A DNA stretch of 64,000 nucleotides. It comes from Thermoplasma acidophilum DSM 1728 (lineage in GTDB: Archaea; Thermoplasmatota; Thermoplasmata; Thermoplasmatales; Thermoplasmataceae). How positions within the stretch are numbered: position 1 is the stretch's first letter; each line of letters begins with the position of its first letter. Below are positions 1-64,000 of the stretch, piece by piece. The DNA lies in the NCBI RefSeq assembly GCF_000195915.1, contig NC_002578.1:310001-374000 (forward strand). The letters are read 5' to 3'. The translations under genes were made by a program, and so were the position numbers. Under the pieces are notes generated by a model. That model was not told where the DNA came from and did not search any database. It saw nothing but the letters and a program-made list of their open reading frames with translations.

Positions 1-1
1 T

Positions 2-1744
2 GTGAAAGATGCGGACCTGGTAATAGAGGCCGTTCCGGAAGTATTGGATATAAAGAAGAGTGTTTTCGACCAGCTGGACAAGAGCACAAAGGACAGCGCC
101 ATACTTGCCACAAACACATCCAACATCAGGCTCACAGAGATCGCGGAGGGAATAAAGAAAAAGGGCAAGGTTGTCGGCATGCACTTCTTCAACCCACCGG
201 TTGTGCTAAAGCTGGTTGAGGTCATAAGATCTCAGTACACTGAAGATGAAGTATTCGAAACGGTTTACGAATTCTCGAAGAGGATTGGAAAGACACCTAT
301 AAAGGTCTACAAGGACACCCCGGGTTTTGTGGTTAACAGGATAAACGCTCCGGAATCACTGTACTTTTGCCTGGTGATAGATAATAATCTGGCGAAGCCG
401 GAGGAGGTTGACAGATTCGCACGATCACAGGGACTGCCCATGGGACCGTACGAGCTTATGGACTACGTCGGCATAGATACCGTCTATCATTCTCTACAGT
501 ACTACGCAAAGGAGCTATCTCCAGATTATTCTAAGTGCCAAGTGTACACGAAGCTCTTCAATGAGAAGAAGCTTGGGCTGAAGACCGGCGAAGGTTTCTA
601 CAAATGGGTGAATGGTAAGGCGCAGATACCTGAGGCAAAGCCCACAAAGGCCGTGGAGCTTATGGACATCTTCGCTCTGGAGATAAACGAGGCGGTGAAG
701 ATAATAGAGGACGGTGTTGCCTCGCCCGATGATATAGAGACGGGTGTAAAGCTCGGAATGAACAGACCATTCGGCCCGATAACTGTGGCAAAGGGCTTAA
801 CCAATGCTGAGGTAAAGGCTAAGCTGGAGGCACTCTACCAGAAATTCAGCGTGGAGGTCTTCAAACCGGCGAAGTCCATAGCTGAGGGGAAGCTCAAGAC
901 GGTTATATCGATGCAGGTAGCGCTCTCCAAGGCCGAAGAGAAGAAGGAGGCAGCATCAGCATACATTTCATCCAGCGATCCAGTAATAATGGAGACGAAG
1001 GGCAGGATCGCCATACTTCGTATAAATAATACGAAGAATAATCTGATAAATGCAGCGGTAATGGATGGTCTCGAGAAGGCCCTTACGGATCTTTGGAACA
1101 ACCGTGAGATATCTGTTATCGTATTGACTGGAAATGGCCCGGTCTTCTCAGCTGGAGCACAGCTGGACTCGTTCTTCAGCAGCACCTTTGACTTCATGGA
1201 GTTCTCCAGGCGTGGAGAGCGTGTTTTTAAACTGCTAAGTGAGATACCGAAGGTTACAATAGCCGAGTTGAAGGGCTACACACTCGGCGGAGGATTCGAG
1301 ATGGCACTCGCCTGTGATATAAGGGTTGCCACCGAGGATGTGCAGATAGGGTTCCCAGAGGTTACACTTGGCCTTGTTCCCGGATGGGGTGGCACACAGA
1401 GGCTCTCACGTACAGCTGGACAGTCCAGAGCTGCTTACTATATACTCACAGGTGAGAGGTTCACAGGCAAAGAGGCTTATGAGATGGGCATCGTCGCGAA
1501 GATATTCAGCAAGGACACAATCGACTCGGAGACGCTGAACCTGGCTCAGAACATAGCTGATAAGGTTGCACCAATATCTGCTGCACTGGCTAAGAGGCTT
1601 GTTCTCAGGAGCACGAACACATCCCTGGATGATGGGCTGGAGATGGAAGCCATATCGATGGGCCTGCTCTACGGTACAGAGGATCTCAAGGAGGGCATCT
1701 CGGCATTCCTGGGTAAGAGAAAACCAAATTATCAGGGTAAATGA
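2..1744 (+). CDS. 3-hydroxyacyl-CoA dehydrogenase / enoyl-CoA hydratase fusion, 5' partial
   Basis: This bifunctional beta-oxidation enzyme hydrates enoyl-CoA and oxidises 3-hydroxyacyl-CoA with NAD. The reading frame is open at the window edge, so the NAD-binding glycine-rich strand lies upstream. The dehydrogenase part fills roughly residues 1-290 and keeps the catalytic HFFNPP segment and the helical C-terminal domain. The hydratase (crotonase) part fills about 325-580, with GGGFEMALACD and FPEVTLGLVPGWGGTQ carrying the two expected glutamates. Domain order is dehydrogenase then hydratase, the reverse of bacterial FadB but common in archaea. It converges on the acyl-CoA synthetase gene with no spacer at all. 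The family call is secure; chain-length preference cannot be read. Confidence 0.93.
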   Translation: MKDADLVIEAVPEVLDIKKSVFDQLDKSTKDSAILATNTSNIRLTEIAEGIKKKGKVVGMHFFNPPVVLKLVEVIRSQYTEDEVFETVYEFSKRIGKTPIKVYKDTPGFVVNRINAPESLYFCLVIDNNLAKPEEVDRFARSQGLPMGPYELMDYVGIDTVYHSLQYYAKELSPDYSKCQVYTKLFNEKKLGLKTGEGFYKWVNGKAQIPEAKPTKAVELMDIFALEINEAVKIIEDGVASPDDIETGVKLGMNRPFGPITVAKGLTNAEVKAKLEALYQKFSVEVFKPAKSIAEGKLKTVISMQVALSKAEEKKEAASAYISSSDPVIMETKGRIAILRINNTKNNLINAAVMDGLEKALTDLWNNREISVIVLTGNGPVFSAGAQLDSFFSSTFDFMEFSRRGERVFKLLSEIPKVTIAELKGYTLGGGFEMALACDIRVATEDVQIGFPEVTLGLVPGWGGTQRLSRTAGQSRAAYYILTGERFTGKEAYEMGIVAKIFSKDTIDSETLNLAQNIADKVAPISAALAKRLVLRSTNTSLDDGLEMEAISMGLLYGTEDLKEGISAFLGKRKPNYQGK

Positions 1745-3337
1745 TCATTTCTTGATCATTTCCCTCAGAACCTTTTTATCTATCTTTCCTGTGCTTGTTT
1801 TTGCGAATTCTTTTATATTTATGAAATCGTCCGGTATCCAGAACTTTGCTATCCTTCCGGCGTTTACCATCTCGATGAGATGCTTTCTTATCTCATCTGG
1901 CTTGGCCGTGCCGGTGTAGAACGCCACTGGCCTCTCTCCCCACTTTTCGTCAGGCCTTCCCACTACGGCGTTCTCGACAACGCCTGAGCATGAGCTTATG
2001 GCATCCTCAAGGACCAGCGATGGTATGAACTCTCCGCCCGATTTTACTGCATCCTTCTCCCTGTCAACGATGCGTATGTAGCCGTACTCATCCATCACCG
2101 CGAGATCACCGGTGTGCATCCAGTCGCCACGCCACAGAGCCTCTGTCCCTTCTTTGTTCTTCACGTAAACGCTGGTGAGCCATGGAGCCCGAACAACGAT
2201 CTCGCCTATAGTCTTCTCATCCTTGGGCACATCGTTCATCTTGTCATCTACGACCCTGAGCTGCACCAGGGGTATCGGAATCCCGGTTTTGAGCCTGAAT
2301 TTTTTCTTCTCGGATTCTGGCATCGCTTTTACCCTCTCGTTGTACGTCGCAAGCGTGAGTATCGGAGCGGTCTCAGACAATCCGTATCCCGATATGGCAG
2401 TTATTCCGAGCTTCTCAGCCGCGTTTGCTAAGCCTTCTGGCAGGGCTCCGCCTCCGACTATCGCCTTTATTCCGCGTCCTGCGATCTTCTTCACATTCGG
2501 ATTTGTAACTATGAGATACAGTATCGAAGGGACCATAGCTATTACGCTTACGTTGTATTTATCGATGAGATCGATTATGTGATCAAAGTCGTACCTGCCA
2601 GGAAGCACGTAGCGTCTACCTGACATTATGCTCATGTATGGTACACCCCAGGCATGCACATGGAACATCGGCACAAGCGGCATTATCACATCGCGAGACG
2701 TAAGGTTGATAGGATCGTCGGCGAGCGCCAGTCCGGATGATATGGAGTGCAGTACGATCTGCCTGTGCGTGAACTGCACCCCTTTTGGTATGCCTGTCGT
2801 TCCAGATGTATAGAACGTGGTTGCTAGATCGTTCTCTGACAGCTGGGGTAGTTCTATGTCAGAATAGGATTCCTTCATCAGATCATCGTACACATATTTT
2901 GGTGACAGGGAGTCCGGAATCTGCCCTGTCTCGGAGTAGACGATCCATCCCTTTATGAAGTAGAAAGCTTCTCTGTTCTTCGATAGTATCGGTACAAACT
3001 CATCCCTCACTATCACGTACTTATCCTCAGCATGATCCATTGTATAGTATATGAGATCCTGCGGGTAACGGACGTTCACTGTATGGAGAACTGCATCGAC
3101 CATTGGAACGGCGAAGTAGGCCTCTAGATATACGTAAGTGTCCCAGTCTATAACGGCAACTCTATCGCCCTTCTTTACGCCGATTGATATCAGAGCTTTG
3201 GCAAGTGTGTTCACCCTTTTGGAGAAATCTTTGAAGGTGAACTCCCTTTTGCCGGTGTAGTTTATTATCTGATCAGGGTTGGATGACACTCCACTCTGCA
3301 ACAGCTTATCTATGGTCAACTCATATTTGTATTCCAT
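1745..3337 (-). CDS. AMP-forming acyl-CoA synthetase (fatty-acid--CoA ligase family)
   Basis: This enzyme activates a carboxylic acid to its acyl-CoA through an acyl-adenylate. At 530 residues it has the full ANL-superfamily length. The phosphate-binding motif TSGTTGIPKG lies near residue 178, the YGLSETAP adenine motif near 318, and the C-terminal catalytic lysine in STGKID near 517. Its neighbours are beta-oxidation enzymes, so it probably feeds fatty acids into that pathway. A TATA-like AT-rich stretch on the minus strand around 3345-3360 puts the transcript start close to the ATG. Substrate length is unknown; medium- or long-chain acids are the best guess. Confidence 0.92.
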   Translation of the reverse strand: MEYKYELTIDKLLQSGVSSNPDQIINYTGKREFTFKDFSKRVNTLAKALISIGVKKGDRVAVIDWDTYVYLEAYFAVPMVDAVLHTVNVRYPQDLIYYTMDHAEDKYVIVRDEFVPILSKNREAFYFIKGWIVYSETGQIPDSLSPKYVYDDLMKESYSDIELPQLSENDLATTFYTSGTTGIPKGVQFTHRQIVLHSISSGLALADDPINLTSRDVIMPLVPMFHVHAWGVPYMSIMSGRRYVLPGRYDFDHIIDLIDKYNVSVIAMVPSILYLIVTNPNVKKIAGRGIKAIVGGGALPEGLANAAEKLGITAISGYGLSETAPILTLATYNERVKAMPESEKKKFRLKTGIPIPLVQLRVVDDKMNDVPKDEKTIGEIVVRAPWLTSVYVKNKEGTEALWRGDWMHTGDLAVMDEYGYIRIVDREKDAVKSGGEFIPSLVLEDAISSCSGVVENAVVGRPDEKWGERPVAFYTGTAKPDEIRKHLIEMVNAGRIAKFWIPDDFINIKEFAKTSTGKIDKKVLREMIKK

Positions 3338-3490
3338 ATCTTTATATTGTTTATATCCATAATATATTTTCTGTGGGCGAATGTAGGAAAGATAAACCTC
3401 TTAGGGATTAAAAAATTAAATATTTTATTTTGCAGAGCCTATTGAGAAGCATGATCATAAACTTTTATCCCTTATGGAAATACAGGTTGG

Positions 3491-3889
3491 ATGTTTGATG
3501 GAGAAGACCTGAAGAAGATTTTCGCAATGGATGGCTTCCTTCGAAATATAGAGTTCGAAGTGTCGTATATTTCCGAAGGTTCAATAGAAATAAAGGTCCC
3601 GCTGAAGGAAAATCTGATGCGTGTGGGCGATATAATGAACGGCGGCGCAATAATGGCGATCTCCGATGCGATCGGAGGTCTCACAGTAATGACGTATGGA
3701 TCCGTCATAAATCAGGTCACCGTGAATTTCAACACCGAATTCATAAGGCCAATCGGTACTGGCCCGGTAATATTCAGAAGCAGCATGGTCAGGATAGGAA
3801 AGAACATTGCCTATGTGGATGTTGCTGCCATAGATGGAAATGGCCAGCTGTGTTCAAAATCCATGGGAACATATTATATCTACAGATAA
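3491..3889 (+). CDS. PaaI-like hotdog-fold thioesterase
   Basis: This 132-residue single-domain protein resembles the PaaI/YdiI group of acyl-CoA thioesterases. The segment GDIMNGGAIMAISDAIGGLT (about residues 46-65) is the hotdog helix with the usual small residues and acidic residue, followed by beta strands such as VTVNFNTEFIRPI. It probably hydrolyses an acyl- or aryl-CoA to recycle CoA, which suits its place among beta-oxidation genes. A TATA-like element (TTTTAT, 3463-3468) sits about 25 nt before the ATG, so the gene is probably transcribed alone and without a leader. Confidence 0.85.
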   Translation: MFDGEDLKKIFAMDGFLRNIEFEVSYISEGSIEIKVPLKENLMRVGDIMNGGAIMAISDAIGGLTVMTYGSVINQVTVNFNTEFIRPIGTGPVIFRSSMVRIGKNIAYVDVAAIDGNGQLCSKSMGTYYIYR

Positions 3890-4191
3890 AGCAAGTTTGA
3901 TCGATTTATTGTTGATTCATATGTTGGCTAGCAATACGAAGATGTAAGATATAGCAGTCTGGATCGGAGATGATATTGCCTGAAATACTGTTTTTGCTAT
4001 ATGGGTGATATCAGCATCTAGGCAGTTCTAAATTTTTCGTTCCTTCATGATCGGAAGCATTTGAGGTTTTAGTCCTTTCCAGTATTTCGAATGATTAAGG
4101 GTGCAAAGTTTTTAGTTGCGAAGAATCTAAGGAAATCTTCTTGTAATTAGGAAAAAATGCAATAAAAATCAACTAAGTAAAAAAATAGAGT
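3890..4191. other. 302-bp gene-free spacer
   Basis: This AT-rich spacer separates the hotdog gene from the 3' end of the acyl-CoA dehydrogenase pair. Neither strand has a supportable reading frame. Short open minus-strand stretches interrupted by stops could be remnants of a lost gene, but no family was recognised. T-rich and A-rich runs near 4140-4190 may serve termination. Confidence 0.5.
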
Positions 4192-5205
4192 TTAAATTAT
4201 TCCGCCCTTCTCACCCAGCACAGCCTGAGATATGACGCTGTTCTCCCAGGAATCTTCTCCGAAATACACAGCCATGGCCATGGCATCCCTGTAATACTTC
4301 TCTATCCCGAAGTCATGGATGTATCCATAACCGCCATGTATCTGCAGCGAACTCCTGCTGGCTGTCAGCGCTATCTCCCTTGCCTTGATCTTGCACAAAG
4401 CCTTTGCGTATTCACTCTGATTTCCATATAGGTAGAAGCGAATAAGATCTATCTCAGTCTTGGCACTCACTATCTCATCAAATATTGGCGTGTAGTCCTT
4501 CAGCGGGCGATCAAAGGCATTTCTCACTTTTGAATAGTCTGCGGCCTTTATCATTGTGCCATCCGCTATACCTAGAAATATTGCTGCTACCTCTCCGTCT
4601 GAGTTCTTCAGCTCCATCCTCAGTTTCTCCTCAGAACCGACCTTTTCGTATGTGGAGGAATCAAAATCAACATCCGAGAGATCCATGCCCCGCAGCCCGA
4701 GATGGCTTTTGCTTACGGCATGCATTCCCGAATCTATGGCATAGATACTGCTTCCATCGCTGGCAATGATGGAGGATGCCGTTCCGTTTATGACATTCGT
4801 GATCTTCCCTGTGAGCTTGCCGCCGGTGACCGTGAGCGCCGCAGATTTGCCTCTCAGATAGTATGGGGATAGATCAACTGTGACATCGATACTTCCGGAC
4901 AAGATGTTGGCCTTCTTATCGCTGTCAGGATTCAGCTTAAGATAGAGGTTCGTTAGAAATATCCACATTGAAACTGATGGTGAGGCCTTTGCTGTTTCCT
5001 CCAGAATTATCATGTATCCGTTCTCATCCAGCCCGGCGCCTCCCTTCTCTGCTGGAAGCGTTGCCCCTATGAAACCCTGCCCGGCGATCTTTTCCTTTAG
5101 CGAACGCTGAATTCCGTTGATCTCTATGTCCTTCGATACAGGTTCGATCTCCTTTGCAGCGAATTCTTTCACCGTATTTCTCAGTATTTCGTACTCCTCC
5201 ATCAT
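4192..5205 (-). CDS. Divergent acyl-CoA dehydrogenase-like protein, probably without its own active site
   Basis: This 337-residue protein has the acyl-CoA dehydrogenase fold but is shorter than the usual 370-390. The N-terminal helical domain is clear, and the C-terminal domain keeps SLQIHGGYGYIHDFGIEKYY (about 286-305). The mid-domain flavin/substrate loop (xxTEPGxGSD in relatives) is not recognisable, being replaced by VDLSPYYLRGK near 110-120. At the position of the catalytic glutamate of the C-terminal clade the sequence reads YFG (F315). Its gene overlaps the end of the upstream, fully motif-bearing dehydrogenase gene in an ATGATG, which implies translational coupling. A heteromeric partner role is inferred, not shown. 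Start could be either of the two ATGs at 5205 or 5202. Confidence 0.85.
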   Translation of the reverse strand: MMEEYEILRNTVKEFAAKEIEPVSKDIEINGIQRSLKEKIAGQGFIGATLPAEKGGAGLDENGYMIILEETAKASPSVSMWIFLTNLYLKLNPDSDKKANILSGSIDVTVDLSPYYLRGKSAALTVTGGKLTGKITNVINGTASSIIASDGSSIYAIDSGMHAVSKSHLGLRGMDLSDVDFDSSTYEKVGSEEKLRMELKNSDGEVAAIFLGIADGTMIKAADYSKVRNAFDRPLKDYTPIFDEIVSAKTEIDLIRFYLYGNQSEYAKALCKIKAREIALTASRSSLQIHGGYGYIHDFGIEKYYRDAMAMAVYFGEDSWENSVISQAVLGEKGGII

Positions 5206-6311
5206 TGGCTATCACCCACCTTCAACATCCTCGCGATGACAAGTTTTTCAATCTCGCTGGTACCTTCCCATATCTCCATGATCTTTGCGTCCCTGAACGA
5301 TCTTTCTATGTTGGACGAGAGGCCATCTATACCCGTTATCTCCATTGCCTTTCTTGATACGTAAACTGCAGTTTCAGCTGCGTATGCCTTTGCCATGCTG
5401 GTCACGGCTGGGTTTGGATTGAAGTTGAATATGAAGGACGCCGCCTCATAGGTCAGCAGCTTCGCAGCTTCTATGCGTGTCGCCATGTCAGCAATAGCGA
5501 ACTGGACACGTTCTGGCTGGGACGTTATCGGGCCATCTTTCTGGAGTATGCCAACGGCTCTTTCAAGGATGCCCTCCGCTATGCCTAGGGCCTGTGCCGC
5601 AACGTAGGCCCTGCTTATATCGAAGAAAGTCATTATGTAATAGAAGCCCCTGCCTGGCTCGCCGACTAAATTTTCAGCAGGTACCTTAACATTTTCAAGC
5701 GTCAGTTCTGCGGTGTCCGTTGCCCTTACGCCCAGCTTCCCATGTATCTTGTTAGATTTGAAACCATCGAAGTTCCTCTCCACTATGAATACGCTCATGC
5801 CCTGGTGTTTCTTCTTTTCCACGGATGTTCTTGCCAGAAGCACGAAGAAGTCTGCTATATCTCCGTTTGTTATGAACATCTTCGATCCGTTCAGTACGTA
5901 GTGATCCCCTTCCTTGACTGCTGTTGTCTTTATGTTTGCAACATCACTCCCACCACCTGGCTCCGTCACGGCAAGCCCCATCTTGGCTTGCCCTGAAAAA
6001 ACCTTGCTCAGATACTTCTTCTTCTGGTCATCGTTTCCGAAGAGGGCTATAACTTCGTTTCCAAAAAAAGGTACGAGCATTGATATGCCCATTCCAGCAT
6101 CGTATTTGCAGAACGTCTCCGTTGCAACAAGTATGTTCCAGGGATTCGAGTAATCGAAGACGCCCTCGCTGATCATCCTCCTTACGACCTCTTCAGGGTA
6201 TTTCTCCTGGAGATCGTACTTGGATGCAGCCTCTTCCGTGAATTCCCTCCGCGCAAACTCCTCTACCTTCTTCCTGAACTCCTTCTGAGCCTCATCAAAT
6301 TCGAAATTCAT
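5202..6311 (-). CDS. Acyl-CoA dehydrogenase
   Basis: This FAD enzyme oxidises acyl-CoA to trans-2-enoyl-CoA and passes electrons to an electron-transfer flavoprotein. At 369 residues it has normal length. It carries the flavin loop TEPGGGSD, the C-terminal IHG/ITG-type segment and the catalytic glutamate in IWEGTSEIE (about E349). The frame is open for 28 more codons upstream, but those overlap the thiolase end, so the ATG at 6311, two bases after the thiolase stop, is chosen. It belongs to a minus-strand operon: thiolase, this gene, divergent dehydrogenase. The likely electron acceptor is the fixAB-encoded flavoprotein at 38-40 kb. Confidence 0.92.
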   Translation of the reverse strand: MNFEFDEAQKEFRKKVEEFARREFTEEAASKYDLQEKYPEEVVRRMISEGVFDYSNPWNILVATETFCKYDAGMGISMLVPFFGNEVIALFGNDDQKKKYLSKVFSGQAKMGLAVTEPGGGSDVANIKTTAVKEGDHYVLNGSKMFITNGDIADFFVLLARTSVEKKKHQGMSVFIVERNFDGFKSNKIHGKLGVRATDTAELTLENVKVPAENLVGEPGRGFYYIMTFFDISRAYVAAQALGIAEGILERAVGILQKDGPITSQPERVQFAIADMATRIEAAKLLTYEAASFIFNFNPNPAVTSMAKAYAAETAVYVSRKAMEITGIDGLSSNIERSFRDAKIMEIWEGTSEIEKLVIARMLKVGDSQ

Positions 6312-6312
6312 A

Positions 6313-7503
6313 TCAATACCTCTCAAACACAACGGAATAGCCCTGGCCTCCTCCCACACAGAGCGTGGCCACACCGTAATCCTTCTTCTTCTCATTCATT
6401 ATGCGTGCAAGCGTACCAGCTATCCTTGCACCTGTGGCTCCAAGAGGATGGCCTATTGCAATGGCCCCGCCATGAACGTTGACACGATCCTCCTCAATGC
6501 CAAGCTCCTTCATGGCGTTGAGGACCACAACGGCGAAAGCTTCGTTTATCTCCCACAGGTCTATATCCGACACATCCATCTTTGCCTTCGCCAGTGCATT
6601 CTTCGTAGCAGGTACTGGGCCTTCACCCATTATTGAAGGATCGACGCCTGCCCAGCCAAAGGAAACGATGCGTGCCATTGGTTTCAATCCGTATTCCTTG
6701 ACCTTCTTCTCCGACATCAGAAGCGTAAGCGATGCACCAGCATTCAGTGGCGAGGAATTTCCCGCAGTGATTACGCCATCATCCTTGAACGCAGGTTTCA
6801 GCTTCTTCATGTCTTCCAGCGATGTGTTCTTCCTTATGCTCTGGTCAGTATCAATAACCTTTTCCTCGCCGTTTATCTCAACCTCAACTGGTACGATCTC
6901 TCCCTTGAAGTATCCATCGTCCAAAGCCTTTGAAGCAAGCTGATGGCTTCTCAGGGAGTATCTGTCCATTTCATCTCTAGTGATGCCTCTCAGTGCAGCC
7001 AGTTTTTCCGCCGTCAAACCCATGGAGTATCCCGTATTCATGTCCCAGTGCATGTATTCCGGTCTCACCATAAGCTTTATATTGGGCTTTAAGAATGGGC
7101 TGTTTCCCATTGGAACGTGCGTCATGTGTTCGTAGCCACCTGCCATAACTATATCGGAGTTGCCCGTCATTATCTCCATGGCACCGATGGTTATTGCGTT
7201 AAGAGAGGAAGAGCATGCCCTGTCAAGTGCCATTCCAGGGACGTTTTCTGGAAGATTTGCCAGGAGTATAGGGTGCCTTCCACCATAAGTCCAGTTCTCG
7301 TCCATCTGCAGGGCACAGCCTGTTATCACATCATTTATCTCCTCTGGCTTTATTCCTGTCTCATCTATAACGACGTTTATCAGCTTTGCCATGGCTTCAT
7401 CCATCCGGATAGAGTTGAACACGTCCCTCTCTGGATCGTTCGGCCTAGATCTGGAAAACGCCGTCCTTTTGAAGTCAACGAGATATACTTTTTCGCTGTT
7501 CAT
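6313..7503 (-). CDS. Acetyl-CoA C-acyltransferase (thiolase)
   Basis: This enzyme catalyses the last step of beta-oxidation, cleaving 3-ketoacyl-CoA with CoA. It has 396 residues, typical of the family. The nucleophilic cysteine lies in DRACSSSLNA (C97), the catalytic histidine in AIGHPLGATG, and the second cysteine in CVGGGQG near the C terminus. It leads a three-gene operon with two acyl-CoA dehydrogenase genes one base or less apart. A minus-strand TATA-like run (7534-7546) implies a short leader. Unlike the thiolase-like gene at 63.2 kb, all catalytic residues are present. A biosynthetic acetoacetyl-CoA role is possible, but the neighbours favour degradation. Confidence 0.93.
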   Translation of the reverse strand: MNSEKVYLVDFKRTAFSRSRPNDPERDVFNSIRMDEAMAKLINVVIDETGIKPEEINDVITGCALQMDENWTYGGRHPILLANLPENVPGMALDRACSSSLNAITIGAMEIMTGNSDIVMAGGYEHMTHVPMGNSPFLKPNIKLMVRPEYMHWDMNTGYSMGLTAEKLAALRGITRDEMDRYSLRSHQLASKALDDGYFKGEIVPVEVEINGEEKVIDTDQSIRKNTSLEDMKKLKPAFKDDGVITAGNSSPLNAGASLTLLMSEKKVKEYGLKPMARIVSFGWAGVDPSIMGEGPVPATKNALAKAKMDVSDIDLWEINEAFAVVVLNAMKELGIEEDRVNVHGGAIAIGHPLGATGARIAGTLARIMNEKKKDYGVATLCVGGGQGYSVVFERY

Positions 7504-7589
7504 TTCACATCGATATGAATAAGTTGAAGAACTGATATAAATTTATTCTGACAATATTTATATTTATTCATAATGACATAGAAAAATAA

Positions 7590-7600
7590 TTATATATATC
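7590..7600 (+). promoter_or_regulatory. TATA box upstream of a possible micro-ORF
   Basis: The sequence TTATATATATC is centred about 28 nt before an ATG at 7623. The spacing is right for leaderless transcription. It could also be a distal promoter for the DEAD-box helicase gene. Confidence 0.45.
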
Positions 7601-7622
7601 AGCTTCTGCAAGGCTATTTTAC

Positions 7623-7730
7623 ATGGATCACATCGAACGGATCTGGCATATCGAAGATAAGATTAGGACAAAGGTCATATATATGTTCATGATACTAGCA
7701 AAGCTGAAAGTGCGCAAATGGGATGTTTAA
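7623..7730 (+). CDS. Possible 35-residue micro-protein
   Basis: This short frame runs from an ATG well spaced from a strong TATA box to a TAA at 7728. The product would be basic, with a central hydrophobic patch (IYMFMILAKL). No family is recognised. A short stem-loop and a T-run follow at 7752-7786. It could instead be an untranslated leader or a regulatory transcript of the helicase downstream. Support is only positional. Confidence 0.25.
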   Translation: MDHIERIWHIEDKIRTKVIYMFMILAKLKVRKWDV

Positions 7731-7751
7731 AAATTCAGCATCATGGTTGAG

Positions 7752-7786
7752 GCCTTCTTTTCATTGAAGGCGGTTGGTGTTGCTTT
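7752..7786 (+). promoter_or_regulatory. Stem-loop and T-run before the helicase gene
   Basis: GCCTTC (7752-7757) and GAAGGC (7766-7771) form a 6-bp stem with an 8-nt loop, followed by a T-run at 7782-7786. This could end the micro-ORF transcript or affect helicase expression. Confidence 0.35.
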
Positions 7787-7833
7787 TTATGAATTTATCA
7801 TTCGCGGGCTTTAGTCGAATGGTTGGAATAAGT

Positions 7834-8940
7834 ATGTCGAAATTCGAAGAATGCAATATAAAGGAAGATCTGAAATCGGATCTCAAGAGGATGGGTTTTG
7901 TTGATATGACGGCTGTGCAGGAAAGAACAATTGAACCTGCACTCGCAGGCAGGGATCTTATAATAAGATCCAAGACGGGATCTGGAAAAACGGCAGCCTA
8001 TCTTGTGCCTATAATAAATAATATATCCCTGGGAAGGAAACCCAGTGCACTGATCGTGCTTCCAACGAGGGAGCTGGCATTGCAGGTCCATGGAGTTGCA
8101 GAAAAGCTTGGACATAGCTCTAGAATAAGATCCACTGTCATATACGGTGGCGCCTCAATGTCAAGGCAGATTGAACTGCTGGATCGTGGGACAGATATAA
8201 TAGTTGGCACCCCAGGCAGGATACTGGATCTGCATGAAAGAGGCTTTTTGAATCTTTCTGCGGTAAAGTACTTCGTTCTGGATGAAGCCGATGTCATGCT
8301 TGACATGGGTTTTATCGATGATATAAAGAGAATGATGTCCCTGCTGAGAGAGGACAAGCAGACGTTCATCCTCTCGGCAACCATGCCGGAGGAGATCATA
8401 GATATGGCAAACGACTTCATGCGAGATCCGGAGACTATAATAGTGGGATCGGATGAGGTCACGGTCAAGGAAATATACCACTACTATGCAATATCAAAGA
8501 GAAACAGGAAACTTCATGTGCTGCAGACGTACCTTAAAACCTACGGCCCGCAGAAGACCATCATATTCTCCAGGACAAAGGTCGGCACGAAGATGGTCTG
8601 TGATTTTCTCCTGAACATGGGATACAACGCCGTCATGATAAACGGAGATATGAGCCAGAGCCAGAGGGAAAGGGCAATGTACCTTTTCAGGAACAGAGCG
8701 GACTATCTGGTTGCCACGAACGTTGCGGCCCGTGGCATAGATATAAGGGATGTTACGGACATAATCAACTTCGATCTGCCTGACGATCCAAAGGTGTATG
8801 TGCACAGGGTCGGAAGGACAGCACGTCTCGGATCTGAGGGAAGGGCCTTCAGCATAGTGGAGGAGGGCCAGAGAGACGCAGTGTACCAGATTGAACATAT
8901 GGCCCGCGTTAGCCTGAAGCAGATAAAGCTCCAGGAATAA
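7834..8940 (+). CDS. DEAD-box ATP-dependent RNA helicase
   Basis: This 368-residue minimal DEAD-box helicase core unwinds short RNA duplexes at the cost of ATP. All motifs are present in order: Q motif, GSGKT (motif I), PTREL (Ia), VLDEAD (II), LSATMP (III), and the HRVGRTAR motif VI. There is no RNA-binding extension after the second RecA domain. The frame is open 20 codons further upstream, but the family starts at the segment MSKFEECNI, so ATG 7834 is preferred. The gene stands alone between a stem-loop region and a T8 tract. Likely roles are mRNA or ribosome remodelling. Confidence 0.93.
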   Translation: MSKFEECNIKEDLKSDLKRMGFVDMTAVQERTIEPALAGRDLIIRSKTGSGKTAAYLVPIINNISLGRKPSALIVLPTRELALQVHGVAEKLGHSSRIRSTVIYGGASMSRQIELLDRGTDIIVGTPGRILDLHERGFLNLSAVKYFVLDEADVMLDMGFIDDIKRMMSLLREDKQTFILSATMPEEIIDMANDFMRDPETIIVGSDEVTVKEIYHYYAISKRNRKLHVLQTYLKTYGPQKTIIFSRTKVGTKMVCDFLLNMGYNAVMINGDMSQSQRERAMYLFRNRADYLVATNVAARGIDIRDVTDIINFDLPDDPKVYVHRVGRTARLGSEGRAFSIVEEGQRDAVYQIEHMARVSLKQIKLQE

Positions 8941-8942
8941 GC

Positions 8943-8950
8943 TTTTTTTT
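8943..8950 (+). terminator. T8 terminator
   Basis: A run of eight T residues begins three bases after the helicase stop codon. This is the usual form of an archaeal intrinsic terminator. Confidence 0.6.
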
Positions 8951-8974
8951 GAAAAACATACTATTAATGTTAGT

Positions 8975-8990
8975 AAAAAATTAATAAATC
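8975..8990 (+). promoter_or_regulatory. TATA box of the alpha-glucosidase gene
   Basis: The AT-rich run ending in TTAATAAATC lies about 25-30 nt upstream of the ATG at 9014. This predicts a leaderless or nearly leaderless transcript. Confidence 0.5.
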
Positions 8991-9013
8991 TTCATGCTAC
9001 ACATACGATCTGT

Positions 9014-11269
9014 ATGCAGTTGCTTGACGATATCCGAGGTTTTATGAATACATTCAGCGAAACTATGTTCATGGACGTTATAAATTATTCACTCACAAGG
9101 GACAGGTATGATTCTGTGTTTCTTCAAAGGCAAAATTATAGGGATCTTGGCCAGCTGAAAGAAATACTCACGAACGATGATGGGATAAAAATAAAATTCG
9201 ATGGCTATGATTTGAAGATACAGGGCACAGCAGATGGCACGATAAAATTCACGTGGACTGATGGTCCAGAAATTCCGGTAACTGACCCTGAGTTCGTAAA
9301 ACCACGATTGGATAATGGAGTATACGAATTTGGGGATTACAGACTGCTGATCGAAAAGGACGGTTTTTCAATAAGAGATGTTGAGGGAACGATACTGCAT
9401 CGTGAGTTCTTTCCATCATTCGGAGAAAACATAACACATGCATTCGAGCTGAATCAGGGAGATATAATAGCCGGCTTGGGAGAAAAGGCTGCACCCATCA
9501 ACATGATTGGGCATGTGTTCAGACTATGGAATCATGATGCAAACGGATCTTATGGGCCAGACAGCGATCCGCTCTATGTCAACGTGCCAATTATGCTTCA
9601 CGGTCATGCCGGTAGGTTTATCCTGATATTATACGTTAACGCTGGCGATGCTACAGTGGATGTTGGATATTCGGACGAACATAGGGTATCTTCATCTTTC
9701 AAATCGAAACCTCTTGCTTACTATGTAATCACAGGAAATCTTGACACTATATACGAGAAGCTTTCACTGATAACTGGAAAGCCACAAAAGCCTCCCTACT
9801 GGGCTTTCGAGTTTCAACAGTCAAGATACAGCTATATGGATACAAAGGAGGTGAGGGATCTGGTAGACGGATTTGCATCTAGAGGAATACCACTGGGTGC
9901 GGTTTATCTAGATATAGATTACATGGACAGATTCAAGATGTTCACGTTCGACCCTCAGAGATTCGGTGACGTTAAACAGCTCACAGAGTATATGGAACAG
10001 AAGGGGGTAAAGCTCATAACAATAATGGAACCAAGCATAAAAATGGAGCATGGTTTCGATCTCTATGAGGAAGGCCTGAAGGGCGGATATTTTGTCAAAT
10101 ATCCTGATGGAAACGTCATGTATGCACCGGTCTGGCCGGAGATGGCTGCTTTTCCCGATTTCACCGATGAGAAAGCGAGGGAGTGGTATGCCTCTAAATA
10201 CGATTTTATGCGATCCATGGGCGTCTCCGGATTCTGGCATGATATGAATGAACCGGCCATATTCGTGGGATGGGGCGATAACACCATGCCCAGATCCGCC
10301 GTGCATCGGATTGGCCGCCATGAGGAGGTGCACAACCTTTACGGATACTACATGGACAAGGCTGCCTACGATCATCTGTCCAAAGTTGAGAGGCCCTTCA
10401 TACTCTCACGATCAGGATGGGCTGGTATAAGCAGATACGGATGGATATGGACAGGGGATACGGAAACCTCGTGGAAGGAACTGAAGCAGAACATCATCAC
10501 AATAATGCACATGTCAATGTCGGGAATAACGCTGACAGGATGTGATATAGGCGGTTTCACCGGTTCTCCAACACCTGAACTTTTCATAAGGTGGCTGCAG
10601 GCGTCACTGTTTTTCCCTCTCTACAGGGTTCATTCAGATAAGAAATCAAAGAGGAGGGAGCCATGGGCCTTTGGGAGTCATGAAAAGGAGATAATAGAGA
10701 TAATAAGGTTGAGGCATTCCTTTGTGCCACACATTTACAGCGAAGCGATATCATCATCCATAACGGGTCTTCCACTTGTAAGGCCTGTCTTCTGGGCAGA
10801 TCCAAGTAGGAACGATCTAATGTCCGTGGATGATGAATATACGTTCGGTGGCAGCATCCTGATTGCGCCAATAGTGGAGGAACACGCCGTCATCAGGAGG
10901 ATAATACTTCCATCTGGCCGCTGGTACAATATCAGTGATGACAGGATTGTTGAAGGAAGCCTCAGCATAAACGTTGATCTTTCGACAGTTCCGATATTCG
11001 TCAGAGAAGGATCGGCGATACTCAGGGAGAATGATGGCATTGAACTGCATTTATATCTTGCTAATGAAAGGAGAAAAAGCATACTGTACATCAGTGACGG
11101 AAATGATGACATAAAGGTTGAGGTTGAATTCGACAGTAAAAGCGTTGATATCAATCCTCAGAAAGTGCCGAAAATAAAGGCCATCGTGATGCACGGTTTC
11201 AGGGAAGATGAATTGATCCTCAATGGAGAACCGATAAAAACAAGCGATGGCATAATAAGGTTGAAGTGA
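9014..11269 (+). CDS. aglA: GH31 alpha-glucosidase
   Basis: This 751-residue glycoside hydrolase family 31 enzyme releases glucose from the ends of malto-oligosaccharides. It has the N-terminal beta-sandwich, the (beta/alpha)8 barrel and a C-terminal beta domain. The nucleophile lies in FWHDMNEPAIF near residue 410, and the acid/base aspartate in WTGDTETSW near 480. There is no signal peptide, so a cytoplasmic enzyme is expected, working on sugars released by the amylolytic genes at 49-56 kb. It is monocistronic, with its own TATA box. The symbol follows the known T. acidophilum alpha-glucosidase. Activity on other alpha-glycosides cannot be excluded. Confidence 0.92.
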   Translation: MQLLDDIRGFMNTFSETMFMDVINYSLTRDRYDSVFLQRQNYRDLGQLKEILTNDDGIKIKFDGYDLKIQGTADGTIKFTWTDGPEIPVTDPEFVKPRLDNGVYEFGDYRLLIEKDGFSIRDVEGTILHREFFPSFGENITHAFELNQGDIIAGLGEKAAPINMIGHVFRLWNHDANGSYGPDSDPLYVNVPIMLHGHAGRFILILYVNAGDATVDVGYSDEHRVSSSFKSKPLAYYVITGNLDTIYEKLSLITGKPQKPPYWAFEFQQSRYSYMDTKEVRDLVDGFASRGIPLGAVYLDIDYMDRFKMFTFDPQRFGDVKQLTEYMEQKGVKLITIMEPSIKMEHGFDLYEEGLKGGYFVKYPDGNVMYAPVWPEMAAFPDFTDEKAREWYASKYDFMRSMGVSGFWHDMNEPAIFVGWGDNTMPRSAVHRIGRHEEVHNLYGYYMDKAAYDHLSKVERPFILSRSGWAGISRYGWIWTGDTETSWKELKQNIITIMHMSMSGITLTGCDIGGFTGSPTPELFIRWLQASLFFPLYRVHSDKKSKRREPWAFGSHEKEIIEIIRLRHSFVPHIYSEAISSSITGLPLVRPVFWADPSRNDLMSVDDEYTFGGSILIAPIVEEHAVIRRIILPSGRWYNISDDRIVEGSLSINVDLSTVPIFVREGSAILRENDGIELHLYLANERRKSILYISDGNDDIKVEVEFDSKSVDINPQKVPKIKAIVMHGFREDELILNGEPIKTSDGIIRLK

Positions 11270-11470
11270 AATACTCTTCTCATTTTTAATCCCTATTTTG
11301 AGCGTCTGTATTCCTATAGAATTTTTTAATGGATCTAGATACAAATTGGAATCGGTCCGTGTAGGCATCTGTTATATTATTTATAACAATTAATAAAATA
11401 TGAGCCATGATATGGTAATGAAAAATTCCCTTGTATATCATTGTATAACAAAAGTATACATCAAATAAAA

Positions 11471-11480
11471 TTTAAATATA
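11471..11480 (+). promoter_or_regulatory. TATA box of the DUF3311/symporter operon
   Basis: TTTAAATATA is centred about 25 nt before the ATG at 11501. This spacing decides between the three possible in-frame ATGs and predicts a leaderless transcript. Confidence 0.6.
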
Positions 11481-11500
11481 GCTATGATCATATGTTATCG

Positions 11501-11701
11501 ATGAACAATAGGTATGTTATTGCTGGTATTCTATTGATTATACCGTTTATCGCGTATTTCGCGATGCCAACGTATGATCGCGTAAATCCGCAGATTGGCG
11601 GTCTGACATTTTTCTACTGGTACCAGACTCTGTGGCTTGGAATCTCGGCTCTGCTCTTTGGAATAGCGGCATACATCATTGACAAGGAGGCGAAGCAATG
11701 A
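11501..11701 (+). CDS. DUF3311-type small membrane protein
   Basis: This 66-residue protein has two membrane segments (YVIAGILLIIPFIAYF and FFYWYQTLWLGISALLFGIA) joined by a short loop with a conserved-looking proline/aspartate pattern. Small proteins of this type are regularly encoded just before sodium/solute symporters, as here, where the genes overlap in an ATGA. It is probably a subunit or stabiliser of the transporter. Earlier in-frame ATGs at 11441 and 11492 are less well placed relative to the TATA box. Confidence 0.8.
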   Translation: MNNRYVIAGILLIIPFIAYFAMPTYDRVNPQIGGLTFFYWYQTLWLGISALLFGIAAYIIDKEAKQ

Positions 11702-13221
11702 ACGGAACCTATGTAGAGATAACGGTCTTCCTTGTGTTCTTCGTCCTATTCGTACTCATAGGCTTTCTGGCCAAGAACTTCAGAAGGGGGAATCTGAACC
11801 AGTTGCCTGAATGGGCTCTCGGTGGCAGAAGGCTCGGTACCTTCCTGGTCTGGTTCCTTGTGGGTGCAGATCTGTATACTGCCTATACCTTTATAGCGGT
11901 GCCCTCCTCCATGTATGCCGTGGGCTCGATCTACTTCTTCGCCGTTCCTTACGTATCGTTGGCTTTCGCAATAGCTATGATCACCATGCCGAAGCTCTGG
12001 ACGCTTTCGAAGAAGAGAGGATATGTGACTGCGGGAGATTTCGTCAGTGATAGGTTCAACAGCAATGCACTCGCAATGATAATAGCGCTTACCGGCATAG
12101 TCGCTGAACTGCCCTATATAGCGCTCCAGATAGTTGGCATGAGGGCGATCCTCACGGGCATGCTAACGCCGCTCGGGGGTAACGTGGATCTCGCTAGCAA
12201 CATAGCCCTGGTTCTTGCAATATTGGTTCTCATTGGCTTCACATATACCAGTGGTTTGAGAGGCACATCCCTGACAGCCGTGATGAAGGACGCGATAATA
12301 TTCACAACAGTCATCGTTGTTATAGTGACGGTATTCGTGGCGTACCATTCTGCGCTGCATGAAGCTTTCACCGTAAAGCCGGTATATGCCGATCTGCCGC
12401 CAAAATTTTATAACGCATATTGGACGCTGTTCCTCATGAGCGCTGCCGCCCTTTACCTGTATCCGCATGCGATCAATGGAAGTCTGAGTTCAATGTCGGC
12501 CCAAAAATTGAGGTTGAGCACCGCACTGCTCCCGATATATGGCATAGGGCTTGCATTCCTGGCGCTTTTCGGCGTCATAATATACGGTGTCCCGGCTGCT
12601 GAGCATGTTCTTAAGATAACATACGCGAACAACGGCGCTATGGTAGTGCCAACCCTCATAGCCACTGTAACGCCATCGTGGTTCACGGGGTTTGCATTCC
12701 TGGGTATATTCATAGGCGGTCTTGTTCCAGCGGCCATAATGTCCATGTCGCAGGCGACGCTGCTGACAAGGAACGTGATAAAATATCTCGGAAGGGAGCT
12801 TGAGGAGAAGCGAGAAACATTCATAGCGAAGGTATCTATGATCTTCTTCCAGCTCCTTGCGCTTGCCTTCGTATTCATCGTCCCGGAGACTTATTCCATA
12901 AGTCTTCAGCTCATAGGCGGAATAATAATACTTCAGACACTGCCGGCGGTATTCCTAGGCATGTACGTGAAGCGCCTTGAGAAATATGCAGTTGCTGCGG
13001 GCTGGCTCGCCGGGATAGTAGCAGGTATTTACTTCGAGGTGTACTCAAACTTTGTGTACTTCAAGTACAGCATAATTAAGACCACTTTGATGCCATCTTC
13101 GCTTGGGTTTATATTCGTAGGATTCACCGCACTCGTGATAAACCTGATAGTTGTCGGAGTGGTTGAAGCGGTTGTCTACGCACTGCATAGGCAGCCCAAA
13201 AACTTGCCGGAGTATATCTGA
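11698..13221 (+). CDS. Sodium:solute symporter family permease
   Basis: This 507-residue integral membrane protein has about 13 hydrophobic segments and fits the SSS family. The N-terminal LPEWALGGRRLGTFLVWFL segment corresponds to the conserved first core helix region. It is translated in overlap with the DUF3311 gene. That pairing is known for monocarboxylate-type permeases such as MctP, so a small organic acid is a reasonable substrate guess, though sugars or amino acids are possible. In an acidophile a proton rather than sodium gradient may drive it. Confidence 0.88.
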   Translation: MNGTYVEITVFLVFFVLFVLIGFLAKNFRRGNLNQLPEWALGGRRLGTFLVWFLVGADLYTAYTFIAVPSSMYAVGSIYFFAVPYVSLAFAIAMITMPKLWTLSKKRGYVTAGDFVSDRFNSNALAMIIALTGIVAELPYIALQIVGMRAILTGMLTPLGGNVDLASNIALVLAILVLIGFTYTSGLRGTSLTAVMKDAIIFTTVIVVIVTVFVAYHSALHEAFTVKPVYADLPPKFYNAYWTLFLMSAAALYLYPHAINGSLSSMSAQKLRLSTALLPIYGIGLAFLALFGVIIYGVPAAEHVLKITYANNGAMVVPTLIATVTPSWFTGFAFLGIFIGGLVPAAIMSMSQATLLTRNVIKYLGRELEEKRETFIAKVSMIFFQLLALAFVFIVPETYSISLQLIGGIIILQTLPAVFLGMYVKRLEKYAVAAGWLAGIVAGIYFEVYSNFVYFKYSIIKTTLMPSSLGFIFVGFTALVINLIVVGVVEAVVYALHRQPKNLPEYI

Positions 13222-13236
13222 AGAATTTTAAAAATT

Positions 13237-15588
13237 TTATAATTTATTATACAATTTTCTTACTATTTCCAGCGTTTCAAGGCCCTTATTTATTCCAACG
13301 TTGTAGCTCGGTTTTCTTATCTGTTCAGCCTTTTTCTTGACATCTTCATATCTGGCCAGGCCGAGGTATGGTATGGCTGTTTCAAGTATTCTGCTGGTGT
13401 ATCCTGTGCCCTCAAACGCATGCTCCATCAGTGCAACTATTCTGTCTATGTTGGAGAAGAAGAAATCTCTTCCCTTCGGATTTGCAGGCATGTTGCTGAA
13501 CACATACAGCATGTCCTGTTTTCTTATAGTTCCTTTATCGATCAGTTCGAAGACGCTTTTCAGGTCAGATGGGCTGCACCAGCCCATGGCAGCTATGATC
13601 CTGACGCGTATTTCATCGTCTGTGTACTTGTCCGCAGCGCTGGCAAGCTCGGAGATGCCGTATGCCTTGGCCGCCGCTATAGACTTTGCCAATGCAAGAT
13701 CAGGATCCTCTGCGAGTGTTGAGAATTTGCGTGCCAAATCAGAAGCAAAGTGATCATCGACCATCGCCAGATCCTGCGTAACGATGCCCCTTATCTTCGA
13801 GATCTTATCATCCTCGCCCTTCTGCTTGTCGCCAAGCGCAACCACCTGCCTGCTGAGGTAAGAAGCTGCTGTTTCTCTGATCCTGTTCGAATCAGGCTTA
13901 AGCAGATAGAGGCCGGTGAGCTGTGAGGCTATTTCCTCGACGATCAAATGATCGGAATCCTCGAAGAAGCCCTTGATTCTTGCAAGGTAATCATCCACGG
14001 ACACCCTTCCAGAGATCAGGAAAGCATAGAGATCACTTATCAAGCCCCATCTGTCAAGGTTGCTGAGCTTGGAATAATTCTTCATCACAGTTTCGAACGA
14101 TTCTCCATCGTAGGATACCCTGTAGAAGCCGCTGCTGTTGACATTGACCTTCACCATGTCCTCTATTTCAGCGCTTTCCTCCATGAGCATGGCTTTCTTT
14201 CCAGACTTGGTCATAACAGTCAACGGTATTGGCCATTTTCCTTGTCCTCTTGTTCCGTCAAGGAAGAACTGTTCCTGCGTCAGCCTGAATTTGTTTCCAC
14301 TTTTCACCACTGAGACTACAGGATATCCCGGATTCTTTATCCAGTACTCCATGACGCGTTTCACAGGCTTCCCGGAAACATCCTCTATTGCAGTCCAGAG
14401 ATCGGATCCTTCCGCATTTCCGTATCTATGATCGTTGAGATACTTCGATATGCCCTTCCTGAACTCCTCGTAACCTGCATAATCCTCTATCATGCGGAGT
14501 ATCGATGCACCCTTGCCGTAGCTGATCTCATCGAATATCTGCGAGATCTCATCGGGATCCTTGACATCAACCTCTATGGGATGCGTATTCTTCAGCGAAT
14601 CGGATCTTAGCGCACCGCCTGTCTCGCTTCTTATGAAGTCGGCGAATACGTCCCACTGTTTGCTGAACGAATCAACCGTCTTGTACGACATGAAGGTGGC
14701 GAAACTCTCGTTCAGCCAAAGGTCGTTCCACCATTTCATCGTTACGAGATCGCCGAACCACTGGTGCGCTATCTCATGCGCTATCGTTATGGCAGCGTTC
14801 TGCTTCATTATGGATCCGGAGTTCTCTGTTGCCATGAGCGCAACTTCCCTGAACGTTATCGCGCCCCAGTTCTCCATCGCCCCTGCACCGAACTCTGGAA
14901 CTGAGATAAGGTGCATCTTCGGGAGAGCGTATGGAATGCCGAAGTAGCTCTCGTAGAATTCAATGGATTTCCTTGCGATCTCAAGGGGATACTTCGATTT
15001 TATGTCCTTAAGCGAAACGAGTATGAGATCTATATCGCGGTATTTGTCGGTGGCATACTTGAATTTGCCCACACCAATGTACAGAAGGTACGTAGACATC
15101 TTCGGTGTGTCCTGGAATTCAACGATCTTCCTCTCGGACACCTCGATGCGCTTTGGAGGCATGTTCGATATGGCATCGTAATCCTTGTCGATCACTACTG
15201 TTATGGCGAAGACAGCCTTGTAGGCTGGATGATCGACGCAGGGAAATGCCATCCTTGCACCGTTTGACTCGAATTGCGTCGTGATCATGGTACCCTCCTT
15301 TGTCCTAGAAAGATAGAGTCCCATGAGTGTGTCACTGACCTTTGCATGAAAATCTATGTCTATGACATCCTTATCGTGAAAGCTGCCCTTTACTGTGACC
15401 GTATCTTGTCCAGTTTCGAACCTCATGGGCTGGCCGTTGCAGGTTACTTTGTCCACAGAGAGCCTGACCGCATCCAGCTTTATATCCTTCCAGTCTCCAG
15501 CCAGATGTATCCTCTCGTGGGAGGTATATGTGAAATCCTTCAGGTCGAAGTCGAATCGAATCTCATATTTTTCAATACCTGGATTCAT
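13237..15588 (-). CDS. trf2: Tricorn protease-interacting factor F2 (M1 aminopeptidase)
   Basis: This zinc aminopeptidase trims the short peptides made by the proteasome and tricorn protease down to free amino acids. At 783 residues it has full M1 length: an N-terminal beta domain, a catalytic domain with GAMEN (236-240), HEIAH (271-275) and the third zinc ligand E294, and a long helical C-terminal region. It is cytoplasmic, with no signal peptide. A minus-strand TATA box at 15607-15616 lies about 24 nt before the ATG, back-to-back with the sua5 promoter. The assignment to F2 rather than F3 rests on the diverged N and C termini. Much of the catalytic domain is nearly the same in the two factors. 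Confidence 0.93.
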   Translation of the reverse strand: MNPGIEKYEIRFDFDLKDFTYTSHERIHLAGDWKDIKLDAVRLSVDKVTCNGQPMRFETGQDTVTVKGSFHDKDVIDIDFHAKVSDTLMGLYLSRTKEGTMITTQFESNGARMAFPCVDHPAYKAVFAITVVIDKDYDAISNMPPKRIEVSERKIVEFQDTPKMSTYLLYIGVGKFKYATDKYRDIDLILVSLKDIKSKYPLEIARKSIEFYESYFGIPYALPKMHLISVPEFGAGAMENWGAITFREVALMATENSGSIMKQNAAITIAHEIAHQWFGDLVTMKWWNDLWLNESFATFMSYKTVDSFSKQWDVFADFIRSETGGALRSDSLKNTHPIEVDVKDPDEISQIFDEISYGKGASILRMIEDYAGYEEFRKGISKYLNDHRYGNAEGSDLWTAIEDVSGKPVKRVMEYWIKNPGYPVVSVVKSGNKFRLTQEQFFLDGTRGQGKWPIPLTVMTKSGKKAMLMEESAEIEDMVKVNVNSSGFYRVSYDGESFETVMKNYSKLSNLDRWGLISDLYAFLISGRVSVDDYLARIKGFFEDSDHLIVEEIASQLTGLYLLKPDSNRIRETAASYLSRQVVALGDKQKGEDDKISKIRGIVTQDLAMVDDHFASDLARKFSTLAEDPDLALAKSIAAAKAYGISELASAADKYTDDEIRVRIIAAMGWCSPSDLKSVFELIDKGTIRKQDMLYVFSNMPANPKGRDFFFSNIDRIVALMEHAFEGTGYTSRILETAIPYLGLARYEDVKKKAEQIRKPSYNVGINKGLETLEIVRKLYNKL

Positions 15589-15606
15589 AGAATTCCATTA
15601 CAGCGT

Positions 15607-15616
15607 TTTATAAAAA
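15607..15616 (-). promoter_or_regulatory. TATA box of trf2
   Basis: TTTTATAAAA-type element centred about 24 nt upstream of the minus-strand ATG at 15588, predicting a leaderless transcript. Confidence 0.6.
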
Positions 15617-15633
15617 CCTATTTTCACAGCGTT

Positions 15634-15648
15634 ATAAATAAATATATA
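15634..15648 (+). promoter_or_regulatory. TATA box of sua5
   Basis: ATAAATAAATATATA ends about 22 nt before the sua5 ATG. It is divergent from the trf2 promoter across an 81-bp spacer. Confidence 0.55.
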
Positions 15649-15669
15649 TGATACTTTCATAGCGATTTA

Positions 15670-16728
15670 ATGACGAGGATAATTCACATCGATAGATCCG
15701 ACTACCGGAGGGATCAGATCGTTGACGCCGTTGATGCACTGCGGTCTGGTGGGACGGTAGTATTTCCCACGGAGACCGTTTACGGCCTTGGAGCGCTTGC
15801 CAGTAATCCCGAGGCATGCAAGAAGATATTCATCGCAAAGGGAAGGCCGTCAGATAACCCGCTCATAGTGCACATATCATCGATGGAACAGTTCTTTAGC
15901 TATTCCGATCCTGATGATTCATACCCGATTGAAGGCCTCAATAAAGCATGGCCTGGCCCGCTCACTGTTGTGGTAAGAAAGGCCCAAGGCATATCTGATG
16001 TTGTCACAGCAGGGCTTCCAACGGTGGCTATACGTATGCCAGATGATCCAATTGCTCATGATCTTATAGAAATGGCAGGCCCAATAGCAGCTCCATCCGC
16101 GAATATATCAACAAGGCCAAGCATTACGGATTCTAGGGACGCCATAAGATTCCTCGACGGCAGGGTGGACGTTATAATAGATGCTGGACCCACCAGATTT
16201 GGCATCGAATCTACCATAATCGACATAACGAAGAGACCTGCAGAGCTCCTCAGGCCAGGTTCATATGCAATCGAAGATCTCGAGCCCGTGTTCGGGCCCA
16301 TCGTCTATGGTGATGTAGCCAGGGGACTCGGAGAGGCTAAGATAGCCATAACTCCTGGAATGAAGTACAGGCACTATTCTCCATCTACAAAATTGATACT
16401 AGCCGAGACGAGGGAAGTTTTTAGGCAGATCCTTGATACTGTGGATGAAGATATGGTCGTGCTCGCCACGGAGGAGATGGTGGATGGCCATAAAAAGGCG
16501 ATCATAATAGGCACAGACAGAGACCTGTACAGCGTTGCGCACAACCTATTTTCCTCGTTCATAGCGCTGGATGATATGCATGTTGATCTTGCCCTGATAC
16601 ATCCGTTTGAAGAACGCGGCATCGGATTTGCACTGATGAACAGGATAAGAAAAGCATCGTACAGAACGGTGAAGAGCAGGGAGGATTTCCTCGATCTGTT
16701 GGGGAGCATCAGAGAAAAGGTAAATTAA
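15670..16728 (+). CDS. sua5: L-threonylcarbamoyladenylate synthase (Sua5)
   Basis: This enzyme makes threonylcarbamoyl-AMP from threonine, bicarbonate and ATP, the first step of the t6A37 modification of ANN-decoding tRNAs. The YrdC domain (about 1-200) has FPTETVYGLG, KGRPSDNPL and APSANIS. The C-terminal Sua5 domain (about 230-352) follows the PGMKYRHYSP linker, so this is the long Sua5 type rather than the short TsaC type. The second-step enzymes, Kae1 and Bud32, are encoded as a fusion at 34 kb. The purE gene follows after 12 bases, so the two may share a transcript. Confidence 0.93.
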   Translation: MTRIIHIDRSDYRRDQIVDAVDALRSGGTVVFPTETVYGLGALASNPEACKKIFIAKGRPSDNPLIVHISSMEQFFSYSDPDDSYPIEGLNKAWPGPLTVVVRKAQGISDVVTAGLPTVAIRMPDDPIAHDLIEMAGPIAAPSANISTRPSITDSRDAIRFLDGRVDVIIDAGPTRFGIESTIIDITKRPAELLRPGSYAIEDLEPVFGPIVYGDVARGLGEAKIAITPGMKYRHYSPSTKLILAETREVFRQILDTVDEDMVVLATEEMVDGHKKAIIIGTDRDLYSVAHNLFSSFIALDDMHVDLALIHPFEERGIGFALMNRIRKASYRTVKSREDFLDLLGSIREKVN

Positions 16729-16740
16729 CGATGACCTGAT

Positions 16741-17223
16741 GTGAGTCTTATGCCTAGGGTTGCGGTTATAATGGGCAGTTCAAGCGACTACGAGACCATG
16801 AAGCCCGCTGTGGATTTCCTCAGATCCATGCACATAGATGTTGTGCTCAAGATTGTCTCAGCGCACAGGACACCTGAATATATGTTTCAGTTCGCGTCCA
16901 GCGCCAGAGATCAAGGCATAGAGGTTATAATTGCTGGGGCAGGCGGTGCAGCGCATCTTCCGGGTATGGTTGCATCGATGACAACGCTGCCTGTTATAGG
17001 CGTCCCTGTTCCGAGCAGGAATTTAAATGGGCTGGATTCGCTTCTTTCCATAGTGCAGATGCCATCCGGAATACCTGTTGCCACGGTCGCGATAGGGAAT
17101 TCGAAAAATGCCGCCATACTGGCATGCAGGATACTCTCCATAAAGTATCCTGAGATCGAGAAAGCCATTAAGAAGTACATGGATGACGAGCGAGACAGGG
17201 TGCTTAACGAAAAGCTTGAATGA
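16741..17223 (+). CDS. purE: N5-carboxyaminoimidazole ribonucleotide mutase
   Basis: This enzyme acts in purine synthesis, moving the carboxyl group to give 4-carboxy-AIR. The 160-residue length fits PurE. Motifs seen are [20 protein letters not shown] and [15 protein letters not shown]. Two ATGs are possible (16741 and 16750); the protein proper begins at MPRVAV. The next pathway enzyme, PurC, is at 21.3 kb. Whether it uses N5-CAIR or free CO2 depends on a PurK, which is not in the window. Confidence 0.93.
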
Positions 17224-17235
17224 TCGTGATACCAG

Positions 17236-17529
17236 ATGTTGGAAGAGGAACTTGCAAGAAAGATTGAGAGATACTTCAGCATAGAGGAAGAGGCCCTAAA
17301 GAAGATAAGGATATCCCCTGCCGAGGGATCTTTCCTCAGGAAGATAGCGGAGGACAATATGCAGATGATACTGAGCTATTATTCTGATGCAAAGCACTTC
17401 TATGCCAAGGGTGATCTCATAAATGCATTTGCCGCCCTGAACTATTCATACGGTTGGATAGACGCTGGCGTTCGCCTAGGAATATTTGATGGCGCTGGGG
17501 ACCACAGGTTGTTCACACTATACGAATGA
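17236..17529 (+). CDS. DUF357 family small helical protein
   Basis: This 97-residue, mostly helical protein matches the archaeal DUF357 pattern: an N-terminal EELARKIERYFSIEEEAL helix, a middle helix with YYSDAKHFYAKGDLINAFAALNYSYGWID, and a short C terminus. The fold resembles four-helix bundle/HEPN-like proteins. The function is unknown. It starts 12 bases after purE and is probably cotranscribed with it. Confidence 0.8.
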   Translation: MLEEELARKIERYFSIEEEALKKIRISPAEGSFLRKIAEDNMQMILSYYSDAKHFYAKGDLINAFAALNYSYGWIDAGVRLGIFDGAGDHRLFTLYE

Positions 17530-17633
17530 TGGCTGGATTGCAGATAAAGCCGGATTCGCCCTGATCGATTTCGGGCGTTGCGATCTGACAGGCAAAATAT
17601 AAATATATGAATAAATTATTAAGATTAAGAAAC

Positions 17634-17933
17634 ATGAAAAGACAACAGAATGACAGAAGGGATTTTCACGAAAGGCGTGAATTTCCAAAAAGAGAGAAGA
17701 AATTGGATATGAGAAGGAGCGAGGAGTTTGGTTACATGCTTGGAAAGGCGGTTGAGAGTCTTCCGGATAGCGTTCGCGGCGCGATTAGGGGTTCGATCTA
17801 TTCGTTGGCTTCCAAGAAGGGCATAAAGGAGGCAAAAGAATTCATAGGAAAGAAGTATCAGGAAGGCGTTATAGATTATGACACCCAGAAGAAGCTTATA
17901 AACCTGATATACGATTATAGCAAGTACAGATGA
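17634..17933 (+). CDS. Hypothetical basic protein
   Basis: This 99-residue protein has a strongly charged, probably disordered N terminus (about residues 1-30) followed by a predicted helical region (SEEFGYMLGKAVESLP and onward). No family was recognised. The very basic N terminus hints at nucleic-acid or ribosome contact, which is inference only. An earlier in-frame ATG at 17607 sits inside the TATA-like run at 17595-17607, so the later ATG is chosen. Confidence 0.7.
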   Translation: MKRQQNDRRDFHERREFPKREKKLDMRRSEEFGYMLGKAVESLPDSVRGAIRGSIYSLASKKGIKEAKEFIGKKYQEGVIDYDTQKKLINLIYDYSKYR

Positions 17934-18020
17934 TAAATGTTCTCGAAAACCTCAGCATTTTTAAAGTTGGATCATCGGCATTCCATTGCATAATGCATGA
18001 ACTGAATTTTAAAACACCGC

Positions 18021-18989
18021 TTACAACATTCTGACAATGGATGCCATCAGGGAAATGGCGAATGGTACGGTCATATTGTCGTCCAGAGGGTATCCGGAAA
18101 CGGCTTCGACTATCGATCCCAGCGCTGCATAGTCTATACCGAGAAATCCAATAAGTAGAAAACCGAAAGCAGCTGAAACCGCAAAAAGTGAAAGCGTGCC
18201 AGCCACGCTTTTCTTTCTGTTTATGAATAGTTTCGGGCTCTTCACATTTACGCCGACGATGGTTGCTATTGAATCGCCTATAGATATTATGAAAACTATG
18301 AGCATTATCAGATAAAGGCCGTCATGCATGCTGTACGCCAGAAGGATCCCTGACGCAAACCACATAGATCCTATCCCCAGCTTGGTGTGGCTCCTCTCCA
18401 GGTTCTGCAGAAATTTTCCTATCATGAGATCCGGCCTTGCAGAGAAGAAGTTTCCGATCGCATAGAGCAATAGAGATCCGAATGTGACAAGTATTCGTGA
18501 AATATCGACTCCATAGAAATAGAGAAGTCCTATTATTATGATCCCGGCGGCTATCTGCACGTAGTCCCTTCTGACCTCCTTTATCCTATCCTCACCCCTC
18601 GTGATCTCGTTTGCCTTGACATACTGCCTCTCCCTTGAATCGAAGATCATTACCACGATCATTCCTGTGCTTATTGCAGCATCGATGGCCATCCACTGGC
18701 TTCCGTCACCGAAGAAAATATAGGATAGGAGTGTGAAGGCGAACAGGAAGACGAACGGATAATAGAACTTCTTCGTGTAGAGATATGTTCCGGATATAAT
18801 GGAAAAGACGAATATGGGTATGACCAGGTAGCTGGAAAATCCTATCACAAGGATCGGAACAACTGCCAATGAGATCGCATATTTCAACTTGAAATCATCA
18901 GGATCGATCAGAAATGAAATGACAGCTCCGGCAATTCCGATCGAAGCCTCTATGTATCCGGCCAGCACTGGCTTCACCCTGCAGGGCAT
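18021..18989 (-). CDS. Dolichol/phytol kinase-like integral membrane protein
   Basis: This 322-residue protein has about nine membrane segments. Its C-terminal part has the hallmark of CTP-dependent polyprenol kinases and CDP-diglyceride-type transferases: SIGDSIATIVG followed by NRKKSVAGTLS, about 235-270. It may phosphorylate an isoprenoid alcohol for glycan carrier or lipid recycling at the membrane. The N-terminal hydrophobic half is not distinctive. A TATA-like GTATTTAAATATT lies at 19030-19042, and GGTGAG abuts the ATG, suggesting a short leader. Confidence 0.75.
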   Translation of the reverse strand: MPCRVKPVLAGYIEASIGIAGAVISFLIDPDDFKLKYAISLAVVPILVIGFSSYLVIPIFVFSIISGTYLYTKKFYYPFVFLFAFTLLSYIFFGDGSQWMAIDAAISTGMIVVMIFDSRERQYVKANEITRGEDRIKEVRRDYVQIAAGIIIIGLLYFYGVDISRILVTFGSLLLYAIGNFFSARPDLMIGKFLQNLERSHTKLGIGSMWFASGILLAYSMHDGLYLIMLIVFIISIGDSIATIVGVNVKSPKLFINRKKSVAGTLSLFAVSAAFGFLLIGFLGIDYAALGSIVEAVSGYPLDDNMTVPFAISLMASIVRML

Positions 18990-19092
18990 CTCACCCAGCT
19001 GGATGCCTGCTACGAATCTATCACCTGACCGTATTTAAATATTGTTCATATTACGGCACATAACAAGACGGCGATTGCCGTAATTCGGTGTG

Positions 19093-19377
19093 TCACTGCC
19101 TCATCGTGAAGAACAGCATTATGAATGATACCAACCCAAGTGAATTCACGGCTATGAGCGGAACGGCTATCCTGTATCCCGCGAAATGGGAAAAATCATA
19201 GTAAAAATACGCGGACAGTATGGACTGAACTAGGAACAGCGATGAAAAGGCTATCATGGGAGCAACGAATTTGCCTCCGGCCTTTCTCACTATGCCTATG
19301 TAGAAATAAAGTATTATGCCAAGGAATACGGCTTCCAACGCGACAATTATGATGTTGGTCATCCAGAATATACCCAT
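19093..19377 (-). CDS. Small membrane protein of unknown function
   Basis: This 94-residue protein has three hydrophobic segments (about 7-29, 38-58 and 70-90). No family is recognised. It lies between the dolichol-kinase-like gene and the three-repeat exported protein on the same strand and could share a transcript with the latter, whose stop is about 45 bases upstream. Confidence 0.6.
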   Translation of the reverse strand: MGIFWMTNIIIVALEAVFLGIILYFYIGIVRKAGGKFVAPMIAFSSLFLVQSILSAYFYYDFSHFAGYRIAVPLIAVNSLGLVSFIMLFFTMRQ

Positions 19378-19420
19378 TACAGATCACCTTATTATAAAAA
19401 ATATAAAAAAGTTAGTGAAT

Positions 19421-20839
19421 TCAGACCTCGGAAAGTGGCTTTGGCGATCCTCCAAGTATGTTGAACACTTCATAGACTATCTGGTATTGGAACTGCCCCG
19501 TCTTCACGTTGAATCCCATGTTCTGGTACACGATTTCATAGGAAACGTTGATGTAATCGAACGTGGTGCTATTCTTCTGGAGCACGAACTGAACTGTGGC
19601 GTTGACGTAGGCCATGTCCCCCTTCACCGTTATCACTGGCGGATTCTCAGAGTAGAACCACACAGCTATCCAGGCACCAAAGAATTTGTCCCATGTGGTA
19701 TTTATTGCGCTGTAGTTCCTGTAAGTGCCATTCAGCGATCCATTTATCCAGTGCAGCACAGCATCAGGAGCGTACTGCTGCATTACAAGCGTGAGATTCT
19801 CAATCGCTATATTGTTCCAGTGGCTGAAGGCCATGGCCTGGACCTGGTTGTACTCATCTTTCATCTCGTTCGTGGATATGTATCCCGTGCCGGTTATGTG
19901 CCAGACTTCATGCGTTATCATGTACATGCCGGATATGCGATAGTACGTGAGCGAATAGCTTATGTTCAGGTATTCGACGGTATTATTTTGGGCCGTTGGT
20001 GTAACTATGAACTGATTCTCTGAAGTGACAACGGCCGTCCTTCCACTGACCGATACGGTCGGGGGCGCAATGGTGTAGAACCACACTGCTGACCAGAGAT
20101 TGAAGAACTTATCCCATGTGGATATTATGCTCGACACTCCGCTATATGTCCCGGTCAATGGGCCACCTATCCAGTCCAGAGTTGCGTTAGACGCGTATTC
20201 TGGCATTAGCAGGCTTGAATTCTCTATCGCTATGTAGTCCCAGTGTTCAAACGCTGCAGCTTCAACCTCCTGTGCCTGTACCTGCTGCGGTATCTGCGCT
20301 ACGACACCGGTTCCGGTTATGTGCCATACTTCGCTGTATATGTAGTATGAAGTTCCAGACTTCATGAAGTTCAGCGTATACGAGACGTTGATGTAATCAA
20401 CAGTGTTGTTAACGCCGTACGGTGTGAGAACAAACTGAACTGGCGCCGTCACCTGCGCGGTGTTTCCAGACACGGATGCCACAGGCGGGTTGACCGTGTA
20501 AAGCCAGACCGCAGACCATAGGCCGAAGAATTTATTCCATGTTGCATTTATTTTGCTTATCCCTGTGTATGTCCCACTGAGTGGGCCGCCTATCCACTTT
20601 AGCGTTGCATTTGGGAGATACTGGCTGGCCACAAGCGTCGTGTTTTCTATAGCAATGTAGTCCCAGTGTTCAAACGCTGCTCCCAGGACGGCGTTTGGCT
20701 TGAATCCATTTGCTGTGTTCACAGCGTTCTGATAGTTTGCGTTTGTCTTTGCGTTCGTATAATCGGCATAACCGAACGCGCCGGCAAAGACAACCACCAG
20801 AACGATTGAAACTATCAGAGCAACCATTACTGGTTTCAT
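19421..20839 (-). CDS. Exported or membrane-anchored protein with three NTF2-like repeats
   Basis: The protein has 472 residues: an N-terminal membrane anchor (MKPVMVALIVSIVLVVVFAG), a short linker, then three copies of a domain repeating at exactly 141 residues. Each copy begins AFxHWxxIAIEN, continues through W-IGGPL-GTY and TW-KFF--W-AVW-Y, and ends near EVWHITGTG. The pattern resembles SnoaL/NTF2-like alpha+beta cone domains. Many N-x-S/T sites suit an extracellular, glycosylated location. The role is unknown; ligand binding or surface structure is plausible. An upstream in-frame ATG at 20890 overlaps the TATA-like ATATAA, so ATG 20839 is chosen. Confidence 0.8.
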   Translation of the reverse strand: MKPVMVALIVSIVLVVVFAGAFGYADYTNAKTNANYQNAVNTANGFKPNAVLGAAFEHWDYIAIENTTLVASQYLPNATLKWIGGPLSGTYTGISKINATWNKFFGLWSAVWLYTVNPPVASVSGNTAQVTAPVQFVLTPYGVNNTVDYINVSYTLNFMKSGTSYYIYSEVWHITGTGVVAQIPQQVQAQEVEAAAFEHWDYIAIENSSLLMPEYASNATLDWIGGPLTGTYSGVSSIISTWDKFFNLWSAVWFYTIAPPTVSVSGRTAVVTSENQFIVTPTAQNNTVEYLNISYSLTYYRISGMYMITHEVWHITGTGYISTNEMKDEYNQVQAMAFSHWNNIAIENLTLVMQQYAPDAVLHWINGSLNGTYRNYSAINTTWDKFFGAWIAVWFYSENPPVITVKGDMAYVNATVQFVLQKNSTTFDYINVSYEIVYQNMGFNVKTGQFQYQIVYEVFNILGGSPKPLSEV

Positions 20840-21315
20840 GGATAAAACATCTGCAACGGATATTAACCGATTTTTCAAGATTATATGCAAATCTATCGCA
20901 AATTATGCGCAAATCTAATTCTATGAGGGATCTGCCTGATGCCATTTATTGACAAAACGGTATGCCATCCATTGTCAGCTACTGTTATGTTGAAGCACCG
21001 AAGCTTTCTTATTCAACTGTACGTAGCCAATACCATCACGAGTCAGGATCTCAATGAGTCATGTCTGAACCAGCGTAATTTCTGAATCTACCTAACATTA
21101 CTTTTTCAACTTCCACATAAGGGTTGTAGCTTTTTCTATTGTGAAAAGCCGTATATCATCTATCTGAAGATCGCAATTTTTCAGATTTGCCAAAACACCT
21201 GACTTAATTATAAAGATTGTATACTGTGCTGATCGTTGCGAATTCGGCCATAAATCAAAGTATCTTTGCAATTTTGTGATCTTCTCAGATGGTGCTTGGT
21301 TTGCACAACACCACA
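20840..21315. other. About 480-bp spacer without a clear gene
   Basis: This AT-rich region precedes purC. It holds the promoter of the three-repeat protein (ATATAA near 20880-20886) and a minus-strand frame of 72 codons (21098-21316). That product is not recognised and has no well-placed promoter, so it may be a gene remnant. No RNA gene or repeat was seen. Confidence 0.45.
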
Positions 21316-21330
21316 AATAATTACTATATT
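21316..21330 (+). promoter_or_regulatory. TATA box of purC
   Basis: AATAATTACTATATT is centred about 25 nt before the ATG at 21349. It favours that start over an in-frame GTG/ATG 20 codons upstream. Confidence 0.5.
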
Positions 21331-21348
21331 AAGAAACAATACTTGTCT

Positions 21349-22233
21349 ATGAAGATCATTGCAAAGGGTAAAGTCAAGGATGTTTACGATGATGGAGATA
21401 CGCTGGTTTTCAGGTTCTCGAACAGGATTTCTGTGTTCGATAAGATAATACCCACGGAGATAGAAAACAAAGGAGAATCTCTCTGCAGGACATCATCCTT
21501 CTGGTTCAGGTATATCGGAGAAAGGGGGATAAAGAACCACTTCATAGAGATGATTGATAACAGGACCATGCGCGTAAGAAAATACGATGTTCCGGAAAAA
21601 GTTTCTCCGGGATCATCCGGCTATGTGATACCTCTTGAATTCATAACGAGGCACTATGTTGCAGGTTCTCTATATGACAGGCTCAAAGCCGGGAGTACAA
21701 AGCCAGCGGACATAGGGTTAAATCATTTTCCGGATTACGGTGAGAAATTGCCATCACCGGTATTCGAGGTTACCACCAAGAGGGAAAAAACGGACAGGCT
21801 GCTTGACATTGACGAGGCGCTTGAGATATCCGGTCTCACAAGGGAAGAGTACGCTGAAATAAGGGAAACGATACTGAAGATAGACGAGATGATGGAACAG
21901 GAAGTGGGCAAGCGCGGCCTTATACACGCCGACGGAAAGAAGGAGGTTGCACTGGGTAAGGAAAGAGAGCCGATAATAGTGGATACATTCGGTACGGCTG
22001 ATGAAGACCGATTCTGGGAGAAGAAGGAATACGATGCAGGGCGGATAGTTGAGCTGAGCAAGGAGATGGTGAGGCAGTATTACAGATCCACAGGATACCA
22101 TGATCGCCTTTACGAGGCCAGATCCAGAGGCATGCCAGAGCCAGATATTCCCCCGCTGCCGGAGGACATGGCCAGAAAAGTTTCTGACCTGTACAAAACA
22201 ATGTACGAACGCATAACTGGCCAGAAATGGTAA
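21349..22233 (+). CDS. purC: Phosphoribosylaminoimidazole-succinocarboxamide synthase
   Basis: This enzyme joins aspartate to CAIR with ATP in purine synthesis. It has 294 residues and begins with the family signature KGKVKDVYDDGDTLVFRFSN. Later it carries RHYVAGSLYDR and VDTFGTADEDRFW. Many archaeal and eukaryotic SAICAR synthetases share this longer form. The gene is followed after 25 bases by hemE. Upstream in-frame codons exist, but the TATA spacing supports ATG 21349. Confidence 0.93.
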   Translation: MKIIAKGKVKDVYDDGDTLVFRFSNRISVFDKIIPTEIENKGESLCRTSSFWFRYIGERGIKNHFIEMIDNRTMRVRKYDVPEKVSPGSSGYVIPLEFITRHYVAGSLYDRLKAGSTKPADIGLNHFPDYGEKLPSPVFEVTTKREKTDRLLDIDEALEISGLTREEYAEIRETILKIDEMMEQEVGKRGLIHADGKKEVALGKEREPIIVDTFGTADEDRFWEKKEYDAGRIVELSKEMVRQYYRSTGYHDRLYEARSRGMPEPDIPPLPEDMARKVSDLYKTMYERITGQKW

Positions 22234-22258
22234 TTTAAGGCCGCGGAGGAATATACCG

Positions 22259-23260
22259 ATGGATCCCTTCAGGAAGGCCATCAAGGGTTATGATCACGAT
22301 CGGATACCAGTCTGGTTTATGAGGCAGGCTGGAAGGTATCTTCCGTCCTATATGAAGTATAGGCAGAGGATGGGCATAGAGGAGATGATGTCATCGCCGG
22401 ACGTCATAGTGGACGTAACGCATGATCCGGTTGATAGGATAGGTGTAGATGCTGCGATAATTTTCGCGGATATAACGACGCCGCTCAGTGGTATGGGGCT
22501 CAGGGTCAGGTTCCTAGATTCTGTGGGGCCAGTGGTTGAGAATAACATTGAGAAATCAGGTATTTCTGCGGTAGAGGAATTTGATCCATCTTCTTTCAGC
22601 CACCCTGTCCTGAAAGCAATATCGAAATACAGGGAGAGGTATGCGGATCCTCTGATAGGTTTCGCCGGCGGCCCTGTAACTCTCCTTTCTTATATAATAT
22701 CAGATGGTGTGGACCGGGATCTTTTCAGGGTCAAGAGAATGATGATTACGGAGGAAAAGGCATATCAGGCTGTGATGACAAGACTCACAGATATGATCAT
22801 TGAATTCGCCAGGATGCAGATAAGCGCTGGTGTTGATGCATTCCAGATCTTCGACAGCTGGGCAGGTTATCTCTCACCTGGCGAATACGAACATTTCGTG
22901 AAGCCCTACGTATATGACATCTTGCAGGAATTGTCAGGAAGCATTCCGACCATATACTTCAGCACGATGACCTCATCCTACGTTGCCGATATGGATCTAC
23001 CGGCAGATTTCTATTCAATAGACTGGCGCATAGACATGAAAAGATTTTCGGCTGAAATCCCAGATGAAAAGGGAATCCAGGGCAATCTCGATCCAGCGAT
23101 TGTCAACTACGATTACGCGCTGCATGAGGCATCGAAAATAGTGGAAGCCGCTTCTGGAAGAGATCGCTACATATTCAATACCGGGCATGGCCTGCTGCCA
23201 AGTACAGATCCAGAAAAGCTAAAACGGTTGGTTGAATACGTGCATAGCGTGAATCTATGA
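22259..23260 (+). CDS. hemE: Uroporphyrinogen decarboxylase
   Basis: This enzyme removes four carboxyl groups from uroporphyrinogen III to give coproporphyrinogen III in haem synthesis. The 333 residues include the signatures PVWFMRQAGRYLPSY near residue 17, GFAGGPVTLLSY and FQIFDSWAG. GGAGG lies about nine bases before the ATG. It overlaps hemH by four bases, so both late haem-pathway steps are translationally coupled. Haem is needed for the cytochrome-based respiration of this group. Confidence 0.93.
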   Translation: MDPFRKAIKGYDHDRIPVWFMRQAGRYLPSYMKYRQRMGIEEMMSSPDVIVDVTHDPVDRIGVDAAIIFADITTPLSGMGLRVRFLDSVGPVVENNIEKSGISAVEEFDPSSFSHPVLKAISKYRERYADPLIGFAGGPVTLLSYIISDGVDRDLFRVKRMMITEEKAYQAVMTRLTDMIIEFARMQISAGVDAFQIFDSWAGYLSPGEYEHFVKPYVYDILQELSGSIPTIYFSTMTSSYVADMDLPADFYSIDWRIDMKRFSAEIPDEKGIQGNLDPAIVNYDYALHEASKIVEAASGRDRYIFNTGHGLLPSTDPEKLKRLVEYVHSVNL

Positions 23261-24183
23261 AATCTGCTCTTCTTCTGCTTTCCTATGGCAGCCCCGAGAG
23301 GATCGAGGATCTTGACGAGTATCTCAAAAACATATTCAACGGAAAACCAGTACCTGAAAGTGTCAGGGAAGAGAATCTCAGAAAGTACGAGATGTTCGGT
23401 GGTAGATCCCCGTCCAACCGTATAATCGAAAGCATCGCGCGGAAGCTTCATGAAAAGATCGGCGATGATATGGACGTTATCCTGGCCTACAAGCACTGGA
23501 ATCCATCCATTGAGGAGGCCGTCAAAGGCCTCGGATCATACGATAACATAGTAGCGATACCACTCTTCTCGTTCTATTCTCAGAACGTGAAGGATTCGTA
23601 TCTGAATCCTCTCGAATCGGCCCTCAGGAGGTACGGTTTTTCGCCGCGCCTTGAGTTTGTGAACGGTCTTGCAAATAGCGATCTCTTTCTGCCCATGTGG
23701 GCGAACATCATATCGGAAGATGCATCCGAAGATTCCTTCTACCTGTTCGATGCGCATAGCCTTCCTGCACCTGACAGGGAAGAGGATTACCTGTTCTGGC
23801 TCCGCTATTCAACATACAAGATATCGCAGATACTGGGCCTATCGAGATCAGACTTTGGGTTTCAGGGTGGCCATCTGGGATGGCTTGGCCCGAGCATATA
23901 CGATGTCCTCAACAGGATCGATGCGAGCAAAATCACAGTCATCCCGATATCATTCCTATACGATCACCTGGAAATACTGTACGATCTGGATTATGAGTTC
24001 AGAAAGGCCGTTGAGGCAAAGGGCATGCACTATCGTAGGGTGCGTATGCCGAACGATTCTGCCATGATGGTCAATATGATAGAACGCGCAGCCAGGTCTG
24101 CAATAACGCATCTCAGTGGAGAGAAGATTAACGGCAGCATCATCGGCCAGCCCCGTATTGCGGATACCGATAACGGCAGGTGA
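23257..24183 (+). CDS. hemH: Ferrochelatase
   Basis: This 308-residue chelatase inserts ferrous iron into protoporphyrin (or coproporphyrin, depending on the route). The N terminus ALLLLSYGSPERIEDLDEYL is typical. The metal-binding histidine lies in FDAHSLP, and the conserved glutamate region in SFLYDHLEILYDLDYE. The start overlaps hemE in ATGA. The window holds no coproporphyrinogen oxidase, so the exact branch of haem synthesis is left open. Confidence 0.9.
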   Translation: MKSALLLLSYGSPERIEDLDEYLKNIFNGKPVPESVREENLRKYEMFGGRSPSNRIIESIARKLHEKIGDDMDVILAYKHWNPSIEEAVKGLGSYDNIVAIPLFSFYSQNVKDSYLNPLESALRRYGFSPRLEFVNGLANSDLFLPMWANIISEDASEDSFYLFDAHSLPAPDREEDYLFWLRYSTYKISQILGLSRSDFGFQGGHLGWLGPSIYDVLNRIDASKITVIPISFLYDHLEILYDLDYEFRKAVEAKGMHYRRVRMPNDSAMMVNMIERAARSAITHLSGEKINGSIIGQPRIADTDNGR

Positions 24184-24260
24184 AACAGCATCCCCTAAAT
24201 CAACGTTATGATCGAAATGGAGAATCACTGCTCTTCGATCCGCAAAATACTCACACAATA

Positions 24261-24270
24261 TTTATATTCT
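24261..24270 (+). promoter_or_regulatory. TATA box of the dCMP deaminase gene
   Basis: TTTATATTCT lies about 24 nt before the GTG at 24289, supporting a leaderless message that begins with GTG. Confidence 0.55.
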
Positions 24271-24288
24271 GTATTTGGCTAACAAAGC

Positions 24289-24801
24289 GTGCAGATCGTA
24301 AGAAGGCCAACCTGGGATGAGTATTTCATGAGGATGGCCTATCTGGCAGCTTCGAGGACCAATTGCATAAGAAGGAAGGTTGGTGCGGTGATAGTCAAAG
24401 ACAGGAACGTTCTCGCTACAGGATACAATGGGCCTCCAAGTGGTACAGCACACTGCGATGTAGTTGGCTGTATACGCGAGGATTTAAAGGTCCCGTCAGG
24501 CGAGAGGCACGAACTGTGCCGCGGACTGCATGCTGAACAGAATGCAATAATACAGGCTGCAGTCCATGGCGTCAGCATAAAGGATTCTACAATATACGTT
24601 ACAACGCATCCCTGCGTAGTCTGTTCCAAGATGATAATGAACGCACAGATAAAGGAGATCGTGTACGCCGAAGGATATCCGGATGAACTGGCGGAACTTA
24701 TGCTCCTTGAGAGCGATGTGAAGGTCAGAAAGTTCACGCTTCCAGAACAGGAAGTTAAAGCCATGATAGGTGAATTCTACTATCTGGAGGGCGAGGACTG
24801 A
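24289..24801 (+). CDS. Deoxycytidylate deaminase family protein
   Basis: This zinc enzyme probably deaminates dCMP to dUMP for thymidylate synthesis. Its 170 residues carry the zinc ligands in GLHAEQNAI and [10 protein letters not shown] and an extra [10 protein letters not shown] segment typical of the dCMP (ComEB/DCTD) subgroup, which often binds another zinc. The start is a GTG, chosen because a TATA box sits 24 nt upstream and translation from it begins with the family motif [19 protein letters not shown]. It appears monocistronic, with tpiA following after 39 bases. Confidence 0.9.
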
Positions 24802-25491
<690 letters not shown>

Positions 25492-25499
25492 AGGACTGG

Positions 25500-26183
25500 A
25501 TGCCAAAGGATAATGAAGAGCCCCTAGTCAAGATACCAGAATTCGATGAACGAAAGTTTCTCTTTGATGAGAAGGAGAGGGCAAAATCAATAGTGATTAT
25601 ATTCATAATAGGGGCCATAGTTGGTTCCATATCCGGTTATTTTCAGCTCATAGGTTATTGGTACCTTTCACTAATACTCATTCTCGTTGTCCTTCTGTTC
25701 TCAGAATACATCCTGAAAGGTCTGGGCGTTCAAGTATCCAAGAAGACGTCTCACCGTATACTGCTAGTTGGCGAATTTCTGCTCACATGGCTTGTATTCT
25801 GGATACTGGTGCTCAATCCACCTCTTAATCATGTCTCAGGGCCTGAGATAGCCAATCTGCAGATGTACAGCAACAATGTATGGACATCGATCGTTGAGAA
25901 AAATGGCGTTTACAACATACCATTTGGAAGCGCAACCAGTGGAACTGTAAGCCTTCGCGTTTACATGTTTGCATACTCCGGCGTAGTTTCATACAAGGTG
26001 ATGGCATATCAGTCTTCATATGCGCCAGCTGTAATACCGTCCCATCTCAATGACAACTATCTCTATTTCAACCTCACAGACGTACACTATGGATCGACAT
26101 ACTACGTTCAGGTCTATGGAAGCACCACTGTAAATGGTTCAAATCTGACATCCGAGGTATCGTATACGCTGTATGCAGAATGA
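25500..26183 (+). CDS. Membrane protein with an external C-terminal beta domain
   Basis: This 227-residue protein has a charged cytoplasmic N terminus (about 1-28), three close hydrophobic segments (about 31-53, 57-76 and 88-107) and a C-terminal region of about 115 residues rich in beta-strand residues and N-x-S/T sites, probably outside. The external part (for example GSTYYVQVYGSTTVNGSN) looks like a fibronectin- or immunoglobulin-like fold. No family is recognised. It is likely cotranscribed with tpiA, though no functional link is evident. Confidence 0.7.
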   Translation: MPKDNEEPLVKIPEFDERKFLFDEKERAKSIVIIFIIGAIVGSISGYFQLIGYWYLSLILILVVLLFSEYILKGLGVQVSKKTSHRILLVGEFLLTWLVFWILVLNPPLNHVSGPEIANLQMYSNNVWTSIVEKNGVYNIPFGSATSGTVSLRVYMFAYSGVVSYKVMAYQSSYAPAVIPSHLNDNYLYFNLTDVHYGSTYYVQVYGSTTVNGSNLTSEVSYTLYAE

Positions 26184-26219
26184 AAACTTGGCATTTTTTG
26201 CATCTAAGTTCCGAAAACG

Positions 26220-26930
26220 CTAGATGATTGAAAAGTACTTTTCTTTCTTCAGGTATCGGTCTATGCCCGATCCATACTGTGCGGCCTTTTTGCCGTAGCT
26301 GTATATGGATTCTGGAAGCCCCAGGGATCGTGCAACATCCCTGATCATGGCCTTTCCAGCACCATTCCTTATATGGTGATCCGGACCGAAGGATCTGGCA
26401 ATATCAATGATGTGGCTGTCTAGATAGGGTGTTATCAATTCCTTTCCATAGTGTGCAGCGATTCGTTTTTCCCTGGGCAGCGTCCTTTCGAAAAGTTTCT
26501 TCATCTGTTCAACGTTATTCATGGATTCTATCGTCCTTCTGTAACCGTAGAAGATTTCGTCTGCTCCCTGCCCTGTCACGACTTCTCCGCCATCCGCAGT
26601 GGAAAGGACTACGGAAAGTATTAGCTCATAGCCTGTCTCCTGTTTGGTTATCGTGCCATCGATATCCTTCAAAAGGCGAATATGCTGCATAAGATCAATT
26701 TTTTCAAGGAGAATATGGTTAACATGAAATCCCAACACGTTGGATACCGCATCTGCCCTGGCGATATCGTGCGAATCGGCAAATCCTGCCGTATAAGCAG
26801 AAAGCCTGTAACCTGATATGTGCATCAGCACTGTGCTGTCCAGGCCGCCTGAGAAGGCTATGGAACCATGCGCTGGGACATTGGCCTTCAGAACATCACG
26901 GATGATTGCAATGGCTTCGCCGTAATCCAC
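26220..26930 (-). CDS. Asparagine-synthetase-like PP-loop ATPase without glutaminase domain
   Basis: This 236-residue protein contains only the synthetase half of AsnB-type enzymes. The pyrophosphate loop SGGLDST spans residues 27-33, and downstream GQGADEIFYGYRR matches the family's GEGSDE motif region. There is no N-terminal cysteine glutaminase domain, so it would need free ammonia or a different nucleophile. It adenylates some carboxyl or amide substrate, but the substrate cannot be read. The gene stands alone, divergent from the PIN/KH ATPase gene across 48 bases. Confidence 0.8.
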   Translation of the reverse strand: MDYGEAIAIIRDVLKANVPAHGSIAFSGGLDSTVLMHISGYRLSAYTAGFADSHDIARADAVSNVLGFHVNHILLEKIDLMQHIRLLKDIDGTITKQETGYELILSVVLSTADGGEVVTGQGADEIFYGYRRTIESMNNVEQMKKLFERTLPREKRIAAHYGKELITPYLDSHIIDIARSFGPDHHIRNGAGKAMIRDVARSLGLPESIYSYGKKAAQYGSGIDRYLKKEKYFSII

Positions 26931-26950
26931 GTGTGCAAATTATGGACATA

Positions 26951-26960
26951 GTTATATAGT
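26951..26960 (+). promoter_or_regulatory. TATA box of the PIN/ATPase/KH gene
   Basis: GTTATATAGT is centred about 24 nt before the GTG start at 26979, giving a leaderless GTG message. Confidence 0.55.
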
Positions 26961-26978
26961 TTCCTATAATGTAGCAAC

Positions 26979-28760
26979 GTGAATTACGTTCCAGACACAT
27001 CGGTCATAGTTGACGGCCGCTTCACGCAGTACATCCAGGATAAGGAAGATGCAAACGTGATACTGCCAGAGGCAATGCTCTCTGAAGTGGAGCACCAGGC
27101 CAATGAAGGCCGCGCAATAGGCTTTGCAGCACTTGAAGAGCTCAAAAAATTGCGATCGCTGGAGAAGGAAGGCAAGATAACGATTGAGATTGTCGGTGAA
27201 CGTCCAAGAGAGTGGCAGATAAAGCGGGCGAAAAGCGGTGAGATAGATGAGATGATCAGGAGCGTCGCGCTTCAGTATGATGCAATGCTCGTGACAGGCG
27301 ACAATATACAGCGGGATGTGGCTATAATCAAGGGTATAAATGTGGACTATCTGCCGCCGCCGGAAAAGGTTGTGAAGAACATAGAGGAGTTCTTTGAGGA
27401 TACTACCATGAGCGTGCACCTGAAAGCTGGCACCAATCCAGTTCTGAAGGATGGGAAGCCAGGGAGCATCAAATACCGCAGGCTTGATTATATACTCAAT
27501 CGATCCGATCTTGAGAATATAGCTAGCAACATAGTGAAGAGGGGAAAGCTGGAGGCGGACTCATTTATCGAGATGGACGCCCAGGGTGCTACGGTGGTAC
27601 AGCTCAAGAATATCAGGATAGTTATTACGAGACCGCCCTTTTCCGACGATATTGAAATAACAGCTGTTCGCCCAGTCGTCAAGCTGGGCATTGATTACTA
27701 CGATCTTGACGATAAAATAAAGGAGAGGCTGGAAAGTTCTGCCAGTGGAATACTGGTTGCAGGTGCGCCAGGTGCCGGTAAGAGCACGTTCGTGCAGGCA
27801 CTGGCCGAGTTCTTCAATGCACGTGGAAAGATAGTAAAGACCATGGAAAGGCCCAGAGACCTGGATGTATCGAAGGAGATAACGCAGTATACTGAGCTGG
27901 AGGGTTCCATGGAGATGACGGGCGACATACTTCTTCTCGTAAGGCCCGACTACACGATATTCGATGAGATGCGTGTTACAAACGATTTCAAGGTATACGC
28001 GGATCTAAGGTTGGCCGGCGTGGGAATGGTCGGCGTAGTCCATGCGACCAGGGCGATAGATGCTCTGCAGAGATTCATTGGCAGAATAGAGCTGGGACTG
28101 ATACCGCAGATAATAGATACTATAATCTATATAAACAATGGGCAGGTGGCGCAGGTGCTGAGCACGCAGTACACAGTCAAAATACCATACGGCATGACAC
28201 AGGAAGATCTCGCAAGGCCAGTCATCGTCGTCTCCGATCTCATATCCGGGAAGGATCTCTACGAGATATACAGCTTCGGAGAGCAGGTTGTCGTCGTTCC
28301 AGTAAAGGAAAGGAAGGAGTCTTCAATCTCAAAGCTCGCAGTTGACAGAATAGAGGACTACATAAAGCGGATGATCAGGAGTGATGATGTTGAGGTAAAG
28401 ATGGTCGGGGATAGCAGGGCGATCGTAAGGGTGGATCCGAAATACATACCAAAGCTCATAGGGCGTAGCGGCAAGAACATAACCGAGATAGAGAAGAAGC
28501 TTGGAATAAAGATAGATGTGGAGGAATCCGGTTCCAACGCTGAAAGGCAGAAAGCAGGTGTGGAGATAAAGAATAAGATAATATACATTGATGTTGGCCA
28601 CCCAAACAAGCATGTGCGCATATACCTGGGCGAGGTGCCGATCCTGCAGGCTCTGTCATCATCAAAGGGCATCGTGAGGATAAAGCTGAGCACCGAGATA
28701 GGGAATGCGATATACAACCACATAAAGAACGGCGGAGATATATTCTATTCAATTGATTGA
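26979..28760 (+). CDS. PIN domain, PilT/VirB11-like ATPase and KH domain protein
   Basis: This 593-residue archaeal protein has three parts. An N-terminal PIN nuclease-like domain (about 1-140) carries acidic residues at D6, D90 and D108. A secretion-type RecA ATPase has its P-loop GAPGAGKST at 262-270. A C-terminal KH RNA-binding domain contains LIGRSGKNITEIEKKLG (about 488-504). Related proteins are widespread in Euryarchaeota; a role in RNA processing or ribosome-linked quality control is inferred. The GTG start gives a product that begins at the PIN strand. The DUF2250-like gene follows after six bases. Confidence 0.88.
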   Translation: MNYVPDTSVIVDGRFTQYIQDKEDANVILPEAMLSEVEHQANEGRAIGFAALEELKKLRSLEKEGKITIEIVGERPREWQIKRAKSGEIDEMIRSVALQYDAMLVTGDNIQRDVAIIKGINVDYLPPPEKVVKNIEEFFEDTTMSVHLKAGTNPVLKDGKPGSIKYRRLDYILNRSDLENIASNIVKRGKLEADSFIEMDAQGATVVQLKNIRIVITRPPFSDDIEITAVRPVVKLGIDYYDLDDKIKERLESSASGILVAGAPGAGKSTFVQALAEFFNARGKIVKTMERPRDLDVSKEITQYTELEGSMEMTGDILLLVRPDYTIFDEMRVTNDFKVYADLRLAGVGMVGVVHATRAIDALQRFIGRIELGLIPQIIDTIIYINNGQVAQVLSTQYTVKIPYGMTQEDLARPVIVVSDLISGKDLYEIYSFGEQVVVVPVKERKESSISKLAVDRIEDYIKRMIRSDDVEVKMVGDSRAIVRVDPKYIPKLIGRSGKNITEIEKKLGIKIDVEESGSNAERQKAGVEIKNKIIYIDVGHPNKHVRIYLGEVPILQALSSSKGIVRIKLSTEIGNAIYNHIKNGGDIFYSID

Positions 28761-28766
28761 TCGTAG

Positions 28767-29273
28767 ATGTCGGAGTACGAGAAGGAGATAGATGAGCTCA
28801 TAAACGACTACGATATGCTGCGTGTGTTAAAGCATTTCACAATAGCGCACGTCGATTACGCAAAAAATATTACAAGATACACGGAGATCCCGCAGATGAG
28901 GGTGCGTGAATATCTGAAGCGGCTCAAGGATCTTGGTCTCCTGGATTATTATACAAACACATCAATAAAGAGAACCGAGGCCAAGCTGAAGAAGAGCGCG
29001 GAGGTGCATAAGCATCACACCTATTACCAGATAAACAAAAAGGCCGAAGCGGTTCTTAAGGAGATCACACCAAAATTATACGTTCATCATTTGAAGTCTG
29101 CGGATCTGCAGATGCTGTGTAGCAGGAAGGAAAGAAAGGAAAATCCCGAGGCATGCAGTTCGCTCCTCCGCATGGGCCTCATAGATAAATGCTATGATCT
29201 GACCGATCTCGGAAGGGAAGTATTCGATACTGCAAGAAGGATGCAGATCCTGCACTGCGAAGACAGAAATTAG
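28767..29273 (+). CDS. Winged-helix protein resembling DUF2250
   Basis: This 168-residue protein has an N-terminal winged-helix region (MLRVLKHFTIAHVDYAKNITRYTEIPQMRVREYLKRL), a basic middle section and a C-terminal helical segment with a wing-like repeat (LLRMGLIDKCYDLTDLGREVF). It is probably a DNA- or RNA-binding regulator. Its six-base distance from the PIN/ATPase/KH gene points to a shared operon and perhaps a shared role. Its last four bases overlap the converging methyltransferase gene. Confidence 0.72.
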   Translation: MSEYEKEIDELINDYDMLRVLKHFTIAHVDYAKNITRYTEIPQMRVREYLKRLKDLGLLDYYTNTSIKRTEAKLKKSAEVHKHHTYYQINKKAEAVLKEITPKLYVHHLKSADLQMLCSRKERKENPEACSSLLRMGLIDKCYDLTDLGREVFDTARRMQILHCEDRN

Positions 29274-30310
29274 GTTTTCTGGAACAGGAATATGTATTCA
29301 TGCTTGAATACATAGAATCCGCCCGATAGGGCACGATAGCGCCAGAGTGCTTCCGATCCGGCTTTTCCCCTCGTGAACTCAAAGTTCTTCACGATGGTGC
29401 TCTTCAGCCTGAAGCTGATATTCATTACTGCCTGCATCGCGTAGAAGCCAAGCGGTATCCATTCCCCTTTCCTGTATTTGTCTCCGATCACCATGGCCAT
29501 GAATCTTCCGTCTTCGAGGTGATCAGCGATGTTTTTAACCACCCTTGACAGCATGACTAGAAAATCATCCACGCTTCTCGCATTGGACAGATCGCCCGGG
29601 TCATCGGAAAACTTTATTATGTCATGGTAGGGTGGATGGAGTATCGCCATGCTGAATCGATCTATGCCATTCTCATCCATAAGATGTTTAATATCGACCG
29701 TCATTGAATTTTCCGTATATATGCGCGCAAGCCCATCGCCTCGAATCTTGCGAATGATCTCAGACGATCTCCTGCTGACTTCAGGATTTATCTCAATACC
29801 GATGGCATTTCTTCCGAGTTTCTTCGCCTCTATGAGAGTGGTGCCGCTGCCGCTGAAGGGATCTATTACCCATTCGTTCCTCTTTGTGTACCTCATCATC
29901 ATCTGCCTTGGTATCTGTGGCACAAAATTTCCCCAGTACCATCCAAGCTTTGACCCACTGTAGTCCCTCTCCTTGAAGATCCACAGGCTGTCCGTTATGA
30001 CGTCTCCATACTCCCTCCATCTTGATAGATCCATATCGCTGTATGGAAGCTTCCTTGGCCTGAAGGCCATCCTATAAATTTCATCTGCATAATGGATGGC
30101 GCGTTCCGTTGTGCGCGATCTCTCAATTTTGTCGATTATCTGGTAGAAGGCATCGGCATTTACAGTTACGCTTTCTCCACCATCGATTCCATTTCCCACC
30201 GTTGAACGAAGGCTGCCTGTCACCTTGCGAACTGTATCCATGTCCGGAGCCGATTTTATTCCGTCTATAGCCTTCTCTATCGCGCCTAGGGATATCTGCA
30301 CATCGACCAT
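29270..30310 (-). CDS. Orphan DNA methyltransferase, beta-type motif order
   Basis: This 346-residue amino-methyltransferase modifies adenine N6 or cytosine N4. The AdoMet-binding motif DPFSGSGTT is at 150-158, followed by IGIEIN (about 170-175). The catalytic motif reads HPPY at 225-228 instead of the more common D/N/SPPY. The first 110 residues are an extension of unknown role that may read the target. No restriction endonuclease gene lies next to it, so it may act alone in gene regulation, replication or protection. An RNA substrate cannot be excluded. Confidence 0.82.
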   Translation of the reverse strand: MVDVQISLGAIEKAIDGIKSAPDMDTVRKVTGSLRSTVGNGIDGGESVTVNADAFYQIIDKIERSRTTERAIHYADEIYRMAFRPRKLPYSDMDLSRWREYGDVITDSLWIFKERDYSGSKLGWYWGNFVPQIPRQMMMRYTKRNEWVIDPFSGSGTTLIEAKKLGRNAIGIEINPEVSRRSSEIIRKIRGDGLARIYTENSMTVDIKHLMDENGIDRFSMAILHPPYHDIIKFSDDPGDLSNARSVDDFLVMLSRVVKNIADHLEDGRFMAMVIGDKYRKGEWIPLGFYAMQAVMNISFRLKSTIVKNFEFTRGKAGSEALWRYRALSGGFYVFKHEYIFLFQKT

Positions 30311-30535
30311 CGATCACATCAGCATGTTTCGGGTTTTAATTTTTCCGTATGAACGATGTGGCACCGGCCAATGCAATAGATGAGAATGTTCGCAATGGCA
30401 TCAGGTCATTTAGAAAACCTAATTATAATACACTTCGGGTGCAATTAACATTTAGTACAAACGGATACATTTTTCATAATAAAAGATTTATTTATTAAAT
30501 ACAATCATATCAATTATGGTAAAAAGAAGATCATA

Positions 30536-31180
30536 ATGGCAATTGTTTCGCTCGCCATGGTCATATCGTTCTCGCCCGTCCTGAGCTATGTGGATGCTAA
30601 TTCATTCTACGCTTTCGATCACAGTGTATCGATGGGAACCTCGGAATCGCTCAACTGGGCCGGACACGCTGTAGTTCCCAGCGATGGCAGCGCTCACAAC
30701 GTAACGATGTCGCTGATCATACCCAATACGGACACCTCTGGAAATTCCTATGCCGCTTTCTGGGTCGGTATAGACGGCTACAATGACAACACGGCGGAGC
30801 GGACAGGCATATTGGGAGAGCCGAGCGGATACGGACATAATTCAAAGACAGTTTACAAGGTCTGATACGAGTTCTATCATGCTGCTCCAGTTTATGCCAG
30901 CTTCACAACTAATGCCGGTGATTATGTCTATGCAAGCGTAACATATAACGGCCCAGGCGAGTTTATAAGAAAGTTAGAAGTTTATGTGAAGCAGTAAAAC
31001 TCCGATCTTCAGCGATGGGATACACAGACTTCGCCCAATAGAGGAGTTTATAATGCCTATGCAGGCATCGAAAAGTAGGGCTGGTGCGGTCCGAATTCAC
31101 GCCTGTGGAGATACCGCCGACGGGATACCAGAATTATGAAGGTATTAGTCGCGTGTCGTTGAATCAGGAAGAAGATCCAA
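30536..31180 (+). pseudogene. Decayed G1-family (eqolisin-like) acid endopeptidase
   Basis: The first reading frame (30536-30865) encodes a signal peptide (AIVSLAMVISFSPVLSYVDA) and a peptidase G1-like beta sandwich with NWAGHAV and AAFWVGIDGY. The motif expected as EQTG reads ERTG, so the catalytic glutamine is replaced by arginine (CGG). A TGA follows at 30863, where relatives have tryptophan. The same frame then continues as YEFYHAAPVYASF to a TAA near 30997. Weak later similarity (SEFTPVEIPPTGY) is out of frame. Several lesions together mark it as a pseudogene. Such pepstatin-insensitive peptidases act outside the cell at low pH. The right boundary is approximate. Confidence 0.7.
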
Positions 31181-31209
31181 AGCTTCAGCTGAGGAGTAGC
31201 TCACACAGA

Positions 31210-31284
31210 TGGGGTTGACCGGATTCGAACCGGTGACCTCTCGGTTATCAGCCGAGTGCTATAGCCTGTCTAAGCTACAACCCC
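31210..31284 (-). tRNA. tRNA-Ile (GAU)
   Basis: The minus strand folds into a full cloverleaf. The acceptor stem GGGGTTG pairs with CAACCCC, the T arm carries GGTTCGAATCC, and the anticodon stem CTCGG/CCGAG presents GAT (complement of 31247-31249). The discriminator is A, no CCA is encoded, and no intron is present. It reads AUU and AUC codons and, as an ANN decoder, is a t6A37 substrate of the Sua5 and Kae1-Bud32 products encoded in this window. Confidence 0.95.
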
Positions 31285-31350
31285 GCAGCTCCGTAATTTG
31301 TTCCACGCATAATATTTTTTCTCTGTTCTATCGCATTAACCTAATTCAAT

Positions 31351-31665
31351 TTAATCAGCATCCGCAAGATATTCGATAAGTGGAAGCATCCTCTTCCGAA
31401 TCTCCCTGCCGCGTTCCGTGAGTTCGTAGGTTACGATATCGCCTTCATGTCTCTCTATAAGGCCACATTCGTTCATTTCATGAAGCCTCGCGGAGAGCAT
31501 CGTGCTGCTTATTCCAGGGACGGCTCTCATCAGGTCATTGAAGTTCTTTCTTGTGTTATCGTTTCCCAGCACAGATACGATGAAGATGGCGTATTTCTTT
31601 CCTATTATGTGCAGAATGGGCTCCGCTGGATCTATGCAGATCTCTCCCCTATCAGTCTTTATCAT
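31351..31665 (-). CDS. HxlR-type winged-helix transcription regulator
   Basis: This protein of about 104 residues has the HxlR (MarR-like) layout: an N-terminal segment (EPILHIIGKKYAIFIVSVLG), the recognition region RNFNDLMRAVPGISSTMLSARLHEM-like at mid-protein, and a wing (GLIERHEG-IVTYELTERGREI). The long form would start at 31698, but that overlaps the upstream glycosylase gene by 47 bases. ATG 31665 reduces the overlap to 14. It is last in the S6e, aIF2 gamma, glycosylase run, perhaps by chance of packing. Confidence 0.82.
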   Translation of the reverse strand: MIKTDRGEICIDPAEPILHIIGKKYAIFIVSVLGNDNTRKNFNDLMRAVPGISSTMLSARLHEMNECGLIERHEGDIVTYELTERGREIRKRMLPLIEYLADAD

Positions 31666-32314
31666 GCAGGAAAGCGTTCTGTCGCCTTTCACGCCCATAA
31701 TATTCGCATTTCGTATTTAAAGGGCATCCATCACATTCTGGTACCTTTTTGCAGTGATCCTTTGAAATCTGTACGATCATTGCATGCAAATTCTTCAGGC
31801 GTTCAACATCTTTTATCTCGCCTTCGACATCCTTTTTGATATCGCCGCCCCTTATTCCATAGCATCTATCGAGAAATCTGGCAGTGTATTTATCCATGAC
31901 GAATACGGGAAGATCCAGCGCGTAGAGTAAGATCGAATCCAGAGTCTCCTGTCCGATGCCCTTTATGGGGGAAAAGAATGATACAGCCGTCTCCAGATCA
32001 TGGATACTGTCAATTCCACCGAAACGTTCCATAAGGGCTTTGGACAGGGCGATGAGGCGCTCCGCCTTCTGATTGTAGAAACCGGACGGTCGGATGGTTT
32101 CAGCAAGATCCTTCACATCGCATTTCGATATCGCAGCGAGGCTGTTCAGGCCCTTCTCCCTTAGCCTTTCGATGGCCTTTTCCACATTTTTCCATGAGGT
32201 GTTCTGGGTGAGCACTGCGCCTATGACCACCTCGTCCTTTGAATCTGCTGGCCACCAGTGAAGGTCACCATATACGCGAAAAAGATCATCGTATACAGTG
32301 CTGTATATACGCAT
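31652..32314 (-). CDS. Endonuclease III-like DNA glycosylase (MagIII-like group)
   Basis: This 220-residue HhH-GPD protein excises damaged bases. The N-terminal DLHWWPADS and GAVLTQNTSWKNVEKAI segments mark the subgroup that includes the Helicobacter 3-methyladenine glycosylase MagIII. The helix-hairpin-helix is KGIGQETLDSILLYAL. The endonuclease III lyase lysine position is E123, and the catalytic aspartate is D141. Cysteines 188, 194, 197 and 203 fit a [4Fe-4S] cluster. The likely role is removal of alkylated purines without strand cleavage. It starts four bases after the aIF2 gamma stop. Confidence 0.85.
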   Translation of the reverse strand: MRIYSTVYDDLFRVYGDLHWWPADSKDEVVIGAVLTQNTSWKNVEKAIERLREKGLNSLAAISKCDVKDLAETIRPSGFYNQKAERLIALSKALMERFGGIDSIHDLETAVSFFSPIKGIGQETLDSILLYALDLPVFVMDKYTARFLDRCYGIRGGDIKKDVEGEIKDVERLKNLHAMIVQISKDHCKKVPECDGCPLNTKCEYYGRERRQNAFLHDKD

Positions 32315-32318
32315 GATA

Positions 32319-33536
32319 TTATTCCAGAGACTGAATTATACCATAGCCGATCAGGCGCCATCTGTTCATAACACGCCTACCTATTGCTACGCGCATGCCG
32401 TTGAATGCTGCCACTGGATACTTCAGCGAAACCTCTATTTCGCTGCCCTTCATGGCGTTAACAACACCGACGGTGTTTGCTGTTGCAACGGTGAACATCA
32501 AAGTTTCCTTTGGCCTTATGGGTTCAACGTTCAGTTCCTGATCGGATCCGACAACTCTCTTGAGCAGGTGCGATTCCAGCCTCATGGAGAACGCAACTGG
32601 AGGAACCTTGCCCACGTGCCCTGCGATCCTTCCTGTGAAGGCATCTCCCTTTGTGAGAAACGGATCGAGCTTCGTGCCAATGGCTGCCAATCCACCTGGC
32701 CTTATCCTGTCATATGAGTACTTGCCGGCCATCAGGCTCACAACCTCAGTGGTGACGTTGTTCCATACAGTCTTGTTTCCCTTCGTTGTCTGTATTCCCG
32801 GTACTATCTCGATCTCATCGCCCAGGGCAAATTCTCCCTGCGTCAAGGATCCGCCAATGACTCCGCCTTTCAGTTCACTTACGGGCGTGCCCGGCCTGTT
32901 TATGTCAAATGATCTTGCAATATACATTATGGGATCGTCATTTTCATTGAACTTAGGCGATGGAATGTACTTTTCTATGGCTTCAAACAGCGCATCTATG
33001 TTGGTGCTGTGGTACGCGCTCACTGGAATTATTGGGGCATTCTCTGCAATGCTGCCCTTGACAAAATTCTTTATTTCCCTGTAACTTTCGATTGCTCGCT
33101 CCCTTGTTACAAGATCTATCTTGTTCTGCACTATTATTATATTTTTTATGCCCATGATCTCAAGTGCGGTAAGATGTTCCCTTGTCTGTGGTTGTGGGCA
33201 GTGCTCATTTGCAGCTATGACTAGAAGGGCACCGTTCATAAGCGCGGATCCTGACAGCATGGTTGCCATCAGTGTTTCGTGACCCGGCGCATCCACGATC
33301 GATATGACTCTTTCTAGATCGCAATTTTCCCCTTTTTCCCGCGTGTAATGCACGTTACCAGAGGAATCGTAGCACCTGTATATGGGCGTATCTGCATAAC
33401 CAAGCTTTATCGAGATGCCTCTCTTTATCTCCTCCGAATGGGTATCGGTCTTCGTGCCTGTCAGAGCCAGCGTTAGCGTACTCTTTCCGTGGTCAACGTG
33501 GCCGACCATCCCTATATTGACCGAAGGCTGAGGCAT
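32319..33536 (-). CDS. Translation initiation factor aIF2 gamma subunit
   Basis: This GTPase delivers initiator Met-tRNA to the small ribosomal subunit together with the alpha and beta subunits. G motifs are GHVDHGKST (G1), DAPGHE (G3) and VQNKID (G4). A zinc-knuckle-like insert has cysteines at CYDSSGNVHY and ENCDLE but lacks two of the usual four. Domains II and III follow, giving about 405 residues. The longer start at 33554 would overlap rpS6e by 17 bases, so ATG 33536 is preferred. It is coupled to rpS6e. Confidence 0.94.
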   Translation of the reverse strand: MPQPSVNIGMVGHVDHGKSTLTLALTGTKTDTHSEEIKRGISIKLGYADTPIYRCYDSSGNVHYTREKGENCDLERVISIVDAPGHETLMATMLSGSALMNGALLVIAANEHCPQPQTREHLTALEIMGIKNIIIVQNKIDLVTRERAIESYREIKNFVKGSIAENAPIIPVSAYHSTNIDALFEAIEKYIPSPKFNENDDPIMYIARSFDINRPGTPVSELKGGVIGGSLTQGEFALGDEIEIVPGIQTTKGNKTVWNNVTTEVVSLMAGKYSYDRIRPGGLAAIGTKLDPFLTKGDAFTGRIAGHVGKVPPVAFSMRLESHLLKRVVGSDQELNVEPIRPKETLMFTVATANTVGVVNAMKGSEIEVSLKYPVAAFNGMRVAIGRRVMNRWRLIGYGIIQSLE

Positions 33537-33537
33537 C

Positions 33538-33924
33538 TTAAGCTTGCTGATCATCTTTCTTCTCCTCTAGGGGCGTTGGCCCATACTGAACTATCTTCAG
33601 GTTAATCTGAGATATATCCGATCCTATGATCGAACCCCTGACCGTTATCCTCTTTCTTATTCCGTTCTTTCCTCTGTAACCCTTCTTGTAGGATACGAGT
33701 ATCTGCTTCTTGCCCTGGGTCTGCAGATCGGATCTCATTGGGAAGCCGTCTATGGAACTGCCGCCAGTGACCACTAGCTTATAGCCCACCAGATCAAAGA
33801 ATACCCCATCTATCTCATCGCCTATTTTTCTTCCTACCAGTGACCCCATTCTCTCCGCCGGTATCTCCTTCTTGTAAGTCTTACCAGTCTTGGGATCAGC
33901 AATGATTGCCAATGAATTAGCCAT
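33538..33924 (-). CDS. rps6e: Small ribosomal subunit protein eS6
   Basis: This 128-residue archaeal S6e protein is much shorter than the eukaryotic form, which has a phosphorylated tail. The conserved core is GKTYKKEIPAERMGSLVGRKIGDEIDG, written here in part, followed by GGSSIDGFPMRSDLQ and GYRGKNGIRKR. It is an RNA-binding component of the 30S subunit. It leads the operon with aIF2 gamma, a linkage seen in many archaea. Confidence 0.95.
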   Translation of the reverse strand: MANSLAIIADPKTGKTYKKEIPAERMGSLVGRKIGDEIDGVFFDLVGYKLVVTGGSSIDGFPMRSDLQTQGKKQILVSYKKGYRGKNGIRKRITVRGSIIGSDISQINLKIVQYGPTPLEEKKDDQQA

Positions 33925-34036
33925 GATTCACCTGTCGGTTAATATCAATGCCCTTTAAAAATGTGATGATTTCCAATGCAGGACTCCCAGAACACGCAGT
34001 ATAGTCGTTCCTGCGCTGATGGTTCCGCTGGGAGGA

Positions 34037-34043
34037 TTTAAAT
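34037..34043 (+). promoter_or_regulatory. TATA box of the Kae1-Bud32 gene
   Basis: TTTAAAT lies about 25 nt before the GTG start at 34065, predicting a leaderless GTG message. Confidence 0.55.
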
Positions 34044-34064
34044 GTGAAGCTTTCATGACCTCCT

Positions 34065-35654
34065 GTGATAGTTCTTGGGCTAGAGGGTACTGCGCATACA
34101 ATCAGCTGTGGCATAATAGACGAATCCCGCATACTGGCCATGGAATCGTCCATGTACAGGCCAAAGACCGGAGGGATAAGGCCACTGGACGCAGCTGTAC
34201 ATCATTCTGAGGTAATAGATACTGTGATATCTAGGGCTCTCGAGAAAGCGAAGATATCGATCCATGACATCGACCTCATAGGGTTTTCCATGGGGCCAGG
34301 CCTTGCTCCATCTTTGAGGGTGACCGCAACCGCCGCAAGAACGATATCGGTTCTGACCGGCAAACCAATCATAGGTGTAAACCATCCGCTTGGCCACATA
34401 GAGATAGGCAGGCGGGTAACTGGTGCGATCGATCCGGTAATGCTATACGTTTCAGGCGGCAATACACAGGTCATAGCCCACGTCAATGGAAGGTATAGGG
34501 TTCTCGGGGAGACGCTGGACATCGGGATAGGGAATATGATTGACAAATTCGCCAGAGAAGCCGGGATACCGTTTCCTGGTGGTCCGGAGATAGAGAAGCT
34601 CGCAATGAAGGGAACGAAGCTTCTGGATCTTCCCTATTCAGTGAAGGGGATGGATACGGCCTTTTCTGGCATCCTAACCGCTGCTTTGCAGTATCTCAAA
34701 ACCGGCCAGGCCATAGAGGATATAAGCTACAGCATACAGGAAACGGCATTCGCCATGCTGGTAGAGGTGCTGGAAAGAGCGCTATACGTTTCAGGCAAGG
34801 ATGAGATACTCATGGCTGGTGGGGTTGCGCTGAACAGAAGGCTCCGGGATATGGTGACTAATATGGCTCGGGAGGCGGGCATCAGATCCTATCTAACTGA
34901 CAGGGAATACTGCATGGACAACGGCATAATGATAGCACAGGCAGCGCTGTTGATGTATAAATCCGGTGTACGCATGTCCGTTGAGGAGACGGCGGTGAAC
35001 CCTCGTTTCAGAATAGATGAGGTGGACGCACCGTGGATAACAGACGCTTCCAGAAAAGACTATGGAAAGGCCGGTGCAGAATCCAGGATAGAGGAGGTCA
35101 GCTTTCATGGAAGGCCGGCAATAAGAAAGGTGCGCATTTCCAAGTCCTACCGAAATTCGGATCTTGATAAGAAGATCCGATATGAACGAATGCGCAATGA
35201 ATTCACGATTCTCAGAAAGCTCAAGGAGGCCGGTGTTAACTCACCAGTAGTCTACGACTTCGATCCTTTCTCAATGTCCATCACCATGCAGAAAATACCA
35301 GGAAGGATGATGTCCGCAGAGCTTAACGAAGGCAGAACCGATTTCCTGAACGAGCTGGGCATCATGATAGCAAAGATGCACAGGGCAGGAATCGCTCATG
35401 GGGATCTGACTGTCAATAACATAATTGTTAACGATAGCGTTTTCATCATCGATCCCAGCATGGGAAAGGTTAATGCAGAGATAGAGGACATGGCCGTGGA
35501 TATATACGCCCTAGAGGATTCTATTAAGGGGCTGGGTTTGGATTCGGGCAGCGTGATCGGCCAGATGCTTAAGTCCTACAGGAACAATTTCAATCTGGCG
35601 GACGATGTACTCGAAACCGTATCCGCAATAAGAAGGAGGCACAGGTATGTATAG
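34065..35654 (+). CDS. Kae1-Bud32 fusion protein (KEOPS t6A transferase and kinase/ATPase)
   Basis: This 529-residue fusion joins the t6A-transferase Kae1 to its atypical kinase partner Bud32. Kae1 occupies about 1-325, with metal-binding H107 and H111 in [11 protein letters not shown]. Bud32 occupies about 340-529, with the small-kinase motif HGDLTVNN (H445, D447) and IIDPS (D463). It transfers threonylcarbamoyl from the Sua5 product to A37 of ANN-decoding tRNAs, helped by Pcc1 and Cgi121, which are not in the window. The start is a GTG 25 nt after a TATA box. It overlaps the next gene by eight bases. Confidence 0.95.
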
Positions 35655-36210
35655 GTTCGTTACAAGCAACAGGCACAAGTTTGAGGAGGTCAGCGAAATG
35701 GCCGCCCTGTACGGCATAGAGATAGAATGGGTCCGCATGAAGTACGAGGAGATACAGGATGATAGCACCGAGCGGATATCGTATGATAGCTGCAACAAGC
35801 TCTCGCGAATTGTTGAGGCACCATACTTCGTGGATGATTCAGGGCTGTTCATAAATGCGCTGAGGGGGTTTCCAGGACCTTACTCTAACTACGTATCATC
35901 CACTATAGGGAACGAAGGTATCCTCAAGATCATGGACGACGTTGATGATCGTACGGCTTACTTCCTCACCGTGGTATCCATGAACGAAGGGCACAGCATA
36001 ACGCAGTTCATCGGAAAGGTCATGGGAAAAATAGCCAGATCTATAAGAGGTTCTAATGGATTTGGATACGACCCGATATTTATACCGGAGGGATCGGATC
36101 GGACATTCGCTGAGATGGACATAAAGGCGAAAAACGCAATTTCACATAGGAGCATAGCATTTCGTGGTCTCTTCGAATATATAAAGATGAACCAGACAGC
36201 TAAGAAATAA
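35647..36210 (+). CDS. Inosine/xanthosine triphosphate pyrophosphatase (Ham1/RdgB family)
   Basis: This enzyme cleaves ITP, dITP and XTP to monophosphates, keeping deaminated purines out of nucleic acids. The 187 residues show SNRHKFEEV at the N terminus, the catalytic [21 protein letters not shown] region near 70-90, [11 protein letters not shown] and the final ISHRSIAF. The length and motif order are normal. The gene overlaps Kae1-Bud32 by eight bases, a linkage common in archaea. Confidence 0.93.
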
Positions 36211-36370
36211 TATATATAAAATTATAACGATTACAATCTTCGTATATATTCTCTCCTTTCTGATCATATATTTATATTTTCCTGTAGTTTCGGGAGAAAT
36301 ATCAAAGGTTTGTGTCGAAAAACGTCAATGATAATCCTAAATCTTTTATAATATAGAAAAAAACAAAAAA

Positions 36371-36380
36371 CATATAAATA
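36371..36380 (+). promoter_or_regulatory. TATA box of the fixCXAB operon
   Basis: CATATAAATA is centred about 25 nt before the fixC ATG at 36400. The preceding spacer of about 190 bases is very AT-rich and free of genes. Confidence 0.6.
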
Positions 36381-36399
36381 AATTCGCTATCTTCGAACA

Positions 36400-37686
36400 A
36401 TGAGTGAATTTGATGTCATAGTTATCGGCGCTGGTCCGGCAGGATCCTCTGCTGCAATAAAACTTGCGCAGGGTGGGATGAACGTACTTCTGGTGGAGAG
36501 GGGCGATCCTCCAGGAACAAAGAACGTTTCCGGTGCAGTCCTCTGGGGCGATGAGCTTTCGAAAGTCGTACCGGATTGGGAGAGAAGCGCACCCATCGAA
36601 CGTTACGTTACAAGAAAGGAGGTTGCATTCCTGACAGAGAAATCAAAGATAGCCATAAGCTATAGTTCACAGGAACTCATGGAGAAGAAATCTGGAAAGA
36701 TCATCGTCAGGGGCAAATTCGATCAGTGGCTGGCAAGGAAGGCAAAAGATGCAGGTGCAATGCTCGTCACCGGTATAACTGTTGACAAGCTAGTCATAGA
36801 TGGGGGCAAAGTGATAGGAGTGATGCAGGATGGCGATGTCATAACCTCTGATGCCGTAATCGTGGCGGAGGGTGCAAACCCAAGGGTTCTTATCAACTCC
36901 GGTCTGAGGCCAAAACTCTCAGATCATGACGTTGCGCTGGGTATAAAGGAGACCATCAAGTTGCCTGAAAACGTCATAAATGAACGGTTCAACGTTGATT
37001 CGAAGGGTGGATATGCATCAGAATTCGTGCTGGGTTTCCTCGATGATGGCCTGCTGTCCGGCGGTTTCCTGTACACAAACAGGGATACCATATCGTTGGG
37101 CATTGTCACGTCGCTAGATCGGCTTAGGGCAAATGGAATGACGCATTCCTATGATATCATGGGCAAATTCGAGGATCATCCGTTTATAAAGAACCTGATA
37201 AAGGACGGAATACCGGATGAGTACGCTGCCCATCTGGTACCAGAAGGTGGACTCGCCAGCATGCCAAAGCTCTATGGAAATGGATATCTTGTCGCCGGAG
37301 ATGCCGCGATGTTTACCTTCAGCAACGGCATGGTGCTGCAGGGGATAAACTACGCAATAACGTCAGGAATGCTGGCAGCCGAAACGATACTTGAGAACAA
37401 GGGCAAGATAAGCGAGGAAACGCTATCCACCTATGTAAGCAAGCTACGCAACAGCTACGTGCTTAGCGATCTCTACACCTTCAATGGCATACAGAACGTC
37501 ACCTGGAGCGATTTCACCCAGAAGACCATGCCAAAGATACTGGACAGCGTTATGATGTCGATGTTTGATGAACGCGGTATGCCAAAAAAGCATCTGATGC
37601 AGGTACTGACCGCTGCAGTCAGATCCAACGGTATGAAGTATACGGACTTGATATCAAGCGGCTACCGCATGATGAGGAAGATGTGA
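36400..37686 (+). CDS. fixC: FixC-type electron-transfer-flavoprotein:quinone oxidoreductase
   Basis: This 428-residue flavoprotein would pass electrons from the Fix/Etf complex to the membrane quinone pool. The FAD-binding N terminus reads VIVIGAGPAGSSAAIKLAQG followed by the ERGDPPGTKNVSG segment typical of FixC rather than geranylgeranyl reductase. The second FAD motif is GYLVAGDAAMFTFSNGM. It leads fixC-fixX-fixA-fixB, all within 16 bases of each other. Nitrogen fixation is absent, so it probably serves beta-oxidation. It could instead reduce isoprenoid double bonds, but the neighbours argue against that. Confidence 0.9.
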   Translation: MSEFDVIVIGAGPAGSSAAIKLAQGGMNVLLVERGDPPGTKNVSGAVLWGDELSKVVPDWERSAPIERYVTRKEVAFLTEKSKIAISYSSQELMEKKSGKIIVRGKFDQWLARKAKDAGAMLVTGITVDKLVIDGGKVIGVMQDGDVITSDAVIVAEGANPRVLINSGLRPKLSDHDVALGIKETIKLPENVINERFNVDSKGGYASEFVLGFLDDGLLSGGFLYTNRDTISLGIVTSLDRLRANGMTHSYDIMGKFEDHPFIKNLIKDGIPDEYAAHLVPEGGLASMPKLYGNGYLVAGDAAMFTFSNGMVLQGINYAITSGMLAAETILENKGKISEETLSTYVSKLRNSYVLSDLYTFNGIQNVTWSDFTQKTMPKILDSVMMSMFDERGMPKKHLMQVLTAAVRSNGMKYTDLISSGYRMMRKM

Positions 37687-37696
37687 GGTGTGATAT

Positions 37697-37969
37697 ATGA
37701 AGATTGAGGAAAAGCTTTCCCTGTTAAACTACAAGACGGATCGATCATACGCGCACATAACGATCGATCCCGATATATGTGCTGGATGCCCAGATCACTT
37801 CTGTGTTTTCGCCTGTCCTGCAAACTGCTACACACTCATAAACGGTAAGCTGAACTTCAAGTATGAAGACTGTGTAGAATGCGGCACATGCGACATAGCG
37901 TGCTCACACGGTAGCGTGAAATGGACGCTTCCGAAGGGAGACAACGGAGTCATATACAAATATGGGTGA
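37697..37969 (+). CDS. fixX: FixX-type ferredoxin-like protein
   Basis: This 90-residue iron-sulphur protein pairs with FixC. Cysteines at 28, 31, 36, 40 and 44 form a first group of the FixX type. A second group at 59, 62, 65 and 69 has the CxxCxxCxxxC spacing of one [4Fe-4S] cluster, followed by SHGS in place of the usual proline. Together with FixC it builds the electron exit to quinone. It lies ten bases after fixC and six before fixA. Confidence 0.9.
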   Translation: MKIEEKLSLLNYKTDRSYAHITIDPDICAGCPDHFCVFACPANCYTLINGKLNFKYEDCVECGTCDIACSHGSVKWTLPKGDNGVIYKYG

Positions 37970-37975
37970 TGAGGC

Positions 37976-38770
37976 ATGCTGAACATAGTTGTTATGATAA
38001 AGCAGGTTCCTGACAGCAGCGAGGTTGAGATCGATCCGGTCAAGATGACGCTAAACAGGACAAAGGCGAGAAACGTAGTAAATGCTGCAGATCTAAATGC
38101 ACTTGAATATGCGCTGAGGATAAAGGACAAGGTTGGAGCAAACATAACCGTCATATCCATGGGCCCGCCGATGGCCGATGCCGCAATAATTGAGTGCATG
38201 GCCCGTGGAGCAGACAGGGGCATTCTAATCACGGATAGGGCCTTCGCCGGAGCTGATACGTATCCTACGGGCCTCACTCTGGCTGCAACCATAACCAAGC
38301 TGGGGAACGTCGATATAGTCTTTGGCGGGGATGAGACAACCGATTCCAGCACGGGCCATGTCGGTCCTGGTGTTGCAGAATTCCTCGGGTTCGATCAGAT
38401 AACGTATGCGAAGGAAGTGGACTACGAAGACGGTTACGTTATAGCTACGAGAGATCTCGAAGATGGGGATGAGATAGTCAAGGTGCCAACGCCGGTTGTC
38501 ATAACGGTTCTCCTGAACTCGAACATCCCGAGGCACCAGAGCCTCAGGAAAAAGATCGATGCTATCAGAAAGGGTGTGGAATCATGGGGTATAAATGAGC
38601 TCGGTCTCAAGCCTGAATGGGTCGGTCTGCGCGGTTCTCCAACAATAGTCAGGTCGATGAAGGCTATCAAGGAACCGGAGCACCTGCACAAGACCGTAAC
38701 ACTTGACAAGATCGATGATATCGTTGCGGATCTTGTTTCAAAGAACATAATAAAGGTAGGTGGTAAGTGA
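37976..38770 (+). CDS. fixA: Electron-transfer flavoprotein beta subunit (FixA)
   Basis: This 264-residue subunit of the electron-transfer flavoprotein begins IVVMIKQVPDSSEVEID and carries AADLNALEYALRIKD and GGDETTDSSTGHVGP. The last segment lies where flavin-bifurcating EtfB proteins bind a second FAD. It accepts electrons from acyl-CoA dehydrogenase with the FixB subunit. It overlaps fixB by four bases in an ATGA-type junction. Membership in the FixABCX type makes electron bifurcation possible, but that is not proved by the sequence. Confidence 0.92.
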   Translation: MLNIVVMIKQVPDSSEVEIDPVKMTLNRTKARNVVNAADLNALEYALRIKDKVGANITVISMGPPMADAAIIECMARGADRGILITDRAFAGADTYPTGLTLAATITKLGNVDIVFGGDETTDSSTGHVGPGVAEFLGFDQITYAKEVDYEDGYVIATRDLEDGDEIVKVPTPVVITVLLNSNIPRHQSLRKKIDAIRKGVESWGINELGLKPEWVGLRGSPTIVRSMKAIKEPEHLHKTVTLDKIDDIVADLVSKNIIKVGGK

Positions 38771-39822
38771 TGGTTGGCCTCATAAACGCAATTCCGGTTG
38801 CAAACAAGGACGAATACAAGAACGTCGGCGTGTACATCGAGCACAGGGGCGATGAAATAAAGAGATCATCCCTGGAGATGATCGGCATCGGCAAACAGCT
38901 GGCACGCAAGATAAACGAAAAGCTGCTGTGCGTAGTCATAGGAGATAAAGTGGACGGAATAGCGAAGGAAGTCGGTGAATATGGATGTGATATCGTACTT
39001 GCCGCGGAGTCTCCGGATCTGGCAGAATACAGGACGATGCCGTATGCACAAATAATAGGCGATTACATCGCAGAATACAAGCCGAACATATTCTTGCTCG
39101 CTGCGACCAGGAACGGTAGGGATCTTGCATCCAGAATAGCAGTCAAGGAAAGGACAGGAATAACAGCGGACTGCACGGTGTTGGATGTGGACGAGAACAG
39201 GACGTTGCTGGCGAACAGGCCAACGTACGGTGAAAGCACGCTTGCAGAGATACTGTGCAGAAACCACAGGCCGCAGATGGCCACAGCCAGGCCAGGCACT
39301 TTTACGCCAGCCGAGAAGGAAAAAGACCACAAATACGAGATCGTGAAGAAGAAGGTAAACGTTGACAAGAACATGCTGAAAAAGCAGATAATCAAGTTCA
39401 TTCCAAAGAAAGCAACGGACCTTACAGCCGCAAAGATCGTCGTGGCAGGCGGCCTCGGGCTTGGCGGTCCTGATGGATTCAAGTTGCTGCAGGATCTGGC
39501 GGATCTGATAGGCGGTGCAGTTGGATCGTCCAGGCCTCCGGTGGATCTGGGCTGGATAACCAGGGATCACCAGGTTGGGCAGACCGGCCAGGCGGTCAGG
39601 CCTGATCTGTACGTAGCAGTGGGAATATCTGGAAAACCGCAGCACGTAGCAGGCATGAAGTTTTCAAAGGTGATCATCAGCATAAACAAGGACCCCAACG
39701 CAGAGATAAACAAGATATCTGATTATATAATAGTAGAAGATTACAGAAAGGCCGTTCCTGCGCTGATAGATGCAATAAAGAACTTTGGAAAGCAGAAGGT
39801 GGCTGAGGCTCAGAAGGCCTGA
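38767..39822 (+). CDS. fixB: Electron-transfer flavoprotein alpha subunit (FixB)
   Basis: This 351-residue subunit binds FAD through its C-terminal domain: GGLGLGGPDGF, SSRPPVDLGW, QVGQTGQAVRPDLY and ISGKPQHVAGM. The N-terminal domain (about 1-205) pairs with FixA. It ends the fix operon and its last 13 bases overlap the 3' end of the converging thrS gene. The partner acyl-CoA dehydrogenases are encoded at 4.2-6.3 kb, in a separate transcript. Confidence 0.93.
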   Translation: MMVGLINAIPVANKDEYKNVGVYIEHRGDEIKRSSLEMIGIGKQLARKINEKLLCVVIGDKVDGIAKEVGEYGCDIVLAAESPDLAEYRTMPYAQIIGDYIAEYKPNIFLLAATRNGRDLASRIAVKERTGITADCTVLDVDENRTLLANRPTYGESTLAEILCRNHRPQMATARPGTFTPAEKEKDHKYEIVKKKVNVDKNMLKKQIIKFIPKKATDLTAAKIVVAGGLGLGGPDGFKLLQDLADLIGGAVGSSRPPVDLGWITRDHQVGQTGQAVRPDLYVAVGISGKPQHVAGMKFSKVIISINKDPNAEINKISDYIIVEDYRKAVPALIDAIKNFGKQKVAEAQKA

Positions 39823-41792
39823 TCCACCTTTCTCTGTTCTATCTCTTTTTTCACAACATCTATGAATTCAGAGAGGCTGTACGTTTTTGATTTGCCTTCC
39901 CTGTTCCTTGCGGTGACGCTGTTGGTTTCCATTTCCTTGGAACCTACCACGATTATGTACGCAGGCCTGTAAGGATGTATGAGCTTTATCTTCTTGCTGA
40001 CAGTCTCCTGTGAAGTATCTATCTCGCTTCTTATGCCGTGCCTGATCAGCTCCTCGTGAACGTGCCTCGCGTACTCATCGAAGTTGCTGCTTATGGGCAC
40101 CACATAGGTCTGTATTGGCGTCAACCAGGTTGGCAGCTTACCGGCGTAGTGTTCCAACAGTATGGCCATTACCCTCTCGTAGCTGCCATATATAGCCCTG
40201 TGGATCATAACGACGCGATCCTCCTTGCCCTCGCTGTTGGTGTACGTCAGGCCGAAGTTGACCGGCATGAAGAAGTCCAGCTGTATAGTCGATAGCTGCC
40301 ACATCCTTCCTATAGCATCCTTCACATGTACGTCTATCTTCGGGCCATAAAATGCGGCTTCCCCAGGGTACTCCTTGTACTCTATGCCCATGGATTTGAG
40401 TGCGTCCCTGAGCTGTTCAGTCGCATTGTCCCAGACAGAGAGATCCGGTTCGAGATCGTGAGAATGGCACACTGGGCATTCTATATCCGTACCGCGTGCC
40501 CCCTCGATCCTGTACCCGCAGTTCCTGCACACATAGCTGACGAGGTAATTTTCGGGATGATCCCTGTCAATAACGCTAAGATCGAAGGACAGTTCGATGT
40601 TTCCGAATAAAATGGTGAATACATCCTTGACCATGGTCAGCAGGGTTCTTATCTCATCACCGATCTGGTCCATGCGCAGAAAGGCGTGGCCATCATCCTG
40701 CGTGAAGGCCCTCGGCCTGGTCAATCCGCCTACCTCTCCTGATTTTTCGTATCTGTACACGGTTCCAGGCTCGGAATATCTTACAGGAAGATCCCTGTAG
40801 CTGTACTTCCTCCTTGAAAAGATGGCTATGTGGCCAGGGCAGTTCATCGGTTTTATGCCGTAGCTGTCACCGTCTGGAAGGGTGAACAGGTACATGTTTG
40901 GCCGGTACTTGGCATAATGCCCGCTCTGCTTCCATATGGTGTCCCTGAAGACGTGCGGAGTCCAGACGTCAAACCATCCATTCTTCCTATTCATGCTGTC
41001 CATGTAGGAAAGAAGTTCTTTCCTTATCGTCTGGCCATACTGCGTATAAAGAGGAAATCCCGGTGCCCATTCTGAGTTGAAGACTGCAAGATCCATCTCT
41101 GCTATTATCCTCCTGTGATCCCTTCTTTTGGCCTCTTCAAGGTTGTTCAGATATTGCTTAAGCAGTTTTTCGTCAGGAAAGGCGGTTCCGTATATCCTTA
41201 CGAGGGTCTTGCTCTCATCGTGCTTGTAAACCGCGCTGGCAATGTTCAGAAGCTTGAATGCTTTTATATAACCGGTGCTCGGTACATGGGGCCCCAGGCA
41301 GAGGTCGACGAAGTTGCCCTGCCTGTAGACGGAACTGGCATCGCTCACGTTATCCTCTATTATCCTGATCTTGTACGGGTTCTTCGCAAATATCCTAAGG
41401 AGATCAGCCTTCTGATACACTATCCTCTCTATGGGCACGTTCTCCTTCTGAATCCTGCGCATCTCATCCTCTATCTTTGCAAGATCCTCTTCGCCGATGG
41501 GCTTCATATCGAAATCATAGTAAAAGCCGTTCTCCACAACCGGACCGGTGTTGGGAAGCGCATCGGGGTATAGATTGGTGACAGCGTTTGCTAACAGGTG
41601 CGCTGCCGAATGCCTGAGTATGTAAAGGCCGTCGTCAGAATACACGCTCACTGGAATTGCATCAACATCACGTTCTGCAACATCTCTGAGATCATGCAGG
41701 ACGCTATCGATCTTGACGGCAACCACGTTTTTATCCTTTATAACGTCCAGGAAACGCTGCCCCTTTTTGACATGAACGATTGAATCTGGCAT
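39810..41792 (-). CDS. thrS: Threonyl-tRNA synthetase with bacterial-type editing domain and zinc-ribbon insert
   Basis: This 660-residue class II synthetase charges tRNA-Thr. A TGS-like domain (about 5-60) is followed by the bacterial/eukaryotic-type editing domain with H61/H65 and C165/H169, instead of the DTD-like editing domain usual in Euryarchaeota. The catalytic core has zinc ligand C318 in KPMNCPGH, and the anticodon-binding domain fills about 555-655. An insert with C422, C425, C439 and C442 looks like a zinc ribbon and sits before the FYGPKID motif, where bacterial relatives have a short loop. Transfer from bacteria is likely. Confidence 0.93.
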   Translation of the reverse strand: MPDSIVHVKKGQRFLDVIKDKNVVAVKIDSVLHDLRDVAERDVDAIPVSVYSDDGLYILRHSAAHLLANAVTNLYPDALPNTGPVVENGFYYDFDMKPIGEEDLAKIEDEMRRIQKENVPIERIVYQKADLLRIFAKNPYKIRIIEDNVSDASSVYRQGNFVDLCLGPHVPSTGYIKAFKLLNIASAVYKHDESKTLVRIYGTAFPDEKLLKQYLNNLEEAKRRDHRRIIAEMDLAVFNSEWAPGFPLYTQYGQTIRKELLSYMDSMNRKNGWFDVWTPHVFRDTIWKQSGHYAKYRPNMYLFTLPDGDSYGIKPMNCPGHIAIFSRRKYSYRDLPVRYSEPGTVYRYEKSGEVGGLTRPRAFTQDDGHAFLRMDQIGDEIRTLLTMVKDVFTILFGNIELSFDLSVIDRDHPENYLVSYVCRNCGYRIEGARGTDIECPVCHSHDLEPDLSVWDNATEQLRDALKSMGIEYKEYPGEAAFYGPKIDVHVKDAIGRMWQLSTIQLDFFMPVNFGLTYTNSEGKEDRVVMIHRAIYGSYERVMAILLEHYAGKLPTWLTPIQTYVVPISSNFDEYARHVHEELIRHGIRSEIDTSQETVSKKIKLIHPYRPAYIIVVGSKEMETNSVTARNREGKSKTYSLSEFIDVVKKEIEQRKVDQAF

Positions 41793-41885
41793 AATTGGGT
41801 AAGAGATATACCTATAAAAAGATCAATTTCATGGATTTGAGCGTTTATCGGGAATGTTTATCCGTAATGAACACATACTTGCATA

Positions 41886-42515
41886 ATGCCATCTTACATC
41901 ATAAGAGACGGAACAATCTTTCAGGGCGATCAGGAGATCGGGCGGATAACGATCAACAGAACAGGCGTAAGAACGGCTGAACTTGTGATATCTGGCGTGG
42001 CCGATATCAGGATCGCAAGGGCCGGTTCTGGCAGGTTCGAAATATACGAACACGGAAATCCTGTCGGGTATGAAAGACGTGGCCTCGTGATTGATTATTA
42101 TTCGAACACTTTCAACGTTGATATGCGCGATCTCAATGGATTTGTCTCAGGAGTCTCAAACAGTGTCAGCGTTTACAGCAATGGCGTAACTGTTGGAACC
42201 ATAAGCAGGGTAGATAATTCGCTGAGAGTGGATGCGGAGAGCGATGATACCGTCATGATCATATACGGCGCGTTTTTGCAGGCTTACGTCAAGCCGGTGC
42301 CTGTGGCAGCAGGCCGAAGGGGAATACAGGGAAGATACCTGCTGGCCTCCCTAGTACTCTTAATAGGCGGCCTGGGGATATTCGATTACCTTTCCATATA
42401 CAGCAAGTATCCGTATTACTATGGCCTTGTGGTATTCATAGTCCTTGTAGGCGCCTCGATATACGTTCGGATACTGGGAAGAAAAGCATATCTCAGGAGC
42501 CAGAACAGGGTTTGA
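41886..42515 (+). CDS. Hypothetical protein with beta-rich domain and two C-terminal membrane helices
   Basis: This 209-residue protein has a soluble N-terminal part (about 1-135) rich in short strands, with a repeated G-x-I pattern, followed by two hydrophobic segments (about 150-168 and 176-194) and a basic tail. No family is recognised. The membrane hairpin would tether the beta domain to the cytoplasmic face if the tail stays inside. A TTTATCC element near 41856 lies about 25-30 nt before the ATG, so it is probably a single-gene transcript. Confidence 0.7.
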   Translation: MPSYIIRDGTIFQGDQEIGRITINRTGVRTAELVISGVADIRIARAGSGRFEIYEHGNPVGYERRGLVIDYYSNTFNVDMRDLNGFVSGVSNSVSVYSNGVTVGTISRVDNSLRVDAESDDTVMIIYGAFLQAYVKPVPVAAGRRGIQGRYLLASLVLLIGGLGIFDYLSIYSKYPYYYGLVVFIVLVGASIYVRILGRKAYLRSQNRV

Positions 42516-42538
42516 ACTGTTAATAGGGATGTTTATAT

Positions 42539-42852
42539 TTGATCATGTTTATTATGCAATATCCAGAGGGAACTTCTTCGGAATGTCCTGTATGTGGTGG
42601 AATATTGGAGCACCAAATCTTGAAGATGTCCAAGCGCGATAAACGTGGTGCCATCTTTGACGGGGATCGATTATCATCGCTGTCAGAGGATTGCACCTTT
42701 GCGGTACCCCTTTTTCCGTGAGTGGCAGTGCCTCTTGGGATTCGATGAAGGATAACTACCTGTACCATCAAGATCAGGTTGTTATCGAGGATTCCAACGC
42801 CTGCAAGAGGGAGATGCATAATATCTCAAGAACGGATTCATATCAGCAGTGA
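42539..42852 (+). pseudogene. Remnant of a zinc-finger protein
   Basis: The first frame (60 codons to 42721) begins with a knuckle CPVCGGILEHQILK, which resembles archaeal zinc-finger proteins of the HVO_0476 type. It stops before a second knuckle. Another frame, open from about 42660 to 42852, carries LHLCGTPFSVSG, which could be the decayed second knuckle. The two parts do not join without a frameshift. The 3' end abuts the tRNA-Gly gene. A real 60-residue single-knuckle protein is less likely. Confidence 0.4.
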
Positions 42853-42925
42853 TGCAGGTGTCGGGATTTGGACCCGAGTCGAAAGCTTGGAAGGCTCTCG
42901 TGCTACCAGGCTACACCACACCTGC
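42853..42925 (-). tRNA. tRNA-Gly (UCC)
   Basis: The minus strand folds as a complete cloverleaf. The acceptor stem GCAGGTG pairs with CACCTGC and the discriminator is A. The anticodon stem AGAGC pairs with GCTTT, with loop CTTCCAA giving anticodon UCC. The T stem is TCGGG/CCCGA with loop TCCAAAT. No intron or encoded CCA is present. It reads GGA and GGG codons. Confidence 0.94.
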
Positions 42926-43134
42926 AGAAAAGCAAACAGGATATTGAAAAAAGCTAAAAAACTTTTCCGTGACCTGCATCGCATCTGAACGGATGATGCT
43001 GCATCATTTCCAGGAACTAAACTTACAAATTCGTGCATCTCCGATGATATTTTACACCATCGGATGAGTAAGCCACTTTCCAGATATGCAGCGATTCTTT
43101 CTCAAGTGAAGGTTATGAAGGCATGATCTTTTCT

Positions 43135-43177
43135 TTAACTTTTGTTAGCTTTTTTAGGAGAGTTAACTTTTTGTTTA
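43135..43177 (+). repeat. Pair of direct repeats upstream of mtnP
   Basis: TTAACTTTTGTTA (43135-43147) and TTAACTTTTTGTTTA (43163-43177) repeat at a spacing of 28 bases just before the methylthioadenosine phosphorylase gene. They could be a double regulator site or simply T-rich spacer. Confidence 0.35.
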
Positions 43178-43202
43178 CTTCTAAATTGAAGTGACGGTAA
43201 AC

Positions 43203-43976
43203 ATGGCTTACATAGGCATCATTGGAGGCAGTGGACTCTACGACCTCATGCCAGAATCCACAAAGAAAGTTATTGAAACGCCGTTTGGAAACCCATCTGA
43301 CGCTGTGGAGATAGGTGAAGTTAATGGGGTTGAGGTTGCATTTTTGCCAAGACATGGAAAGAAGCATACGATACCGCCCCACAAGGTGAATTACAGAGCA
43401 AACATATGGGCTCTTCATGAACTTGGAGTGGAGAGGATAATAGGGCTTAACGCTGTCGGCTCTCTCAGGGAGGACTACAAGCCAGGAGAGATAGTGATCC
43501 CTGATCAGTACATCGATTTTACAAAGAGAAGGGATCTGACATTTTATGATGGCCCTCAGGTATACCACATCTCGGAGGCCGATCCATTCTGCCCTGAGAT
43601 GAATTCCATACTTTATGATACTGCTAGAAATCTTAAAATCCCAGTTCACAATTCAGGTACATATATAACGATTGAGGGTCCAAGATTCTCAACGAGAGCA
43701 GAATCGAAGATGTTCAGGCAGTTTGCTGATATAATAGGTATGACGCTTGTACCAGAGGTAAGTCTGGCAGGCGAACTTGCGCTGTGTTATTCAGTCATCG
43801 CTTCCATAACGGATTACGATGTCTGGTCCACCAAGCCGGTGGATGCAAGGGAAGTGATGAATATAATGAAGCAGAATGATCACAAGGTCAGGGACATCTT
43901 GTTCAACGCACTTCCGCTCATAAAGAAAGAGAGGAAGTGTTCATGCTCTCTTCGTTTGGATAACGCTAAAATGTGA
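43203..43976 (+). CDS. mtnP: 5'-methylthioadenosine phosphorylase
   Basis: This enzyme splits methylthioadenosine (a by-product of polyamine synthesis and other AdoMet use) into adenine and methylthioribose 1-phosphate. The 257 residues begin [13 protein letters not shown] and carry [19 protein letters not shown], the TFYDG-type turn and [12 protein letters not shown]. These fit the MTAP branch of the purine nucleoside phosphorylases. ATG 43203 is preferred over an in-frame GTG at 43191. The next gene overlaps its stop codon. A broader adenosine/inosine specificity is possible. Confidence 0.9.
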
Positions 43977-45205
43977 TGGAAATGAAATTGAAGTTTTTGG
44001 GTGGTGCAGAAGAAGTTGGAAGGCTAGGAGTGAAGATAACCGACAAGGATACGAGCGTGATCGTGGACTACGGAGTTATACCGGAGAAGCCACCGCAGTA
44101 CCCGTTGCCCCCTGAGCCCGTGGATGCGATGTTCATAACGCACTCGCACCTGGATCACATAGGAGCAGTGCCAGTCTACTACCACAAAGGTGAGCCAGAC
44201 CTGTATGCAACGCAGATGACTCTGAATACTATGAAACCGTTGCTGCGCGATGCTCTCAAGGTGACTAACATTGAGGGTTATCCGGCAATGTTCAATGAGG
44301 ATGACATAAACAGCGCTCTTGCTAACATGCGGCCGGCGAGGTACTTTGAATCCATAGAGGTCGGAAATATGGTGGCCACGCCCTATCCGGCAGGCCACAT
44401 TCCTGGATCTACGATGTGGAAGTTCGAGGACGGAATATCCGTGACTGTCACTGGTGATGTAAACACCATTGACACGTACCTGATAAACGGTGCAAAGCCG
44501 ATAAAAACGGATGTACTCATAATAGAGAGCACGTATGCAGGCAAGAACCACGAGAGCAGGGAAGATGTCAGAAAGAGGTTCAGGGACAGCGTGAAGGAGG
44601 TCATCGACAGTGGTGGCAAGGTCATAATGCCTGCGTTTGCAGTCGGCAGGACGCAGGAGTTGATAATGACAATAGCTGACATGGGATATGATGTAGCCGT
44701 TGATGGTATGGGCAACGATATAAGCACTATATACCTTAATACACCCGGTTTCCTGAGATCGAAGAAGGAGTTCCTAAGGGCGCTCAGCAAGGTCAGGATC
44801 ATAAAGGGCAGGAACATGCGTGAGAACGCCATAAGGAGCGATATAATCATTTCAACCTCTGGGATGCTTGATGGTGGCCCTGTGCTTGGATACATCCAGA
44901 AATTGCTGGAAGACGAAAAGAGCGCCATATTCGTGACCGGATACCAGGTCGAGGGAACAAACGGAAGAAGCCTTTTGGAAACGGGTACGTTGACAATCGC
45001 GGGTGTCACGGTGAAGCCCAAGATGCGCGTTGAGTTCTTCGATATGTCAGCCCATGCCGGGCACGATGAACTCGTCAACTTCATAAAGGCCATAGATCCG
45101 AAGAAAATAGTGCTCTGCCACGGAGACCACAGGGAGAATCTGCTGCCAGATCTTGAAGGCTATGATGTCTTGCTGCCATACAATGGAAAAGAGTACGAAA
45201 TTTAA
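43976..45205 (+). CDS. Beta-CASP metallo-beta-lactamase ribonuclease (RNase J-like)
   Basis: This 409-residue RNase has both parts of the beta-CASP fold and no KH domain. The metal motif THSHLDHIG is near residue 54, with GHIPGST, VTGDVNT and the beta-CASP motifs IIESTYA, PAFAVGRTQEL and SAHAGHDELV. It probably degrades or matures RNA from the 5' end. Three start codons are possible (GTG 43973, ATG 43976 and ATG 43982). ATG 43976 overlaps the mtnP stop codon and suggests coupling with it. Confidence 0.9.
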   Translation: MEMKLKFLGGAEEVGRLGVKITDKDTSVIVDYGVIPEKPPQYPLPPEPVDAMFITHSHLDHIGAVPVYYHKGEPDLYATQMTLNTMKPLLRDALKVTNIEGYPAMFNEDDINSALANMRPARYFESIEVGNMVATPYPAGHIPGSTMWKFEDGISVTVTGDVNTIDTYLINGAKPIKTDVLIIESTYAGKNHESREDVRKRFRDSVKEVIDSGGKVIMPAFAVGRTQELIMTIADMGYDVAVDGMGNDISTIYLNTPGFLRSKKEFLRALSKVRIIKGRNMRENAIRSDIIISTSGMLDGGPVLGYIQKLLEDEKSAIFVTGYQVEGTNGRSLLETGTLTIAGVTVKPKMRVEFFDMSAHAGHDELVNFIKAIDPKKIVLCHGDHRENLLPDLEGYDVLLPYNGKEYEI

Positions 45206-45230
45206 AAATAATCATTATTTTTTATTATTT
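45206..45230. terminator. Bidirectional AT-rich terminator
   Basis: The spacer between two converging genes is made of A/T runs (AAAATAAT followed by ATTATTTTTTATTATTTT). It offers a T-run to both strands. Confidence 0.5.
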
Positions 45231-46568
45231 TCAGGCTTTTGCATTCCATATCTTTTCAAGTGGTTTCTTCTTTGTCTCTGGTGCGAACAGAACCGTTATC
45301 ACAAAGGCCACGAACATGAGGGTAGCAAACAGGAACATCGAGTGGAATATTGGGTACAGGGGAAACACCACGACGCCCATTATCGCACCGACCCTTGAAA
45401 CCGATGTGGCTATTCCCTGTATAGTCGATCTGTAGTTTGTCGGATACAGCTCTGTTGGGTAGAAGAGTGTGGCAGCGCCAACCCACTGCTCAAACAGGAC
45501 GAATGAGAAGAAGAATGATACCAGCGGAATCAGCGAGACAATTTTTACCATTGAACCTAGGAACAGAAGTGCAAACATCACGAAGACGCCAACCAATGTG
45601 AGGACGCGCCTTCCCACACGATCAGCCAGCATCATCGCGACGGCATAGCCCACAATTGCGCCCACAGCCACGATCATTCCGATCTCAGCGATCACGCGTA
45701 GGCCTGCAGTGTTGAGTGCCGAAGCGGACAGTCCGATCTCCCTCATCATCGTCGGGTAGTAGAAGCCTATACCGTATGAGGCCACATCGAAGAGGAACCA
45801 TACCGAAAGCACAAATACCGTCTTGGAAAGAAAACCTGATGAAAAGAGGTCTCTGAACCTGACAGATCTTTCCTCCTTGCCCTCTATCACACCTTCGTTC
45901 AGATCCGGCTCCTTTCCGGTTATGTTCTCTATGACCTTGCTTGCCTCATCAGCCCTTCCCTGGCTTACGAGCCATCTTGGCGATTCAGGGATCTGCATCC
46001 TCAAAGATATTATCGGTATTGCGACTATTCCGCCGATGATGAACGTGTATCTCCAGAAGTAATATGTGAAGGCAAATGTGTAATTCATAATGCCGGAGAA
46101 CAGCGATCCGAGCCAGTACATACCTACCATGGCGTAGAGCAGCGTTCCGCGCCTCTTCACCGGTGCAAATTCTGATACTATTGTAGAACTTATCGGATAA
46201 TCACCGCCTATGCCGACGCCGAGCATGAACCTGCTTATGAACATCATCCAGAAGTTAGTCGCAAGGCCTGCGGTTATAGCGAAAACAACGAACAGTATTA
46301 GATCTATGTCAAATATCTTCTTTCTGCCTATGCGATCCGATAGCCTACCAAGCAGCGGAGCGCCTACAATCATGCCGGCTAATGCGGACACGTTGACAAG
46401 TATGTATTCAGGCTTGCTGAACTTGAGCTGTATTGGCATCAGCAGTATTGCCATAGCTATCACTGAAAGGTCATAACCATCCAGGAACATGCCCATTGAT
46501 GCCAGGATCTCCATCTTCCTGTGGAACGGTCTCATCCTCATGTTATCCATTTCATCGAAGAAACCCAT
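45231..46568 (-). CDS. MFS transporter (sugar/organic-acid porter type)
   Basis: This 445-residue permease has twelve predicted membrane helices with the MFS signatures GRLSDRIGRKK after helix 2 and ADRVGRR in the second half. PESPRWLVSQGR is typical of sugar-porter-like members, including inorganic phosphate and aromatic-acid carriers. The substrate is open. It probably uses the large proton gradient of an acidophile. It is monocistronic and lies 171 bases from the nucleotidyltransferase gene, divergently. Confidence 0.88.
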   Translation of the reverse strand: MGFFDEMDNMRMRPFHRKMEILASMGMFLDGYDLSVIAMAILLMPIQLKFSKPEYILVNVSALAGMIVGAPLLGRLSDRIGRKKIFDIDLILFVVFAITAGLATNFWMMFISRFMLGVGIGGDYPISSTIVSEFAPVKRRGTLLYAMVGMYWLGSLFSGIMNYTFAFTYYFWRYTFIIGGIVAIPIISLRMQIPESPRWLVSQGRADEASKVIENITGKEPDLNEGVIEGKEERSVRFRDLFSSGFLSKTVFVLSVWFLFDVASYGIGFYYPTMMREIGLSASALNTAGLRVIAEIGMIVAVGAIVGYAVAMMLADRVGRRVLTLVGVFVMFALLFLGSMVKIVSLIPLVSFFFSFVLFEQWVGAATLFYPTELYPTNYRSTIQGIATSVSRVGAIMGVVVFPLYPIFHSMFLFATLMFVAFVITVLFAPETKKKPLEKIWNAKA

Positions 46569-46710
46569 GACTTATACCTCCTTTGTGCGGATCCCGCAGC
46601 GCTATTAGCGCCCAGCAGGTATGAAAATACGCTTTTCATATATATAGATTTTCGACTTTGGCATCGATGAATGCCGATTAAATGCGAAGATTGATTCGTG
46701 TATCAGGAAA

Positions 46711-46719
46711 AAAATATAA
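46711..46719 (+). promoter_or_regulatory. TATA box of the nucleotidyltransferase gene
   Basis: AAAATATAA is centred about 25 nt before the ATG at 46740, giving a leaderless transcript. Confidence 0.6.
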
Positions 46720-46739
46720 TGCATATGCTATAGCCTGTT

Positions 46740-47684
46740 ATGATAGGGGCTATACTGGCTGGTGGTTATGGTAAGAGGCTGAAGCCAATAACAGATTCGA
46801 TACCGAAGGCGCTGGTTGAGATAAAGGATAATTACACCATAATGGATCGCCAGCTTTTCGACTTCAGCATCATGGGAATAGAAGCTGTCTATATTCTCTC
46901 TGGATATCTGGGCAACAAGATCGAGGAGCGTTACGGAAGCAGGTACAGGGACATGAACATATACTATCTCAGGGAGGAGAAACCTCTGGGAACGCTGTAC
47001 TCGCTACGAAACCTCATCGATGAGGTAAAGGACGATGACATAGTGCTGAGGAACGGCGATACGGTTACGGATGTTAACTTCCTTAACTTTCTGAAGAAGG
47101 CACAGGATCAGAAGTATTACATAACCATGTACGTGACCAGGATGAAGAGTCCGTTTGGAATAGTGGAAACGTTCGGAGATCAGATCGTCCAGTTCAGGGA
47201 AAAGCCAGAACTGAATCATTACATCAATGCAGGTCTGTACTACATAAAGTCCGATGCGTTTCCATACTTCTTCGAGAAATACATAGACCGTGATCTTGAA
47301 ACGACCGTATTTCCAAGGATGGCAAGGGAGGGGTTGATCGGATCCTATACCGAGGAGGCGATGTGGATAGGCATAGACAGCGAGAAGGATCTTGAAAGGA
47401 TCAGGGCTGATTACAGGAACAGGGAAGATTATCCATGGGGATACTTGAAGGTTCTATACGATGATGATCGGTCCAGGCTGCTGGAATACGCCATAAAGGC
47501 CGGGTCCGATACAGAAATCGACTGCGGAGACGGCTGCATACTGCGTATCCAGTCAGGCCTAGGAACGTTCGGAGATTCATCCGACGAAAAATTCAGGAAT
47601 GGAGATGTAAGGAGCATTTCAGGTAAGGTACGTGTAAACGCCTTTGAAAATACGAGGCTGGAATTAATCATCTCTAAAAAATAA
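46740..47684 (+). CDS. Sugar-1-phosphate nucleotidyltransferase
   Basis: This 314-residue protein makes an NDP-sugar from a sugar 1-phosphate and an NTP. The signature AILAGGYGKRLKPITDSIPKAL fills residues 4-25, written here in part. The metal-binding NGDTVTD is near 104, and FREKPE and the sugar-binding NAGLYYI follow. The first 230 residues are the transferase. The last 80 are rich in strands but lack a left-handed beta-helix or other known domain. It may serve glycan or glycolipid synthesis together with the epimerase and GHMP kinase genes 9-11 kb away. Confidence 0.85.
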   Translation: MIGAILAGGYGKRLKPITDSIPKALVEIKDNYTIMDRQLFDFSIMGIEAVYILSGYLGNKIEERYGSRYRDMNIYYLREEKPLGTLYSLRNLIDEVKDDDIVLRNGDTVTDVNFLNFLKKAQDQKYYITMYVTRMKSPFGIVETFGDQIVQFREKPELNHYINAGLYYIKSDAFPYFFEKYIDRDLETTVFPRMAREGLIGSYTEEAMWIGIDSEKDLERIRADYRNREDYPWGYLKVLYDDDRSRLLEYAIKAGSDTEIDCGDGCILRIQSGLGTFGDSSDEKFRNGDVRSISGKVRVNAFENTRLELIISKK

Positions 47685-47765
47685 ATATAATATATATCTG
47701 CCGCGAAAAGCCATGCTGATACATAGCAAAATTTAAAAATGATTTTAACATAAGCATCCGGTCTT

Positions 47766-48119
47766 ATGGCAATCGTAACTAGAGAGAAGCTTCTGCAGGC
47801 CCTTGATAACATTTACGGAAAAAAAGGAATGTCGAGGCCTGATGTGGAGGATCTTTCAGATTTCGTTCTTTCATTCTTCGGTTACGATGACTACGTTCTT
47901 GACAATGTTCTATCGCCAGCCGAGAGGGATGTTTTCTACAATCTGGAGGAATATGGTATCTTGGAAACCTACAGAGAGGAGATCTCAATTCTTCATGGAA
48001 AGGTCTGGAGAGTCAACCAGTGGCGTTACAGAAAGGACAAGATAGAGGAGCTTGCTTCAGCGACCACAGAACGCAAGAATGAGACGAATATCTACGACGA
48101 GATCTTCAGGGAAATGTAG
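47766..48119 (+). CDS. DUF6015-like protein of Thermoplasmata
   Basis: This 117-residue, mostly helical protein begins VTREKLLQALDNIYGKKG and has a pattern (VLSFFGYDDYVLDNVLSPAERDVFY, cited in part) that I recall as a small family widespread in Thermoplasmata. Its middle resembles a winged-helix core with WRVNQWRY near the end. A regulatory role is possible but not shown. It is monocistronic, and converges on the small membrane-anchored protein gene. Confidence 0.7.
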   Translation: MAIVTREKLLQALDNIYGKKGMSRPDVEDLSDFVLSFFGYDDYVLDNVLSPAERDVFYNLEEYGILETYREEISILHGKVWRVNQWRYRKDKIEELASATTERKNETNIYDEIFREM

Positions 48120-48125
48120 AAAAAT

Positions 48126-48497
48126 TTACAATTTTTTTCTCAGCAAAAATAATGGGAAAAGCGCAAGGAGAGGAAGTATTACAGATCCGTATTTTGGTGC
48201 ATCATTTATAAGATGCATGATTGGATGTTTTGCGGGATCGTACTTATCCACATGTATCTCGTATCTGTCTATGTACTCAACGGCATGAACACTTCTGCTG
48301 TCCCAAGGCATGGTGAATCGCCAGTCGGCGATCTGCCCCTTTGGTTCGCCTATGGATCTTCTGAATACGCCGCTATCTGATATTCTTGGAACACGCCCGT
48401 AGACGGGATCATTCTTGTATATGGTGATGTTCCCCTCATTGAGCGCCTTCAGGGCTATACCGTTCCAGAATTCTGATTCTGCGAATCCCATGGCCAT
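48126..48497 (-). CDS. Small protein with C-terminal membrane anchor
   Basis: This 123-residue protein has a soluble N-terminal part and a final hydrophobic helix (YGSVILPLLALFPLFLLRKKL), giving a tail-anchor layout with a basic C terminus. No family is recognised. It is coupled to the isoaspartyl peptidase gene through a TGATG junction (one shared base), so the two are made together. It may tether or regulate that enzyme, but this is inference. Confidence 0.65.
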   Translation of the reverse strand: MAMGFAESEFWNGIALKALNEGNITIYKNDPVYGRVPRISDSGVFRRSIGEPKGQIADWRFTMPWDSRSVHAVEYIDRYEIHVDKYDPAKHPIMHLINDAPKYGSVILPLLALFPLFLLRKKL

Positions 48498-49321
48498 CAG
48501 AACTCCTTTATGCCCACAGCCATTGGCTTGTTGGCGTAATAGGCATAATCCTTTTCATCTATGGCGATGATGCCAACTGGAACGGAGAACTTGTCAACCT
48601 CCTCTTTTATTATGTCGTAGAGCTTTCCGGTACCTATTCTACTGTATATGCGGAAAGATAGCACGTTCTTGGCTATCTCCTCGCCAACGCCGGTGGCAAC
48701 CACAGCACCTCTCTCACCGACATAAATGCCAGCGCCAGGTATGGGCGAATCACCGACTCGTCCTCTCATCATGGGGAATGATCCACCTGTGGAAACGGCA
48801 CCGGCAAACTCACCCTCAACGCGCGCAACTGCCCCAACCGTGTCGTGCACGCGTACGTACTTGAAGTATATCTTGAACTTGTCAGGCACTTCGTTCTTTT
48901 CCACATCTTCTTCGAATTTCTTCAGGAGGTTCCTGGCCTTCTCCGTCATGGGGTCGTAATCGGGATAGCCCATGAGCCGGGCAAACTTGACAGCTCCGTC
49001 GCCGGTCATCATTATGTGTGGTGACTTTGCCATGACGTCCCTGGCAACGAGTATGGGATTCTTGACCCTCTCAATGTTTATTACGGATCCAAAGTGCCCG
49101 GGTATCATTACCGCAGCATCCATCTGTATGCTGCCATCGATCCTTGGAACCGATCCTGTGCCAGCGTTGAAGTCCGGGTCATCCTCCATCTTGATGACTG
49201 CCCTGACGGCATTGTCCAGCGCACTCAGCTCCTCTGATGCCGTCTCTGCATAACCGTTGAGCCTGCCGTTGAAAGATGGATCGGATCCGACGCCACCGTG
49301 GATCAGAAGAACGTTCCTCAT
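48497..49321 (-). CDS. Isoaspartyl peptidase / L-asparaginase (Ntn hydrolase)
   Basis: This 274-residue precursor self-cleaves before the nucleophilic threonine in VHDTVGAVA, near residue 168. The second subunit then carries STGGSFPMMRGRVGDSPIPGAG, the substrate-binding strand. It removes isoaspartyl peptides, which form faster at high temperature, and may hydrolyse asparagine. The N-terminal LLIHGGVGSD is typical of the family. The stop codon overlaps the start of the membrane-anchored gene. Confidence 0.92.
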   Translation of the reverse strand: MRNVLLIHGGVGSDPSFNGRLNGYAETASEELSALDNAVRAVIKMEDDPDFNAGTGSVPRIDGSIQMDAAVMIPGHFGSVINIERVKNPILVARDVMAKSPHIMMTGDGAVKFARLMGYPDYDPMTEKARNLLKKFEEDVEKNEVPDKFKIYFKYVRVHDTVGAVARVEGEFAGAVSTGGSFPMMRGRVGDSPIPGAGIYVGERGAVVATGVGEEIAKNVLSFRIYSRIGTGKLYDIIKEEVDKFSVPVGIIAIDEKDYAYYANKPMAVGIKEF

Positions 49322-49360
49322 AGCTCCTTATCCCTTTTCCCATATTAAATTTCATCACTT

Positions 49361-50503
49361 TCACTGCATGACATTTTTCCCGTAATCCTTGCCGCAGAGG
49401 TTGTCAAGAATAGCGTTCGTGTATATGAAAGCGAGATACGGTGATCGGTACGGATTGAAGTACTCATGCACGGTGAAATCCTGCTCGTTTCCTATTGACA
49501 TGTAGTATATTATGTCTGAAGTCTGCAGATATCCCCATAGATCCCCGATCTTATCTTTGCAGTCCCTTATCCTGTTGAAGGTGTTGATCTGCATGAGATT
49601 GCCCATCCACGCGCTCAGATCCCTGTTCTTATCAGCCCAGGATGTGGTCTTGCTGACGCTGATGAAATCCCTGGTGCGGTGCCTGGCCTCTGCCTCCCTG
49701 ACGAGTATTGTGTGAACGTCATTCTCTTCGAAGTACATGGGCAGATAACGCAGAAATTCAAATATTCCAGTTTCCGGCCTCTGGTGTTCGCCGAACGTTT
49801 CGTAATCCATGAAGAGATTCACGATCTCACCGCTCGATGCTGAAATCCATCTTGCGAATTTGTCCGCCGTAAGTGGATAATCGGCCCATGCCCTGTTTGA
49901 AAATCTGAATGATATGTCATCGCTCAGGGGATAGTTCCTCAGGTACAGGTTTATGCCGGATGGTGCAGCGTACCTGTAGTTAACGTCGTATCTGCTTGCG
50001 ATGTCGTCCGTGCCCTCTGCAAGAATATTCCTAAAGCCCATTCCCTTAGCGACCTCTGCTATGTGATCATTGTATATCAGCTCGGTATTCCTGAATGAAA
50101 CAGGTTCGTAGTTGAACGTCTTCTTTATGGCACTTTCCTGCATCCTGACCTGGCGCACGAACTCCTCATCGTTCCATATGGAGGCAAGAGAATGGTAGTA
50201 CGTTTCCGACAGCAGCTCGCACTGGCCGCTCCTCACGTAGTCATCGATTACGTCGATCACCTTCGGGCAGTACTTAGAGGCCTGTTCCATGAAGGTTCCT
50301 GACAGCGAGAAGGACGATCTTATACCATAATCCATGAGGCTCTGGGTTGCGGGAATGTAATTGTTTGCCGCTATCCTCTTGAATATCTCCTCGTTCTTCT
50401 CCTCCCAGAAAACGTCCCTGCTGCCATTCTTCAAATCGGATAGATTTACAGGCCGGAGACGGAATGGCTGATGTAGTTCGAAATAGAATATCACATCCTT
50501 CAT
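49361..50503 (-). CDS. GH57 alpha-amylase-like glycoside hydrolase
   Basis: This 380-residue GH57 enzyme acts on alpha-glucans. The family motifs appear in order: ELHQPFRL near residue 9, the nucleophile E141 in FRNTELIYND, and the catalytic D233 in FMDYETFGEH. It has no signal peptide, so it probably works inside the cell on glycogen or imported dextrins. It forms an operon with the upstream glycosyltransferase (four-base overlap) and the debranching enzyme gene. Endo-amylase and 4-alpha-glucanotransferase activities are both possible for this family. Confidence 0.9.
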   Translation of the reverse strand: MKDVIFYFELHQPFRLRPVNLSDLKNGSRDVFWEEKNEEIFKRIAANNYIPATQSLMDYGIRSSFSLSGTFMEQASKYCPKVIDVIDDYVRSGQCELLSETYYHSLASIWNDEEFVRQVRMQESAIKKTFNYEPVSFRNTELIYNDHIAEVAKGMGFRNILAEGTDDIASRYDVNYRYAAPSGINLYLRNYPLSDDISFRFSNRAWADYPLTADKFARWISASSGEIVNLFMDYETFGEHQRPETGIFEFLRYLPMYFEENDVHTILVREAEARHRTRDFISVSKTTSWADKNRDLSAWMGNLMQINTFNRIRDCKDKIGDLWGYLQTSDIIYYMSIGNEQDFTVHEYFNPYRSPYLAFIYTNAILDNLCGKDYGKNVMQ

Positions 50504-51609
50504 AATGAATCGTACACCTCCATTGTGCTGAGGGCTGCCCTACGCCATGTGAACCTCATGGCCTCCATCTTGCCGTATTCCGAAAGCGTCTTCAAGAGTC
50601 CTCTATGGTTCAGTATCGATATGGTGTAGAGCGCCATTTTATCTGTATCCCAGAAATCGGCAGAGAGAACATGGTTCAATGCCTCTCCGACACCGGTGGT
50701 CTTGCTCAGTATGACCGGCGTGCCTGAGATCATTGCCTCCAACACAGTCATTCCAAACGGCTCAGAGACAGCAGGTATGATGAATACGGACGATCTCTTG
50801 TAATACGAAATCGCTCGCCTAAATGATACGAAACCAGTAAAATCCATATGGTTCAGGAAGCCATTTTCAAAGGCATAACGCTTCATTTCCGGTAGGAGTT
50901 CGCCGGTACCTGCAACTGTGAACTTGACGCTCCCGTCAAGTTCAAGCACCTTCTTGGCGACCTCCATGAAGAACTTCGGTCCCTTCTGGCTGGTTACCCT
51001 GCCAAAGTATAGAACATCACGTTCTCTCTTCTCATCCGGATGGCTGAGGTATGGGTATGGATCAACACCGTTGTAAATTGTCCTTATCTTCGTATCATCA
51101 GCGCCGTAATTTTCTACGATCATCCTTCTTGTTAGATTTGATACGCAGATGATCCTGTCTGCGTTCCGTGCACCATCGCGCTCGATGGACATTATCCTCT
51201 CCTGTGGATTGAAAAAGGCCGATCTGTCGAACTCCGTGCTGTGGAAGGTTACAACAAGAGGTATGCCGTACTTTTCCCTGATCCTCAATCCGGCCGAGAA
51301 TGTTATCCAGTCATGGCAGTGAACAACATCTACGCCATCCGGATCGAACTGCTCAACAACTCTGTCGTTGTAGTCCATTACGGTTTCATAGAAGTCATCT
51401 ATCACCGCATATCCAGAAAGAAATCTTGCCTTTGAGATCCTTACCTTTCTTACGCGAAACGGGTATTGTGGAAAATCGTAGCCAAGATCCGGAACGTAAA
51501 GCGTGACATCGCGAAGTTGGCCGATTATGGAAAATAGGTTAACGGTGTGTATTCCTAGCCCTCCGGAGAATGCGGGTGGAAGTTCCCATCCTATGACGGA
51601 TATCCTCAA
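50500..51609 (-). CDS. GT4 glycosyltransferase, probably glycogen synthase-like
   Basis: This 369-residue GT-B enzyme has the N-terminal glucan-synthase pattern ELPPAFSGGLGIHTVNL and the C-terminal donor-site E-x7-E segment in SEPFGMTVLEAMISGTPV. The genome context (debranching enzyme and GH57) suggests an alpha-glucan synthase. No good ATG lies at the conserved N terminus. A TTG at 51609 overlaps the debranching enzyme stop in a TTGA junction and is chosen. The frame stays open to an ATG at 51681 inside the debranching gene, which is a less likely start. Confidence 0.85.
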   Translation of the reverse strand: MRISVIGWELPPAFSGGLGIHTVNLFSIIGQLRDVTLYVPDLGYDFPQYPFRVRKVRISKARFLSGYAVIDDFYETVMDYNDRVVEQFDPDGVDVVHCHDWITFSAGLRIREKYGIPLVVTFHSTEFDRSAFFNPQERIMSIERDGARNADRIICVSNLTRRMIVENYGADDTKIRTIYNGVDPYPYLSHPDEKRERDVLYFGRVTSQKGPKFFMEVAKKVLELDGSVKFTVAGTGELLPEMKRYAFENGFLNHMDFTGFVSFRRAISYYKRSSVFIIPAVSEPFGMTVLEAMISGTPVILSKTTGVGEALNHVLSADFWDTDKMALYTISILNHRGLLKTLSEYGKMEAMRFTWRRAALSTMEVYDSL

Positions 51610-53402
51610 GAACGACCACCTCTGAGATCCTCGAAGTATGCCCGTGCTATTTCCCCGTGACTCCATGCCTGCATGATGCATCCTTTTGGAATGCCAGTTC
51701 CGCTGCCATCGAAGATCTCCGGTATTCTGGACATTGAGAACAGCGGTGCAAATTTTTCCAGCAGTGCATGCTTATCATATCCGGTTTTCACCGCAGCGGT
51801 TATAAAGATGCCGGCTAGCCATGGCCACACAGTACCGTTGTGATAGGCCATGTCTCGTTCTGGCTGTGGTCCTGAGTAAGTCGGCACATAATCTGGATCA
51901 TCAGGCGACAGCGTTCTGAGACCGTATGGCGTTACCAGTTTTTCCCAGGCCAAATCCACGAATTTCCTATCATTGAGAAGCGGATAGGGAAGGAAATAGG
52001 GGATCAGGAAGTTGGGGCGGAACTTCATATCATCTGGATCTGAAACATCGAGTACTGCATCACCTTTGATAAATTTCGCACGGAATTTCTGCTTAATCCG
52101 TCGTGCAAGTTTTGAGAACATTTCCGTATCTTCTCCCGTGATATCATGCGCTGTTCGTGAATAGAAGGATAGCGCATTGTACCATAGTGCGTTGATCTCA
52201 ATAGGCTTTCCGATCCTGGGTGTCACAGGTTTGCCAGATACCATTGCATCCATCCAGGTGAGAGGAGAGCCGGTCAGCGTGACTAGATCATCATCCAGAT
52301 GGAACATGCTGTTTCCTTTTATGTAGGCGGTGATTATGGACTTAATTGGCACGAGCATCTGCCTTGCAAAATCATCATCGCCTGCATACTCCAGATACTT
52401 CTGGACAGCGTATATGAACCATAGCGAGGTGTCTGCAGAGAAACGCAGTGCCTCAACATCCTGCGTATTGGGTATCATTCCATCCTGAATTCTTTCCGCA
52501 TAGTGTTCGAGAACGCGTCTTGCCTCGTTGTATCTGCCAGATACCAGCAGCACACCGGGCATTGAGATGAAAGTGTCCCTGCCCCAGGGGCCGAACCAGT
52601 GGAAGCCGGCTATCATATCATGACGCATAAGGAAAGAGAGCGAATTGTATCTCAGATCAGCCAGATCACCATCGACCGATCGGAAGGTACGGTACTTTTT
52701 CAGTGCTTCATCAAACGTTATATTGTTTTCTTCAGCTGTTATCACTACTTCTAGAGAATTTCCTGGTCTATCGATAACCAGGACGCCTGGATTATAGAGA
52801 TCCTCTTCACTGTTAGTCCCCCTTTCAACCTCCCTCGGATACCTGAAGTTATAATACCAGTACCTCTTTTCATAGAAATCTCCAGGCGAAACTATGTCTA
52901 TGCAATATCTGCCATCTGATATTCTTAGGGCATTCTTTTTCTTCGTGGAAGCGAAATTCTTGGAACCGGTTCTTATTACATGATGAAAGCTCCTGAATGC
53001 GACAAGAGGATGGAGATAGATAGAGTCTGGGATCTGGCCTGAAAAATCGTATTTGATCACCACCGTATCAGAATCCTGATCGATGACAATTGCCTTGTTT
53101 ATTGTTCGATCTTTACCGAAGCTGAAAGACCACTTTGGAACAGGAATATCGGCATAGGCCATTATGAACTTGAAGCCGTCGGGGAATACACTATCTCGGT
53201 AATAATTCGTATCTATGCTGAAGATGGCGTCGCCATACCTTACCTCCTCGAATATCTTGGAGAGAAGCACTGTAGCGCTGTTCTTCGATGGATCTCTCCT
53301 GACAAGAATCCCATGATATGTCCTTGTATTTGCGAATGAAACGGTGGACGAAGCGTAAGATCCATTTGAGTTGCTGATGATCCATTCGGAATTAAGATCC
53401 AT
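51606..53402 (-). CDS. Archaeal glycogen debranching enzyme (amylo-alpha-1,6-glucosidase)
   Basis: This 598-residue enzyme has an N-terminal beta domain (about 1-230) and a C-terminal (alpha/alpha)6 GDE domain. The latter carries FHWFGPWGRDTFISMPG and YHNGTVWPWLAGI. It removes alpha-1,6 branches. It leads the operon with the glycosyltransferase and GH57 genes. The start ATG at 53402 follows an AT-rich stretch typical of leaderless promoters here. Predicted location is cytoplasmic. Confidence 0.9.
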   Translation of the reverse strand: MDLNSEWIISNSNGSYASSTVSFANTRTYHGILVRRDPSKNSATVLLSKIFEEVRYGDAIFSIDTNYYRDSVFPDGFKFIMAYADIPVPKWSFSFGKDRTINKAIVIDQDSDTVVIKYDFSGQIPDSIYLHPLVAFRSFHHVIRTGSKNFASTKKKNALRISDGRYCIDIVSPGDFYEKRYWYYNFRYPREVERGTNSEEDLYNPGVLVIDRPGNSLEVVITAEENNITFDEALKKYRTFRSVDGDLADLRYNSLSFLMRHDMIAGFHWFGPWGRDTFISMPGVLLVSGRYNEARRVLEHYAERIQDGMIPNTQDVEALRFSADTSLWFIYAVQKYLEYAGDDDFARQMLVPIKSIITAYIKGNSMFHLDDDLVTLTGSPLTWMDAMVSGKPVTPRIGKPIEINALWYNALSFYSRTAHDITGEDTEMFSKLARRIKQKFRAKFIKGDAVLDVSDPDDMKFRPNFLIPYFLPYPLLNDRKFVDLAWEKLVTPYGLRTLSPDDPDYVPTYSGPQPERDMAYHNGTVWPWLAGIFITAAVKTGYDKHALLEKFAPLFSMSRIPEIFDGSGTGIPKGCIMQAWSHGEIARAYFEDLRGGRS

Positions 53403-53832
53403 TAGCTATAAAAGTATACAATGTTATTAAATGTATTTAGTCAGTGCAATTTATGGAGAGGTAGCAAGAATCATCAACCGATAATTAGCGGTTAGCACTG
53501 ATCAATCATATTGGAAATGATGCAAGATACCATTCCAAGATACTGTTTATACATCTTTGAAAGCCGTAAAACATTTTCTTTTCTGCACATTCATTTTCCT
53601 GTCATGATAGGTAATTATCACATTCGAACAGGATATTTCATTTGTTGTGAAAACACGAAAATAACAGATAAGATATGCCCGATAACGTGCGAATCAGAAT
53701 TAATGTGCATCGAATTCTCTCTATCATCCCAGATCCATCTGTGCAGATACAGCTATCGAAAATAAAGGATAATAAATCAGGCTGAAGCGTAAATTGCGAT
53801 TCCGGACTCTATAATGAAGCCTATACAAAAAA
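53403..53832. other. 430-bp spacer in the glucan cluster
   Basis: This AT-rich region lies between two divergent glucan genes. It holds promoters of both sides. A plus-strand frame of 84 codons at 53511-53765 is not credible: it lacks a placed promoter and its composition does not look coding. No repeats were seen. Confidence 0.45.
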
Positions 53833-53847
53833 GCTATAAGCATATTT
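53833..53847 (+). promoter_or_regulatory. TATA box of the GH15 gene
   Basis: GCTATAAGCATATTT is centred about 24 nt before the ATG at 53862. Leaderless transcription is expected. Confidence 0.55.
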
Positions 53848-53861
53848 GACGATAAGCCCGT

Positions 53862-55772
53862 ATGGTTAGGTATACACCGCTTGGCAATGGGCGGTTGCTT
53901 ATAGCTTTTGATACTGATTACAGGATTGTTGATTTTTACTATTCAAAGTTTGCCTCCGAAAATCATTCGTCTGGTCATCCATTCTACTTTGGTGTTTCCG
54001 TGGATGGCAATTTCAACTGGATAGACAGAAATGCAATCAAGCACATGGACTACTACGACCACACCATGGTCTCTGTCGTCAACTACACGCATAACGGTAT
54101 TGATTTCGAGAACAGGGATATGGTTGACATATACAAGGACATCTTTATTAGGCGGGTGGTTGCTGAAAACAAGACCGGTAAGGATGTAAACCTGAAGATC
54201 TTCTTTCACCAGAATTTCTACATATATGGCAATGACATAGGGGATACCGCTGCTTACTTTCCTGAATACCGCGGTGTGATCCATTATAAGGGAGGGAGAT
54301 ACTTTCTCGCATCCACTCTTGATGAGAGCGGTAATTTCTGCGATCAATATGCCACAGGGGTTAAGGATGTGGGTGAGCTGAAGGGCACATGGAAGGATGC
54401 CGAGGACAATGAATTATCAATGAACCCGGTGGCAATAGGTTCGGTGGATTCTGTCATAAGGCATTCCACGACTCTGAAGGCCGGTTCAAAGTTCACGCTC
54501 TATTATTTCATCATAGCGGGAAGAAACATCAACGATATAGAGAGCGAATATTCAAATGTGAATGTCCAGTACCTCCAAAAGCTTCTGAGGAGAACAACAA
54601 ACTACTGGGAGCTCTGGTCTTCGAAGGTGACTCCCAGCCTGGATTCAGACACAACAGCGCTTTACCGCAGATCGCTCTTCGTGACTAAGAGCCACGCAAA
54701 CGATCTTGGGGCCATAGCCGCATCCTGCGACAGCGATATACTGAAGCTGAGCCATGACGGATACTACTACGTCTGGCCCAGGGATGCCTCCATGGCTGCA
54801 TACGCCTTGAGCATATCCGGGCACAGCGAAACCGCCAGACGCTTCTTTGCCCTGATGGAAGATTCACTTTCAGAAGAGGGATACCTGTACCACAAATACA
54901 ACGTCGACGGCAAGATCGCCAGCAGCTGGTTACCGCACGTCATGAATGGCAAATCCATATATCCAATACAGGAGGATGAAACAGCTCTGGTGGTCTGGGC
55001 ACTCTGGGAATACTTTAGGAAGTACAATGATATCGGCTTCACCGCACCGTATTATGAACGCCTTATAACCAGGGCAGCAGACTTTATGACCAATTTTGTT
55101 GACAACAACGGCCTTCCCAAGCCATCCTTTGATCTGTGGGAAGAGCGCTATGGAATCCATGCCTACACTGTTGCTACGGTTTATGCCGCCCTGAAAGCAG
55201 CTTCAAACTTTGCAAACGTTTTCGGCGATCCTGATCTATCGGAAAAATACGAAAATGCTGCGGAAAGGATGTACCATGCGTTCGATGAAAGGTTCTATTC
55301 TGAGGATACGGGATACTATGCAAGGGCCATCATAGACGGAAAGCCGGACTTCACCGTGGACAGCGCCCTCACCTCACTGGTGCTCTTTGGAATGAAGGAT
55401 GCGGACGATCCAAAGGTTATTTCTACCATGCAGAGGATATCTGAAGACCTATGGGTGAATGGCGTTGGAGGCATAGCGCGCTACCAGAACGACAGATACA
55501 TGAGGGTGAAGGACGATCCAAGCGTTCCTGGAAATCCCTGGATAATAACCACGCTGTGGATGGCAAGATACTATATGCGTTTTGGTGATTTTGAAAAGGC
55601 CTGGAACCTCATACAGTGGGTCAAGTCACACAGACAGAAATCCGGAATATTTTCGGAGCAGATAAATCCATACAATGGCGAACCTTTATCCGTATCTCCT
55701 CTGGTATGGAGTCATTCTGAATTTATAATATCGCTTCTTGAATATTCGGATCTAATAAGAAACAGGTCATGA
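53862..55772 (+). CDS. GH15 glucoamylase
   Basis: This 636-residue enzyme releases glucose from the non-reducing ends of alpha-glucans. The N-terminal beta-sandwich (about 1-260) is followed by the (alpha/alpha)6 barrel. The general acid lies in FDLWEERYGIHAYT near residue 425, and the general base in VWSHSEFI near the C terminus. Archaeal and bacterial GH15 enzymes share this two-domain form. There is no signal peptide, so intracellular turnover of glycogen or imported dextrins is likely, despite the acid environment outside. It is divergent from the debranching operon. Confidence 0.92.
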   Translation: MVRYTPLGNGRLLIAFDTDYRIVDFYYSKFASENHSSGHPFYFGVSVDGNFNWIDRNAIKHMDYYDHTMVSVVNYTHNGIDFENRDMVDIYKDIFIRRVVAENKTGKDVNLKIFFHQNFYIYGNDIGDTAAYFPEYRGVIHYKGGRYFLASTLDESGNFCDQYATGVKDVGELKGTWKDAEDNELSMNPVAIGSVDSVIRHSTTLKAGSKFTLYYFIIAGRNINDIESEYSNVNVQYLQKLLRRTTNYWELWSSKVTPSLDSDTTALYRRSLFVTKSHANDLGAIAASCDSDILKLSHDGYYYVWPRDASMAAYALSISGHSETARRFFALMEDSLSEEGYLYHKYNVDGKIASSWLPHVMNGKSIYPIQEDETALVVWALWEYFRKYNDIGFTAPYYERLITRAADFMTNFVDNNGLPKPSFDLWEERYGIHAYTVATVYAALKAASNFANVFGDPDLSEKYENAAERMYHAFDERFYSEDTGYYARAIIDGKPDFTVDSALTSLVLFGMKDADDPKVISTMQRISEDLWVNGVGGIARYQNDRYMRVKDDPSVPGNPWIITTLWMARYYMRFGDFEKAWNLIQWVKSHRQKSGIFSEQINPYNGEPLSVSPLVWSHSEFIISLLEYSDLIRNRS

Positions 55773-55815
55773 ATCTGAATACAGAATTTTTTATATTGCA
55801 TGGCAATTTAAGGGC

Positions 55816-56739
55816 ATGGATATAAGGGGGAAGGAGATTCTGGTCACCGGCGGTGCCGGTTTCATAGGTTCAAACCTTGTCATAAGGCTTGCTAAGGAGA
55901 ACCATGTTTATGTTCTAGATGACCTTCAGACTGGTTCGCTACGCAATCTCTCGTCCGTTTACGATGGTATAGATTTTGTAAAGGATCGTGTTGCAAACGT
56001 GAACGATTACTGCTTCGATCCAGATTATATATTCCATATCGGGCTTTATTCATCTTCACCCATGTACAAGGACAATCCTCATCTTGTGGGCGAACTCATA
56101 AAGGACATGGTTTCTGTTCTAGAACTTGCGAAAAGGAAGAAGAGTACTGTGGTTTATGCTTCCACATCCTCCATATACAATGGCGTGAAACCCCCGCACA
56201 GGGAAGATGTGATACCATTCGTCACGGACTTCTATACAGAGGCTAGGTATGCGACTGAGAGGATCAGCGAACTTTATTCAAAGCTTTACGGAATCAACAT
56301 ATCTGCGATGAGATTCTTCTCCGTATACGGATACAATGAAAGATCCAAGAAGAAGTTCGCAAACCTCGTTTCGCAGTTCATATGGGATATGCACGATGGC
56401 AAACAGCCAGTGATATACGGCGATGGCGAACAGAAAAGAGACTTCGTGTTTGTGGACGACGTGGTTGACGCTCTGATCAACGCAGCTGTTTACAACACTG
56501 GCTTCAACGTGTACAATGTAGGAACCGGAAAGAACTACTCGCTCAATGAACTTGTGCAAAAACTGAACGATCACATGCACACTGATATCAAGGCCAAATA
56601 TGTGGAGAACCCAATGGCCAAAACATATGTCCACGAAACCCTTGCGGATACCAAGAAATCTGAAGAAAAGATAAAATTCAAGGCCAAGATCAGCCTCGAC
56701 GAAGGCATAGATAAGCTCATGAAATATTACGGATACTGA
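55816..56739 (+). CDS. NAD-dependent nucleotide-sugar epimerase/dehydratase, with Arg in place of the catalytic Lys
   Basis: This 307-residue extended short-chain dehydrogenase resembles UDP-glucose 4-epimerases. The NAD motif GGAGFIGSN is at residues 12-20, the STSSIYNG serine region near 116-123, and later motifs include RFFSVYGY and GDGEQKRDFVFVDDVV. The expected YxxxK reads YTEAR, with Y140 and R144. Either the arginine takes over the lysine's role or the activity is altered. A TTTTATATT element (about 55789-55797) precedes the ATG. The sugar product is unknown; glycolipid or S-layer glycan synthesis is plausible. Confidence 0.85.
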   Translation: MDIRGKEILVTGGAGFIGSNLVIRLAKENHVYVLDDLQTGSLRNLSSVYDGIDFVKDRVANVNDYCFDPDYIFHIGLYSSSPMYKDNPHLVGELIKDMVSVLELAKRKKSTVVYASTSSIYNGVKPPHREDVIPFVTDFYTEARYATERISELYSKLYGINISAMRFFSVYGYNERSKKKFANLVSQFIWDMHDGKQPVIYGDGEQKRDFVFVDDVVDALINAAVYNTGFNVYNVGTGKNYSLNELVQKLNDHMHTDIKAKYVENPMAKTYVHETLADTKKSEEKIKFKAKISLDEGIDKLMKYYGY

Positions 56740-56815
56740 TCCGTAAGCTATTGATCTTTTTTCTAAAAATTTTCATGACTTGTGCAGTGCAGGTATCTCT
56801 TGAAATTTTAGGATG

Positions 56816-57787
56816 TCACCTGTCCTGATAGTAGATTATGCGTGAACCCTCGAAATCAAAATCATAGTCCATCTGCCTCAAGCCCAACTCCTTCAGGTTT
56901 TCCCTCTTGTTGTGATCGATGAAGAAGAGCAGAAAGCCGCCGCCTCCAGCACCTATCAGCTTGCCCCCGTATGCGCCAAGCTCCTTTGCCCTAATGTAGA
57001 GGCGATCTATGAGGTCATTTGTGATCTTTCCAGAGAGCTTCCTCTTAAGCATCCAGTTCCTGTCCATTATCTCGCCAAGCTCCTTTATATCGCTGGCGTA
57101 AAGCTTCACAGCGAATTCCTCGGCAAGCTTCTTCATCTCCAGATACTCCTGTATGTGATCGTCTATCTTCGATATCTGATCAGTATGGATATCGGTTGAT
57201 GATCTCTCAACCCCAGTATACAGTAATGCCGTATTGTCGCGCAGGTATTTCAAGCGTTCCGTATTAAGCGGTATCGGTTTTACGCGCACTTCACCGTTTT
57301 GAAAGAACTGGAGCAGGTCTATGCCACCGTAAGCTGCCATGTACTGATCCTGCTTTCCACCGGCTTCTCTGAGTATTTCCCTCTCTATCTTCACTGCTTC
57401 TTCCGCAAGAGTCTCATTTGAAACGTATTCTGATTTATAAGCATGCAGTGCATTCAATAACCCGACGAGAAACGATGATGATGATCCAAGACCCGTACCC
57501 TGCGATGGCACATCGCTTATGGAAAGTATTTCAATTCCCCCATCCAGCTCGAGAAGCCTGAGGGCTTCCCTGACAGTGGGATGCCTTATCTCATCGACTT
57601 TATCCACGATTTCGGTTCTGGAGTATGAAACCCTGATCTTGCTATCGAACTTCTTGTTGACGATTATGTATATGTACCTGTTTATTGCAGCCGATACCAC
57701 GGATCCGCCATGCCTGGTATAGAAGTCAGGCAAATCTGTTCCGCCACCAACAAATGTTATCCTCAATGGGGTTCGAGTGATTATCAT
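56816..57787 (-). CDS. GHMP-family sugar kinase (heptose 7-phosphate kinase-like)
   Basis: This 323-residue kinase phosphorylates the anomeric or another hydroxyl of a sugar. It starts ITRTPLRITFVGGGTDLPDFY, carries the ATP-binding SQGTGLGSSSSFLVG, and ends with KLIGAGGGGFLLFF. It is most like D-glycero-D-manno-heptose 7-phosphate kinase (HddA), but archaeal relatives may use hexose phosphates. ATG 57787 fits the family N terminus better than the in-frame ATG at 57802. It converges with the epimerase gene, which may supply the same pathway. Confidence 0.85.
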   Translation of the reverse strand: MIITRTPLRITFVGGGTDLPDFYTRHGGSVVSAAINRYIYIIVNKKFDSKIRVSYSRTEIVDKVDEIRHPTVREALRLLELDGGIEILSISDVPSQGTGLGSSSSFLVGLLNALHAYKSEYVSNETLAEEAVKIEREILREAGGKQDQYMAAYGGIDLLQFFQNGEVRVKPIPLNTERLKYLRDNTALLYTGVERSSTDIHTDQISKIDDHIQEYLEMKKLAEEFAVKLYASDIKELGEIMDRNWMLKRKLSGKITNDLIDRLYIRAKELGAYGGKLIGAGGGGFLLFFIDHNKRENLKELGLRQMDYDFDFEGSRIIYYQDR

Positions 57788-57890
57788 CCGCGTAAAAATC
57801 ACTTCTGATCTATTTAATCTTTGTTTGTGTATCGATCACTGCCTATTCCATGCGATCTAGGTTCAGATGGCATCTGGTGATTACGATTGG

Positions 57891-57904
57891 GCACATATAT
57901 ACAC
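57891..57904 (+). promoter_or_regulatory. TATA box of the frameshifted membrane-protein gene
   Basis: CACATATATACACC lies about 22-25 nt before an ATG at 57919, the probable original start of the following gene. Confidence 0.4.
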
Positions 57905-57918
57905 CAGGCATGGTATTC

Positions 57919-58447
57919 ATGATCAAGAAAAAGTTTCAATTAGTATTTTTACATTAAGCATAGGATAACCATAAAAGCCCACGACATTGTTATAGGACTG
58001 ATCGTCGCCGCCATCGGTGGAATAATATTCACAGTAAGTCTGTACCTAGGAATAGCCGATATAATAATTGGAATAGTGCTTCTCTTCTTTGGCCTTGAAT
58101 TGCACATACCGGTAGGATCGAAGCAGGACGTCAGGTTCGAAGGAAAAGTGAGGTATGAATGGGCTATAAAAGAAGGGCTTGCAAGAATAGCTGATGGCCG
58201 CATGCATGTTGACAAGGGCGTATTTCTCAGCATAATGGAAAAGTCAAAGGAAGCGCTGAATTACTCGGACAACATCCCTGAGTTCGGCATGGAAGCCATA
58301 TACCTTTACTTCTCCAACCGCGAAAGGGCAATGCACATAGCAGAAGAACTCAGATCTGCCGGTGTTAAGGCCGATGTTCAGGACGATAAGGTGGGAAGCA
58401 CACTTAAGATCAGTTTCATCGTTCAATCGGACAGATCTGATAAGTAA
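57919..58447 (+). CDS. Membrane protein gene with an apparent frameshift near its start
   Basis: The main frame (57953-58447) encodes two close hydrophobic segments (VIGLIVAAIGGIIFTVSLYLG and IADIIIGIVLLFFGL) followed by a soluble domain of about 90 residues. It has no ATG or TTG upstream of the hydrophobic part; a GTG at 58076 would cut the membrane segments. An ATG at 57919 with a placed TATA box opens another frame that reaches a T5 run at 57946-57950. One T fewer there would join the frames as MIKKKFQLVFYIKHRIT. Either a base error, slippage or a true break. No family is recognised. Confidence 0.6.
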
Positions 58448-58491
58448 GTTGTTTATAGACAAGTTTTTAAGCCATGGTTCAATGCAAGACC

Positions 58492-58845
58492 ATGAACAGC
58501 GATCCGACCCGCGAAAGAATACTTCACGGGCTGATTACGCTATATATACTCAAGGAACTCGTGAAGCGGCCCATGCACGGTTACGAGCTTCAAAAGAGCA
58601 TGTTTGAGACCACAGGCCAGGCTCTTCCGCAGGGATCCATATACATACTGCTGAAGACCATGAAGGAGAGGGGTTTTGTAATTTCGGAGTCTTCGGTCAA
58701 TGAGAAAGGCCAGCAGTTAACCGTTTACCATATAACCGATGCTGGGAAAAAATTCCTTTGCGATCACTCTCAGGCCCTGCAGCTGGCCAGGAAGATCATC
58801 GATGATCTTCTCAGCACGGTGGATATAATAGAGAACAGGAATTGA
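58492..58845 (+). CDS. PadR-family transcription regulator
   Basis: This 117-residue winged-helix regulator has the PadR signature YILKELVKRPMHGYELQKSM, the GSIYILLKTMKERGFV recognition-wing region and a helical C terminus for dimerisation. A TATA-like TTTTTAA at 58464-58470 lies about 25 nt before ATG 58492, so that start is chosen over an ATG six codons earlier. Its target is unknown; the neighbouring transporter gene at 59.5 kb is a candidate. Confidence 0.88.
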   Translation: MNSDPTRERILHGLITLYILKELVKRPMHGYELQKSMFETTGQALPQGSIYILLKTMKERGFVISESSVNEKGQQLTVYHITDAGKKFLCDHSQALQLARKIIDDLLSTVDIIENRN

Positions 58846-58878
58846 TAAGCTATTTATAGATAAATGACATATTGATGT

Positions 58879-59544
58879 ATGGAAAAAATAAGGATCATAG
58901 CTGCACCAGGTCCAGTATCTTATCCAATAATAGCTGCGAGATCTGATATATTCGATATAGTTTTTGATAAGGAACAGAAAGGAGACATAGTTCTGGATTC
59001 AACGGTATCGCTCGTGAAGCGTGGCATAAAATTCAATCTATCTCTCATAAGGGGATTATCCGTGATCTCACCCCAGATCGGAAGGAAGATCGCTGTTTGG
59101 AGGCGAGGGAGTGCAAACGATGTTCTCCTGAAAATAGCACTGGATCTTGAAAAGATGCGTTCTGACATAGTCTATGCCGAAGATCAGAAGGAGATCTTGG
59201 AACTACTGAACAGTGGGAAGGTCGATTCTGCAGTTCTGGCCTCGCCTTTCGGGAGTGGCATAAGATTTGAAGATCTTTTCAGGAAGCACGATCTTGAAAT
59301 GCCTGGCAGCTGCGGAGCCTACGTTCGCGAAGATCTCATAGATACATTCGCAGGGGAGTACAGGAAGGGCATAGAAAAAATGAGATCCGATCCAGAGAAT
59401 ACATCAAAATACGTGGCTTCAGTGCTTCCGATGAAGGTGGATCCGAAGTTCATAGCTGGCACAATACTTAAATCGGACGTTTCGCCAGAACTCGTATTTG
59501 ATGCGACAGCATTTGCTGAGACTGTTAAAAAATACCTGAACTGA
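58879..59544 (+). CDS. DUF3834-type periplasmic-binding-like protein, cytoplasmic
   Basis: This 221-residue protein resembles a two-lobed solute-binding fold. It begins IRIIAAPGPVSYPIIAARSD and has a middle segment AVWRRGSANDVLLKIALD. It matches the archaeal DUF3834 pattern as I recall it. There is no signal peptide, so it may act as a cytoplasmic ligand sensor. A TATA-like CTATTTATAG (58849-58858) lies about 25 nt upstream. The MFS gene begins two bases after its stop, so the protein may relate to that transporter's substrate. Confidence 0.7.
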   Translation: MEKIRIIAAPGPVSYPIIAARSDIFDIVFDKEQKGDIVLDSTVSLVKRGIKFNLSLIRGLSVISPQIGRKIAVWRRGSANDVLLKIALDLEKMRSDIVYAEDQKEILELLNSGKVDSAVLASPFGSGIRFEDLFRKHDLEMPGSCGAYVREDLIDTFAGEYRKGIEKMRSDPENTSKYVASVLPMKVDPKFIAGTILKSDVSPELVFDATAFAETVKKYLN

Positions 59545-59546
59545 AG

Positions 59547-60749
59547 ATGGTGATCATGTCTAGGGAGAATGGTGGCGGGCTTTCCTTCATCACAATGTTG
59601 GTCATCATAGTGTCCATAACGTTCGCAGTCAGGGGAAGCAACAACATGTACATGACAGAGATACCGCTCATCGCCCGCTACGTGTTTCACTATGGAGAAT
59701 TTTTCGTCGGATCCATCTCCGCGCTAGCCGCTGTCGGCACGTTTCTCATGAGTGCATTAATAAATTCCAGGTTGCGTTCTAGGGAAAGGCGTTACGTCTT
59801 CATAGCATCATCCCTGATTTATGCAATAATCTTTCCGTTGTTCTACCTGTCCAATGCCATAACTATATGGCCAGTGGTCTTTGTAGCTGGCTTCTCCCTC
59901 GGAGCTCTGATGCCAAACATTATAACGTCCGCCGGCCTGCTTCCGGACAGAAAGCAGAGGGAACGATTGCTTTCGATTTACACGCTCACGCTGAGCATAT
60001 CTCTGGTCGTTGGTCCCGCCCTGGAAGGATATCTACTGGGATTCATGCCACTTCTGAAAACCTTCCTCGTCTTCAGCGTATTTCCAGTAATCGTATTCGC
60101 ACTCTCGTTCTTTCTTAAATTCCCGGATGAGAACGGCGCAAGAAAGATACAAAGTGGCGACGTTGTCAGGAACCACGGGTTCAGAGCAGCCGTGTACAAC
60201 ATAATGACCTACAACATTCCATTCGCATTCATACTCACCTTCGGAGGAATATATGCGATGTCTCGCTTCGGCGTAACGTATTCAACGGTAACGCTGATGT
60301 TTGCCAGCTTTTTCTTCACGTCATTCCTGAGCAGGATGATCCTTGCCGTCAGGCCTCCGGAGGATATATGGAAACTCATGATGCTGTCCGTTGTCATAAC
60401 CACAATAGGCCTCATCGGAATAGTCGAATCCTTCAACTTCCTCATGTTGGAGGTGTTCTTCCTGCTTCTTGGATTCCCGCATGGGTTCACGTACCCGCTC
60501 TCGGTGATATCAATTTCTCGTTCTTTCGATATGCAGGCGAGGAATGCAGCCAACAGCCTCTTCTTCTCCATAATGATGGCCGTGGGCGCCGTGATGCCGT
60601 TCGCCTCAGGCGGTATAGTCAGTGCTATAGGCCTCAGATATTCCTTTGCAGCCCTGATACCGGTCATACTGATACTGCTGTACATGCTTCATCATGAGAT
60701 GTCCCTTGTGAGCCATGGAAAAATAAGTGGGGGCGCTTCGCCCTCATGA
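59547..60749 (+). CDS. MFS transporter
   Basis: This 400-residue permease has twelve predicted membrane helices. It lacks the classical loop motif GxxxDRxGRR in strong form, though SRLRSRERRYVF follows helix 2. The substrate is unknown. The gene starts two bases after the DUF3834-type gene. The ATG at 59547 lies just before a GGTGATC site, and an alternative ATG at 59556 directly follows that site, so the exact start is uncertain. Confidence 0.8.
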   Translation: MVIMSRENGGGLSFITMLVIIVSITFAVRGSNNMYMTEIPLIARYVFHYGEFFVGSISALAAVGTFLMSALINSRLRSRERRYVFIASSLIYAIIFPLFYLSNAITIWPVVFVAGFSLGALMPNIITSAGLLPDRKQRERLLSIYTLTLSISLVVGPALEGYLLGFMPLLKTFLVFSVFPVIVFALSFFLKFPDENGARKIQSGDVVRNHGFRAAVYNIMTYNIPFAFILTFGGIYAMSRFGVTYSTVTLMFASFFFTSFLSRMILAVRPPEDIWKLMMLSVVITTIGLIGIVESFNFLMLEVFFLLLGFPHGFTYPLSVISISRSFDMQARNAANSLFFSIMMAVGAVMPFASGGIVSAIGLRYSFAALIPVILILLYMLHHEMSLVSHGKISGGASPS

Positions 60750-60755
60750 ATCGTT

Positions 60756-62282
60756 TTACGAAGAAATGAAGTTCTCCATCAGAGCCACAGACTGAGGCGC
60801 GGCCCGAGTTCCAGCGTAGAATATTGCCAGGGCAACAGCGCTAATCACGATCAGATCAAGCGGAAACGGTATTATCCCTATCCCATAGCTTCCGAGGTAT
60901 GATACCACGGGGAGTATCGCCAGTATGGCTATCATGTATGATCCCTGCGAAATGTCTCTGATCGGGTTCTTCCTAGCAAAAACAAACAGCACAAGGCCTG
61001 CAATGGCTATTGCGCTCATGTAAAGCGTTGTGGGATATCCGGACCAGTAAACTATAAGGGCGGATAGTGCGAAACCAAGTGGTGCCAGTATCTTCGATGC
61101 TGGGAGCCTGAAGCCTTTCGCCTCGATCCCGTATTTTTCAAATATTGCGAGTGAAATTGGGCCGCTCATGTATGCGATGATAGTCAGATCCGAGTTGACA
61201 GATACAAGAGACTGCCAGGACGGGAATGGAAGAACGAAGAGTATCATCACCACGAGGTCAAGTATAAGGGCGAATATGGGCACACTCCTGGAATTTGTCG
61301 TCGAGATCTTCTTGGGGAAGAAGCCCATTTCGCTTATCCTGTAGGAGATCCTCGAGGTTGTGGTCTGGTAAATGCTGCTTGTTCCCAGTGGCGATATTAT
61401 GCCGTCAAAGAGCAGAACTGTTGCTAGCGCTCCAAGGCCGAGCGTTGACGCAAGCACCAGCATTGGCCCGCTTGAGTATCCACTGTCTGCCAGTGCTGCC
61501 CAGTCTCCAGGCTTGATGCTGCCCCACTGCAGTGAACCTATGAATGCGATCTGGACAATCATGTATATCGCAGAGGCAACCGCCACGCTGAGCATTATGG
61601 CTATGGGAACGGTCTTCTGAGGGTTCTTCGCCTCCCCCGAGAGTTCAACGGCTTGCCTGAAGCCCAAAAACGAGAACGCTATCCCAGCTCCAGGTACAGC
61701 CGTGAATATACCCTCAGGCTTTACGGTTCCTACCAGGGTGAAGTTCCTGATTGAGAATATGGTGAATATGAAGAAGAAGCTGGTTATGATGGGTATTGCG
61801 ATCTTCATGTACGATATTATGTTATTGAATCTGGACGTATTTCGAATTCCAGTGGCATTTAGAATGAAGAACGCTACGAGCAGAGCTACAGCGAGCAATA
61901 TTCCTGTGGTGGTGAGAAGGCCGTTGTTGTTGAGAAGTCCAGGCACCAGAAAGCTGAGGTAGCTTATGGAAGCGATGACTTCAAGTGGCGGCGTTGAGGC
62001 ATAGCCAAGAAAGAGAGACCATGCGTTGAGCGATCCGGCCACCGTCCCGTTGGTGAGAAACGGATAACCTGCGGCTGCGCCAGCCATGGGCACCCTACCA
62101 CTTAGATCAGCGTAAATGAGAGCCAGAATGGCAACTATGCCAGTTCCCACCAGCCATGAGAAGATCGAGTATGGCCCAGCCATGGATGATGCATAGAAGG
62201 CAGAAAAAAGCCAACCAGATCCTATCATCCCCGTCACCGAGGCCATCATGAGATCGATTATTCCAAGTTCTTTTTTCAACAT
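60756..62282 (-). CDS. APC-family amino acid permease
   Basis: This 508-residue permease has about twelve to thirteen hydrophobic segments. The first helix carries ASVTGMIGSGWLFSAFYASSMAGP, the family's substrate-binding GSG motif, and the fifth-to-sixth region SFLGFRQAVELSGEAKNPQKTVP is strongly APC-like. It probably imports an amino acid or peptide-derived compound. A minus-strand TATA box (62305-62314) lies about 27 nt before the ATG. It is divergent from an ACT-domain gene, which may sense the transported amino acid. Confidence 0.9.
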   Translation of the reverse strand: MLKKELGIIDLMMASVTGMIGSGWLFSAFYASSMAGPYSIFSWLVGTGIVAILALIYADLSGRVPMAGAAAGYPFLTNGTVAGSLNAWSLFLGYASTPPLEVIASISYLSFLVPGLLNNNGLLTTTGILLAVALLVAFFILNATGIRNTSRFNNIISYMKIAIPIITSFFFIFTIFSIRNFTLVGTVKPEGIFTAVPGAGIAFSFLGFRQAVELSGEAKNPQKTVPIAIMLSVAVASAIYMIVQIAFIGSLQWGSIKPGDWAALADSGYSSGPMLVLASTLGLGALATVLLFDGIISPLGTSSIYQTTTSRISYRISEMGFFPKKISTTNSRSVPIFALILDLVVMILFVLPFPSWQSLVSVNSDLTIIAYMSGPISLAIFEKYGIEAKGFRLPASKILAPLGFALSALIVYWSGYPTTLYMSAIAIAGLVLFVFARKNPIRDISQGSYMIAILAILPVVSYLGSYGIGIIPFPLDLIVISAVALAIFYAGTRAAPQSVALMENFISS

Positions 62283-62304
62283 TAAGATATCTGATTTTTT
62301 CTAT

Positions 62305-62314
62305 CCTTATAAGG
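62305..62314 (-). promoter_or_regulatory. TATA box of the amino acid permease gene
   Basis: The palindromic CCTTATAAGG is centred about 27 nt before the minus-strand ATG at 62282. Confidence 0.55.
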
Positions 62315-62333
62315 CTGGCGTTTAATTTTGGAT

Positions 62334-62373
62334 ATTTTGGCCTCAGATGTCCAAAAATGGATAAACCAATCCA
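62334..62373. promoter_or_regulatory. Two inverted repeats between divergent promoters
   Basis: ATTTTGG (62334-62340) is mirrored by CCAAAAAT (62351-62358). TGGAT (62358-62362) is mirrored by ATCCA (62369-62373). Both lie between the permease and ACT-protein TATA boxes, where an operator would be expected. Confidence 0.4.
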
Positions 62374-62380
62374 TAAATAG

Positions 62381-62390
62381 ACTTATTTAT
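62381..62390 (+). promoter_or_regulatory. TATA box of the ACT-domain gene
   Basis: ACTTATTTAT lies about 25 nt before the ATG at 62410, predicting a leaderless transcript. Confidence 0.5.
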
Positions 62391-62409
62391 GTTCGATTCA
62401 TAAAGGTCG

Positions 62410-63072
62410 ATGAGCATTTCAGATGATGTGAGGACCTACATCGAAAGGAATCCGCACCTTATGCGGGCGCTCAACGAAGATATAGTGAACTATTCAGCTC
62501 TCGCCAGGAAGATCATGGGCGATACCGGCCTGGAGAATTTTCAGGCGATAGTTGCTGCGCTCAAAAGATACAGGGCACCCGCATCTGAAATAGACCATTC
62601 AGCGATACTTGCAAGATCAAGTGTGGAGATGTACACGAACATATCCGTTATCATCCTCAAGCCTAAGAATGAAAACGTGAAGATGGTGCTCAACAACGCC
62701 GACCGCTCAACACTTAACTACAGTCGGTTCAGAATAATTCAGGGCGTTCAGGGCGCGGTTGTGGTCGTGAATGACAACGATCTGGAGAGGATGATACGAG
62801 GAATACCGAAAGCAGAGATCATAAGCATTGATAGAAAGCTTGCCGAGATCGTCATAACTAGCCCGCAGACGATAACTTACACCAGGGGCTATGTTGCGCA
62901 TCTATCATCTCTTCTCGCTTACCATGGCATAAACGTTGTCCAGCTCGTCTCGTTCTACACCGATGTCACCTTCATACTTGACGAGAAGGATCTGACCGCA
63001 AGCTTCAGGATAATATCGGATCTCATCCAGAGATCGGCCAGGCAACGCGGAGAAAACATCGATAGGATGTGA
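62410..63072 (+). CDS. ACT-domain regulatory protein with helical N terminus
   Basis: This 220-residue protein has a helical N-terminal region (about 1-60) like a small HTH, then two ACT-like alpha/beta units. The second one resembles the aspartokinase ACT repeat, with GINVVQLVSFYTDVTFILDEKDL. ACT domains bind amino acids, so the protein may regulate amino acid uptake or synthesis. The divergent APC permease is the obvious candidate target. DNA binding is not proved. Confidence 0.7.
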   Translation: MSISDDVRTYIERNPHLMRALNEDIVNYSALARKIMGDTGLENFQAIVAALKRYRAPASEIDHSAILARSSVEMYTNISVIILKPKNENVKMVLNNADRSTLNYSRFRIIQGVQGAVVVVNDNDLERMIRGIPKAEIISIDRKLAEIVITSPQTITYTRGYVAHLSSLLAYHGINVVQLVSFYTDVTFILDEKDLTASFRIISDLIQRSARQRGENIDRM

Positions 63073-63180
63073 CTGTACGATTTGCTATATTTATAATCAC
63101 ATTTACATGCATATGAAATAACTATTATGTGGAAATATTAATTCATCATATCAGTTATTGTCCATCATATTCGCAAAACT

Positions 63181-63190
63181 TTTATTAATT
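63181..63190 (+). promoter_or_regulatory. TATA box of the thiolase-like gene
   Basis: TTTATTAATT lies about 24 nt before the ATG at 63209, supporting a leaderless start. Confidence 0.5.
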
Positions 63191-63208
63191 ATTTTAAGTT
63201 ATACGCAT

Positions 63209-64000
63209 ATGAAGGAAAAAGCCAGAAATGTTTATATGGTGGCTGGAGGCGTAACAAAATTCGCCAAGGCGTCACCAGAGATGGATTTTCGGTTGCGGGT
63301 GAAGAAGGCTTTTGACTATGCTATGAATGATGCAGGTCTCACACTTGCAGACATAGATGGTTCGGTTGCGTCATATTTCTCTGACCACTTCCAGAGGCAG
63401 CTGATGTCCGGAATAATGGTTCAGGATTACCTTGGTCTCGTGCCAAAGCCCAGCAAGAGAATCGAGGGTGGCGGTGCGACTGGAGGCCTGGCTTTTCAAG
63501 CCGGATACGAGGAGATCGCCTCCGGCAGAATGGACACGGTTGCAGTCTATGGATTCGAGACGATGTCCCATGTCAACACATGGAAGGGAAATGAATTCAT
63601 AGCGCTCGCTAGCGATACCAACTTTGATTACCCCATTGGCGGCTTTTACACGGGATACTATGCCATGATGGCTGTGCGCCACATGTATGAGTTCGGGACG
63701 ACTGTGGAGCAGCTGGCGAAGGTATCGGTAAAAAACCATGGTAATGCTCTTCACAATCCCTATGCACAGAGCCCCATGAAGCTGACAGTAGAGGACGTAC
63801 GCAACGCACCAATGGTTTCATACCCACTTACAAGGCTGGACGTCTGTGCCATGTCTGATGGAGCCGCAGTTGCGATACTTGCCTCCGAAGACAAGGCCTT
63901 TGAGATAACGGATCATCCCGTACTCATAAAGGGCATAGGCACGGGCACGGATTCCATGAGGCTTGCTGATAGGCCGTTTGGAGATGTCCCGCTCCTTCCA
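63209..64000 (+). CDS. Thiolase-like protein without the usual nucleophilic cysteine, 3' partial
   Basis: The first 264 codons of an archaeal thiolase-domain gene run open to the window edge. The pattern VAGGVTKFAK, the AFDYAMNDAGLTLADIDG segment and VSYPLTRLDVCAMSDGAAVAIL fit the SCP2/archaeal thiolase group. Where these enzymes have N-A-C-A-T-G the sequence reads G-G-G-A-T-G (residues 87-92), so the active-site cysteine is absent (G89). It may have lost condensing activity or have a structural role in a complex. A neighbouring DUF35 or HMG-CoA synthase gene would lie beyond the window. Confidence 0.88.
   Translation, partial: MKEKARNVYMVAGGVTKFAKASPEMDFRLRVKKAFDYAMNDAGLTLADIDGSVASYFSDHFQRQLMSGIMVQDYLGLVPKPSKRIEGGGATGGLAFQAGYEEIASGRMDTVAVYGFETMSHVNTWKGNEFIALASDTNFDYPIGGFYTGYYAMMAVRHMYEFGTTVEQLAKVSVKNHGNALHNPYAQSPMKLTVEDVRNAPMVSYPLTRLDVCAMSDGAAVAILASEDKAFEITDHPVLIKGIGTGTDSMRLADRPFGDVPLLP

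Follow-up and report, generated by a model that had tools for sequence, protein, structure and literature searches.

Reciprocal loss of flavin half-sites predicts a two-chain acyl-CoA dehydrogenase in Thermoplasma acidophilum

Two adjacent genes of Thermoplasma acidophilum, here termed A and B, very probably encode obligate subunits of one acyl-CoA dehydrogenase (ACAD), most likely an A2B2 assembly in which each A–B dimer shares an FAD site. The genes lie in a window of 64,000 nucleotides, the whole stretch of DNA analysed here, from a genome that forms a single contig of 1,564,906 bp (Table 1). A would bind the isoalloxazine of FAD together with the acyl-CoA and would supply the catalytic base, E349. 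B would have no active site of its own but would contribute, in trans, an arm (R228, F231 and Q288-HGGYGY) to hold the ADP end of the FAD in A, and there would be one active site per A–B dimer, not two. A–B would catalyse the initial oxidation in the general β-oxidation of fatty acyl-CoA, acting alongside the neighbouring thiolase and hydroxyacyl-CoA dehydrogenase/hydratase. An earlier note on this DNA had proposed a heteromer resembling those encoded by actinobacterial gene pairs; the linkage of A and B, their reciprocal loss of half-sites and the same partition at IpdE2-type loci support this proposal, and from these we infer the complex itself.

The gene pair and its divided flavin site

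The two genes are coupled on the minus strand, as the earlier note described, and overlap by 4 nt, the TGA stop of A lying inside an ATGATG that contains the first ATG of B. Pfam matches the N-terminal, middle and C-terminal ACAD domains on A, which is thereby a member of the ACAD superfamily. On B the N- and C-terminal domains are matched and the middle domain is not, and it belongs to the superfamily by these domains and by its fold. The reported absence of a flavin loop from B is correct, and B has no flavin motif; the predicted fold, which matches whole ACADs (TMq ~0.84), retains a shrunken β domain. F315 does indeed occupy the alignment column of the catalytic Glu, and among the residues listed for B of relatives there is no Glu at either the MCAD or the IVD/LCAD column. 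A is a near-canonical ACAD, with AcrC as its best NCBIfam match (297 bits) and MmgC (5lnx, 227 bits) as its best match in the PDB, where CarC (6fah), Bcd (5ol2) and MCAD are also among the closest. The claim that A carries all the family motifs stands for TEPGGGSD and for WEGTSE with E349, but not for R-x-x-F, QxxGGxGY and the 10-residue P-x-E-Y-G-G loop, all of which are missing.

Table 1. Positions of the genes and motifs discussed, numbered from the first letter of the window
Feature	Position	Strand	Evidence or conservation
A, catalytic (α-like) ACAD chain, 369 aa	5202..6311	-	Pfam PF02771/PF02770/PF00441; AF2 pLDDT 92.8
B, non-catalytic (β-like) ACAD chain, 337 aa	4192..5205	-	Pfam N- and C-terminal domains only; AF2 fold
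A, TEPGGGSD flavin motif, residues 116–123	5943..5966	-	In A, T and GSD 100%, E 98%; lost in B
A, E349, catalytic Glu in WEGTSE, MCAD position	5265..5267	-	E in 79/79 A, 0/79 B
A, site of lost R-x-x-F motif, residues 255–262, ILQKDGPI	5526..5549	-	R and F absent from all A
A, degenerate QxxGGxGY motif, residues 324–331, EITGIDGL	5319..5342	-	Alignment with canonical ACADs and census
A, site of 10-residue deletion after P57 (P-x-E-Y-G-G loop)	6135..6143	-	Deleted in 79/79 A
B, PAEKGGAGLD loop retained, residues 51–60	5026..5055	-	GG 84/92% in B
B, R228-x-x-F231 retained	4513..4524	-	98% in B
B, Q288-I-HGGYGY295 retained	4321..4344	-	94–98% in B except Q 82%, N 16%
B, F315 at catalytic-Glu position, in AVYFGED	4261..4263	-	Column F54 L18 M11 G5 in B, never E
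Thiolase (acetyl-CoA C-acyltransferase), directly upstream of A	6313..7503	-	Thiolase–A–B order in relatives
3-Hydroxyacyl-CoA dehydrogenase/enoyl-CoA hydratase fusion	2..1744	+	Extends past window start
ETF β and α genes, probable electron acceptor	38045..39357	+	PF01012, two adjacent matches; presumed use by A–B

Alignment of both chains with canonical ACADs reveals that A is degenerate too, at places opposite to those in B. In MCAD-type structures, each FAD spans the dimer interface, with the isoalloxazine in one chain and the ADP part held by the C-terminal domain of the neighbour. From known ACAD structures we take R-x-x-F and QxxGGxGY to be the residues of the half-site for the ADP end, a role in FAD contact that the actinobacterial parallel described below would also assign to them. 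In the alignment of relatives, the 79 A, the 79 B and a further 89 ACADs were scored for a triad of flavin motif, catalytic Glu and ADP half-site. The first two are present and the third absent in 79 of 79 A; 77 of 79 B show the reverse, and 84 of the 89 other ACADs have all three. One of the two exceptions in B is the N-terminal fragment of a split gene, with the C-terminal columns missing, and in the other the letters at the flavin columns match by chance. Taken singly, the catalytic Glu is found in 100% of A, 0% of B and 96% of other ACADs; R-x-x-F is found in no A and in 98% of B, its Arg and Phe being present in 97% and 96% of the others. QxxGGxGY is lost in A, largely 94–98% conserved in B (the first position excepted) and 88–100% conserved elsewhere. 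At the IVD/LCAD Glu position every A has Ser or Thr, and the 10-residue loop that all A have lost is present in nearly all other ACADs.

Since the motif states recur in every one of the 79 A and in practically every B of relatives, chance or a local oddity is ruled out. Each chain has lost parts of the flavin site that the other has kept, so that A and B should work only as a pair. This reciprocal loss argues for a heteromer far more strongly than does the missing Glu of B by itself.

It seems quite improbable, in comparison, that A acts alone as a homo-oligomer and just shares its operon with B, an ACAD-like protein of separate function, such as regulation, acyl-CoA binding or scaffolding. 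Such an A would have its catalytic Glu, its flavin motif and a confidently predicted monomer fold (pLDDT 92.8), conservation of every flavin contact is not required, and in one genome there is an additional A that adjoins no B. However, the ADP half-site that is missing throughout A is kept in 97% of other ACADs, and exactly that half-site, R-x-x-F with HGGYGY, is the most invariant feature of B; this match between loss in one chain and conservation in the other would be unexpected if B did not complete A. B is under strong purifying selection, with dN/dS of ~0.05 in the sole unsaturated comparison, dS being saturated or nearly so in the others. It is retained by each of the three families of the order that carry ACADs, and its AF2 monomer has a pLDDT of 92.8 and a pTM of 0.93, the alignments for both monomers being drawn from the window proteins and proteins of related loci only. 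The selection and conservation data, with the invariant motifs, largely refute the idea that B is a decaying pseudogene or a relic of tandem duplication, which we find hardly credible even though B diverges faster than A (31–40% versus 51–63% identity), has a degenerate flavin domain and is split in one species.

Linkage and distribution of A and B

The co-conservation on which the earlier proposal hung is borne out, B being neither absent nor unlinked in relatives. With one duplicate A as the exception, A and B are adjacent at all sampled Thermoplasmata loci long enough to show it, and in the 74 pairs measured they are contiguous and co-oriented with gaps of −17 to +13 nt. The order thiolase–A–B is found at 62 of 62 loci with room, and in deeper lineages a hydroxyacyl-CoA dehydrogenase/hydratase precedes it in the same direction. 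An order-wide search located A and B together, side by side, in families f1, f2 and f5. Families f3, f4 and f6 had no ACAD detectable with these queries, and genomes without A and B were also without every ACAD that the queries can detect. At least three further A–B pairs lie outside the order; they come from two more families of its class and from a Euryarchaeota MAG. A model of B that gives 260–445 bits on intact Thermoplasmata B genes found, at a threshold of E 1e-55, no B ortholog among 247 genomes from the phylum to which a Haladaptatus belongs or among 148 from that of a Lokiarchaeote. Full β-oxidation gene sets, with proteins detected, have been described for Thermoplasmatales of acid mine drainage (PMC3750248).

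Some loci depart from this pattern. Genome G100 has a second A-type chain (L180:5382-6515, minus strand), ~50% identical and without the ADP half-site, that adjoins no B, so that strict one-to-one pairing is not universal; this chain may share the other B of its genome. A comparable second A in genome G099 has its own B (L062/L181). The B of genome G101 (1,584,804 bp) is interrupted in the non-conserved β-domain remnant, giving two open frames that overlap (L039:5750-6760); either the gene is truly split there or the sequence has an error. In genome G037, one A lies within a 749-aa open frame, but this is not a natural A–B fusion, the B frame there being separate and 343 aa long. The source genome has another ACAD of 364 aa (G000:C1:1513465-1513836; L006:838-1932, plus strand) with none of the three motif sets, and no adjoining ACAD was seen within its 1.5-kb flanks.

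Comparison with known enzymes and the docking of ETF

In the solved actinobacterial A2B2 enzymes, the α chain binds the isoalloxazine and the substrate and carries the Glu, and the β chain binds ADP-ribose (PMC11153573); the heteromer is essential and contains two FAD (PMC8399759). IpdE2-type loci were taken from actinobacterial genomes, four being over the curated cut-off, and their ACADs were aligned. In the IpdE2-type chains R-x-x-F is kept, as is Q-x-HGG or Q-x-HGA, whereas the Glu and the flavin motif are missing; the α chains beside them, identified as such from adjacency and motifs, show SEP-x-x-GSD but no ADP half-site. The motif partition at these loci is the same as that in A and B, which, as far as their sequences tell, are of the functional kind in which α keeps the flavin site and β the ADP-ribose half-site. 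B is not itself an IpdE2 (NF050027), scoring 33 bits against a curated cut-off of 450 bits, and a search for IpdE2 in the genomes of nine loci gave nothing over the cut-off.

The steroid A2B2 ACADs (ChsE4-ChsE5, ChsE1-ChsE2, IpdE1-IpdE2, Tcur3481-Tcur3483 and Scd1AB) resemble A–B in being encoded by adjacent genes with the Glu in one chain only (PMC8399759, PMC11153573) and in having an α chain that keeps the flavin motif and loses R-x-x-F and QxxGGxGY and a β chain that does the reverse. They differ in that the Glu of A is at the MCAD position, whereas that of the steroid α chains is at the IVD/LCAD position; in that the 10-residue deletion occurs in archaeal A only and YRD follows HGGYGY in archaeal B; and in that A–B belongs to an archaeal operon of general β-oxidation, not to a steroid cluster. 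CasC of Rhodococcus jostii also has the Glu in one domain and needs the other for FAD binding (PMC8399759), but it is a single fused polypeptide of two ACAD domains and acts in a bile-acid pathway. The homotetramers of MCAD, SCAD and Bcd type are closest to A in sequence and have the catalytic Glu at the same place, but they bear both half-sites on every chain, whereas in A–B these are split over two chains. A literature search, with subscription papers mostly outside its reach, turned up no description of an archaeal heteromeric ACAD.

The ETF anchor is received in MCAD by a pocket of F52, G89, L90, T93, L102, L104 and I112, in precursor numbering (PMC11153573). In A the loop with the L102 and L104 positions is deleted, and Ala, Thr or Gly stands at I112; in B the loop is kept, with hydrophobic residues at L104 (Leu or Ile) and I112 (Ile, Val, Leu or Met). 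In Clostridioides EtfAB/Bcd, one Bcd contributes its GGYGYTRDY loop to a second ETF contact and its partner contributes the β domain, although two sentences of the source disagree on which Bcd is which (PMC5691135); B keeps a loop of this type, including its D (95%) and F (90%). As both the pocket and the second-contact loop are kept on B, which would probably present the docking site that A has lost, ETF would dock mainly on B and receive its electrons from the flavin of A. The acidic ETF contact E212 of MCAD is Glu in 19% of A versus 88% of other ACADs, and through this loss the geometry of ETF may differ from the standard one.

Origin and recurrence of the split site

A and B are each monophyletic in the trees (support 100/100 and 100/99, respectively). 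A tree with the two as sisters is not rejected (p-AU 0.65), yet they lie apart in other trees. The archaeal pair might share its ancestry with the actinobacterial steroid-type A2B2 ACADs, having moved between domains, which would be compatible with the proposed mechanism; we consider this rather unlikely. The β chains of actinobacteria join B in some trees (SH-aLRT 94), as the α chains join A (79), neither decisively, and a joint clade of A and α is not rejected (p-AU 0.5). These joins, however, involve long branches, and when more canonical rows are included A groups with a canonical ACAD encoded in the same genome (SH-aLRT 92). The difference in Glu position (PMC11153573) also speaks against shared ancestry, as do the scores of A, 226 bits with homotetrameric ACADs but 118 with ChsE4 and 113 with Tcur3483. 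On the Glu position and the closeness of A to the homotetrameric enzymes, but with a shared clade unrejected, we regard an independent origin of the archaeal pair as likely rather than proven.

Neighbouring ACADs with the same reciprocal loss are present in Myxococcota (L166:8294-9469 and 10063-11142, both plus strand; also L227-L232, L234-L237, L239 and L240). The α chain there has SEPSAGSD and YEGTSE without R-x-x-F or GGxGY, the β chain is the reverse, the Glu is of MCAD type and there is no loop deletion. These α and β chains branch within different canonical groups, a tree joining α with A is rejected (p 0.023), and the pair is apparently of independent origin; with the same losses found in it, reciprocal half-site loss appears to recur. 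A further Myxococcota ACAD (L243:1468-2730, minus strand), sister to the β chains, has a damaged flavin motif with EGT present and looks intermediate. In Zixibacteriota, an ACAD without the ADP half-site adjoins a complete one (L162:8-1117 and 1123-2265, plus strand), possibly a pair of this kind in the making. We judge it evenly balanced whether the split flavin site had at least three independent origins (steroid A2B2, Thermoplasmata A–B and Myxococcota) and was taken further in the archaea, with the ETF-docking pocket deleted from the catalytic chain and left only on the non-catalytic one, and chemistry and electron hand-off consequently on different subunits.

To our knowledge, the literature presents two-chain acyl-CoA dehydrogenases as peculiar to the breakdown of steroids by bacteria. 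A–B would be an archaeal variant of this known kind of enzyme, its heteromer being strongly predicted. Such pairs can be sought by sequence with the simple rule of reciprocal half-site loss, which has already turned up the Myxococcota pair. If the prediction is true, it explains a gene filed at present as merely another acyl-CoA dehydrogenase, and the A–B conserved in the thiolase operon of Thermoplasmata would be the likely main β-oxidation dehydrogenase for one group of archaea.
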